NCBI GenBank assembly: GCA_018821715.1
Contig: JAHJLN010000113.1
Coordinates: 1 to 43,903, forward strand
From: Pseudomonadota bacterium
GTDB lineage: Bacteria; Desulfobacterota; Desulfobacteria; Desulfobacterales; Desulfobacteraceae
Direction: 5' to 3'
DNA: 43,903 bases
Below, in pieces: positions 1 through 43,903 of the stretch. The translations under genes were made by a program, and so were the position numbers. Numbering within the stretch: position 1 is the first letter of the stretch; each line of letters begins with the position of its first letter. The notes under the pieces were generated by a model. It searched no databases. It was not told where the DNA came from and worked only from the letters and a program-made list of their open reading frames with translations.

Positions 1-2
1 CC

Positions 3-1262
3 TGTTATCTGAATATGGGCAATGTTGTCCATGAAGAAGGCAAGTATGAAGCGTCAATGGAATGGTATGAAAGAGCCATTGTTTTTAATTATGCAGATAG
101 CAAAAAAGCATATAATAATCTGGGCGTAGCGTTGACAAGACTGGGCAGGCTTGACGAGGCGGTTGAAAAATTGAAAAAAGCCGTTGAAATAGATCCCCGG
201 TATTATGAGGCCTATAATAATATCGGTGAAACCTATAAATATCTTGGAAACTATGAAAAAGCCCTTGAATCCTGTGAAGAGGCGATTCGTCTGTCCCCTG
301 AATTTGTGCCGGCAAGATGGAACAGGTCCATGCTTTTCCTGCTGAAAGGCCAGTTTGAAAAAGGATGGACAGAATATGAATGGCGGTGGCAAAGACCCAA
401 CACGCCCAAAAGAAAAATTGATGCCGGCATGGCATGGGATGGAAACTTTTTTAAAGGCAAAACTATTTTTGTCTATGAAGAGCAGGGAATGGGGGATACG
501 CTTCAATTTATCCGATACCTGCCCTTGGTAAAACAAATGGGCGGGCATGTGATTTTTGAAGTATTGACGCCAATGATACGGCTTGTTGAATCTGTTAAAG
601 GATTTGACAGGTTGTGGGTGGGCATAAGGAATGTGGATACAAGACCCTCGGATCGGTTTGATTTTCATATTCCGTTGATGTCGTTACCCAGGATTTTTAA
701 TACAACTCTTAAGACTGTACCGGCAGATATCCCCTATTTAACAGCAGATCAGAATCTGGCTCAAATCTGGAAGAAAAGAATTAAAAAGAACAGCAGTTTT
801 AAAATCGGCATTGTCTGGGCCGGACATCCGGGACATACCAATGATGGAACCCGGTCTACATATTTAAGCTTGTTTTCAGTTCTTAAACAGGTTAAAGGGA
901 TCGCGCTGTTCAGCCTTCAGATAGAAAAATATGAGAAATGGACAGATATTAATCCCAGAAAAATAATTGATCAGGACCTGGGGGAACAGATTTCAGATTT
1001 TGCAGATACAGCAGCAATCATAGAAAATCTTGACCTTGTGATTTCCGTTGATACGGCTATTGTTCATCTTGCCGGAGCATTGGGGAAACAGGTCTGGACA
1101 CTTCTTCCCTTTTCTCCGGACTGGCGCTGGATGATAGACCAAGAAGACTCCCCCTGGTACCCGACAATGAAATTGTTCCGCCAGCCTGCTCCGGGAGATT
1201 GGAAATCTGTGTTTAAGAAGGTTAAAAAACACCTTGCAACACAGATAAAACAAAAAAAATAG
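3..1262 (+). CDS. TPR protein with C-terminal glycosyltransferase-9-like domain (5' end cut by window)
   Basis: The frame is open from base 3 with no stop, so the first ATG (base 15) is probably internal and the gene begins outside the window. The first ~110 visible residues are about three tetratricopeptide repeats (AYNNLGVALTRLGRLDEAVE and the similar unit that follows). From about residue 145 the protein resembles the glycosyltransferase family 9/heptosyltransferase fold: FVYEEQGMGDTLQFIRYLP near the start of the domain and, near the end, VISVDTAIVHLAGALGKQVW followed by LPFSPDWRW. TPR-GT proteins of this type are common in deltaproteobacteria and are usually linked to glycan or glycoprotein synthesis, but substrates are unknown. 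A strong terminator follows, so it is probably the last gene of its transcript. Confidence 0.8.
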   Translation, partial: CYLNMGNVVHEEGKYEASMEWYERAIVFNYADSKKAYNNLGVALTRLGRLDEAVEKLKKAVEIDPRYYEAYNNIGETYKYLGNYEKALESCEEAIRLSPEFVPARWNRSMLFLLKGQFEKGWTEYEWRWQRPNTPKRKIDAGMAWDGNFFKGKTIFVYEEQGMGDTLQFIRYLPLVKQMGGHVIFEVLTPMIRLVESVKGFDRLWVGIRNVDTRPSDRFDFHIPLMSLPRIFNTTLKTVPADIPYLTADQNLAQIWKKRIKKNSSFKIGIVWAGHPGHTNDGTRSTYLSLFSVLKQVKGIALFSLQIEKYEKWTDINPRKIIDQDLGEQISDFADTAAIIENLDLVISVDTAIVHLAGALGKQVWTLLPFSPDWRWMIDQEDSPWYPTMKLFRQPAPGDWKSVFKKVKKHLATQIKQKK

Positions 1263-1310
1263 GATCAGCCTCTTTTTTTTGATATACCCAAACTAAAGGT
1301 AATTTTGAAA

Positions 1311-1358
1311 AAGGCCGATTGATGAAAGGTAAATGATTTCATTATAATCGGCTTTTTT
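1311..1358 (+). terminator. Rho-independent terminator after the TPR/GT gene
   Basis: GCCGATT (1314-1320) pairs with AATCGGC (1346-1352), with extra pairing inside (ATGAAA with TTTCAT), followed immediately by a run of six T. It lies just upstream of the motB-like ribosome binding site, so it separates that gene from the TPR/GT transcript or attenuates read-through into it. Confidence 0.8.
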
Positions 1359-1377
1359 ATTTCAAAGGAAAAATTGC

Positions 1378-2133
1378 ATGGAATTGGAAGATATAAAAAA
1401 AACCTCGGATTATGCTTATTCTATCCGGGATGATAGAAATGAATTTTATGATGAAATCCTGTCATACCCTCCTGAAAAAAGAAATGACAAGTGGTCGGTC
1501 TCATGGTCGGATTTGATGATGACCATGTTTATTTTTTTTGTTGTGATGTATCTTTATCAGACCGGCAACAGGGATCTTTTATTCGGCAAGGGCCCGGGCA
1601 AAAACTATCTGTCGGAGAGTGGGTCGCAAAGCATTGTGAATATTGGTTTGGATCAGAATCCATCCCAGGTATATGATCAGACAAGACAGGCCATTTCCGA
1701 GGTCATGGTGACTCAGCCGGATTCTGTTGAATTGATGAAGAATGGAGCGGTTCGAATCGTTCTGGCAGGGGATCTGTTGTTTGATCCGGGGAAGGTGGAC
1801 CTTAAGGTCGGTGCCCGGTATCAGCTCAATCAGATCGCACGGGTGCTCAACGAGAATGATTTTGCCATTAACGTTGTGGGCCATACAGATGATGCACCGA
1901 CACGAAGCGAACAATATCCCACCAACTGGGAGCTGTCTTCAAAAAGAGCAGCCATGGTTGCAAGATATCTGACAGAAGTCACAAAGGTGGATGAAAAAAG
2001 AGTGTTTATCAGTGCCTACTCATATCATCAACCGGTCAGATCAAATGATACCGCTTATAATCGAGCCTTAAACAGGCGTGTGGAGATCATTTTGACGAAG
2101 CAACAACCCCCATATGCACCATCAAACAATTAA
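1378..2133 (+). CDS. MotB/OmpA-family peptidoglycan-binding stator protein
   Basis: 251 residues. A charged N-terminal segment of about 40 residues precedes a single membrane helix. The MotB-type entry motif SVSWSDLMMTMFIFFVVMYL carries Asp45 at the position of the proton-binding aspartate of MotB. The C-terminal half is an OmpA-like peptidoglycan-binding domain (NVVGHTDDAPTR, NWELSSKRAAMVARYL, NRRVEIILT). It is expected to sit in the inner membrane and anchor a MotA-type channel to the cell wall. AGGA precedes the ATG by a few bases. The motA-like gene follows after 28 bases and surely pairs with it. No flagellar gene is nearby, so it may be a non-flagellar proton-channel stator (gliding or transport type) rather than a true flagellar MotB. 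Confidence 0.85.
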   Translation: MELEDIKKTSDYAYSIRDDRNEFYDEILSYPPEKRNDKWSVSWSDLMMTMFIFFVVMYLYQTGNRDLLFGKGPGKNYLSESGSQSIVNIGLDQNPSQVYDQTRQAISEVMVTQPDSVELMKNGAVRIVLAGDLLFDPGKVDLKVGARYQLNQIARVLNENDFAINVVGHTDDAPTRSEQYPTNWELSSKRAAMVARYLTEVTKVDEKRVFISAYSYHQPVRSNDTAYNRALNRRVEIILTKQQPPYAPSNN

Positions 2134-2161
2134 AACAGACTTACCCAGATAAGGAGGCAAT

Positions 2162-3013
2162 ATGCTGACACCGGAACTTATTAAATTTTTAAAGCAGACA
2201 AGAAAAAATATCATTGGATTGCTGATTTGTGTGATCTTGTTTTTATCCGGCTTTTTTATTCACGGGAATACAGGGTTGTATCTCAATCTTTCCGGATTTC
2301 TGATTGTCATCGGCGGAACCCTGGGGGCAACTTTTTTAAGTTATAACATGAAACGGATTGAAATTCTTTTTAAGGTCTTAAAGACCGCATATGGCAAACA
2401 GACAAGAGATCCTGATGAAATTGTAAAAATCCTGGTTGATTTGTCAGTGAAAAGACGGGTGAAAGGGGTGCTGGCCCTGCAGAAAGATGAGGATGAAACC
2501 TCAATAGCATTTTTAAAACAGGCCATTGGGTTATTGGTGGACGGATGTTCCAAAGAACAGATTAAAGATTCTTTAAGTGCTGAAATGTATTTTTTCAGAA
2601 TGAGAAGAGATGAAACCCGCAGAGTGCTGCAGACCATGGCAGATGTTGCTCCATCCTTCGGCCTGGTGGGAAGTGTTGTGGGCTTGATAGGAATGCTGGC
2701 AGGAGCCGGTGATTCCCATGTAATCATGGCAACCGTCCCTATTGCCCTTACGTCGACACTGTATGGGATTATCCTGTCCAATTTTATTTTTCTGCCTTTT
2801 TCTGCTACTATCAGGGAGAGAACGATCAAAGAGCTGTTCCTTCAAAAGATTATTACAGATGGCGTTCTTGCTGTTTTTGATGAGCTTCACCCAAGGATGC
2901 TGGAACGGAAACTAAAGTCATTCTTAACGCCTTCAGCACGGCACGGGCATTTTGTGTCATTTGAAAATTCAAAAGAAGAACTGGAATTAAAAGATCTTAA
3001 GGAAAGTGCCTGA
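2162..3013 (+). CDS. MotA/TolQ/ExbB-family proton channel
   Basis: 283 residues with a strong AAGGAGG ribosome binding site. Two N-terminal membrane helices (about residues 17-34 and 43-60, the second in LNLSGFLIVIGGTLGATFLS) are followed by a cytoplasmic stretch. Two further helices lie near residues 160-215; the APSFGLVGSVVGLIGMLAG segment is the MotA_ExbB signature. Together with the preceding MotB-like protein it should form an ion-driven stator. The gene order (B before A) is the reverse of the usual motA-motB order. No terminator is evident before the tRNA promoter. Confidence 0.87.
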   Translation: MLTPELIKFLKQTRKNIIGLLICVILFLSGFFIHGNTGLYLNLSGFLIVIGGTLGATFLSYNMKRIEILFKVLKTAYGKQTRDPDEIVKILVDLSVKRRVKGVLALQKDEDETSIAFLKQAIGLLVDGCSKEQIKDSLSAEMYFFRMRRDETRRVLQTMADVAPSFGLVGSVVGLIGMLAGAGDSHVIMATVPIALTSTLYGIILSNFIFLPFSATIRERTIKELFLQKIITDGVLAVFDELHPRMLERKLKSFLTPSARHGHFVSFENSKEELELKDLKESA

Positions 3014-3044
3014 TTAAAAAAATGATATGAGGTTTAAAAAACAG

Positions 3045-3073
3045 TTGACAAGATTTTCAAAATCATATAGATA
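3045..3073 (+). promoter_or_regulatory. Candidate sigma-70 promoter for the tRNA pair
   Basis: A perfect -35 box TTGACA (3045-3050), then 17 bases, then a weak -10 TAGATA (3068-3073; TATAGA overlaps two bases upstream). Transcription would start about 15-20 bases before tRNA-Lys. Confidence 0.55.
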
Positions 3074-3097
3074 ACTTGTGTTTTTTTGATTGGCCTT

Positions 3098-3173
3098 GGG
3101 CCGTTAACTCAGTTGGCAGAGTATCTGCCTTTTAAGCAGAGAGTCGCTGGTTCGAGCCCAGCACGGCCCACCA
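3098..3173 (+). tRNA. tRNA-Lys (anticodon TTT)
   Basis: A full cloverleaf is visible. Acceptor GGGCCGT (3098-3104) pairs with ACGGCCC (3163-3169), followed by discriminator A and an encoded CCA. The D arm is ACTC/GAGT. The anticodon stem is TCTGC/GCAGA with loop CTTTTAA, giving anticodon TTT at 3131-3133. The T arm is GCTGG-TTCGAGC-CCAGC. Confidence 0.97.
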
Positions 3174-3194
3174 CCAAAAAAAGAAACATATTGC

Positions 3195-3272
<78 letters not shown>

Positions 3273-3290
3273 CTTTTACCCCGGTAAAAG

Positions 3291-3346
3291 AAATCGAAAT
3301 ACCTTTGAGTTTTAAACAAGATTCCAAGGGTATTTCGATTTTTTCG
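3291..3346 (+). terminator. Strong intrinsic terminator after the tRNA pair
   Basis: A 17-base stem with one G-T pair: 3291-3307 against 3325-3341, containing ATCGAAATACC/GGTATTTCGAT, and a T-rich tail. It ends the tRNA transcript. Confidence 0.85.
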
Positions 3347-3485
3347 TTTTGGGACGTATCATTATCTCCTGCAACAGATTATTAAACCCAGCCAGTGTAT
3401 CCGGTTTTGCATTGTTTTTTATGCTATTCGTCTTGGCCCCCTGAAATTCAACAAGCAGAAAGACCTTTATGAGAGAGGATCTCCA

Positions 3486-4871
3486 CTATTTCACCATGCC
3501 ATGGCCTTTATCTTTCAGCTGTTTGATACCAGCCATTATTCGGCTGTCCTTGGAAAGTGCATAATGCCGTTCCAAAAGACTCAATGCAATATCAGCTTTT
3601 TTTTGACTTTGAAGCATGTCTGAATAATTAAGAACAATATTGACATGGGTCCCTTTTGTCATATTCATTCCATCTATGATCGCTTTTAAAGCAAGTTCCT
3701 TTTTACCGGCTTCCCAATAGAGTACCCCCAGATTATTTAACAGCTCTGGAAAATAGTAATTCAATGCCAGGGAAAATGTTTTTTTAAAAATTATTTCCGC
3801 CTGTTCTTTTTTGCCAATACTGTAATACAATTCTCCAAGCTTATTAAGGATGACAGGGTCATCGGGTCTTAATCGGTTCAGCTTTTCAAAGCATTCAATC
3901 GATAAGCTGACATTTCCGGCTTTAAATAACAAAACAGCATATAAGGTTAGAGTCATACTATTATCAGACCCGTTTGTTTTTGATAATGCAGTCTGCAATA
4001 ATTCCAAAGCCATGGTGGTTAATTGCACATTCCATAGGATTGAACCAATTGATGTAACAACCATTTCAGAATACTTTTCATTTTCAAGCAATTGATGGAT
4101 ATGCTCATTTAATTCTTCATGGCGTTTTTGCTGTAAAGGATCAGAGGATTGATTTACAATAGAAACACCCCTGCTTTGAGAAAAAGTTTTATTGTGCTCT
4201 GCAGCGGTTGATGCCAATTTCAATGACAGCTCTAATAAGGGGTGAGAATCCGTTTTTTCTATATGCCATATGCTGGATTCAAATTTTACATCGGGGAAAA
4301 ATTCACTGATGGATCTTATCACGCCGTAATGATGGGGCTCTCCAAACATCATGTCAACATTTTCTTCACATAATTCCAATGCTCTAAGGTAATTGCAGTC
4401 CTTTAAATGTTTTAAATAATCATGCCCGCATAACACGCCATTGTTTTTAAGCTTGGGATACCATTTGAGAATATCTTTCCGAACATTTTCATATCTGTGA
4501 TCAGCATCGATAAATATAAGATCTGCAACATTATCCCCAATTACGTCGCATACTTCATCGGTCCGTCCGATAAGCGTGATGGTATTTTTTTCATACCCTT
4601 CATCTTTGATGCGGTTTAAAAAGATGTCTAAAATGTTATGTTCCTTGTAGGACCATTGGATATCTTCTGTTGAACAAGGCATGCCTTTAAACCAGTCAAC
4701 GCAATATAATCTGCCGTTATTTTGAGCAATAACAGGAAGCATGGAGATGCTTGATTTTCCAGTATAACTGCCCAGTTCAATAACTACCATTCCCGGCTTT
4801 GACTGTTTTTTTACAAGTTTTTCCAACGCAATTTTATCTTCATTTGAAATTCCATCAAGAATAACAGCCAT
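3486..4871 (-). CDS. Class I SAM-dependent methyltransferase with C-terminal TPRs
   Basis: 461 residues from the chosen start. An upstream in-frame ATG at 4904 adds 11 residues, but the ATG at 4871 has a GGAG site eight bases upstream and gives a clean N-terminus (MAVILDGIS). Residues ~15-165 are a Methyltransf_24-type Rossmann domain: VVIELGSYTGKSSISM is the SAM-binding motif I, RLYCVDWFKG motif II, and DLIFIDADHRYENV the acidic strand. After a linker, residues ~250-455 form degenerate TPRs (LNKLGELYYSIGKKEQAEII and LLNNLGVLYWEAGKKELALK are the clearest). Such proteins commonly act on surface glycans or as glycan-linked methylases; the substrate is unknown. It stands alone on the minus strand. 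Confidence 0.8.
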   Translation of the reverse strand: MAVILDGISNEDKIALEKLVKKQSKPGMVVIELGSYTGKSSISMLPVIAQNNGRLYCVDWFKGMPCSTEDIQWSYKEHNILDIFLNRIKDEGYEKNTITLIGRTDEVCDVIGDNVADLIFIDADHRYENVRKDILKWYPKLKNNGVLCGHDYLKHLKDCNYLRALELCEENVDMMFGEPHHYGVIRSISEFFPDVKFESSIWHIEKTDSHPLLELSLKLASTAAEHNKTFSQSRGVSIVNQSSDPLQQKRHEELNEHIHQLLENEKYSEMVVTSIGSILWNVQLTTMALELLQTALSKTNGSDNSMTLTLYAVLLFKAGNVSLSIECFEKLNRLRPDDPVILNKLGELYYSIGKKEQAEIIFKKTFSLALNYYFPELLNNLGVLYWEAGKKELALKAIIDGMNMTKGTHVNIVLNYSDMLQSQKKADIALSLLERHYALSKDSRIMAGIKQLKDKGHGMVK

Positions 4872-4924
4872 GATATTTCTCCGGATACGGGTTGGCAAAA
4901 ACAAAACAGGTATACTGTTAATTT

Positions 4925-4951
4925 CCTATAATCAAAGAATCAGACTGTCAA
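4925..4951 (-). promoter_or_regulatory. Weak candidate promoter for the methyltransferase-TPR gene
   Basis: On the minus strand a perfect TTGACA (4951-4946) is followed after 15 bases by TATAGG (4930-4925). The short spacer makes this tentative. A 14-base palindrome lies directly upstream. Confidence 0.4.
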
Positions 4952-4963
4952 GAAATGATTACA

Positions 4964-4977
4964 TGTATGGCCATACA
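4964..4977. repeat. Perfect 14-base palindrome, possible operator
   Basis: TGTATGGCCATACA reads the same on both strands. It lies 12 bases upstream of the candidate -35 box of the methyltransferase-TPR gene, a place typical for an activator or repressor site. Confidence 0.35.
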
Positions 4978-5050
4978 GTAAGTCTTCACAATTGGATGCG
5001 CCAAAAAAAAATGCTTTAAAAGGGTGGATGATGGTCAGCCTGGCAATACT

Positions 5051-6823
5051 CTATGCACTGACACAAGGAAACCCCTTCTTGTCCCATCCTCTTGCGGCAT
5101 AGTAGTCTTTGAGCATCAGTTCCATTTCATCGGTGGTGATGGCTTTGCCTGACGGGAGTGCTTCGGTGTGCAGCCTTTTGGGCAGGCGGTCCTGTTCCGG
5201 AGTAAGACCTTCGCGCAGATTAAAACTTCGGGTCGTATCCGTTATGGCGGCAGCGGTTTTTCTAAGACTTTTTTGATTGAGTTTTAAGCCGGTTACCCAG
5301 AACATGAGCTTTTCAAGTTCTTCCCAGGGGTAAAAATCTCTGTAAAACCGGCAGAGAACGCCGGTATCAAAAATATTCAGCCTATCCTCATAATCAACTA
5401 GCAGGTCGGCCTTGCCAATAATGGTATCCGGCGGGATGATCCCGGCAAGCTCGGGTTTGTAAAACGTGGTCCGCAAATGGCAGGCCCCCCTGGGTGATGT
5501 ACCAAAGGTAAGGCCCATGCCCTTCAGCACCCGCGGATCATACCCCGCCGGTTCCATGCCCTTGACGTGTATGGCCAGATCTTCAAGGCCCCAGGCCTTG
5601 GCCGTTGGAATAATTCCCCGGGCCAGAAGGTCACCGATTCCGCTTCTTTGGGCAATTTTTTTGATCAGGTCTGCAATGCTGTCTGTATTTTTGTATTGGA
5701 TTCCTTCATGAATAATACCGCGAAGTTCAGCTTCCATGGCAAATCCGCACAAATTGCCCGTGGTGATGGTATCCAGTCCCAGCCGGTCGCAAAGATCATT
5801 CAAGAAGGCAATTTCAGCGATGTCGGTGACCATGCAGATGCCGCCAAAAGCATAGATGGTCTCATACTCCGGCCCTTCAATCTTAAGTCCCTTGTGCGGT
5901 CCTTTGCTGATAGTGGCCATTCTGCCGCAGGCCATAAAGCATTTTGCACAGGCATGGGGCGTAACGTCATGCTCTTTGTGAAAGGTTTCCCCGTTGATGC
6001 TTTCCCAGTGGTCACAGGTGCCCTGTGACCAGTATCTGGACGGAAAGGCACCCACTGAATTCATCAGCGAGACCATCATGGTCGTTCCCATGGATTTATA
6101 GGCTTTGACTGCCGGGTGAGCGGCATGGTCCTTTGAAAAGGTTCTGCAATAGGCTTTAAGTGACTCGCCCTGAAACATTTCCCGCTTGCGGTCCCCCTGA
6201 AAAACAACCGCCTTCAGATGCTTTGATCCCATGACAGCGCCTGCGCCGGCACGTCCGGCACAACGCCATTTATCATTGGCAATCAGGGCAAAGGCCACCT
6301 GTTTTTCTCCAGCCGGCCCGATTACAACCACGCCGGGTTTATGATATGCTTTGCTTTCAAGGGCAAATTCAGTTATCACTTGTTCTTCAGTGTCATAGGT
6401 TTCTTTTCCCCACAAGTGGTCAGCCGGGAAGATGGTGGCGCCCTCGGGATGAATGCCAATGACAACAGGGTGTTTTGCCCGGCCTGTGATCAAAATGGCA
6501 TCAAATCCGCAGGAATCAATGGCTTCGGGAACCTTGCCGCCGGAATAGGATTCAGCATACCCTCCTGTCAAAGGAGACTTGGTATACACCCCATACCTGC
6601 TGGACCCCCAGATGGGGCTCTGGCAGAACTGACCCGTGGCAAAGATCAGATGGTTTTCCGGGGAAAGCGGGTCCACTCCGGTTGGATTATTTTTGTTTAA
6701 CAAAAATGTGGCCAGTCCCTTACCCCCCAGGCAGGATTTGAGAACCTCGTCCTCAAGGGGATCGATTTTTACGGTTTCATGTGTTAGATCAATGGTCAGT
6801 ATCTGGTTGTAAAATCCGTACAT
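5051..6823 (-). CDS. Aldehyde:ferredoxin oxidoreductase, tungstopterin type (AOR-1)
   Basis: 590 residues, close to the usual ~600 of the family. An in-frame extension of 52 residues upstream is rejected because MYGFYNQILTIDLT is the normal AOR N-terminus and AGGAAA precedes it. AORs oxidise aldehydes to acids and reduce ferredoxin, using a tungsten bispyranopterin and one [4Fe-4S] cluster. The cluster ligands are all present: Cys292, Cys295, Cys299 (CAKCFMAC) and Cys491 (GVLCRFYRDF). Glu319 (GPEYET) and His449 (RGACHLR) match the Glu and His near the metal in Pyrococcus AOR. It is the last gene of the patA operon, 46 bases after gabT. Its position next to gabT suggests succinate semialdehyde as substrate, but that is inference; the enzyme could be broad. 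Confidence 0.92.
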   Translation of the reverse strand: MYGFYNQILTIDLTHETVKIDPLEDEVLKSCLGGKGLATFLLNKNNPTGVDPLSPENHLIFATGQFCQSPIWGSSRYGVYTKSPLTGGYAESYSGGKVPEAIDSCGFDAILITGRAKHPVVIGIHPEGATIFPADHLWGKETYDTEEQVITEFALESKAYHKPGVVVIGPAGEKQVAFALIANDKWRCAGRAGAGAVMGSKHLKAVVFQGDRKREMFQGESLKAYCRTFSKDHAAHPAVKAYKSMGTTMMVSLMNSVGAFPSRYWSQGTCDHWESINGETFHKEHDVTPHACAKCFMACGRMATISKGPHKGLKIEGPEYETIYAFGGICMVTDIAEIAFLNDLCDRLGLDTITTGNLCGFAMEAELRGIIHEGIQYKNTDSIADLIKKIAQRSGIGDLLARGIIPTAKAWGLEDLAIHVKGMEPAGYDPRVLKGMGLTFGTSPRGACHLRTTFYKPELAGIIPPDTIIGKADLLVDYEDRLNIFDTGVLCRFYRDFYPWEELEKLMFWVTGLKLNQKSLRKTAAAITDTTRSFNLREGLTPEQDRLPKRLHTEALPSGKAITTDEMELMLKDYYAARGWDKKGFPCVSA

Positions 6824-6869
6824 GGGGGGTTTCCTTTTTTTTATTTGTGGCAGAAAATCACAAGGGGTT

Positions 6870-8180
6870 TCATGCCTTAAGGGCTTGTAATCCCTGTTCA
6901 ACAATATTAAGTCCTCGATCCAGCTCTTCAGGGGTAATGACCAACGGCATGAGAAAGCGGACCACATTGCCGAAAGCACCGCAGGAAAGCAGGATCAACC
7001 CCTTGTCAAAACAGAATTTTACCAGGGTCTTGGTCTTTTCGGCAGCCGGTGTTTTAGTGGTTCTGTCTTCCACAAGTTCCATGGCCATCATGGGTCCGAT
7101 TCCCCTGACATCACCGATGACGTCATAGGTATCCATAAAGCCCGTGAGTCTGGATTTAAGTGCCTGACTTAATGTTGAAGCTCTTTCCAGCAGATGTTCG
7201 GTTTCAAAAATATCCATGACTGCAAGGGCGGCTTCGCAGGCAATGGGGTTGCCGCTGTATGTGCCGCCGATGCCTGATGCATGGACTGAATCCATGATCT
7301 CTTTCCGGCCGACCACGGCACTCAGCGGCAGGCCGGCGGCAAGGCTTTTGGCAACAGTGGTCATATCCGCCTCAATATTGAAATGTTCCATGGCAAAAAA
7401 GGTTCCGGTACGACCCATTCCAGTCTGGATTTCATCGGCAATAAAAAGGATATTGTTTTTTTCACAGGCCTTTTTAATCTTTGAGAAAAATTCCTTTGGC
7501 GGGACAATAAAGCCACCTTCTCCCTGAACCGGTTCAACAATAATGGCAGCCGTCTGTTCCGGTGACACATGGTTGATGAAAAAATTTTCCAGGGAATCGG
7601 CACAGGCAGTATTGCACGAAGGGTACTCTAAGTTGAAAGGACAACGGTAGCAATAGGCAAACGGCATCCGATAGATTTCAGGGGCAAAGGGGCCGAATCC
7701 GAATTTATACGGTTTTACCTTGCTTGTCAGGCTCATGCCCATAAGGGTCCGCCCGTGAAAAGCATTTTCAAAAGCAATAATGGCTGTTTTTTTGGTGTAA
7801 TACCGGGCGATTTTTACGGCATTTTCCACAGCTTCCGCACCGCTGTTGGCAAACATGGCGGCTTTTGGAAAATTGCCGGGAACTTTTTTGCACAAGTGAT
7901 CTGCAAGGCGAACGGCTGAATCATAGGGGGTGACCATAAAACAGGTATGGGTAAATTTTTCTGCCTGGTTTTTGATGGCCAAAACAACTTTAGGGTGAGA
8001 GTGCCCCACATTCATGACAGCAATCCCGCCGCCGAAATCCAGGTATTCTTTTCCATCCATACTGGTAATGACAGATCCCCTGGCTTTTGAAACATAGCAA
8101 TTGGTTCCGCTGACATTTCCCTTTGCAATGACGGTTTCCCGCAGCGCCTGCAGCGCGTCACCGGTTAAAAGAGTTTCCAC
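6870..8180 (-). CDS. gabT: 4-aminobutyrate aminotransferase
   Basis: 436 residues from a GTG start at 8180, chosen because AGGAAA lies eight bases upstream and because it begins 13 bases after the aguB stop; the longer frame from 8240 would overlap aguB. Class III PLP aminotransferase: FANSGAEAVENAVKIAR, EPVQGEGG, the PLP-binding FIADEIQTGMGRTG, and catalytic Lys278 in TTVAKSLAAG. It should convert 4-aminobutyrate and 2-oxoglutarate to succinate semialdehyde and glutamate in the cytosol. Residues 177-193 contain CX2C-X8-CX3C, an insertion also found in some anaerobe and archaeal GabT-like proteins. In this operon the GABA would come from putrescine. A related omega-amino-acid aminotransferase activity cannot be excluded. 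Confidence 0.9.
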   Translation of the reverse strand: METLLTGDALQALRETVIAKGNVSGTNCYVSKARGSVITSMDGKEYLDFGGGIAVMNVGHSHPKVVLAIKNQAEKFTHTCFMVTPYDSAVRLADHLCKKVPGNFPKAAMFANSGAEAVENAVKIARYYTKKTAIIAFENAFHGRTLMGMSLTSKVKPYKFGFGPFAPEIYRMPFAYCYRCPFNLEYPSCNTACADSLENFFINHVSPEQTAAIIVEPVQGEGGFIVPPKEFFSKIKKACEKNNILFIADEIQTGMGRTGTFFAMEHFNIEADMTTVAKSLAAGLPLSAVVGRKEIMDSVHASGIGGTYSGNPIACEAALAVMDIFETEHLLERASTLSQALKSRLTGFMDTYDVIGDVRGIGPMMAMELVEDRTTKTPAAEKTKTLVKFCFDKGLILLSCGAFGNVVRFLMPLVITPEELDRGLNIVEQGLQALKA

Positions 8181-8193
8181 TTTAAGTTTCCTT

Positions 8194-9096
8194 TCATGAT
8201 TTTTTAAATTGTGCCCATTCTTGCGGCATTGTTTTTCCATCCAGGGTCATCAGGGGGCTGTATTTTTCCGGTCGCCTGTCCCGGAACAGTCCCCAGGTTT
8301 CCCGCTGCTTTTCAAACCCGGCAAGATCAATGTCAAAAACGATAATATCCTGGGTTTTCCGGTCTGCCTGGACCATGATTTTACCTTTGTTGTCTGTGAT
8401 AAAGGATGACCCGTAGAAGGTAATCTGTGATGGGCCGAAAATTTCCGTACCAATTCTGTTTGATGCCACAACCGGCATGAGGTTGGCGGCAGAATGGCCG
8501 CACATGCACGCCTGCCAGTGATCTTTGCTGTCATACAACGGATCGACAGGCTCTGACCCGATGGCAGTAGGGTAAAAAAGGATTTGCGCTCCCATAAGGG
8601 CCATGCACCGGGCAGCCTCAGGAAACCACTGGTCCCAGCAGATGCCCACACCAATGGTGGCATAACGGGTTTTCCATACTTTGAAACCCGTATCACCGGG
8701 ATTAAAATAAAATTTTTCTTCATATCCAGGACCGTCCGGAATATGAGTTTTCCGGTAGACACCGAGAATCGAGCCATCTGCATCAATAATGGCAACAGAA
8801 TTAAACCGGGCCTGGTTTGTTTTTTCAAAAAAACTGATGGGCAGGACCACGTTGAGTTCTTTGGCAAGTTTTGAAAAACAGCTGACAGCCTGGTTTTTCC
8901 CCAATTCCATTGCCAGCCTGAAATGCTCGGCTTTTTCCTCCTGGCAGAAGTAAAGGGTTTCAAAAAGTTCCTGAAGCAGAATGATCTTGGCGCCCATGGA
9001 GGCAGCTTCTCTTACAAGCTTTTGGGCTGTTTCGATATTGCAGGATTTATCGTGTGTGCATGCCATCTGTATGGCAGCAACTTTAATATGTTCCAT
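8194..9096 (-). CDS. aguB: N-carbamoylputrescine amidohydrolase
   Basis: 300 residues; the ATG at 9096 is preceded by AGGAA. Nitrilase superfamily with its complete triad: Glu43 (LQELFET), Lys116 (YRKTHIPDG) and Cys153 (GICWDQWFPE). The GPGYEEKFYFNPGD and ICWDQWFPEAAR segments are characteristic of the AguB/NLP1 branch. It hydrolyses N-carbamoylputrescine to putrescine, CO2 and ammonia. Its partner agmatine deiminase is encoded about 9.5 kb away, at the end of the divergent transcript. Here AguB sits inside the putrescine-degrading operon, which suggests that agmatine is fed into catabolism rather than only into polyamine synthesis. Confidence 0.93.
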   Translation of the reverse strand: MEHIKVAAIQMACTHDKSCNIETAQKLVREAASMGAKIILLQELFETLYFCQEEKAEHFRLAMELGKNQAVSCFSKLAKELNVVLPISFFEKTNQARFNSVAIIDADGSILGVYRKTHIPDGPGYEEKFYFNPGDTGFKVWKTRYATIGVGICWDQWFPEAARCMALMGAQILFYPTAIGSEPVDPLYDSKDHWQACMCGHSAANLMPVVASNRIGTEIFGPSQITFYGSSFITDNKGKIMVQADRKTQDIIVFDIDLAGFEKQRETWGLFRDRRPEKYSPLMTLDGKTMPQEWAQFKKS

Positions 9097-9149
9097 TGTA
9101 TTCCTATTTTCAAAAGGCTCCCAAATTTAAACGCTTTTTTTTATACATG

Positions 9150-9389
9150 CTATCCCCCGAAAATGGGTTGAAAAATTCTGATTTTTGCGCCGTCTTTCAG
9201 CTGTGTCTCCTTTGCGGCCGGTCTGCCGTTCATAAACATCATCCCGATTCCCTGGGGCTCAAGATTCAGATGAACCAGTAGATCATGAAGACTTGTCCTG
9301 TCCGGAAGGGTAACCTCAAGACCGTTCGTATGATCATAGGTATCCATAGAGCGGCTCAAGGTCCCGTATAATTTGACATTTAATTTCAA
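9150..9389 (-). CDS. MoaD/ThiS-family sulfur carrier
   Basis: 79 residues, beta-grasp type, ending in Gly-Gly (FQPIFGG), the tail that is adenylated and thiocarboxylated in MoaD and ThiS. The first codon is TTG at 9389; AAAGGA lies 11 bases upstream and overlaps the stop region of AOR-2, 15 bases away, so the two are translationally close. NGRPAAKETQLKDGAKIRIF matches the C-terminal half of the family. AOR gene clusters often carry such a protein, presumably to deliver sulfur for the dithiolene of the tungsten pterin. A housekeeping MoaD role is possible, but the position between two AOR genes favours a dedicated carrier. Confidence 0.85.
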   Translation of the reverse strand: MKLNVKLYGTLSRSMDTYDHTNGLEVTLPDRTSLHDLLVHLNLEPQGIGMMFMNGRPAAKETQLKDGAKIRIFQPIFGG

Positions 9390-9404
9390 CTCTGGCGCGT
9401 TCCT

Positions 9405-11132
9405 TTAAAAATTAAAGGTTGTATCCATCTCCTCGTCAGAGATAACCACCACCTTGTTATGAGGGGGCAAAGGTTCAGTATAAAACATTTTTGGCAGACG
9501 ATCCTGTTCTTTTGTAAACCCGGCATTTCTATTGAATTCAAGCTCGGTCTGAATGATTTTTTTCCCTGTGGCATTCCAGTCTTCAGTTGAAAACGGGTTC
9601 CCGGATTTGGCCTGTATCATTTTGCAGACATTTTCAAGCCCGTCAGGTGCACCGAATCCGGTCTGGGCAAAATCGCAGATGCCAACGGTATCCACGGCCG
9701 CCATGTGAAGTTGTACGTTTCTTGAATTTTCCACCTGACCATCAGCAGAGAATTGATCCAGAGTGCCGCCAAAGGCTTCAAGATTTGAGTCTACCACCCA
9801 TCCGGCAGTGTGATCCCCGCCCATGGGACTTGTGGAATAGGTGACGGCCATCCCCTGGATAGCCCTTGGATCATAGGCGGCAATACTCTGACCTTTGACC
9901 ACAGGGACCCTGGAGTGATTAAAATGCTGCCCCACCCGGGCCGGCCCGTGACCGATGATTTTTCCGAACTCAGTGCCTTTGGCCACTTCTTCAACCATTT
10001 CTATGGCAGCTTTTGCATCGCCGAATTCTTTGTATCCTGCATCCATGGCAACAGCAATGGCCACGCCTGTACTCATGGTATCCAGGCCGATATCATCACA
10101 GAGAAAATCAAGTCTTGCAATGGCATCCAGATCATCATTCCCGATCATGCCGCCCATGGACCAGATGGTCTCATACTCCAGAGAGGAAGTCATATATTTT
10201 CCCTCTTTATCCACATACTCGTTGGAGCAGTTGATAATGCACTGGGAGCACCCTTTATGATTGGGTTTTCCGCCACGGCTTTTGATAATCTGGGCCATGG
10301 TTTCGCCGCTGATTTTATCAGCACCTTCAAATTGGCCTTGCCTGGCATTTCTTGTGGGGAAGGCACCGGCGGCATTGATGGGTTCCACCAGGACTGCAGA
10401 GCCTAAGCTTGGCAGTATTTCTGCTGAAAATTCATTTTCCATGACCGCCTTGGCAAAAATTTTGGCGCCGGCTTTAAAGGATTCCGGATCTTGGATTAGC
10501 GCTGTTTTTCCTTTGGTTTTTTCAACGATAAGCGCTTTTAATCCCTTGGATCCCATGACGGCGCCAAGTCCGCCCCTTCCTGCTGCCCGGCAGGGCCGTC
10601 CGTCCATGTCTGTAGATTGTATGGATGCAGCCGATAATTGAAATTCACCGGCAGGACCGATGCAGGTGATACTGTGATTTTCCCCATGGGTATCCTTAAG
10701 GCATTTAACAAGGTCATAGGTCCGTTTGCCCCATAATCCGTCGGCACTCAGAAGCACAGCCTTGCCCTCTTTGTCAATTTTCAGGAGATAGGAGTGTTTT
10801 TTTTCAGGCGCTCCTTCAACAATAATGGCTGAAATGCCGATGCGGGCCAGATCTGATGCAACGGTTCCCCCCACATTGCTTTCTTTGATCCCACCGGTTA
10901 AAGGGCTTTTTGCACCAATGGAAAACCTGGATGAGTTTACAAGGGAAGACCCGCTTAAATATCCGGGTGCAAAAATTAATTTGTTTTCAGGCCCCAGGGG
11001 ATCACAGCCGGCAGGGACTTCCTTGTTGATGAAAAACGAGGTCAGCCCCCGTCCGCCCATTCCGGTAAAGGCTGGAACGATCTCTTCAGTGGTAATTTTT
11101 TTGGCAGCCATATCGACCCTTATGATTTTCAT
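9405..11132 (-). CDS. Aldehyde:ferredoxin oxidoreductase, tungstopterin type (AOR-2)
   Basis: 575 residues; strong AAGGAG before the ATG at 11132. It has the AOR N-terminal cofactor domain (FTGMGGRGLTSFF, SRFSIGAKSPLTGG, RAAGRGGLGAVMGSKGLKAL). The [4Fe-4S] ligands are Cys295, Cys298, Cys302 (CSQCIINC) and Cys486 (GICDFAQ). Glu319 (SLEYET) and His441 (GGDHTAG) occupy the two near-metal positions. Its sequence is clearly diverged from AOR-1 of the same operon, so this is not a recent duplicate. It follows patA, which makes 4-aminobutanal (or its cyclic form 1-pyrroline) the natural candidate substrate, with reduced ferredoxin as the other product. The substrate assignment is inference from order. 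Confidence 0.92.
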   Translation of the reverse strand: MKIIRVDMAAKKITTEEIVPAFTGMGGRGLTSFFINKEVPAGCDPLGPENKLIFAPGYLSGSSLVNSSRFSIGAKSPLTGGIKESNVGGTVASDLARIGISAIIVEGAPEKKHSYLLKIDKEGKAVLLSADGLWGKRTYDLVKCLKDTHGENHSITCIGPAGEFQLSAASIQSTDMDGRPCRAAGRGGLGAVMGSKGLKALIVEKTKGKTALIQDPESFKAGAKIFAKAVMENEFSAEILPSLGSAVLVEPINAAGAFPTRNARQGQFEGADKISGETMAQIIKSRGGKPNHKGCSQCIINCSNEYVDKEGKYMTSSLEYETIWSMGGMIGNDDLDAIARLDFLCDDIGLDTMSTGVAIAVAMDAGYKEFGDAKAAIEMVEEVAKGTEFGKIIGHGPARVGQHFNHSRVPVVKGQSIAAYDPRAIQGMAVTYSTSPMGGDHTAGWVVDSNLEAFGGTLDQFSADGQVENSRNVQLHMAAVDTVGICDFAQTGFGAPDGLENVCKMIQAKSGNPFSTEDWNATGKKIIQTELEFNRNAGFTKEQDRLPKMFYTEPLPPHNKVVVISDEEMDTTFNF

Positions 11133-11197
11133 ACCCCACTCCTTATATTAGCATGGTTTGTCTTTCGGGCCGGCAAAGAGCCCGGATCCTATTCGGA

Positions 11198-12553
11198 TTA
11201 TTCTTTAAACTGTTCCGTTACTTCAACCAGGGTTTCATCCAATCGCTTAAGGATAATATCAATGGTTTCATAGGAGATAATTCCCGGTGGTTCGATGCGG
11301 TTTACCCTGGCATTGTTCAGTGTGCCGCCGGTCATGATGTGCCGTTTAAAAAGACCTTTGGAAACTGCCCAGCCAATTTTGCGTGTCTTGTATTCAAGTC
11401 CGATCAGAAACCCTTTTCCCCTGACATCCACAAGGATGGAATGTTTTTCTTTGAGTTTTAATAATCGATCCATGAAATAGTTGCCCTTTTCCTTTATCTG
11501 GCCCGGCAGATCGGTTTTAATGGTATAATTGATCGCTGCAATGGCAGCGGCACAGGCAAGGGGATTGCCGCCAAAAGTCGGAGACCCCAGAATCCACGGA
11601 TTTTCCTTTAGCTCTTCCGTCCACAGGTGCGGTCTTGCAATGATGCCGGTAATGGGCATTATTCCACCGCCAAAGGCCTTTCCAAACGTCAGGATATCCG
11701 GAACCACATCATACGCTTCGCAGGCCCACATGGAACCGGTCCGTCCCATGCCGGTCTGAATTTCATCAAAAATAAGGATCACCTTATATTTATCGCAAAT
11801 GGCTCGAAGTTCCTTTAAATATCCGTCCGGCGGTAAAATAATGCCTGCTTCCCCCTGGATCGGTTCCACGATCATTCCTGCCACGGTTTCTCCCACGGCA
11901 ATCAGATTTTTAATGGCGGTTTCAGCAGCGCCTGCATTACCGAATTCCACATGCTGAACCCCCTGGATCATGGGCAGATAGGGTTTTCTGTACATTCCTT
12001 TCCCTGTGGCAGATACCGCCCCCATTGACTTGCCGTGAAATCCGTTGACCGTTGAGATATAATATTGCTTTCCCGAGGCTAGTCTTGCCAGTTTTAATGC
12101 CATTTCAACGGCCTCAGCTCCGCCATTGCAGAAAAACGCATATTGAAGGTCTCCCGGGGTGCACATGGCCACAAGCTTGGCCAGGTATCCCCTTAACGGG
12201 TCAACCAGTTCCTGGCTGTGAAGGGCATATCGGTTCAACTGTGCCTGCACAACTTCCACGATTTCAGGATTTCTGTGACCGGCTGTATAAACCCCGAATC
12301 CGCCAAGACAGTCAATAAATTCATTACCATAAGTATCTGAAAAAGTCTCCTGGGAATCTTCCCATTCAACAAAAGTGGCATCTGTAGAGACTGATTTTCT
12401 GTATTTCAACCATCCGGGATTGACATGATTGTTAAAATTGTCGATTGAATCTGTCGTGATTCGATCTTTATCTTCGTCCGTCAACTTGTCCTTTAAAATA
12501 TAATCCAGTACTTGAGAAGATTCCTTTAAAACCGAATCTTTGTAATCCTTCAT
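11198..12553 (-). CDS. patA: Putrescine aminotransferase
   Basis: 451 residues; GGGAG lies seven bases before the ATG. Class III PLP aminotransferase close to the PatA/YgjG branch: the segment LNRYALHSQELVDPLRGYLA is diagnostic for that branch. PLP residues include FCNGGAEAVE, Asp263-Glu264 (FDEIQTGMGRTG) and Lys292 (TFGKAFGGG). The reaction moves the amino group of putrescine (or cadaverine) to 2-oxoglutarate and yields 4-aminobutanal. It is the first gene of the six-gene minus-strand operon, transcribed from a promoter shared back-to-back with the Lrp-type regulator. Ornithine aminotransferase is the main alternative and is less likely given AguB, GabT and PotABCD around it. Confidence 0.9.
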   Translation of the reverse strand: MKDYKDSVLKESSQVLDYILKDKLTDEDKDRITTDSIDNFNNHVNPGWLKYRKSVSTDATFVEWEDSQETFSDTYGNEFIDCLGGFGVYTAGHRNPEIVEVVQAQLNRYALHSQELVDPLRGYLAKLVAMCTPGDLQYAFFCNGGAEAVEMALKLARLASGKQYYISTVNGFHGKSMGAVSATGKGMYRKPYLPMIQGVQHVEFGNAGAAETAIKNLIAVGETVAGMIVEPIQGEAGIILPPDGYLKELRAICDKYKVILIFDEIQTGMGRTGSMWACEAYDVVPDILTFGKAFGGGIMPITGIIARPHLWTEELKENPWILGSPTFGGNPLACAAAIAAINYTIKTDLPGQIKEKGNYFMDRLLKLKEKHSILVDVRGKGFLIGLEYKTRKIGWAVSKGLFKRHIMTGGTLNNARVNRIEPPGIISYETIDIILKRLDETLVEVTEQFKE

Positions 12554-12604
12554 TTTGTTCTCCCTTTTTTTATGGTTGGGTCAAAAATATCAATCCTGGA
12601 TAAA

Positions 12605-12633
12605 AAAATAGAATACTCGAAATTATTTGTCAA
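12605..12633 (-). promoter_or_regulatory. Promoter of the patA operon
   Basis: On the minus strand TTGACA (12633-12628), a 17-base spacer and TATTTT (12610-12605). The start point would leave a leader of about 45 bases before patA. The -35 box is the left arm of the palindrome at 12625-12650. Confidence 0.65.
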
Positions 12634-12650
12634 TAAAATATTTGACAAAT
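12625..12650. promoter_or_regulatory. Palindromic operator candidate between patA and the Lrp-type gene
   Basis: ATTTGTCAA (12625-12633) and its exact reverse complement TTGACAAAT (12642-12650) flank eight A/T bases. The symmetry, AT-rich centre and position fit an Lrp/AsnC-family dimer site. Each arm contains a consensus -35 box, one for each direction, so a bound protein would block both promoters. Confidence 0.6.
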
Positions 12651-12669
12651 TAATCTGAAAGTGTAAATA
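12642..12669 (+). promoter_or_regulatory. Candidate promoter of the Lrp-type gene
   Basis: TTGACA (12642-12647), 16 bases, then TAAATA (12664-12669), a weak -10. The -35 box is the right arm of the palindrome. Confidence 0.45.
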
Positions 12670-12725
12670 GTGATTTTAAATAATGCGAATTTCATTTAAT
12701 TTTATATAAAAAATGAAAGAATAAG

Positions 12726-13211
12726 ATGATTACAAAGAAAATGAAGAAAAACAAAATAAAAATCGATGCGGTTGATTCCCAGATGATCGTATTGCTCCAG
12801 AATGACGGGAGAATCTCAAATACCGCTATTGCCAAAAAACTGGGCATAGCTGAATCTACGGTTCGGACAAGACTCAAGCGTCTTATCGACAATAAAATCG
12901 TCCAAATTGTGGCGGTGAGCAGCCCTTTTGATTTAGGATTCCAGGTGGCAGGCAACTTTAAGATCAGCATTGATCTTAAGAAAAAAGATTCGATCATGCA
13001 GGAGCTTGTGGCCATCAAGGAACTCTGGTATGTCGTACTTACAACCGGCGGCACAGATGTGGATGCCGATTTTATTGCGCCCTCATTTGAAGACCTTCAA
13101 ACCTTGATTTTTGAAAAAATCAATAAGATTGATGGGATCAACAAGATTGAAACATCATTGATCATGCAATACGGAAAGCATAAATTTGATTGGGGAACTG
13201 CCATCCCTTAA
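12726..13211 (+). CDS. Lrp/AsnC-family transcriptional regulator
   Basis: 161 residues. Residues ~15-60 form the winged helix-turn-helix (IVLLQNDGRISNTAIAKKLG, ESTVRTRLKRLIDNKIV), followed by the RAM/AsnC ligand-binding domain (residues ~75-155). The ribosome binding site is poor (AAAGAATAAG before the ATG); an internal ATG at 12741 is an alternative. It is divergent from patA and leads the plus-strand transport/deiminase series. Regulators of this family usually sense an amino acid or metabolite; a polyamine-derived effector such as putrescine or GABA is plausible here but not shown. The palindrome in the shared intergenic region is the obvious target. Confidence 0.9.
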   Translation: MITKKMKKNKIKIDAVDSQMIVLLQNDGRISNTAIAKKLGIAESTVRTRLKRLIDNKIVQIVAVSSPFDLGFQVAGNFKISIDLKKKDSIMQELVAIKELWYVVLTTGGTDVDADFIAPSFEDLQTLIFEKINKIDGINKIETSLIMQYGKHKFDWGTAIP

Positions 13212-13292
13212 ATTTGTGGCTGCAATTATCCGGCAATCACAAAAAAACAGGTACCGGCAGTTATATATATTGACTATAACAATGGAGGTTTT

Positions 13293-14567
13293 ATGAGAGT
13301 TTTACTGGTGGGAGCAGGTGGCGTAGGTGAAGCCATTGTATCAATTGCAACGAAAAACGATCCCAATGCCGAATGGTTGACATGCATGGTTGTCTGTGAT
13401 TATGACTTCACCCGGGCAAAAAAGGTTGTTTCAACAATAAATGACAAACGGCTCACGGCAGAAATAATTGATGCCAGTGACAAAGCCCAGATCATTGCTC
13501 TTGCCAAACAATACAAAGTGGATTTTATAATGAATGCATGCGATCCCATATTTAATATGCCTATTTTTGAAGCAGCCCTTGAAATCGGCGTCAGATATAT
13601 GGATATGGCCATGAGCATTTCCCACAGGGACAAGCAGGACCCTTATGGAAAAGTAGGCGTCAAACTGGGCGACGTTCAATATGATCAGCATGATCTATGG
13701 GTGGAAAAAAACAACCTGGCCCTTTGCGGATCAGGTGTAGAGCCAGGTATGGTTAATGTCTTTGCCCGGTATGCCTGCGATTATCTGTTTGATGAAATAC
13801 ATGAACTCAATGTCAGGGATGCCGACAATATGGAAGTAGAAGGCATTGATATTGCCTTTGGATTCTCCATCTGGACAACCATTGAAGAGTGTCTTAACCC
13901 GCCCATTATCTGGGAAAAAGATCGAGGATGGTATGTAACCGAATCTTTTTCAGAGCCTGAAATATTCAGGTTCCCTGAACCTGTGGGTGACCAGGAAGTT
14001 ATTAACATCGAGCACGAGGAAGTGCTGATGTTTCCCAGATATTTTAAAGATAAAGGGCTCAAACGGGTTACGTTCAAGTTTGGTGTGACAAGGGATATGA
14101 GGCGGGTGCTTAAAATTCTGGAAGCACTGGGTCTGACCAGTACTGAAAAAGTATCCATCAAAGGTGTTGAAGTATCGCCTCGGGACGTGGTGGCAGTCTG
14201 CTCCCCCAACCCTGCAGCAATCGGTGATAAAATGGTGGGTCAACTGTCTGCCGGATTGTGGGTAAAAGGACTCAAGGATGGAAAAGAAAGAAGTGTGTAT
14301 ATCTATCAGCTGGTTGATAATGAAGACTGTATGAAAAAATACGGCAGCCAGGCAGTTGTCGCCCAGACCGCAGTCGGTCCGGTCATCATGATGGAATTGA
14401 TGTCAAAGGGTATTTGGGATGGGAAAGGGGTTTTAGGTCCTGAAAATTTTCCGCCGGAGCCGTTTATGCAAAGACTGCCTTCCTATGGCTTTCCTTCCAA
14501 GATGATGGAACTGGAATCTGAATATAAAAAAGCAGAAGATGAAAAAGCTTTTAAACAAGGCTTTTGA
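13293..14567 (+). CDS. Saccharopine dehydrogenase-like NAD(P)-dependent oxidoreductase
   Basis: 424 residues; GGAGG lies six bases before the ATG. The N-terminus is a Rossmann fold with GAGGVGEA (residues 7-14), followed by the saccharopine-dehydrogenase pattern (IIDASDKAQIIALAKQYKVD, VEPGMVNVFARYACDYLFDE). This superfamily includes saccharopine dehydrogenase, carboxynorspermidine/carboxyspermidine dehydrogenase and bacterial homospermidine synthase, all of which form or split secondary amines. Its place between the Lrp-type gene and potA suggests work on a polyamine or its aldehyde. No carboxyspermidine decarboxylase is nearby, and the sequence does not look like the standard CASDH. The exact reaction is unknown. 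Confidence 0.8.
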   Translation: MRVLLVGAGGVGEAIVSIATKNDPNAEWLTCMVVCDYDFTRAKKVVSTINDKRLTAEIIDASDKAQIIALAKQYKVDFIMNACDPIFNMPIFEAALEIGVRYMDMAMSISHRDKQDPYGKVGVKLGDVQYDQHDLWVEKNNLALCGSGVEPGMVNVFARYACDYLFDEIHELNVRDADNMEVEGIDIAFGFSIWTTIEECLNPPIIWEKDRGWYVTESFSEPEIFRFPEPVGDQEVINIEHEEVLMFPRYFKDKGLKRVTFKFGVTRDMRRVLKILEALGLTSTEKVSIKGVEVSPRDVVAVCSPNPAAIGDKMVGQLSAGLWVKGLKDGKERSVYIYQLVDNEDCMKKYGSQAVVAQTAVGPVIMMELMSKGIWDGKGVLGPENFPPEPFMQRLPSYGFPSKMMELESEYKKAEDEKAFKQGF

Positions 14568-14647
14568 AAGGGATGCAATATAAAAATATTCAGAGGGTCT
14601 GTTTAAGTGTTAACAACAATTGAACAAAAAGGAACACGATATCAGAT

Positions 14648-15673
14648 ATGAAGGGTCTAAACCTTAAGGGAATCAATAAAACCTATGGCAAAATTAAAGC
14701 AGTGGAAGATGTATCCCAGGAAATTCATTCCGGGGAATTTTTTACATTGCTGGGTCCATCCGGATGCGGTAAAACAACCTTGCTCCGCATGATTGCCGGG
14801 CTTGAACTGCAGGATTCCGGGCAGATCATTCTCGAAGGAGAAGATATCACGGGTCTCCCTGCAATCAAGCGCCAGATCAATACTGTTTTTCAAAGTTACG
14901 CCCTGTTTCCCCATCTGAATATTTTTGAAAATGTGGCCTTTGGACTTCGTTCCCGAAAGGTTCCGGGAGCTGAAGTGGACAAGCGGGTGAAAAAAACACT
15001 TGAAATGCTGGAACTTGGCCAGATGACCAAGCGATTCCCCCACCAGCTTTCCGGGGGACAGAATCAGCGGGTGGCTCTTGCCCGGGCCCTTGTCAATGAA
15101 CCCAAAATTCTTCTTCTGGATGAACCCATGTCTGCTCTGGATGCAAAACTTCGGGCCCAGGTCCAGGTGGAACTCAGGCGGTTACAGCAAAAGCTCGGCC
15201 AGACCTTCATCCTGGTCACCCATGACCAGGATGAAGCCCTGGTGGTGTCCGACAGGATTGCTGTAATGAAGGAAGGGAAAATTGTCCAGTTCGGTACTCC
15301 CATGGAAGTGTATGAATTTCCTAAAAACAAATTTGTTGCAGAATTTTTAGGAACGGCAAATCTGATTGAAGGAACCTACCGCGACGGGCTGTTTCACACC
15401 GATCTTGGAACATTTGAATTGGAAAAACCGCCGGCATGGGAAAAAGGCCTGATTGCCATAAGGCCTGAATGGATCAGGATTTCCGATACAAAACCGGATA
15501 AAAATGGGATCAGGGCAACGGTAACTGAAATGATCTATCGCGGGACCAACCTGGATATCTGGCTGAACCCGGGGCCCATCAGACTTCGAACCAGTACCTA
15601 TAAAAATATTAAGATCGGAGACGAACTCTGGCTGGATATGGCGCCCAAAGAAATGGCGGTGCTCAATGAGTAA
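14648..15673 (+). CDS. potA: Spermidine/putrescine ABC transporter ATPase
   Basis: 341 residues. Walker [10 protein letters not shown] (residues 36-44), Q-loop [10 protein letters not shown], signature LSGGQNQR (from residue 134), Walker B ILLLDEP (from residue 154), H-loop VTHDQDEA, and a C-terminal TOBE-type domain ([14 protein letters not shown]). It energises uptake through PotB and PotC. The ribosome binding site is distant (AAAGGAA about 14 bases upstream). Its stop overlaps the potB start by eight bases. The family also includes ATPases for other substrates (iron, sulfate), but the PotB/C/D partners support polyamine. Confidence 0.92.
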
Positions 15674-16571
15674 GTTAATGATCTGGTACGGGGAACTGAT
15701 TACCCAAAAAAAACTGATTAAGCGGGGTCTTTTTTTCCTGACCCCTGGAATGCTGTGGCTGATTCTTTTTCTGGTTTTACCGGGCCTTATCCTGATTCTG
15801 GTCAGTTTTGCCAGCAGGGGTTCATATGGTGAGCTGGTATGGGAATTCAGCCTGGATAATTATAAACGGCTCATTGGATTCGGTATTTTCGGATGGACAC
15901 CGGATTATATTTATATCCTGTGGCGGTCGATATGGGTGGCCATTGTCACCACAGCGTTATCTGTTTTTCTTTCATACCCCCTTTGCTTTTTTATTGCAAG
16001 AAAACCTGAAAGAACCCGGTACTTGTGGCTTACCATTGTCATTATCCCTTTCTGGACCAATATGGTCATCCGCACATATGCATGGTTTTTAATTTTAGCC
16101 CCTGACATGCCCCTGGCAAAGCTTGCGGCTTTTTTCAAGTTGATAACACCGGGGATGCCCCTGTATCCCAGTGCGTTTGCCGTATATCTCGGGATGATTT
16201 CCATGTTTCTTCCCTTTGTTGCCCTGCCGCTTTTTTCCAGTGTTGAACGCCTGGACTGGACGCTTGTGGAGGCAGCCCAGGATTTATACGCGTCCAACTT
16301 TCGAATTTTCATGCATGCCATTTTGCCCCAGACACTGCCGGGTCTGTCCGTGGGGATCATTCTGACGCTGGTACCGGCTATGGGCATGTTTGTTGTTCCC
16401 GATCTTCTTGGCGGGGCAAAATACATGCTCGTGGGAAACCTGATTCAGCAGCAGTTCGGAGCAAGCCGTGACTGGGCTTTTGGTGCGGCCATCAGTATGG
16501 GACTTATGGTATTGACGATGTTCAGTCTTTATCTGTATAAGAGAAGAAATAAGGATATTGATTTAATATGA
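15666..16571 (+). CDS. potB: Spermidine/putrescine ABC transporter permease
   Basis: 301 residues; starts inside the end of potA (ATGAGTAA overlap), typical of translational coupling. Six membrane helices, the first at about residues 20-42 ([20 protein letters not shown]), and the cytoplasmic EAA loop [20 protein letters not shown] that contacts PotA. The [20 protein letters not shown] segment is typical of PotB. Confidence 0.92.
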
Positions 16572-17368
16572 GAAAGATAAATCTATTTGTCAGTATTTCG
16601 GCCATCGCCACCATGGGGTTTTTATATCTTCCCCTTATGGCGGTTGCATTTTTTTCAGTCAATGATACCAAATACGGGTTGGTGTGGAAAGGGTTTACCC
16701 TGGACTGGTATCTGAAACTGTTTCAAAATGAATTCATTCTCCATGCCGCATGGAACACACTGGTTCTGGCAATTGTATCAACCCTTGTGTCCACTATTTT
16801 AGGGACAATTCTTGCCATCGGCATGGACCGGTTTCCATGGCCCGGGAAAATGAATACAACACTTGATCTGATCCTGCACCTGCCGGTCATTATACCGGAT
16901 ATTATTTTTGCGGCTGCCATGGTGGTTGCATTTGGTTTTCTTCGTGCTTTATCCTCTGCCTTTGAACCGGGCCTCGTAAACATGATTATTGCCCACATTA
17001 CGTTTCAGACGGCATTTGTGGCGCTTGTGGTTCGAAGCCGTCTGATCAGTATCGGCAAGGATGTGGAAGAGGCGGCAAGAGATCTCTATGCAGATACCAC
17101 CTATCTGTTGTTAAAGATTACATTGCCGTTGCTCATGCCCGGTATTGTTGCCGGTGCCATGCTGGCGTTTACCCTTTCCCTTGATGATTTTGTCATCAGT
17201 TTTTTTACTGCAGGCCCTGATTCCGTGACACTTCCTTTGTATATCTATGCTGCGGTCAGAAGAGTTGTAACCCCGCAGATACATGCACTTTCAACCCTTA
17301 TCCTGCTGGTGACCATTATCATGGTCATCTTGATGGAAAGGTTTACAAGAAAAGTAAATATAAAATAA
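16568..17368 (+). CDS. potC: Spermidine/putrescine ABC transporter permease
   Basis: 266 residues; its ATG overlaps the potB stop (ATGA). Six membrane helices and the EAA loop VEEAARDLYADTTYLLLKIT. The segment LSLDDFVISFFTAGPDSVTL, with its conserved DDF, is characteristic of PotC. It forms the second half of the membrane channel. Confidence 0.92.
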   Translation: MRKINLFVSISAIATMGFLYLPLMAVAFFSVNDTKYGLVWKGFTLDWYLKLFQNEFILHAAWNTLVLAIVSTLVSTILGTILAIGMDRFPWPGKMNTTLDLILHLPVIIPDIIFAAAMVVAFGFLRALSSAFEPGLVNMIIAHITFQTAFVALVVRSRLISIGKDVEEAARDLYADTTYLLLKITLPLLMPGIVAGAMLAFTLSLDDFVISFFTAGPDSVTLPLYIYAAVRRVVTPQIHALSTLILLVTIIMVILMERFTRKVNIK

Positions 17369-17418
17369 AAAAGGGGTATCAGATAGTTATTGTTAACTAA
17401 AATCAAGGAGAAACAAAG

Positions 17419-18471
17419 ATGAAAAAATTAATGTTAATGGTCTTATCATTTCTGGTCCTTTTGTCAGGATCAGCATGGAGTGGCGGGGGTGAGTTGAAAA
17501 TTTTCACATGGTCTGAATACATGGATGAAGAAAACATGCCCAAAGATTTTGAAGCAGCAACAGGTATCAAGGTCCAGCTGGACATGTACGAATCCAATGA
17601 AGAAATGATGGCAAAGCTTCAAGCCGGTGGTCTGGGACAATATGATATTATCATTCCTTCCGATTACATCATGCCCAGCCTTATCAACTTAAAACTTTTA
17701 ACCCCCCTTGATCCATCAAAAATACCCAATATGAAAAATCTGGGGCATAAATTTACCCAGGCCTCTTTTGATCCGGGCAACAAATATTCTGTGGGCTGGC
17801 AGTGGGGAACAGTGGGTCTGATGTACAATAAAGCCAAATTAAAAGACAGTGATGTGACCTCCTGGGCGATTCTTTTTGATCCTGCTAAAAACCCGGGTTC
17901 CTTTTACCTGATTGATTCCGTCAGAGAGATGCTCGGCATTGCACTTGTCTATCTGGGATATGATTTTAATTCCGCTGTTCCCAAAGAGCTCAAAGCCGCT
18001 TCTGATCTTTTGATTGAGACTAAAAAACGTAAAAACTGTCTTGGGTTCAAGGGCGGCGTTGGCGGGAAAAACGATGTCATTTCTGGTGTTGCAGATGCTG
18101 CCATTGTCTATAACGGTGATGCCATCCAGACGGTTTCCAAGGAACCTGAAAAATATGGATTTATTGTTCCCAGGGAGGGCAGTGAGATCTGGATAGATTC
18201 CATGTGCATCCCGGCAAAGGCACCAAACATAGATGCAGCACACAAATGGATCAACTGGGTGCTTGAACCTGAAGTGGGGGCATCTCTTTCCAATTACAAC
18301 CAGTATGCAACCCCCAATGATGCCGCTGTTCCGTTTTTGACACCGGAAGATCTGAAAAATTCAGGCATCTGGCCGACACCGGAAATTATCAAGACCCTTC
18401 ATTTTGTGAAAGATCTTGGAAAAGACAACAATATGATAGACCAGGCATGGACACGGGTTAAATCCCACTAG
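17419..18471 (+). CDS. potD: Spermidine/putrescine-binding periplasmic protein
   Basis: 350 residues; AAGGAG lies eight bases before the ATG. A Sec signal peptide spans residues 1-21 (KK, hydrophobic core, AWS cut site) with no lipobox, so the mature protein should be soluble in the periplasm. LKIFTWSEYM and YDIIIPSDYIMPSLI are typical of the PotD/PotF family, as is the C-terminal region with INWVLEPEVGA. Ligand choice between putrescine, spermidine and agmatine cannot be read safely from the sequence. A 13-base-pair hairpin follows. Confidence 0.92.
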   Translation: MKKLMLMVLSFLVLLSGSAWSGGGELKIFTWSEYMDEENMPKDFEAATGIKVQLDMYESNEEMMAKLQAGGLGQYDIIIPSDYIMPSLINLKLLTPLDPSKIPNMKNLGHKFTQASFDPGNKYSVGWQWGTVGLMYNKAKLKDSDVTSWAILFDPAKNPGSFYLIDSVREMLGIALVYLGYDFNSAVPKELKAASDLLIETKKRKNCLGFKGGVGGKNDVISGVADAAIVYNGDAIQTVSKEPEKYGFIVPREGSEIWIDSMCIPAKAPNIDAAHKWINWVLEPEVGASLSNYNQYATPNDAAVPFLTPEDLKNSGIWPTPEIIKTLHFVKDLGKDNNMIDQAWTRVKSH

Positions 18472-18492
18472 TTTTTTTTATCAGAAAAATTA

Positions 18493-18543
18493 AGGTGACA
18501 GGCAAGCATCATACCATCAATCCTAACGGTTTGCCTGTCACCT
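18493..18543 (+). promoter_or_regulatory. Perfect 13-bp inverted repeat between potD and aguA
   Basis: AGGTGACAGGCAA (18493-18505) pairs exactly with TTGCCTGTCACCT (18531-18543) across a 25-base loop. No T-run follows, so it is not a typical intrinsic terminator. It could stabilise the potABCD message, be an RNase processing site, or hold an operator. It ends just upstream of either possible aguA start. Confidence 0.6.
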
Positions 18544-18574
18544 CAATATGCAAAATTTAAATAAAAGTGATCAC

Positions 18575-19663
18575 ATGACCCGGATTTATACTACAACGCC
18601 GTGTCAGGACGGTTTCAGGATGCCGGGTGAATTTGAAAGACACACCCGATGCTGGATGCTCTGGCCGGAACGAAATGACAATTGGCGCCTTGACGCCACA
18701 CCTGCCCAAAAGGCGTTTGCCAGTGTTGCACAGGCCATATCTGAATTTGAACCTGTATCCATTGGTGTTTCAAAAAAACAGTTTGATAAGGCCATGCGGC
18801 TGCTGCCCTCAAACATCACTATTGTTGAAATGGAGTCTGATGATGCCTGGATGAGGGATGTCGGACCCACCTTTGTAAAGGACAACAAGGGAAATGTCCG
18901 GGGAATTGACTGGGGCTTTAATGCCTGGGGCGGCCTTGACGGCGGTCTGTATTTCCCCTGGGACAAAGATGAAAAGGTGGCGTCGGCTGTTATGGAAAAC
19001 CAGAAGATAGACGGCTACAAGGCTCCTTTTATCCTGGAGGGCGGTGCCATTCATACCGATGGTGAGGGGACGCTTATCACAACAGAACAATGCCTTTTAA
19101 ACCCCAACAGGAATCCTGATTTATCAAAAGATCAGATTGAAACACTGTTAAAAGACTATCTTTGTGTTGACACCATCATCTGGCTTGACCAGGGGGTTTA
19201 TATGGATGAAACCGACGGTCATGTCGATAATATCTGCTGTTTTATTAAACCGGGAGAAGTTTTGCTTCACTGGACCGACGACCGATCTGATCCCCAGTAC
19301 GACATTTCCCACGATGCCCTTGAAAGGCTTTCTTGGGCCAAAGATGCCATGGGACGAACCCTTCTTATCCACAAAATTCATCAACCCGGACCGTTGACCA
19401 TCAGTTGCCAAGAAAGCAAGGGGGTTAAAAAAAGCACCCAGGCTGCCCCCCGGGAGAAGGGAAGCCGCCTGGCAGGCTCATACGTGAATTTTTATATTGC
19501 AAATAACGGTATTGTCATGCCGGTCTTTAATGATCCGCAAGATGCAGAGGCGGTTGCAAAGATTCAATCCCTTTTCCCGAAAAGAAAGGTTATCCGTATG
19601 CCGGCAAGGGAAATCCTTCTGGGGGGCGGCAATATTCACTGTATTACCCAGCAGCAGCCTTGA
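18575..19663 (+). CDS. aguA: Agmatine deiminase
   Basis: 362 residues from the ATG at 18575; an in-frame ATG at 18548 adds nine residues but has no purine-rich site, whereas AAAAGTGA precedes 18575. It belongs to the guanidino-group-modifying/PAD family: QDGFRMPGEFERHTRCWMLW and WPERNDNWR at the N-terminus, DDAWMRDVGPTF, catalytic His216 (DETDGHVDN) and nucleophile Cys356 (GGGNIHCITQQ). It converts agmatine to N-carbamoylputrescine and ammonia, the substrate of AguB encoded in the divergent operon. It lies 76 bases after potD and is probably co-transcribed with the transporter, which suggests that imported agmatine is a substrate. Confidence 0.93.
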   Translation: MTRIYTTTPCQDGFRMPGEFERHTRCWMLWPERNDNWRLDATPAQKAFASVAQAISEFEPVSIGVSKKQFDKAMRLLPSNITIVEMESDDAWMRDVGPTFVKDNKGNVRGIDWGFNAWGGLDGGLYFPWDKDEKVASAVMENQKIDGYKAPFILEGGAIHTDGEGTLITTEQCLLNPNRNPDLSKDQIETLLKDYLCVDTIIWLDQGVYMDETDGHVDNICCFIKPGEVLLHWTDDRSDPQYDISHDALERLSWAKDAMGRTLLIHKIHQPGPLTISCQESKGVKKSTQAAPREKGSRLAGSYVNFYIANNGIVMPVFNDPQDAEAVAKIQSLFPKRKVIRMPAREILLGGGNIHCITQQQP

Positions 19664-19667
19664 AACT

Positions 19668-19711
19668 AAAAAAAACAGTGGTGATTCGGCTGCCGGCAAC
19701 CGTGTTTTTTT
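19668..19711. terminator. Bidirectional terminator between aguA and speE
   Basis: An A-run, then an interrupted stem (ACA..GGT with ACC.TGT around CGGCTGCCGGCA), then a run of seven T. Because it has A on one side and T on the other it can end both the aguA and the convergent speE transcripts. Confidence 0.6.
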
Positions 19712-19715
19712 AAAC

Positions 19716-20591
19716 TCATGCATCTTTAATTAATTTTTCTGCGAAATACGGCAACACAAAAGAAGCTTCATGGACTTTGGCTGTATAATATTTTAACTGG
19801 TCCTGAACATTTTTGGGAATTTGCCTTGAAGGCTTTTTTAATTCCAATCCATTTGAGCCCAGACATATGCCGATATGACCTCCGGTAAAGGTTGGCACCA
19901 GAAAATTGGAATAGGCATGGTTCTTGAACAATTGTTTAATGATATTCACCATTTTTTGAACCATGTCCGGATGAAGAAAAAAAGATTCCCCCTGAATGGC
20001 AATTATGCCGTTTTTTTTCAATGCTTTTTGGCTGTGTTCATAAAAATTTTGTTCAAACAGAATTTCTCCGGGTCCAATCGGATCAGAAGAGTCAACAATG
20101 ATCACGTCGTATTCCTTTTCTTGTTGCTGAACGAATTGGGTTCCATCTGCTATATGAATCGTTACTCTTGGATCTTTGAATCCGCAGCTCATTTTTGGAA
20201 GGAATTTTTTTGAAGCAGATATGACGTCTTCATCTATTTCACAGATATCAATGACCCTGATGTTGTCATGCTTTGCAATTTCCCTTAAAACACCGCCGTC
20301 CCCCCCTCCGATAACCAGCACTTTTTCAGGGCATGGGTGGGCAAACAACGGCGTGTGAACCAGCATTTCCTGGTAGGTGAATTCATCAAAATACGTCAGC
20401 TGGATGATACCGTCTAAAACCAGCATCCTGCCATGGTTTTTTGTTTCATAAACATCAATCTGCTGAAAGCCGCTTTTTTTTGAAAACAAGGTTTTTTCAA
20501 TTTCAATGGAAAGGGCAATACCGGGCCACATATCAGAGGTCTCGGAAAACCATCCGTTCATTAATCGATCCAAGTTGTTTTGTCCTGTCAT
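19716..20591 (-). CDS. speE: Spermidine synthase (aminopropyltransferase)
   Basis: 291 residues from the ATG at 20591. The frame stays open to a TTG at 20684, but that codon lies inside the promoter (-10 at 20672-20667), so the long form cannot be made from it; the next ATG at 20561 is also possible. LVLDGIIQLTYFDEFTYQEM and GGGDGGVLRE (from residue 95) form the decarboxy-SAM site, with catalytic Asp167 in IIVDSSDPIGPG, and HEASFVLPYFAEK closes the fold. It transfers an aminopropyl group to putrescine. No SAM decarboxylase gene is in the window, so the donor must be made elsewhere. It faces aguA tail to tail and has its own promoter. Confidence 0.9.
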   Translation of the reverse strand: MTGQNNLDRLMNGWFSETSDMWPGIALSIEIEKTLFSKKSGFQQIDVYETKNHGRMLVLDGIIQLTYFDEFTYQEMLVHTPLFAHPCPEKVLVIGGGDGGVLREIAKHDNIRVIDICEIDEDVISASKKFLPKMSCGFKDPRVTIHIADGTQFVQQQEKEYDVIIVDSSDPIGPGEILFEQNFYEHSQKALKKNGIIAIQGESFFLHPDMVQKMVNIIKQLFKNHAYSNFLVPTFTGGHIGICLGSNGLELKKPSRQIPKNVQDQLKYYTAKVHEASFVLPYFAEKLIKDA

Positions 20592-20666
20592 GATCAAACC
20601 ATTTATGTGCTGTGGTCTGCATAAATATATTATTAAAAAAAGGTGCCAGCTAAACCTTAAAACATA

Positions 20667-20695
20667 TTTATAACCTTCAACCAATTGACTGTCAA
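20667..20695 (-). promoter_or_regulatory. Sigma-70 promoter of speE
   Basis: On the minus strand TTGACA (20695-20690), a 17-base spacer and TATAAA (20672-20667). This near-consensus promoter also settles that translation starts downstream of 20667. Confidence 0.75.
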
Positions 20696-20854
20696 CGATC
20701 TTGAAAAACTAAGGTTCTAAATTCCGTTTTTTATTTCATTGGCAGGATTGAGACTGTTTTTTATCAGAACAAAAATTAAAATTTAAGATCAGGTCATTAT
20801 TTGAATTGATTTAAATTTTTTAACCCTGTATTTTGCAGGACGAAAAATGACTTT

Positions 20855-20882
20855 TTTACATATATCCGCGGACCGTTATACA
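20855..20882 (+). promoter_or_regulatory. Candidate promoter of the ABC exporter genes
   Basis: TTTACA (20855-20860), 16 bases, TATACA (20877-20882). It lies about 55 bases upstream of the ATPase start. Confidence 0.5.
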
Positions 20883-20937
20883 AAACAAGGGTTTCTGGCG
20901 TGTATTTCAGAAAAATAAGGATTGGGTTTAAACATCA

Positions 20938-21675
20938 ATGCCAGGCAAATCAAATATTATTGAAGTCAGAAATTTAAAGAAAAAATATAACGGCAATACT
21001 GCTGTGGACGGGATTTCCCTTAACATTGCCCATGGCAGTTGTTTTGGCCTTTTGGGCCCCAACGGGGCAGGCAAAACCACGACGGTGGAGATGATGGAGA
21101 ATATTATTCCCCAGGATTCAGGACAGATCCTCTATAAAGGGAGAGCCAGGGACAAAGCCTTTAACCAGGAAGTCGGGATACAGTTCCAGCACACAGAGCT
21201 TCTGGCGTTTTTAACCGTGGAAGAAACCTTAAAAACATTTGCCGCTTTTTATGATAAACATTTATCAGTTGAAGATATTATTGCATTGACACTGCTTGAG
21301 AATATTAAGAAGAGCTTGAATGATAAAATTTCTGGCGGTCAGCGGCAGCGGCTGCTGCTGGGCCTGGCCCTTTTAAATGATCCGGATCTTGTCTTTCTGG
21401 ACGAACCCTCCACAGGTCTTGATCCCCAGGCAAGAAAACATATCTGGGAAATTATCAAGAACATGAATAAAAAAGGGAAAACCATTATTCTGACCACCCA
21501 TTATATGGAGGAGGCGCAAAGCTTGTGCGATACCATTGCCATTATGGATCAGGGCCGCATCATTGAACAGGGATCTCCCGAAAACCTGATTGATAAGCAC
21601 TGTAAAGATATGGACAGTCCGAAAAATATGGAATCCGTGTTTTTAAAACTAACCGGTAAGCGCCTAAGAGAATAG
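20938..21675 (+). CDS. ABC exporter ATPase (DrrA/CcmA type)
   Basis: 245 residues. Walker A GPNGAGKTT, signature ISGGQRQRLLLG, Walker B LVFLDEPSTGLD, H-loop LTTHYMEEA. The order and MEEAQSLCD tail are typical of ATPases paired with ABC-2 permeases, which export drugs, lipids or polysaccharides. The ribosome binding site is weak and distant (AAGGA about 16 bases upstream). The permease gene follows after four bases. Confidence 0.9.
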   Translation: MPGKSNIIEVRNLKKKYNGNTAVDGISLNIAHGSCFGLLGPNGAGKTTTVEMMENIIPQDSGQILYKGRARDKAFNQEVGIQFQHTELLAFLTVEETLKTFAAFYDKHLSVEDIIALTLLENIKKSLNDKISGGQRQRLLLGLALLNDPDLVFLDEPSTGLDPQARKHIWEIIKNMNKKGKTIILTTHYMEEAQSLCDTIAIMDQGRIIEQGSPENLIDKHCKDMDSPKNMESVFLKLTGKRLRE

Positions 21676-21679
21676 GATC

Positions 21680-22732
21680 ATGAGTTTTAAGAGAATGTGG
21701 GCATTGTTTGTGGCCAGAAACTTTGAGTTTATAAGGGATCGGGCAGGGTTTGGCTGGAATATTCTTTTTCCTTTTTTAATTGTGGCAGGATTCGGGGTGA
21801 TGTTCAGCTCTGACGCAAGGTCTGAGTTCAAACTGGGTATTTTCCCGGTAACCCCTGACCGGATGATTGTCAGGGAGCTTAAAATACCCGAGAAGCTCAA
21901 AGCCTATGACCAGATTAAAATTGTTCCCTTTGAAACCCATGATGAGGCCATGGATAAGCTTTTGCATCACAAGATAGACATCCTGCTGGAAAATGGCGGT
22001 GAAAAACTCAGGTACTGGATCAGTGATTCATCTCCCAAGGGATATGTATTGGAAAAGATGGTCAAGGAATCCATCATTTCTGAAGAGATGTTTGCATCCC
22101 GGGTCATCAAGCAACAGATCAAGGGTCAGCAGATTCGGTATATTGACTGGCTTTTTCCGGGAATTCTCGGGATGAACATCATGTTTTCTTCCCTTTTCGG
22201 GGTGGGGTATGTCATTGTCAGATACCGGCGGAGCGGTGTGTTAAAACGGCTTAAGGCAACGCCTGTTACAGCGTTTGAATATTTAACCGCCCAACTGATA
22301 TCACGGGTTTTAATTTTGCTGTCCACCTCGTTTCTGGTATGGCTTGGGTGTGATTTTATTTTTTCTTTTCAGATGCAGGGATCTTATTTTGATGCCTTTG
22401 TGGTTTTTCTGGCAGGGACGCTGTGTCTGGTCTGTCTCGGGCTGATCCTGGCATGCAGGGGAACCAATGAAGAACTCACCAATGGGGTTATCAATTTTAT
22501 CTGCTGGCCCATGATGTTTCTGTCTGAAGTATGGTTTTCCATTGAAGGGGCATCCAGCTGGGTTAAAACTGCGGCAAAAGCGTTACCGCTGACTCATTTT
22601 TTATCGGCAGCCAGGAAAATTATCAATGATGGTGCCACGCTTTCGGATGTATCACATGAAATTACCATTCTCCTTGTCATGAGCCTTGTTTTTTTGAGTA
22701 TCGGCGCCTTGTTTTTCTCCTGGACCAAATAA
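21680..22732 (+). CDS. ABC-2 type export permease
   Basis: 350 residues. One N-terminal membrane helix (about residues 25-43), a soluble loop of roughly 120 residues, then five helices in the C-terminal half (from IDWLFPGILGMNIMFSSLFG onward). PMMFLSEVWFSIEGASSWVK matches the ABC2_membrane family. It forms a transporter with the ATPase encoded four bases upstream. The substrate cannot be told from sequence. Confidence 0.87.
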   Translation: MSFKRMWALFVARNFEFIRDRAGFGWNILFPFLIVAGFGVMFSSDARSEFKLGIFPVTPDRMIVRELKIPEKLKAYDQIKIVPFETHDEAMDKLLHHKIDILLENGGEKLRYWISDSSPKGYVLEKMVKESIISEEMFASRVIKQQIKGQQIRYIDWLFPGILGMNIMFSSLFGVGYVIVRYRRSGVLKRLKATPVTAFEYLTAQLISRVLILLSTSFLVWLGCDFIFSFQMQGSYFDAFVVFLAGTLCLVCLGLILACRGTNEELTNGVINFICWPMMFLSEVWFSIEGASSWVKTAAKALPLTHFLSAARKIINDGATLSDVSHEITILLVMSLVFLSIGALFFSWTK

Positions 22733-22829
22733 GGGCAATTTTCATCAGCCGCATCATTACTATTTATAAATAATTCAATATATTGTATAAGACAAAGAAT
22801 ATTTTTGTTTAATTTTTGGAGGTTGAAAC

Positions 22830-24278
22830 ATGAAACCCGTTGTGGCCCTGCTTGGCCGCCCCAATGTGGGCAAATCCACATTGTTTAACAGGATAACTCG
22901 ATCAAGACAGGCGCTTGTTGATGATTTTCCGGGTGTGACAAGGGATAGACACTTAGCAGATGCAAAGTGGAATGATGTAGAATTTACAGTGATTGATACG
23001 GGCGGGTTTTTAAGCTCGGATGATGATATGTTTGCCGCCCAGATCAAGGAGCAGCTGACAGCTGCAGCTGACCAGGCCGATGTCCTTATCTTTATCATGG
23101 ATGGCCGGGAAGGATTGTCCCCCTATGACCGGGATCTGGCTGATTTTTTACGCCGGATGTCCAAACCCGTGTTTTATCTGATCAATAAAATAGAAAACTA
23201 CAAACAAGAAGAGGACCTTTCCGAGTTTTATTCATTGGGGATTGATCATTTTATCACCATTTCTGCGGAACACGGCATTGGTGTGGGGGATTTTTTAGAT
23301 GACCTGGTTAAAGTCTTGCCCAAATATGAGCCAGTGGAAGAAGACGATGAGTCCCGGATCAGGATTGCCATTGTGGGCAGGCCCAATGTGGGCAAATCTT
23401 CCCTTGCCAACCGGCTGTTTGGCGAACCGCGTCTTGTGGTCAACGAAAAGGCTGGGACTACGCGGGATGCCATAGAACTATCCCTTGAGCATGACGGCAG
23501 ACAATTTGTTCTGGTGGATACGGCCGGTATCCGCCGCAAGGGCAAGGTCACCAATAAGCTTGAAAAATTTTCCATCTTAAAATCACTGAAGAGCCTTGAT
23601 GATTGTGATGTTGCTTTGATCCTGATTGATGCGGATGAGGGCATTACAGACCAGGATATCACCATAGCCGGATATGCCGAAGACAGGGGATGCGGCGCCC
23701 TGTTTCTGATAAACAAGTGGGATCTTCTGGATGAGGAACGAAAAAGTGTTAAAAAATATATGGAGGAGCTGCGGCAAAAGGCAAAATTTTTGTCCTATGC
23801 CCCGGCCATGACGGTTTCCGCCCTTACCGGGCAGCGGTGTCATAAGATTTTGGATGAAGTGGTTAAAATTCATACGGAATATTGCCACAGAATTAATACC
23901 GGTGTGCTGAACCGGATTATTGAGGATGCGGTTTACAGGGAAGAACCCTCTTTGCATAAAGGCAAAAGATTAAAATTTTTCTATGCAGCCCAGGTGGCGA
24001 CAAAACCACCGAGTTTTGTCTGTTTTGTCAATTTTCCGAATGCGGTTCATTTTTCCTACAAGCGATACCTGATCAATCAGTTGCGGCAGATGATCCCGCT
24101 TGAAAAAACACCGATTAAGCTTTTTTTCAGGGAAAAGACAGGGAGAATTAAATTTTCAGGGGGATCAAGAGAAGAAGAAAGAATATTCCAGAAAAAGAAA
24201 AGACAAATTACTAAAAAACAAAAACAGAGAATAGAACAGAGCAAAAGAAAACGACAAAGGGATACGGATACGGCTTAA
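22830..24278 (+). CDS. der: Ribosome-assembly GTPase Der (EngA)
   Basis: 482 residues; GGAGG precedes the ATG. Two tandem GTPase domains, each with a GRPNVGKS P-loop (near residues 8 and 180), DTGG or DTAGI switch II and NK.D motifs (LINKIEN, LINKWDLL), then a C-terminal KH-like domain and a strongly basic tail (KKKRQITKKQKQRIEQSKRK). Der acts in 50S subunit maturation. rarA follows after five bases. Confidence 0.96.
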   Translation: MKPVVALLGRPNVGKSTLFNRITRSRQALVDDFPGVTRDRHLADAKWNDVEFTVIDTGGFLSSDDDMFAAQIKEQLTAAADQADVLIFIMDGREGLSPYDRDLADFLRRMSKPVFYLINKIENYKQEEDLSEFYSLGIDHFITISAEHGIGVGDFLDDLVKVLPKYEPVEEDDESRIRIAIVGRPNVGKSSLANRLFGEPRLVVNEKAGTTRDAIELSLEHDGRQFVLVDTAGIRRKGKVTNKLEKFSILKSLKSLDDCDVALILIDADEGITDQDITIAGYAEDRGCGALFLINKWDLLDEERKSVKKYMEELRQKAKFLSYAPAMTVSALTGQRCHKILDEVVKIHTEYCHRINTGVLNRIIEDAVYREEPSLHKGKRLKFFYAAQVATKPPSFVCFVNFPNAVHFSYKRYLINQLRQMIPLEKTPIKLFFREKTGRIKFSGGSREEERIFQKKKRQITKKQKQRIEQSKRKRQRDTDTA

Positions 24279-24283
24279 ATAAA

Positions 24284-25606
24284 ATGGATCTTTTTGAATC
24301 GTGTAATGATCAAGACAACTCGTCAAGCCGTCCCCTGGCTGACAGGATGCGCCCGGGAACACTTGATGCCCTTGTGGGCCAGGAACACCTGACTGCCAGA
24401 GGAAGCCTTCTTCAAAAGGCCATTGAAGATGACAGGGTTTTTTCCATGCTTCTCTGGGGACCGCCCGGATGCGGTAAAACAACCCTGGCCGGCATTATTG
24501 CCAATGAAACAAAATCTGAATTTGTAAAAATTTCAGCTGTTCTGTCCGGGGTTAAGGACATCCGGCAGATTATTGAACAGGCCAGGAAAAGGCGGGCGCT
24601 TCATAAAAAACGAACCATCCTGTTTGTGGATGAAATTCACAGGTTTAACAAGGCCCAGCAGGATGCCTTTCTCCTTCATGTGGAAAACGGGTTGATCACC
24701 CTTGTGGGCGCTACCACCCAAAATCCATCCTTTGAGGTCATCCCTGCACTGGTGTCCAGATGCAGGGTGTTTACCCTTAAAAATCTGGATAAGAAAAGTA
24801 TATTAATCCTTTTAAAACGGGCTTTAACAGATTCAAAAAACGGTATGGGTCTTGAAAAGGAAAAAGTGTCTGATGCGGCATTGGAACATATAGCCACCGT
24901 ATCTGACGGCGATGCAAGGGTTGCGCTGACCAACCTTGAGACAGCCGTGCTGCATTTTGCACGGAAACCCCGGATTGATATCCAGGATGTTGAGATTGCC
25001 ATAGAAAAGAAATCACTCCTGTACGACAAGGCGGGCGAAGAACATTATAATCTGATCTCCGCATTCATTAAAAGCATGCGGGGCAGTGATCCGGATGCGG
25101 CAATTTACTGGCTTGAACGGATGCTCACAGCAGGTGATGATCCGTATTACATGCTCAGAAGAATGATCCGGTTTGCTACTGAGGATATCGGAATGGCAGA
25201 CCCGGGTGCTTTGACCATGGCGCTGAATGCCGGGGAGGCATTCCGGATGTTAGGCCATCCTGAAGGGGAGGATGTGCTTTTTCAGGCAGCCATCTATCTT
25301 GCAACCGCTCCCAAGAGCAATGCGGTTTATATGGCCCATAAACAGGTAAAAAAGACACTGCAAAAAACCGGATACTCACCGGTTCCGCTTCATATCAGGA
25401 ATGCCCCGACCCAGCTGATGAAAGACTTGAATTATGGTAAAGGCTACACCTATGCCCATGATGATAAAAATGCCTACATCCCCCAGTCCTATCTGCCGGA
25501 GGATCTTGATGACCAGCGGTTTTATTTTCCAACGGACCGGGGATATGAGAAAACCGTAAAACAACGACTGGATGCCTGGATTAAATTAAAAAAAGAAAAC
25601 GGATAA
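24284..25606 (+). CDS. rarA: Replication-associated recombination protein A (MgsA/RarA)
   Basis: 440 residues. AAA+ ATPase with Walker A GPPGCGKTT (from residue 59), Walker B ILFVDEIHRFNKAQQDAF, sensor 1 LVGATTQNPSFE and arginine finger LVSRCRVF. The C-terminal oligomerisation domain contains YWLERMLTAGDDPYYMLRRM and the AE/DIGMADP block. It acts at stalled replication forks and on single-stranded DNA ends with SSB. It lies between der and a WYL regulator in one tightly packed run. Confidence 0.95.
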   Translation: MDLFESCNDQDNSSSRPLADRMRPGTLDALVGQEHLTARGSLLQKAIEDDRVFSMLLWGPPGCGKTTLAGIIANETKSEFVKISAVLSGVKDIRQIIEQARKRRALHKKRTILFVDEIHRFNKAQQDAFLLHVENGLITLVGATTQNPSFEVIPALVSRCRVFTLKNLDKKSILILLKRALTDSKNGMGLEKEKVSDAALEHIATVSDGDARVALTNLETAVLHFARKPRIDIQDVEIAIEKKSLLYDKAGEEHYNLISAFIKSMRGSDPDAAIYWLERMLTAGDDPYYMLRRMIRFATEDIGMADPGALTMALNAGEAFRMLGHPEGEDVLFQAAIYLATAPKSNAVYMAHKQVKKTLQKTGYSPVPLHIRNAPTQLMKDLNYGKGYTYAHDDKNAYIPQSYLPEDLDDQRFYFPTDRGYEKTVKQRLDAWIKLKKENG

Positions 25607-25615
25607 ACAGTCTCC

Positions 25616-26548
25616 ATGCGCATTGACCGAATGCTTTCCATCGTGGTGATCCTTCTGAACAGGCGAAAGATTACGGCAAAAGAACTGGCGGATCGGTTTG
25701 AAGTGAGCCTTCGAACCGTCTACAGGGATATTGAGTCCATTAACATGGCCGGCATTCCAGTGATTTCAAACCAGGGAACCCATGGCGGATATGAAATTCC
25801 TGAAAATTATAAACTCAACAGGCAATATTTGAGTCTTTCTGATTTAAGATCCATCCTGTCGGCGCTTAAAGGGATCAACGCAGCCCTTGATGATCGTGAT
25901 ATCGAGCTGATATTCGAGAAGGTTCAAAGCCTTTTACCGGAAAATGAAAAAAGCTTTTCCGCAAAAGGGGCGGAGGTGATTGTTTTTGATACCCTTGGCT
26001 GGGGAAATCAGGATAAGTCGGCCAAAAAAATCCAGCAGCTTTATGATGCCGTAAAAAGCAGTCGTTTGGTCGAAATCAGTTATGTGGACAGCCATGGAAA
26101 ATCATCTGTAAGGGATGTCGAACCCATGACCATTATTCAAAAAGGGTTTTCATGGTATCTTTTTGGCTTTTGCCGTAACAAAAAAGCGGCAAGACTGTTC
26201 AAACTGACCCGGATAAAACAGATTACAGGCTTAAGTGACCGGTTTGAAAGAAAACCCGTAGATTATCGGGAAATGAATGAGAAATGGAAGTCTTCGGGCA
26301 AAATGATCGAGGTTGTCCTTAAATTTTCTGCAAGCGTCAGGCATCTGGTTGCAGATCATCATGACGCATCACAAGTCCTTTTTGAAGATGGGGAGTCAAT
26401 TATTGTAAAACAAATATTCCCGGAAGGTGAATGGCTTATCGGAATGATTTTAAGCTATGGCAATGCCGTTGAGGTCTTGTCTCCCGAATCTGTGCGCAGG
26501 CAAATTTTGAACAAGATAAATAAAATGGCATCGGTTTATCTAAAATAG
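25616..26548 (+). CDS. YafY-type HTH/WYL-domain transcriptional regulator
   Basis: 310 residues. An N-terminal HTH (ITAKELADRFEVSLRTVYRD) is followed by a WYL domain (about residues 140-210, with the name-giving SWYLFGFC) and a WCX-like C-terminal region. WYL domains bind nucleotide-like or nucleic-acid ligands and often control DNA-damage or defence genes. It starts nine bases after rarA with no clear ribosome binding site, so translation is probably coupled. Its targets are not evident. Confidence 0.9.
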   Translation: MRIDRMLSIVVILLNRRKITAKELADRFEVSLRTVYRDIESINMAGIPVISNQGTHGGYEIPENYKLNRQYLSLSDLRSILSALKGINAALDDRDIELIFEKVQSLLPENEKSFSAKGAEVIVFDTLGWGNQDKSAKKIQQLYDAVKSSRLVEISYVDSHGKSSVRDVEPMTIIQKGFSWYLFGFCRNKKAARLFKLTRIKQITGLSDRFERKPVDYREMNEKWKSSGKMIEVVLKFSASVRHLVADHHDASQVLFEDGESIIVKQIFPEGEWLIGMILSYGNAVEVLSPESVRRQILNKINKMASVYLK

Positions 26549-26572
26549 CTTTAAACTGAAAAACTATTTTTT
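26542..26572 (+). terminator. Weak A/T-rich terminator after the WYL gene
   Basis: AAAATAG (26542-26548, including the stop codon) pairs with CTATTTT (26564-26570), with TTT/AAA pairing inside, and two more T follow. The lack of G/C pairs makes it uncertain. Confidence 0.4.
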
Positions 26573-26669
26573 CAACCTGACATAATGGTGGCAAAGCAAC
26601 CTGGTATGGTAAAAAAAGGCCGGGGTGACAAGGTCATCATAGTTACTTATTTTTTACAGGGAGAAAAAA

Positions 26670-27032
26670 ATGAATACCATTAAAACCGATATTAATCTGG
26701 TTGCCAAGTGTGGATTATACTGCGGATCATGTGGAAAATTTCAAAAAGGAAACTGCAGAGGCTGTCTTGAAAACAAGAAGGCATCCTGGTGCAAGGTCCG
26801 AACCTGCTGTCTTGAAAAAAACATTGCCTCTTGTGCGGATTGCAATGAATTTGACGATGTCATGGCATGTAAAAAATACAATAATTTTATGGCAAAATTA
26901 TTTGGATTTGTATTTAACAGTGACCGGGCCGCCTGTATTGATGAAATCAAAGAAAAAGGCCATGAACAATTTGCAACCCAAATGGCTCAGAACAGAATAA
27001 TGACGTTTAAACGAAAGGCCAGGATATTCTGA
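26670..27032 (+). CDS. Cys-rich DUF3795-family protein
   Basis: 120 residues; GGGAG precedes the ATG. About 15 cysteines lie in the first 95 residues (KCGLYCGSCGKFQKGNCRGC, WCKVRTCCLEKN, CADCNEF), matching the DUF3795 pattern of a small putative metal-binding protein that is frequent in anaerobes. Function unknown. It converges on the large minus-strand gene, with 16 bases between the stops. Confidence 0.82.
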   Translation: MNTIKTDINLVAKCGLYCGSCGKFQKGNCRGCLENKKASWCKVRTCCLEKNIASCADCNEFDDVMACKKYNNFMAKLFGFVFNSDRAACIDEIKEKGHEQFATQMAQNRIMTFKRKARIF

Positions 27033-27048
27033 GTGAAGAAGCAATTCA

Positions 27049-30000
27049 TCAGTTCTGGGCCTGCCTGAGGTGTATGATCCTGCCAAGTGCCAGATCATAT
27101 TCGTTCCAGTCATCCAGATAGGAGCTTAAGGTTTCCCGGTAATGATCAGCTGCTTTTTTTGTGTCTTTGTCCCCTTCTGCCCACAGCCCCAGTGCTGTGT
27201 GAAGGGTAGTGAGTTTTTCAGGATTTTTTCCGGCAAGTTTAATCAGTTCCTTGTCATCGGGTTTTAAAACAAGGTGTTTGATGATAATGCGATACCAGGG
27301 AGCATGAATTTTATTTAAAAATTTTGTTAAGTGATCCCGGGATTCATTTTGCTTTCCCATGATGTTCAGGATTTCGCCTTTTAATAATCCCAGGCTGAGG
27401 CTTAAGGCAGATTCCCGGGTGGGCTGCTTGAAATACAGATCAATGAAGTCAAGTGCCTTTTGCCATTCAGCGTTTGTGGCATGGTAAAAGGCAACTCTGC
27501 CGACAATTGTCCTGTTTTCAGGTGCCAGCTCAAGAAGCTGGATATAGAGTTGTATTTTTTCTTCATGGCTTGATTTGTCTGACTCAAACTGGTTAATCAA
27601 TGCCGTCATGGTGTCCCTATGGTCGGATGCTGTTTTCCTGTATTCTTTGGCTTTTTGTCTAAAGGCTTCAATGTCTTTTTTGTGCGGCGCTTTATCTTCC
27701 AGATAGGCTGCAAGTTCTGTCTGGATATGATTCAGTCTTGAAAAAGAAAGATAATATACCCAGTCATTGATATTGGCACTTAAAATAGATTGTTTGAATA
27801 TTTTAGCAGCATGGCCCAGTTCATTGTTTTTTTCTGAAATGAGTCCTTCAATAAACAGCCGCCAGCTTTTTTCGGATCGATTCTCATAATCAATAAAGTC
27901 AGCCGTCATTCTTTTTTTATCTTTTAATACGGTTGCAAGATATCCTAAAAATTCATCTTCCTGGTCCCAGGTCATGGTAAAGAGGCTTTTTGTGAGGGCA
28001 TTGGTTTTTTCGCGAAAGTTTATCCACTCGATAATATAGAGCATCAGCCGGGACGTTATGTTTTCCTGTTCGATCAGGGACAGTTTATTAAAAAAATATC
28101 TGCTCTTATCAAGATTGCGGGTACAAAAGTTCAGCATTCCTGCTGCATATAAAAGGACAGGGTCTTTGCTTGTTTTAAGCATGGTTTCACTTAGGTCTGC
28201 GGCTTCCTTGAATTTATTTTCAACTGCAAGGCCGGTAATCTGTTCAAGCTTTGATCCCAGAGAAAAATCAAGAAGCCCATCCCATTTGGGCTGGCCTGTT
28301 TTAATGGATTCAATAAATTTTGCCGGCCTTGAAATGGGCAGGATGAGGCCAAAATCCGACAACGGTGTGGTGATCTTGAAATATCCGCTTGTCTGATCTG
28401 TTATCACCCCGGATGCAATCCCGATGACATGGCCTTTGTCATTGATGGCAGGCCCCCCGCTGTTTCCTTTATAAATCGAGGAATCCACCTGTATGATTTC
28501 TTTGGAGGTCCTTCTGACATACCCCCTTGTAATACTGGTATTGATATGGTCATCCTGGGTTCTGTTTCCCAGGGGAAATCCTAAAATTACAACAGGAGAC
28601 AGACGCTGGATATTATCTGATGAAATTGCTGTTTCAAGGGGTAAGGGCTTCAGGCTGGGGGGCAGGGTATCTATTTTTAAAACCGCAAAATCGTTTTTAA
28701 AGGGAGATTTGATCATTTCGCCGGTTTTGGCAGTTGACCGTGGGACACCGATGATTCTCAGGTTGCCGTCACCACCGGTGCTGTACGCAGATGAAAGATA
28801 ATACGCATCAGATAATTCCACACTGTTGCCCAATGCCGGCAAGCGGTTAAAGGCTTTTTCTCCTTCAAACCATAAATACATCCTGTAATTAAATTCAACC
28901 GGTTTTTTTAACAGGGCATACTGACCATATACCTGGAAAAGGGAGGTGTCGTCAAGCCAGGGGCAGGCAACATGACGATTGGTAAGAAGATATCCGCTGC
29001 TGTCCACTAAAAAGGCCGTACCTTCCACTTTGTTTTTGTAAACAATCTGATCCATATCCGACAGCCAGTATTCCACCATTAGAAAGGCAACTGAACTGGC
29101 ATAGGATTCCACAAAACTTGAAACAGCCACTTGTTTTTTGTTTTTATCGAAATTGACATACAGCCATGAGATGGCACCAAAGGCAACGATTCCCACAATA
29201 ATCAGCATCAGAAACACAACCATTTTTTTAAACCATTGCAATTCATTGATCAGCCCGGGCTTTTTTTTATAGGGCGACGGCTCTTGTTCAGGATAGGGCA
29301 GACGGTCTAAAATGCGGGATAAAGCAGACACAACCTTGTCCATGGTTTGAGGCCGCAGGTCCGGGTCGTCCGACAGCATTATTTTGATCAGAACGGCAAG
29401 TTCAGGGTTCAGCCCCTCCAAACTATCCACTTTTGAGGAAAAGTCTTTCAGATTGTGATCTGCGGTTAAAAGTTCAATAAAAATTTTTCCAAGGGACCAG
29501 ATAGCGCTTTTAAAATCAATGGCCCTCTGGTTGATTATATCAGGGTGACTTTCCAGCAGTTTTTGCAGCATGGGGCCATGATGAGTCGCCCTGGCATTCA
29601 GGAACCTGGAAAGCTTATAGTTGATTTTTACATGAAGATCATTTGTTTTGTCTTTAGGAATCAGGATATCATCAAGAATCAGGTAGGGCATAAAATGGTC
29701 ATTTTTATGCAATGAATCAAGGACAGATGCAATATTGCGAAAAAGGGTGACGATTCTGCGCTGGTCATTCAACAGACCTGATACAAAGATTGAGCCCCAG
29801 TCGGCAGCATCAACCCATTCGCTGACCCTGTACCAGAGATCGTCATTGCTTTTTTTAATGGCATAATGCTGGACAAAATGCTCTGACGGCAGTTTTTTGA
29901 GTTCCTCAAGTTCTTTTTCAAGCCGTTTGGCAACACGGTCATCCACGCCGGATTTTTCTGTAAATAATCTGATGGACACCGGCTTTTCACCATCTCCCTT

Positions 30001-30159
30001 TACCGCTTTGCAGACAAGAGAGGAGTGCCCTTCGTGGATAATGGTTAAAATTTTGTAATCATCAATAAATTTTATGCCGTCTACGATCCCGCTGCCGCAG
30101 GCCGGGCAGGTCGTAATTTTTTGAGAGAGAAGTTGTCCGCATGATTTGCATCTTTTCAT
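27049..30159 (-). CDS. Zinc-ribbon / pseudokinase / TM / trypsin-like protease / TPR protein
   Basis: 1036 residues in five parts. Residues 4-21 are a zinc ribbon (CX2C...CX2C). Residues ~33-285 resemble a Ser/Thr kinase domain but lack the catalytic residues: the VAIK lysine is replaced (VSIRLF), the HRD loop reads HFM, and DFG reads NYK (180-182). Residues ~312-336 are a membrane helix. Residues ~375-610 are a trypsin/DegP-like protease with an intact triad: His396 (LTNRHVAC), Asp490 (KNDFAVLKID) and Ser567 (YKGNSGGPAIN). The remainder is TPR-like helices. Topology should place the pseudokinase in the cytoplasm and the protease and TPRs in the periplasm. It is likely a transmembrane signalling or quality-control protein; the ligand is unknown. 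Confidence 0.85.
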   Translation of the reverse strand: MKRCKSCGQLLSQKITTCPACGSGIVDGIKFIDDYKILTIIHEGHSSLVCKAVKGDGEKPVSIRLFTEKSGVDDRVAKRLEKELEELKKLPSEHFVQHYAIKKSNDDLWYRVSEWVDAADWGSIFVSGLLNDQRRIVTLFRNIASVLDSLHKNDHFMPYLILDDILIPKDKTNDLHVKINYKLSRFLNARATHHGPMLQKLLESHPDIINQRAIDFKSAIWSLGKIFIELLTADHNLKDFSSKVDSLEGLNPELAVLIKIMLSDDPDLRPQTMDKVVSALSRILDRLPYPEQEPSPYKKKPGLINELQWFKKMVVFLMLIIVGIVAFGAISWLYVNFDKNKKQVAVSSFVESYASSVAFLMVEYWLSDMDQIVYKNKVEGTAFLVDSSGYLLTNRHVACPWLDDTSLFQVYGQYALLKKPVEFNYRMYLWFEGEKAFNRLPALGNSVELSDAYYLSSAYSTGGDGNLRIIGVPRSTAKTGEMIKSPFKNDFAVLKIDTLPPSLKPLPLETAISSDNIQRLSPVVILGFPLGNRTQDDHINTSITRGYVRRTSKEIIQVDSSIYKGNSGGPAINDKGHVIGIASGVITDQTSGYFKITTPLSDFGLILPISRPAKFIESIKTGQPKWDGLLDFSLGSKLEQITGLAVENKFKEAADLSETMLKTSKDPVLLYAAGMLNFCTRNLDKSRYFFNKLSLIEQENITSRLMLYIIEWINFREKTNALTKSLFTMTWDQEDEFLGYLATVLKDKKRMTADFIDYENRSEKSWRLFIEGLISEKNNELGHAAKIFKQSILSANINDWVYYLSFSRLNHIQTELAAYLEDKAPHKKDIEAFRQKAKEYRKTASDHRDTMTALINQFESDKSSHEEKIQLYIQLLELAPENRTIVGRVAFYHATNAEWQKALDFIDLYFKQPTRESALSLSLGLLKGEILNIMGKQNESRDHLTKFLNKIHAPWYRIIIKHLVLKPDDKELIKLAGKNPEKLTTLHTALGLWAEGDKDTKKAADHYRETLSSYLDDWNEYDLALGRIIHLRQAQN

Positions 30160-30250
30160 AATAGGGCTACTTTCTCATTTCTTTAAGTTTGCATGAAGAT
30201 AAGGATTGCAAACAGTGGTTATACGTTACAGAGCAAGACATTTTTCTTTT

Positions 30251-30279
30251 ATAATAAGGTGTTTAGAAAAAATAGTCAA
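30251..30279 (-). promoter_or_regulatory. Sigma-70 promoter of the pseudokinase-protease gene
   Basis: On the minus strand TTGACT (30279-30274), 17 bases, TATTAT (30256-30251), about 90 bases upstream of the start codon. The rest of the 261-base divergent region shows no convincing promoter for the histidine kinase. Confidence 0.65.
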
Positions 30280-30420
30280 GAAAGAGCAAAAGGCCTTCTT
30301 GCGATTATTTTATTTCGTTGAAATCCTGGCAGGTTATATGGTAAACATAAAAATAACCGTTTAGTCAAATAGTTCTGCAACCCATCAGATTTTTTAGTTT
30401 ATAAAAACAGGGAGACTGCC

Positions 30421-32943
30421 ATGCCGGGGAAGCCATCGTATGAGATATTGAAGCAACAGCTTAAGGATATGACTGCCAGACTAAAAGCATCTGAGATTTC
30501 TGAATTAAGGGCCCGGGCTGTACTTGAAGTAAATCCAAATCCTATTGTTGTTTATGATATGGACGGGAAGGTGGAATATTTAAACCCTGCCTTTACTAAA
30601 ATTTTTGGATGGGAATTGGGGGAGGTGAAAGGAAACAAACTGGATTTTGTTCCAGAGGCAAACCTGCCTGAAACAATTGTTGGTTTGAAAAAATTAATTG
30701 CAGGAGAGCAATACGAATTCGAAACAAAACGCTATACAAAAGACAGGCAAATACTGGATGTTGAAATCAGCTGCGGTTCATACAGGAGTGAAGCAAATCA
30801 GCTGATTGGGTCTTTTGTGTGTCTTCGTGATGTAACCGAACGTAACCGGCTGGCCGAAGAGATAAAAACCAATGAGGAAAGATATTCCTCTGTGCTGCGA
30901 AGCAACCCGGATGCCATTGTGGTGTATGATAATGAAGGCAGGGTTACCTACTTGAATCCTGCGTTTACAAAAATTTTCGGATGGACCCTGGAGGAGAGAA
31001 AAAACAAAAAAATGGACCGGTTTGTTCCCCAAAAGAACTGGCCTGAAACAAAAAAAATGATTGAAAAAGTCATCCAGGGCATACCACTCAATAATATGGA
31101 AACCCGGCGATACACAAAAAAGAAAAGATTAAAGGATGTCAGTGTCAGCAGCGCTTCTTTTCGGAATTTAAAGGGAGAGATAACCGGATCAGTCGTGAAT
31201 CTACGGGATATCACCCAACAGAAAATTTCTGAAAAGAAAATCAAGCAATTGAACAAGGAATTGAAAAATCGGGCGGCTGAATTGGAAACCCTTAACCGCA
31301 ACCTTGAAAATGCCATAGACCATGCCCAGATGATGACCCGGCAGGCAGAAGAGGCAAACAAGTCCAAAAGCGAATTTCTGGCAAACATGAGCCATGAAAT
31401 CAGGACTCCCATGAATGCCATTATCGGGATGTCAGGCTTTCTGGATGAAACCGATCTGGATGACACGCAAAAAGAATATGTGGATATTGTCCGCAGCAGT
31501 TCCGAAGCCCTGCTGTTTATTATTAATGATATCCTTGATTTTTCTAAGATGGAAGCCGGCAAGCTTGAACTGGAAAATATTGATTTTAACCTGAGAACCT
31601 CACTGGATGAAGTGGTGTCCATCCCTGCCATTAAAGCGGCTGAAAATAATGTTGAGTTTTTGTATGATATTGATCCGGAAATTCCCTCGTTGCTCAAAGG
31701 GGATCCGGGAAGGCTCAGGCAGGTGATATTAAACCTGACAAATAATGCAGTCAAGTTTACAAAAAAAGGTGAAATATTACTTAAAGTCAGCTTGATCAAA
31801 GAAACAAAACAAAAGGTGACTTTAAAATTTGCGGTCAAAGATACCGGCATCGGCATTACCCAAAAAGATGCTGAAAAATTATTTAATTCTTTTCAGCAGG
31901 TGGATGCATCCACCACCAGAAAATACGGCGGCACAGGCCTGGGTCTTGCCATCTCAAAGAATCTCGCCCAATTGATGGGAGGAGAAATTGCAGTGGAAAG
32001 CCTCAAAGACATGGGCTCAACCTTCTGGTTTACAGCGGTTTTTGAAAAACAACTCAATGTTGAATCGGTTAAGCTGCTTACCCCTGATGAATTGCTGAAA
32101 AAACGAATGATTGTGGTGGATGACAATAAGACAAACCTTGCCATTATCCAGGGGTATGTGGAATCCTGGGGTTATGAGTGTGATACGGCCTGGGACCCCA
32201 ATATGGCTTTGACCATGATGAAAGGTGCTGCCAAATATAAGGCCCCCTATGATATTCTTTTATCCGACTGGCACATGCCCCAGATGGACGGGATCAAGCT
32301 TGGAGAAATTATCAGGCAGACGCCGGGACTGGAAAAGACGATTATGATCATGCTCTCTTCCCATGGAATTCGGGGAGATGCAGCGCTTTCAAAAAAAATC
32401 GGGTTTGATGCATATCTGACCAAGCCTGTCAGAAGCACTCAGCTTTTTGAGTGCCTGATTTCTGTTTTAACCAAAAAAGAGATGAAAACTCAAGACAAGC
32501 CTCAACTGGTTACCCAGCATACGCTTACGGAAGATAAGATTAAAAACATACGGATACTGCTGGCTGAAGACAATGCCATAAACCGGAAAATCGTATTACG
32601 TCTCATGGATAAATGGGGATTTAAAATTGATGCGGTTGAAAATGGGAAAGAAGCAATCAAAGCCCTGGAAGAGACTCGTTACGATGTTGTATTAATGGAT
32701 GTCATGATGCCTGAAATGGACGGACTTGATGCCACAAGGGCCATCCGTGATCCCAATAGCCGTGTCCTGGATCATAATGTTTTGATTATTGCCATGACAG
32801 CCCATGCAATGAAAGGGGATAGAGAAATGTGTATTGAGGCGGGCATGAATTCTTATCTTTCCAAACCGATCAAGGTCCAGGAATTTTATAAAATTCTTCA
32901 TGAGCAACTGCTGAAAAAAGATGAGGAAAATTCCGGTAAATAA
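30421..32943 (+). CDS. Cytoplasmic hybrid histidine kinase (PAS-PAS-HisKA-HATPase-REC-REC)
   Basis: 840 residues; GGGAG lies before the ATG. Two PAS domains (about residues 25-140 and 150-268) are near copies of each other. A coiled coil leads to HisKA with His325 (MSHEIRTPMNAIIG), then HATPase_c (N-box NLTNNAVKF, G1 DTGIGI, G2 GGTGLGLAISK). Receiver 1 has acceptor Asp616 (SDWHMPQMDG) and receiver 2 Asp760 (MDVMMPEMDG), each with a KP lysine. No membrane helix, so it senses a cytosolic signal. No HPt domain or response regulator gene is nearby, so it is an orphan hybrid kinase that presumably passes phosphate to an HPt encoded elsewhere. Confidence 0.93.
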   Translation: MPGKPSYEILKQQLKDMTARLKASEISELRARAVLEVNPNPIVVYDMDGKVEYLNPAFTKIFGWELGEVKGNKLDFVPEANLPETIVGLKKLIAGEQYEFETKRYTKDRQILDVEISCGSYRSEANQLIGSFVCLRDVTERNRLAEEIKTNEERYSSVLRSNPDAIVVYDNEGRVTYLNPAFTKIFGWTLEERKNKKMDRFVPQKNWPETKKMIEKVIQGIPLNNMETRRYTKKKRLKDVSVSSASFRNLKGEITGSVVNLRDITQQKISEKKIKQLNKELKNRAAELETLNRNLENAIDHAQMMTRQAEEANKSKSEFLANMSHEIRTPMNAIIGMSGFLDETDLDDTQKEYVDIVRSSSEALLFIINDILDFSKMEAGKLELENIDFNLRTSLDEVVSIPAIKAAENNVEFLYDIDPEIPSLLKGDPGRLRQVILNLTNNAVKFTKKGEILLKVSLIKETKQKVTLKFAVKDTGIGITQKDAEKLFNSFQQVDASTTRKYGGTGLGLAISKNLAQLMGGEIAVESLKDMGSTFWFTAVFEKQLNVESVKLLTPDELLKKRMIVVDDNKTNLAIIQGYVESWGYECDTAWDPNMALTMMKGAAKYKAPYDILLSDWHMPQMDGIKLGEIIRQTPGLEKTIMIMLSSHGIRGDAALSKKIGFDAYLTKPVRSTQLFECLISVLTKKEMKTQDKPQLVTQHTLTEDKIKNIRILLAEDNAINRKIVLRLMDKWGFKIDAVENGKEAIKALEETRYDVVLMDVMMPEMDGLDATRAIRDPNSRVLDHNVLIIAMTAHAMKGDREMCIEAGMNSYLSKPIKVQEFYKILHEQLLKKDEENSGK

Positions 32944-32951
32944 GAAAAAGG

Positions 32952-34448
32952 CTATACCAGCTCGGCAATATTTATATTTTGGGTAACATCAAATTTTAAC
33001 GCTACAGGTTGTCCAACCTGACTTTTTGTTATCAACAATTTGAAAATATCCGGATGGTCTTTGGTCCTGGCGATAAACCTGAAGTTATCCCGGGTTTTTC
33101 CATACAGCACTGCATAGGAAGGCTTTTGATCCATTGAATAGATAACCGTATAGGTCTCAATGGTTCCAGGGCCGTTGACCTGATGTTTTATTTTAACGGG
33201 AGGGTTGCCTGCAAGACTGTCTTTTTTGTCTCTGACATCATAATCTTTGAATTCACCTGTTAACGGTTCTGATCCGTAAATGCCGGCAGCATGTTTGTGC
33301 ATAAACCAGCCAAGGGCTGTGACAAGACCGTTTGATTTTTCTCCAGTGCAAATTTTCTGGGCAAGGGTGGCCACACCGTGGAGGCTGTAATTATTGCCCG
33401 GCCCTCCGAAAAAGCCAAGTCCGCCCGTCAGGGTGAGCGGTCGCGGGTCATCATCTGTTATCCCGATCATCTTTTTAGCAATGGAGACGGCACAGGGAAA
33501 GCAGGAATAAAGATCAAAACAGTCAAGAGATTCCAATGGCATACCAGACCTTGCCAGGGCTTTTTCAACAGCTGCCTTAAGTGGAGGGCTTGAAGTGAAA
33601 TCAGATTTCTGAACCATAAAGCGCTGCCGGTCTTCAGCATACCCGCCGCCAAGAAAATAAACCGGCTGTTGGTTTTTTGGTGCATATTTTTTTGCTGTTT
33701 CTTCTGACATCAGGATAACTGCCGCACCCTGATCCACAGTGACAAATGAATTCATAAACTTGGTATAGGGAAACGCAACCGGTCTGTTGGTCGGTCCGGG
33801 GGTGATGATTTGTTCAGCGGTTTTCATGGTTTTTGACCATGCATAGGGATGGGTTTTTGCAGTCTGGCTGAAGGAGGACCACATGGTACCGATTTTCATC
33901 AGATAGGCTTGCAGATCCATGCCGGATGCAGCCCAAAGTGCTGTCTCAAAAAGAGGGAATCCCTGCAGGGGATGTTCAATTCCATGCTGATTTTCCAAAA
34001 GAGTGGACCCGATAAAGTCATCCCCGGGGTAATCCTTAGGTATGCCTCTGAACAGGGCACTTTCAACCTTTTTTGTGTTGGTCTGTCTTTGAACGTAGGC
34101 TTCGGCGCCTGCAATGAGAATCGAATCCAGTTGATTTCTGGCAATCATGCCGGCGGCAATGTTGATCAGTGTCTGGGGAGAGTTTCCGCCAATGCCGGAA
34201 ACATGGGTGAATTTTGGTGCGGCGCCCAGGGTTTGGGCAAGTTGTTTGGCAGGCGATGCATAGTGACGGCTTAAGGTTCTGACAACCATGATACCGTCCA
34301 GATGTGTCAGAACAGTGGCAGACGTCATTAAATCAGCTGCTTTCCTTGCTGCCCGGGTCATCAATCCCATGGGATCCAATGCTGTTTTGTTCAATTCTTT
34401 TGGTTGAGTGACCTGGCCCCACCCCGCAACAACAACTTTTCGTTCCAT
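32952..34448 (-). CDS. Thiolase-like protein type 1 (acetyl-CoA acetyltransferase family, no nucleophilic Cys)
   Basis: 498 residues. The thiolase fold is visible (HVSGIGGNSPQTLINIAAGM, LDCFDLYSCFPCAVSIAKKM, GGLGFFGGPGNNYSLHGVAT), but the position of the nucleophilic Cys is Gly/Asn (residues 87-89) and the usual GHPIG histidine motif is absent. The C-terminal ~90 residues (ETYTVIYSMDQKPSYAVLYG) resemble the extra domain of thiolase-like protein type 1. Such proteins bind CoA but the reaction is not established. The gene converges on the histidine kinase (eight bases between stops). Confidence 0.82.
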   Translation of the reverse strand: MERKVVVAGWGQVTQPKELNKTALDPMGLMTRAARKAADLMTSATVLTHLDGIMVVRTLSRHYASPAKQLAQTLGAAPKFTHVSGIGGNSPQTLINIAAGMIARNQLDSILIAGAEAYVQRQTNTKKVESALFRGIPKDYPGDDFIGSTLLENQHGIEHPLQGFPLFETALWAASGMDLQAYLMKIGTMWSSFSQTAKTHPYAWSKTMKTAEQIITPGPTNRPVAFPYTKFMNSFVTVDQGAAVILMSEETAKKYAPKNQQPVYFLGGGYAEDRQRFMVQKSDFTSSPPLKAAVEKALARSGMPLESLDCFDLYSCFPCAVSIAKKMIGITDDDPRPLTLTGGLGFFGGPGNNYSLHGVATLAQKICTGEKSNGLVTALGWFMHKHAAGIYGSEPLTGEFKDYDVRDKKDSLAGNPPVKIKHQVNGPGTIETYTVIYSMDQKPSYAVLYGKTRDNFRFIARTKDHPDIFKLLITKSQVGQPVALKFDVTQNINIAELV

Positions 34449-34508
34449 ATCAAGAGAAATCCTTTTTCAAAACTGGTTTGTGCAAGTGTTGCGCAGAGAA
34501 ATAACGGC

Positions 34509-35072
34509 TCACTTTTTACGCCAATGGGCTTCTTCGGCGGTCATTTCCGAACATAGGGTTCGACAGGCTAAAAACATCGGGAGGAGAGGGGCAATGCCCA
34601 ATAAGAGAAGCCCACGGCCTACCGGGAATGCCGATACCCAGGATTTCCATACCTGGCTGTCAATGTCGAAAATTAAGTGAATCCAAAGCGCAGATACCAT
34701 ATAGCCTAAAAAAAACAGGGTCGGGAAAAAAACAGCTGTTTTCTGCCATGACGGCTTTGGCGTCCGCTGGAGCATTCCCTTTGATGAGAACTGTAAAAAC
34801 AGGTTGGCAGGGGATTGGGGATTCTCACGAAACGTGGCCGCCATACCGTAACCGATCCATCCGAAGCCAAGACCTATAAACTGGATTCCAATTAGATATG
34901 AAACGATAATCTGTCCGCCGGCTTGACCTATCGCCGCAGCAGAACTGATAAATCCAAGTTTTAGCAGCTGTCCCCCAAAAAAGAGAACAAAGTAGTAAAG
35001 CACCATGAAAAAAAGTGCAAACTTGCCGAATTCCAATAAAAGTATTGAAGATTTTTCATGTTTTGCTTTCAT
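34509..35072 (-). CDS. Four-helix membrane protein of unknown function
   Basis: 187 residues. The ATG at 35072 is chosen over an upstream in-frame ATG at 35150 because AAGGCGGG directly precedes it. Four hydrophobic helices: about residues 13-38 (FGKFALFFMVLYYFVLFFGG), 45-70, 104-126 and 150-170. Not recognised as a known family. It lies 60 bases upstream of the thiolase-like gene on the same strand and may be co-transcribed with it. Confidence 0.65.
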   Translation of the reverse strand: MKAKHEKSSILLLEFGKFALFFMVLYYFVLFFGGQLLKLGFISSAAAIGQAGGQIIVSYLIGIQFIGLGFGWIGYGMAATFRENPQSPANLFLQFSSKGMLQRTPKPSWQKTAVFFPTLFFLGYMVSALWIHLIFDIDSQVWKSWVSAFPVGRGLLLLGIAPLLPMFLACRTLCSEMTAEEAHWRKK

Positions 35073-35230
35073 AACCCGCCTTTTTGTTGCTCCACAATAA
35101 AGTTTATTATTATTTTTGTCTGTAAAATAAAAAAAAAGATAAAATAACACTCAATCGCTATCAAAAAAACATGAGGGAGGCAACAGTATTTTGTAAGAAA
35201 GCACGGATTTTCAATCCAATGAGTTGTCAA

Positions 35231-36004
35231 TTACCCCGGGGTTACAGCGTTGATGTAAAAGTTTCGGTCTGTGTATACCAAGCAGTTTTGAGAATTATAG
35301 GTTCGTTCCGTAATATCAATGTTTCCATCTTGATCCATTAAAAGTATGGTGGAGGATCGTGTGCCATAGACATCGCTTTGGATAAACAAAGGAGACAGAA
35401 TCCTTTCCCATTCAAGTCCCACCCCTGTGTGAGGAAGACGGGTATCATCAGGAACCGATTGATCCGTCAGTATGGAGAAAAGGGATTCAGTCGTAATGGG
35501 TTTATGAATCATTTTGAGCAATGCAGTTTTACCGGATTCCACCTTGGGCCAGGGTGTGTCTAAAAATCGGTTGGAAAGACCGTGTATGCCGGGTTGTATT
35601 CTTTCCACCCTGTTTTTAAGGTTAGAGAACCAGTAGATTCCATTTTTGTCACCAAAAAGAAGATTAAATCCATTGTAAGCCGCGGCGTTTTTTTTCAACA
35701 CATTAAAATAGGCGTCACAAGGTATCTGGGATTCAAGATAATCCACAAGTATTTCCCCCCTGGAAGGCGCATTTTGTTTGATCAAAAAAGGATCCCGGTA
35801 ATTTGTAAGGGCACAAAATTTTCCATTTTTGTGAACCCCGAGCCAGGTGCCGCCCTGTTCAAGGTCTTTCCCGGCAAGGAGGCCGGCATTGTTTTCCCAG
35901 AAGTGTAGGGGGGCGGTGGGTCGATGGAAGAATTCATCCCGGTTGGCAATCAGAATCAACGGGTATTTTTTTTTTACTTTATATCCAAAGAGGATTAAAC
36001 ACAT
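35231..36004 (-). CDS. NRDE (TANGO2-like) family protein
   Basis: 257 residues. It begins MCLILFGYK, with the conserved Cys2 expected of this Ntn-hydrolase-like family, followed by the naming motif ANRDEFFHRPTAPLHFW. GGTWLGVHKNGKFCALTNYR and STILLMDQDG fit the rest of the family. The second of two overlapping ATGs is used because it exposes Cys2; AAGGA lies upstream. TANGO2 relatives are linked to haem trafficking and lipid or CoA metabolism, but no reaction is established. It is divergent from the thiolase gene. Confidence 0.87.
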   Translation of the reverse strand: MCLILFGYKVKKKYPLILIANRDEFFHRPTAPLHFWENNAGLLAGKDLEQGGTWLGVHKNGKFCALTNYRDPFLIKQNAPSRGEILVDYLESQIPCDAYFNVLKKNAAAYNGFNLLFGDKNGIYWFSNLKNRVERIQPGIHGLSNRFLDTPWPKVESGKTALLKMIHKPITTESLFSILTDQSVPDDTRLPHTGVGLEWERILSPLFIQSDVYGTRSSTILLMDQDGNIDITERTYNSQNCLVYTDRNFYINAVTPG

Positions 36005-36084
36005 GCATAATTCCTTGTTTTTTATTCGTCTCTTTGTTATTGATCTTATAATGTAGTTAAAATGTAACTGTTAATAATGAAAAA

Positions 36085-36096
36085 ATCAATATTGAT
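36085..36096. repeat. 12-base palindrome before the thiolase ribosome binding site
   Basis: ATCAATATTGAT is a perfect palindrome that ends just before GGAGG of the thiolase gene. It could be an operator, or chance in AT-rich DNA. Confidence 0.3.
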
Positions 36097-36107
36097 GGAG
36101 GTTTTAA

Positions 36108-37394
36108 ATGAAAAATGTTGTGATTGTCAGTGGTGTAAGAACACCGGTGGGATCCTTTGGCGGTTCCTTAAAAGACGTTCCCGTGGTTGAGCTGGGATCA
36201 TATGTAATGAAAGATGTTCTTAAAAGAGTCGGGTTAAGACCTGCTGTGGATGCATCCCAGGACGAATTTTCCCCGGATACCTTGAAAAACCAGGGCATGA
36301 TAGATCTTGAAAAAAAAGGGTATGATTATGATGATTCCCTGAACCCTGTATTTATTGATGAAGTCATCATGGGCAATGTTCTCCAGGCAGGACAGGGCCA
36401 GAACACCGCCCGCCAGGCCATGATCAGTGCCGGCATTTCAAGGCAGAGTGCGGCCTTTACCATCAATAAAATCTGCGGTTCAGGCCTTAAGGCCATTGCC
36501 CTTGGTGCCCAGGCCATTATGGCAGGCCAGGCAGACGTCATCCTTGCCGGCGGCCAGGAAAGCATGAGCAATGCCCCCATGGCACTGACCAAGGCCAGAT
36601 GGGGACATCGAATGGAACTTACCGGGATCGGGCCGGTCCATGACTTGATGGTATTTGACGGATTATATGAGATTTTTTACGGATACCATATGGGACTTAC
36701 GGCTGAAAATATTGTAGAAAAATACGGCATCACAAGACAGGAACAGGACCAACTGGCGGCATTGAGTCATAGCCGGGCGTTTGCTGCTGTAAATGACGGG
36801 ACCTTTGCCCAGGAAATCGTGCCTGTTGTGATCAAGTCCCGCAGAGGGGATACCATTGTTGATAAAGACGAACGCCCCATGGAAACCAGCCTGGAAAAAA
36901 TGGCTAAACTTCGTCCGGCATTTAAAAAAGACGGCAGCGTGACAGCAGGAAATGCTTCGGGAATAAATGATGCGGCAGCTGCCGTTTTATTGATGTCTGA
37001 AGAAAAAGCCGATGCAATGGGTCTTGAAAAACTGGCGAAAATTAAAGGATTTTCAGCCGGAGGACTTGATCCTGCCTACATGGGGCTGGGACCTGTGCCG
37101 GCCATCAGGAAGGTGTTGAAACAGACCGGGATGAGCATTGAGGATATTGACCTGATTGAACTGAACGAGGCATTTGCTGCCCAGGCCATTGGATGCATGA
37201 GGGAACTCAAGATTGATGTGGAAAAACCAAATGAACTGGGGTCAGGGGTTTCCATCGGTCATCCCATCGGGTGCACAGGGGCCAGGCAGGTGGTGACGGC
37301 CATCAACCAGATGAAAAGAAAATCCTATTCCACAGGCCTGATTTCCATGTGTATCGGTGGTGGTATGGGGATGGCAATGATTATAGAAAGATAA
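36108..37394 (+). CDS. Acetyl-CoA C-acetyltransferase (thiolase)
   Basis: 428 residues; GGAGG before the ATG. All thiolase catalytic parts are present: nucleophile Cys123 (INKICGSGLKA), ELNEAFAAQA, the histidine of SIGHPIGCTGARQ and the second cysteine in SMCIGGGMGMA. The protein carries about 34 extra residues (roughly 46-79, charged: QDEFSPDTLKNQGM and KKGYDYDDS) compared with a standard ~393-residue PhaA/AtoB thiolase. It condenses or splits acetoacetyl-CoA (or a longer 3-oxoacyl-CoA), serving fatty-acid or ketone metabolism. It stands alone with its own upstream region. Confidence 0.93.
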   Translation: MKNVVIVSGVRTPVGSFGGSLKDVPVVELGSYVMKDVLKRVGLRPAVDASQDEFSPDTLKNQGMIDLEKKGYDYDDSLNPVFIDEVIMGNVLQAGQGQNTARQAMISAGISRQSAAFTINKICGSGLKAIALGAQAIMAGQADVILAGGQESMSNAPMALTKARWGHRMELTGIGPVHDLMVFDGLYEIFYGYHMGLTAENIVEKYGITRQEQDQLAALSHSRAFAAVNDGTFAQEIVPVVIKSRRGDTIVDKDERPMETSLEKMAKLRPAFKKDGSVTAGNASGINDAAAAVLLMSEEKADAMGLEKLAKIKGFSAGGLDPAYMGLGPVPAIRKVLKQTGMSIEDIDLIELNEAFAAQAIGCMRELKIDVEKPNELGSGVSIGHPIGCTGARQVVTAINQMKRKSYSTGLISMCIGGGMGMAMIIER

Positions 37395-37495
37395 GTTTTT
37401 TCCTTTACTTGGTTTCATTAAAATGGTAAGAAACTCTAGATTTTTAATCGGGTGTTAACTGTTTGAAATGAAATGCATAAAGGGGTGTTTTTATT

Positions 37496-37651
37496 ATGGA
37501 TATTCCTAGAAAATTAGGCATATTAATCTATACCGCAGTTCCGGCTATTGTTGGCGGCGGAATTGTATACCATTTTTTTGGAAGCTTTGTTCAAGTTATT
37601 ATATTTGAGATACTTCTTGTTCTGGCAGCCCTTGGTTTGATCAGAAACTAA
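37496..37651 (+). CDS. Small two-helix membrane protein (51 residues)
   Basis: An ATG at 37496 opens a 51-codon frame ending with TAA. The product has two hydrophobic segments separated by a short polar stretch: about residues 8-25 (LGILIYTAVPAIVGGGIV) and 30-48 (FVQVIIFEILLVLAALGLI). An AGGGG stretch about a dozen bases upstream may serve as ribosome binding site. A hairpin follows the stop. The coding look (membrane pattern, clean ends) supports a real gene, but no family is recognised. Confidence 0.55.
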   Translation: MDIPRKLGILIYTAVPAIVGGGIVYHFFGSFVQVIIFEILLVLAALGLIRN

Positions 37652-37676
37652 GACAAGATGTTTGTCTGATTTATGT

Positions 37677-37718
37677 AAAGCCGCATTTGTGCAATTCTTT
37701 TTTGCATATTGCGGCTTT
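37677..37718 (+). terminator. Hairpin after the small membrane gene
   Basis: AAAGCCGCA (37677-37685) pairs with TGCGGCTTT (37710-37718), with a second stem TGCAA/TTGCA inside. The T-run downstream is interrupted (GCATGGTTATTTT), so termination may be partial. Confidence 0.5.
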
Positions 37719-37779
37719 GCATGGTTATTTTATCCTTTTCATTTCTTTGGCCTCTGACTGATAGACTATTGGTGAAACC

Positions 37780-38874
37780 TTGGAGCAAAATATTTCTCAA
37801 AGAGCGGTTTTTGTCTTTTTTATTGCGCTGTTCTGCATTGCGATTGTGCTTGCAGGAAAGCTCCTTGCTCCTTTTTTTGCCATTATTATCCTGGGTATTG
37901 TCTCCACCGGGATTTTTAATCCTGTTTTCAGGTTTTTTTCAAAACAGATGCCACCAAAGCTGGCATCTGTTCTTACCTGTGTTCTGATTTTTTTTGTTGT
38001 CTTTATTCCGGTTGTTTTTTTTGTCGGGATACTCTCCAAAGAAGCGTTTGATCTTTATGTCATGGCCAGGGATGCTGTTTTCTCCAATCAGTTAAAGAAT
38101 CTTCTTGCCAGCACACAGGCCCTGGAACGGTTCAATGATCTGCTGGCAAGGGCAGGTATTGTAAAAACAGTCACCTGGGATGAATTGATTCGCCCCATCT
38201 CGGATCTGGGAAAGCTTGTAGGGTTTTCATTATTTGAACAGGCAAGGTTTTTCACATCCAATGTGTTTAATCTTGTGCTGTATTTTTGTCTGATGCTCAT
38301 TGTTGTGTTTTACATGTTCATAGATGGAGATAAGTTTATAAAATACATGTATGATCTGTCTCCTTTGCCGGATGAACATGATGAAAAGCTTTTTGGAAAA
38401 TTTGTGGACATGGCGGGTGCCGTTCTTATTGGAAATGGTCTTGGCGGGCTGATTCAGGGGGTTGCAGGCGGAACGCTCTTTTTGTTTTTAGGGGTGAATT
38501 CTCCTTTTCTATGGGGGGTCATCATGGGGTTTCTGGCTTTTTTACCCATTTTGGGGATCGGGATTGTCATGATCCCTACTGCGGCAATTTTGATGTTGAA
38601 ACAAAGGCTTGCCGCCGGTATTTTTGTTCTTGTCTTTTATGCGATTCTTTCCTGGGGAATCGAGTATGTTTTTAAACCCAAAGTGGTTGGTGACAGGGTA
38701 AGCATGCATCCTTTGATCGTATTCTTTGCCATTATCGGCGGCCTTAAGGCTTATGGTATCTTAGGCATTATTTACGGCCCCTTGATTGCCACCTTGTTTT
38801 TAACCCTTGCAGATATATATTTTACAAGCTTTCAGTTTATGGTTGAACCCGGAAAGGTTCTTAAAGAGAAATAA
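37780..38874 (+). CDS. AI-2E family (PerM/TqsA-like) membrane transporter
   Basis: 364 residues from a TTG start with GGTGA six bases upstream. About seven or eight membrane helices, with the family pattern [20 protein letters not shown] and [11 protein letters not shown] near the centre, and [20 protein letters not shown] plus [16 protein letters not shown] in the C-terminal third. Relatives export autoinducer-2 or act as Na+/H+ antiporters, so the substrate is open. gyrA begins 14 bases downstream and is probably co-transcribed. Confidence 0.87.
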
Positions 38875-38888
38875 TTGGAGTTTTAACC

Positions 38889-41411
38889 TTGATTATTAAT
38901 AGAGATACAAATGTGACCAGCATTGAGAAAGAGATGAAACAGTCTTATCTCGAATATGCTATGAGCGTCATAATCGGAAGAGCGCTGCCCGACGTCCGTG
39001 ACGGACTGAAACCGGTCCACCGGCGTTCGCTGTATGCCATGCAACAGGTCCGGAACGATTGGAATAAACCCTATAAGAAATCGGCCCGTATTGTCGGTGA
39101 TGTCATGGGTAAGTATCATCCCCATGGTGATTCAGCTATTTATGACACCATTGTCCGGATGGCCCAGGATTTTTCACTTCGATATATGCTGGTGGATGGC
39201 CAGGGGAACTTTGGATCAGTGGATGGTGACTCTCCGGCTGCAATGCGGTATACGGAAATCAGAATGCGCAAGATTGCCCATCAGATGCTTGCCGATCTGG
39301 AAAAAGACACGGTTGACTTTATTCCCAATTATGACGAAACCCTTGAAGAACCGACTGTTTTGCCGACAAAATTTCCTGCATTGCTGGTCAACGGTTCCAC
39401 GGGGATTGCCGTTGGCATGACAACCAATATTCCGCCGCATAATATCAAAGAAGTCATTTCAGCCTTAAGGGAATTGATTGATAATCCTTTAATGGACACC
39501 CAGGATTTGATGGAATACATTCCCGGCCCTGACTTTCCCACCTATGGCCATATCTATGGCACCAAGGGAATTTTTGAGGCCTATAGCACAGGGCGGGGAA
39601 TTATTACGCTGCGGGCAAAGGTCGAGGTTGAGGAAAATAAAAAGACCGGTCAGGAAACCATTGTTGTGACCGAGCTTCCCTATCAGGTGAACAAGGCAAA
39701 GGTGGTTGAAAAAATTGCCGAACTGATGCGGGACAAGGTCATTACAGGCGCAGCCTTTGTCAGGGATGAATCCGACCGTGACGGAATGAGAATTGCCATA
39801 GGGTTAAAAAGGGATCAGATTGCCGAAGTTGTGATCAATCAGCTGTACAAGCATACCAACCTGCAAACCAGTTTCGGCATTATCCTGCTTGCCGTTGTGA
39901 ATAACAGGCCCCAGCTCTTAACCTTAAAAGAAATCCTGAATTATTTTATTGCCCACCGCAGAAATGTGATTGTCAGAAGAACCAGATTTGACTTGAGAAA
40001 GGCTGAAGAAAGGGCCCATATTTTAGAAGGCTTGAAGATTGCTCTGGATCACTTAGATGAGGTGGTGGCCCTGATCCGGGCCTCCCATTCACCTGAAGAG
40101 GCCAAGAACGGATTAATGTCCACCTTCAGCCTGACAGCCATCCAGGCCCAGGCAATACTTGATATGCGGCTGCAAAGACTTACAGGACTTGAAAGAGAAA
40201 AAATCATCAGTGAATATGATGCCCTTTTAAAAGACATTGCCTGGTACAATGAAATCCTGTCAAGCGATGAAGTGGTCAGCGGGCTGATCAAGGATGAACT
40301 GTCTGAACTGGATGAAGAATTTGGGGATCAGCGGAGAACCATCATTGTTGAAAGCACATCTGAAATCAGCATTGAAGACCTGATTGCCCAGGAGGATATG
40401 GTGGTGACCGTTACCAGAAGCGGTTATATCAAACGAAACCCCATAACCCTTTATACCAGCCAGCACAGGGGCGGAAAAGGCAAGACTGCCATGGGAACAA
40501 AATCTGATGATTTTGTCGAACATCTGTTTGTCGCATCCACCCACGCTACCTTTTTGTTTATCACAAATTTTGGAAAGGTTTACCAGTCAAAGGTTTATGA
40601 ATTGCCCATGGCCGGTCGCTCAAGCCTTGGAAAGGCCATTGTAAATCTGCTGAATTTTGATGAAGGTGAAAAGCTTGCAACGGTATTAACCGTTGATGAG
40701 TTTGTTGAGAATAAATATGTGGTCATGGCCACAAAATTGGGGCGGGTGAAGAAAACCGACCTGATGGCCTATTCAAGACGACGATCCGGTGGGCTCATCG
40801 GCGTAAAACTTGCAGAGGGAGATGAGTTGATTGCAGCGAAAATAACCCATGGGGACATGAATATTTTCCTTGGATCTGAAGGCGGCAAAGTGATCCGTTT
40901 CCACGAGGGTGATGTCCGTGCGACAGCCAGGGGGTCCATGGGCGTCCGGGGAATGCGGATTGACAAGAATGCAACGGTTGTCGGCATGGAGGTCTTAGAA
41001 TCAGAAGATTCGCTTCTTACTGTAACGGAAAATGGTTTTGGGAAACGATCTCAAATAGAAGATTACCGGACCCAGACCCGTGGCGGAAAAGGCGTCTTTT
41101 CCATTAAAACCTCAAAACGTAATGGTAAAATGGTCTCACTGCTTTTGGTGGATGACAATGATGAACTCATGATGGTAACGGATAAAGGAAAGCTGATACG
41201 AACATCCATTGAAGGCATCAATGTGATCAGCAGAAATACCCAGGGAGTCAAGCTGATCAACCTGTCCCCGGGTGAAGCCCTTATCGGCATTGCAAGGCTT
41301 CCGGAAGAAGAGGATCATCCGGCAGAAGAAGAGGATTCAGAAAATTTAAATCCAGAAGATTTTCCTTTAGATGAGGAGAGTGTTGACAAAGAAGATTCTA
41401 CCGACGAATAA
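38889..41411 (+). CDS. gyrA: DNA gyrase subunit A
   Basis: 840 residues; TTG start with GGAG ten bases upstream. Catalytic Tyr121 (AAMRYTE). The quinolone-determining region [19 protein letters not shown] carries Ser82 and Asp86, the ordinary susceptible-type residues. The C-terminal beta-pinwheel includes a GyrA box QHRGGKG (arginine at the second position replaced by His) and an acidic tail. It makes negative supercoils with GyrB, which is not encoded in the window. Its 3' end overlaps radC. Confidence 0.97.
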
Positions 41412-42108
41412 GGGAGAAGGTCACAGAAAAAGACTTAAGGATAGATTCTTTAACAACGGCCTTCAGGGATTTCATGATTATGAAGTCATTGAGCTGCTGC
41501 TTTCCTTAAATACCCCAAGAAAGGATTGCAAGCAGAGTGCAAAACTTTTATTAAACCGCTTTGAGACGTTTCAGGCGGTTTTAGAAGCCAATCATGAATC
41601 CCTGTGTGAAATTGAAGGGGTCGGCCCTGCCAACAGCTTGGGTATTCGGTTGATCAAGGAAGTGGCTGACAGATATCTTGAAAGTAAAATCATATCAAAG
41701 GACGTGGTTCAAAACCCCAAGGAGTTAATGGCATATTTGAACCACACCCTGGGGCATAAAAAAAAAGAATTGTTTGCCGCAATTTTCCTTGATGCCAAGA
41801 ACAGGGTCCTGACCTGTAAAATCCTTTTTACCGGAACATTGACCTCAAGTTCCGTTTATCCGCGGGAGGTCATTATCGCAGCATTACAGCACAATGCTGC
41901 AGCGGTTATTTTTGCACACAATCATCCTTCAGGAGATGTTGAACCGTCTAAAAGCGATATCCAGATTACAAGAAAGCTGTTTTTTGCTTTAAAATACGTG
42001 GGCATCGTGGTGCATGAGCACATGGTTATAGGAAGTGAAGGCTTCTACAGTTTCGCCGCCCAGGGCTTGATGTCTAAATTTAATACCCAATTTGAAGAAC
42101 AACAATGA
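41383..42108 (+). CDS. radC: RadC/JAB-domain DNA-repair-family protein
   Basis: 241 residues from a TTG at 41383, preceded by GAGGAG inside gyrA; an ATG at 41371 in the same frame is the alternative. An N-terminal HhH-like region ([20 protein letters not shown]) is followed by the JAMM metalloprotease-like motif ([16 protein letters not shown]). Despite its name, RadC has no firm biochemical role. It overlaps gyrA upstream and the next small gene downstream (ATGA), so the block is translationally coupled. Confidence 0.9.
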
Positions 42109-42368
42109 ATAAAGAAAATGAAAAACCAGAATGCTTCGGCATCCTTGAAGAAGTTTTTCCCATGACCGATAAGGGGCTGCGGCAGACCCCGGATGAGTGT
42201 TATTACCACTGTCCTGTAAAAACAAAATGCCTTCAGCAGGCCATGTCAACAATACAGGGGGTTAAAGTGGAAGAAGAGATTATTGAAAGGGGAACCCAAT
42301 CAGGCGTTATAAATTTTTTTGAGCGCTGGTCCCGTAAAAAACAGGTTCACAGAAAACTAAAAAAATAA
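42105..42368 (+). CDS. Small conserved-looking Cys protein
   Basis: 87 residues. Its ATG overlaps the radC stop by four bases, which supports real translation. One cysteine near the N-terminus (ECFGILEEVFPM) and a CX3C-X5-C group (DECYYHCPVKTKC) suggest metal binding. The C-terminus is basic and helical (FFERWSRKKQVHRKLKK). No function is known to me. The pgk start lies 14 bases downstream. Confidence 0.75.
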   Translation: MNKENEKPECFGILEEVFPMTDKGLRQTPDECYYHCPVKTKCLQQAMSTIQGVKVEEEIIERGTQSGVINFFERWSRKKQVHRKLKK

Positions 42369-42382
42369 TTTTGGAGGGCCCG

Positions 42383-43558
42383 ATGAAATCCGTAAGAGAT
42401 ATTAATGTGGCATCAAAGAGAGTTTTTGTCAGGGTGGATTATAATGTGCCCATGGATGATAATTTAAATATTACAGATGACAACCGGATATTTCAGACAC
42501 TGGATCTCATCCGCTATCTTCTGGAGCAAAAGGCAAAAATAATTCTGGCCTCTCACATGGGAAGACCCAAGGGCAAAAGAGATCCAAAATTGAGCCTTGC
42601 ACCCATCTGCAACAGGCTGTCGCTAATATTAAAAAAACAGGTCTTGTTTGCAGATGATTGCATTGGTGAAGCGGTAATAAACAGGGTCAATCAATTACAG
42701 GATGGCCAGATTCTGCTTTTGGAGAATTTAAGATTCCACAAGGCGGAAGAAGAGAATGATGAAACCTTTTCAAACAAGCTGGCAGATCTTTGTGATGTCT
42801 ATGTGAATGATGCGTTTGCTGTTTCCCATCGTGATCAGGCATCCATTACAGGTATCCCGAAATTTGCAAAAGAATCTGGAGCAGGATTTTTACTTGAAAA
42901 AGAAGTTCAATCCTATTACAATTCAATTGAAAATCCCAAAAAACCCCTGGTTGCGATAATCGGTGGTGCAAAAGTATCCAGCAAACTTGAAGCACTTGAG
43001 AATCTGCTCAATTTTGTAGATAAACTGATCATTGGCGGTGCCATGGCCAATACATTTTTGAAAAGCCAGGGGATTGACACCAAGGGATCAATGATTGAAG
43101 AAGATTTTTTACTGACAGCAGCAGGTATTGTAAAAAAGGCAAAAGAAAAAGGGGTTGAATTTCTTTTACCCATGGATCTTATCTGCGCGGATAGATTTGA
43201 TAAAGATGCCCAGGTAAAAGTCGGATTAGTGGATCAGATCCCGGATAAATGGATGGCGCTGGATATTGGTCCTCAAACTGCTTTGAAATATGCCGGCGCC
43301 ATTAAAGATGCTGGAACCATTGTATGGAACGGCCCCATGGGGGTTTTTGAAATACAACAGTTTATGTCAGGTACAAAGGTTGTGGCAGATGCCATTGCGG
43401 CTTCTTCGGCATTTTCCATTGTGGGGGGCGGAGATACCGGGCTTGCGGCTAAAAAATGCAATGTGGCAGATAAAATCAGCTATATTTCTACCGGCGGGGG
43501 CGCATTCTTACATTTAATGGAAGGCAAAAAACTGCCCGGAGTAGTGGCACTGGAATAA
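42383..43558 (+). CDS. pgk: Phosphoglycerate kinase
   Basis: 391 residues. The ATG at 42383 is chosen because GGAGG lies just upstream; an in-frame TTG at 42371 overlaps that ribosome binding site. Signature VFVRVDYNVPMDD, substrate arginine in SHMGRPKGKRD, hinge and ATP site GGAKVSSKLEALENLL, WNGPMGVFE and the C-terminal GGGDTGLAAKKC and STGGGAFLHLMEG. It catalyses 1,3-bisphosphoglycerate + ADP to 3-phosphoglycerate + ATP. gapA is not adjacent, which is unusual but not rare. Confidence 0.97.
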   Translation: MKSVRDINVASKRVFVRVDYNVPMDDNLNITDDNRIFQTLDLIRYLLEQKAKIILASHMGRPKGKRDPKLSLAPICNRLSLILKKQVLFADDCIGEAVINRVNQLQDGQILLLENLRFHKAEEENDETFSNKLADLCDVYVNDAFAVSHRDQASITGIPKFAKESGAGFLLEKEVQSYYNSIENPKKPLVAIIGGAKVSSKLEALENLLNFVDKLIIGGAMANTFLKSQGIDTKGSMIEEDFLLTAAGIVKKAKEKGVEFLLPMDLICADRFDKDAQVKVGLVDQIPDKWMALDIGPQTALKYAGAIKDAGTIVWNGPMGVFEIQQFMSGTKVVADAIAASSAFSIVGGGDTGLAAKKCNVADKISYISTGGGAFLHLMEGKKLPGVVALE

Positions 43559-43577
43559 TAAATAAAAGGATAATTTT

Positions 43578-43903
43578 GTGATATTCTGCAAGCACAGAGA
43601 TTGTTTGAGCCGGGAAGAAAGACTTAGAAGATCCTATTATGAGGTGTTGCGCGACGAGCTGGATCAATTTGTCTTGGGATACTCTCTTGTGGGATCTTAT
43701 AATAATTTTCTTCGATTGCGAACCCCTTATCCCTTTGTGGAATTAAGAGAGTTAAAGCCCAGAGCAAGAATTCCATCTACAGAGTTTGATGCACAGAATT
43801 CATTTTTAATTATTTTTTCAGAAGATTTTATCCATAAAAAACACAAAAAATACATTCGATATTATGATGCCAATAAAACAACAAAAGATAATCTATTAAA
43901 ACA
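43578..43903 (+). CDS. Unidentified protein, 3' end outside the window
   Basis: A GTG at 43578 with AAAAGGA upstream opens a frame that runs without stop to the right edge (108 codons). The product begins with two cysteines (CKHRDC) and an Arg-rich helix (LSREERLRRSYY), then contains GYSLVGSYNNFLRLRTPYPF. Not recognised. It follows pgk after 19 bases and may be part of the same transcript. Confidence 0.6.
   Translation, partial: MIFCKHRDCLSREERLRRSYYEVLRDELDQFVLGYSLVGSYNNFLRLRTPYPFVELRELKPRARIPSTEFDAQNSFLIIFSEDFIHKKHKKYIRYYDANKTTKDNLLK

Follow-up and report, generated by a model that had tools for sequence, protein, structure and literature searches.

Introduction

HtrA/Deg proteases such as DegS, DegP/DegQ, AlgW, HhoA and Deg2/Deg9 carry a PDZ domain in their canonical form, and DegS has an N-terminal transmembrane (TM) segment. 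In PknB-type Hanks kinases the kinase domain comes first and is followed by a TM segment, with PASTA domains on the outside. Bacterial kinase folds that are dead as enzymes have been reviewed, and the review names the families ActPs1-3, GLW, DLHK, CP1 and DYD as well as EssB/YukC and MviN, many of which are membrane-linked (PMC12599244). LapD-LapG is a case in which, according to the consulted part of the source, a protease in the periplasm is governed by the cytosolic state on the other side of the inner membrane (PMC3032545).

The gene described here lies in the window, by which we mean the whole stretch of 43,903 nucleotides that was analysed. It encodes a single-gene pseudokinase-HtrA membrane protein, which occurs in sulfate-reducing bacteria and some relatives. 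The protease fold and triad motifs are common to this protein and the HtrA/Deg family, whereas a TPR-like solenoid takes the place of the PDZ domain and a large zinc-ribbon pseudokinase, predicted to be cytosolic, precedes the TM segment. With PknB-type kinases it has in common the fold (Z ~21), the C-lobe IWSLG and RP motifs and a TM segment straight after the kinase, whereas its catalytic motifs are altered and the part predicted to lie outside consists of protease and TPRs instead of PASTA domains. A literature search for this architecture, whose reach excluded most subscription papers, found no description of it, and the words "trypsin" and "peptidase" are absent from the main text of the pseudokinase review (PMC12599244).

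Domain organization

The gene is one open reading frame on the minus strand, a detail missing from the preliminary description, with five parts in series (Table 1). In the window protein Pfam places Pkinase at residues 35-271 (E 4.7e-10) and Trypsin_2 at residues 380-581 (E 2.3e-18), and both domains were found in 16/16 scanned members. The preliminary description had put a zinc ribbon first, a TM segment in the middle and TPRs last, and all three were recovered. Zn_ribbon_3 matches residues 1-24 under its cut-off (Pfam, E 0.0029), but C4 is present in 75 of the 76 members covering the position. One TM segment was located at residues 313-331. The Pfam TPR match is weak in the window protein (E 0.061), and TPR_2 was found in 14/16 scanned members. 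An assembly artefact is ruled out by the identical domain order across many genomes.

Table 1. Features of the pseudokinase-HtrA gene (window coordinates).
Feature	Position	Strand	Basis
Whole gene, 1036 aa	27049..30159	-	Open reading frame; orthologues in other genomes
N-terminal zinc ribbon, residues 1-27 (C4, C7, C18, C21)	30079..30159	-	Zn_ribbon_3 sub-threshold; C4 conservation
Pseudokinase domain, residues 28-292	29284..30078	-	Pfam Pkinase; fold match; motif loss
Single TM helix, ~residues 312-332	29164..29226	-	Hydropathy; predicted structure
HtrA/Deg-type serine protease domain, residues 345-632, H396/D490/S567	28264..29127	-	Pfam, alignment, model
Helical TPR-like solenoid, residues 633-1036	27052..28263	-	Model helical, mostly high pLDDT; TPR_2 in relatives

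Structure prediction, which had been proposed as a check, returned a kinase fold, a TM helix, an HtrA-type protease and a helical C-terminal part (mean pLDDT 84.1, pTM 0.65). The TM segment lies inside one long predicted helix (303-356), which is of low confidence in part. The pLDDT falls below 50 in the linker 292-313, at 562-565 directly ahead of Ser567, and at 585-602. We take the latter two stretches to lie near loops that are mobile on HtrA activation.

The protease had been described as trypsin-like with an intact triad of His396, Asp490 and Ser567. The triad is intact at these positions and in 81/81 aligned members, and from the intact triad the protease is apparently a working one. The label trypsin-like can now be narrowed, as the protease is of the HtrA/Deg type rather than a generic trypsin. 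A separate model of the protease domain (pLDDT 80.5, pTM 0.83) gave fold matches to Deg9, Deg2, DegQ, HtrA1, DegP and DegS with Z 21.5-23.2 among the 50 matches listed, the solved protease domains closest to it include DegS and AlgW, and a profile search of the protease placed HtrA proteases first (E down to 9.4e-14). A PDZ domain was not found in the window protein (Pfam hits to E 5) or in 16 members (to E 0.01), and in the model helices, not a PDZ domain, come after the protease domain. The protein is therefore HtrA-like in its protease domain and, with no C-terminal PDZ domain found, not a canonical HtrA protease.

Spread and conservation of the family

To collect relatives, two family motifs, of which one is within the kinase part, served as seeds for a scan of genome_contigs (84,980 species). 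The scan gave 94 stretches confirmed as encoding relatives, of which 80 were kept, and their titles include Desulfobacula, Desulfosarcina, Desulforhopalus, Desulfofustis and one SAR324 bin. Desulforhopalus singaporensis DSM 12130 and Desulfosarcina alkanivorans PL12 are two strains that carry the gene. Within the window's GTDB family, 35/86 genomes match at E <=1e-10, some of the matches being partial, and among good-quality genomes of that family 20/42 have a match at the same threshold. As 51/86 genomes of the family lack the gene at the threshold used, it is dispensable in many of them. A sample of the phylum gave 4/395 at E 1e-20, with the window's own genome counted and two candidates scored per genome among the matches listed.

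Three comparisons were made. The 81-member alignment comprises loci from L032 on with frames of at least 700 aa, excluding the duplicates L033 and L036 and shorter fragments. The 70-row alignment holds 69 genome_contigs loci and the window, excluding members that contain X or fall short of 930 aa once trimmed. A separate comparison of kinase motifs used 24 frames of at least 1000 aa. Mean pairwise identity in the 70-row alignment reaches 57.1% in the pseudokinase and 56.3% in the protease; the TPR part has 38.2%, and the linker, TM and post-TM segments have 22.6-31.3%. The pseudokinase is thus as conserved as the protease, which indicates that the dead kinase is under selection. The distant member L032, 27% identical, still matches both Pkinase (below its cut-off) and Trypsin_2.

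Copies that depart from the usual state were also seen. The chromosome CP070746.1 carries two family copies (L073 and L100), and in L166 (G499) the gene copy is broken, with pieces across several frames. In L168:2185-3069 (G055) and L164:10071-10973 (G527) the pseudokinase half stands alone in a frame of ~300 aa, and the copy in G055 is followed by genes that read as rarA and der. These pseudokinase-only copies could mean that the half works on its own, or that the gene has simply decayed.

Loss of the kinase motifs

According to the preliminary description the kinase-like half had lost its ATP lysine, the HRD aspartate and the DFG motif. In the window protein VAIK is VSIR, with Arg at position 64, HRD is M157-P158-Y159, and DFG is N180-Y181-K182; this mapping agrees with profile alignments to ULK3 and ULK1, and the glycine loop is degenerate (HEGHSS). 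The Lys, HRD Asp and DFG Asp of an active Hanks-type Ser/Thr kinase are thus all replaced in the window protein. For the first two residues the loss is family-wide: the beta-3 Lys is Arg in 77/77 members covering the site (81 aligned), and the HRD site reads I/M, P and then H (54), Y (24), R (1) or G (1), with Asp in 0/80. The claim on DFG applies to the window but not to the family, since 57 of 80 members have Asp as its first residue and 23 have Asn. Asn180 and Tyr at the HRD site co-occur in the same 19 rows of the 70-row alignment, and these 19 rows make up the window's clade, which a single branch separates from the rest (support 100, quick tree), as expected from one change. The DFG Asp was therefore lost in the window's clade and not in the others.

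Other positions are strongly kept. The second DFG residue is Tyr in 77/80 and the third is Lys (K182) in 80/80, the position of the catalytic-loop Asn is Asp (D164) in 79/80 and in 70/70 of the 70-row alignment, and the latter also has S113-E114-W115 in 70/70 and the alpha-C Glu in 65/69. The model has a bilobal kinase fold that matches PknB, PknA and many eukaryotic kinases, tied at Z ~21 over ~240 residues. The changes in VAIK, HRD and DFG make catalysis by the usual route very unlikely, yet a charged pocket is preserved. There is good reason to expect from these motifs that the kinase fold carries out no ordinary phosphotransfer, and the conservation of R64, K182, D164 and S113-E114-W115 suggests that the pocket has been kept.

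Relatives with intact kinase motifs, which would have pointed to a local loss, were looked for and none was found among the 81 members or in the collections searched. A kinase-only profile was run against 241 genomes of the order. In 37 of them it found 39 matches at E <=1e-40, and 35/39 of these sit in frames of at least 997 aa. A sharp gap follows, the next seven matches lying at E 6.9e-11 to 7.8e-9. These next-nearest kinase domains of the order belong to other proteins: in their seven loci the protease profile matched nothing at E 1e-3 (frames of at least 300 aa, some cut at locus ends), and among the lines listed HRD is visible in L170, L171, L172 and L174. For the collections searched, local decay of an active kinase is rejected on the motif loss across the family together with this search, and the proteins form a conserved family.

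The consulted sections of the review allow a comparison with the described pseudokinase families. GLW pseudokinases are proteobacterial with a TM segment after the kinase, and in them GLW replaces HRD, whereas the site here reads I/M-P-H/Y with one R and one G in third place (PMC12599244). The DYD family likewise has a beta-3 Arg; it lacks the alpha-C Glu and has a DYD motif, whereas here the alpha-C Glu is kept (65/69) and the third residue is Lys in 70/70 (PMC12599244). CP1 proteins are without TM segments, in contrast to the present protein (PMC12599244). Of the seven reviewed families, motifs and TM segments thus exclude DYD, GLW and CP1, and ActPs3 was compared by its described motifs, deletions and taxa only (PMC12599244). 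Likeness to the MAD6 kinase of the methylation-associated defence system was seen in the kinase part only, among the stretches listed. Membership in this system (mad6) is rejected, with 40.4 bits vs an NCBI cut-off of 460.

Membrane topology

Among the 70 members compared, one TM-like segment was found in 69 and two in one, using a simple hydropathy cut-off. The 15 residues ahead of the segment are richer in K/R than the 15 behind it in 65/70 members, equal in 5 and poorer in 0, and the mean net charge flanking the segment is +4.0 on the kinase side vs -0.4 on the protease side. By the positive-inside rule this bias predicts a cytosolic pseudokinase with the protease and TPRs in the periplasm. 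Such an N-in topology is a rule-based prediction with good support, and an arrangement with both domains on one side, which would have spoken against the original proposal, is disfavoured by the single TM segment and by a charge bias that is opposite in none of the members.

Gene neighbourhood and mobility

The gene's two neighbours in the window, a DUF3795 gene that converges on it and a hybrid histidine kinase gene that diverges from it, are both on the plus strand, so that the gene is apparently transcribed alone here. Neighbours were surveyed at 84 loci, with genes called crudely as frames of at least 80 aa. The neighbours most fixed in position are rarA (19 loci) and der (17 loci), all on the opposite strand and in the window's clade. 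Same-strand neighbours include a thiolase-like gene, found 1-4 genes upstream in 10 loci of the window's clade and immediately upstream in 2 of them, and one further gene in 8 loci. The gene immediately upstream runs in the same direction in 37/72 loci and the one downstream in 31/74, so the pseudokinase-HtrA gene may be part of operons in some genomes other than the window's. No immediate co-directional neighbour family occurs in more than 3 of the 84 loci (3 Desulfofustis loci, cluster 23), and there is therefore no conserved operon partner.

Phage records gave no match to the family, and no relative was confirmed on viral contigs, which makes phage cargo unlikely. Plasmid cargo is also unlikely, as the plasmid search returned two weak matches alone, to the protease only. 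A plasmid search for the L032 subtype gave partial matches to the protease part, covering at most 23% of the query among the matches listed.

The distant member at L032:17-8741 (G061) lies directly downstream of a TIR-TPR gene, and further upstream is a RelA/SpoT-TPR-SLOG-RyR gene, SLOG being matched as LSDAT just under its cut-off. Judged by these domains, the surroundings appear to be a conflict- or alarmone-like signalling cluster. The window's own genome encodes on contig C87 (L125:802-3204) an 800-aa protein with cyclic-nucleotide-binding, Hanks kinase and PP2C phosphatase parts, in which the kinase looks intact, so that writer and eraser are within one chain. Contig C79 of the same genome (L132) holds a secreted-looking trypsin-like protein of unusual make-up, which we would guess may be contamination.

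Discussion

The best explanation of the data is, in our view, a bitopic inner-membrane regulatory protease under inside-out control, with a probability of roughly 0.4. Inside-out signalling had been proposed in the preliminary description, and the family-wide motif loss and the predicted topology bear it out in part, while control, a cytosolic ligand and proteolysis are what we infer. In the scheme, held with moderate confidence, the pseudokinase would act in the cytosol as a receptor or docking head. A cytosolic ligand or partner would bind to its pocket (R64, E83, D164, D/N180, K182) or to its surface. Binding might alter subunit packing along the TM helix, and this change could move the loops of the periplasmic HtrA domain from a resting to an active conformation and back, with the TPR solenoid picking the substrate. 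The signal would flow mainly from inside to outside, in cis and within one polypeptide. The equal conservation of pseudokinase and protease, the kept pocket residues and the low-pLDDT stretches near Ser567 speak for this scheme. Against it count the two pseudokinase-only copies, the lack of the gene in 51/86 genomes of the family at the threshold used, and the neighbour survey, in which no recurring immediate co-directional gene pointed to a partner. LapD-LapG is a precedent that supports cytosolic control of a periplasmic protease; it consists of two proteins, with a c-di-GMP receptor and a cysteine protease, whereas the same control is proposed here for one polypeptide with a dead kinase and a serine protease (PMC3032545, consulted in part). 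A more specific version, in which the pseudokinase is a ligand receptor that allosterically gates the HtrA domain and the TPRs replace PDZ as substrate reader, all in a one-polypeptide inside-out switch, is possible and should be taken as tentative.

Simple scaffolding or outside-in signalling would fit the same anatomy. The pseudokinase might only anchor and dimerise the protein or recruit a complex, as EssB/YukC does in T7SSb, and the protease would then not be switched but serve quality control, either constitutively or driven by misfolding. Substrates themselves can activate HtrA proteases, and this would suit such a role. However, a bare anchor need not keep pocket residues, and here these are conserved besides the fold (K182 and D164 in 70/70; D164 in 79/80 of the 81-member set). 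The membrane pseudokinases EssB/YukC and MviN do work by scaffolding or recruitment in the consulted sections of the review (PMC12599244), and we consider this explanation doubtful but with a real chance of being correct. If signalling ran from outside to inside, the TPR/protease part would detect a peptide in the periplasm or stress in the envelope, and a cytosolic partner would receive this signal through the pseudokinase, in a loosely DegS-like manner. The presence of DegS and AlgW among the closest solved protease domains is consistent with this, and TPRs are natural peptide-binding parts. However, no PDZ domain was found, no immediate co-directional neighbour recurs across the 84 loci, and no folded region is less conserved than the TPR part (38.2%), which would be odd for a fixed sensor. 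Outside-in signalling is therefore unlikely.

The conserved charged pocket, with D180 in 57/80 members, might instead serve another catalysis, such as AMPylation, glutamylation or similar, through R64, D164, D180 and K182, and SelO and SidJ are precedents in the consulted sections of the review (PMC12599244). However, D180 became Asn in the window's clade and the protein was kept, so the acid is dispensable there, and the glycine loop is degenerate in the window protein; we regard other catalysis as quite improbable. More improbable still is a defence or conflict effector in which a cytosolic dead-kinase sensor releases the protease. The L032 gene does directly follow a TIR-TPR gene near the RelA/SpoT-TPR-SLOG-RyR gene, and PADLOC models were matched (RT-Protease_XI, E 2.7e-18; PD-T4-6, 1.5e-13; mad6, 1.5e-11), but every PADLOC match spans the kinase or the protease domain alone, as generic domains would. 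Moreover, no relative was found in phage records or confirmed on viral contigs, the plasmid search for the family gave two weak protease-only matches, and the gene adjoins the housekeeping genes rarA and der in the window's clade.

If the one-polypeptide inside-out switch is correct, the family would provide cytoplasm-to-envelope signalling without phosphorylation or a second protein. Inside-out control would also mean that HtrA proteases can be governed in cis from the cytosol, a complement to LapD-LapG. According to the consulted sections of the review, a function is known for few bacterial pseudokinases (PMC12599244). In this family the dead kinase is fused to a measurable output, the predicted protease activity on the far side of the membrane, and what a dead kinase senses would thereby become directly testable.
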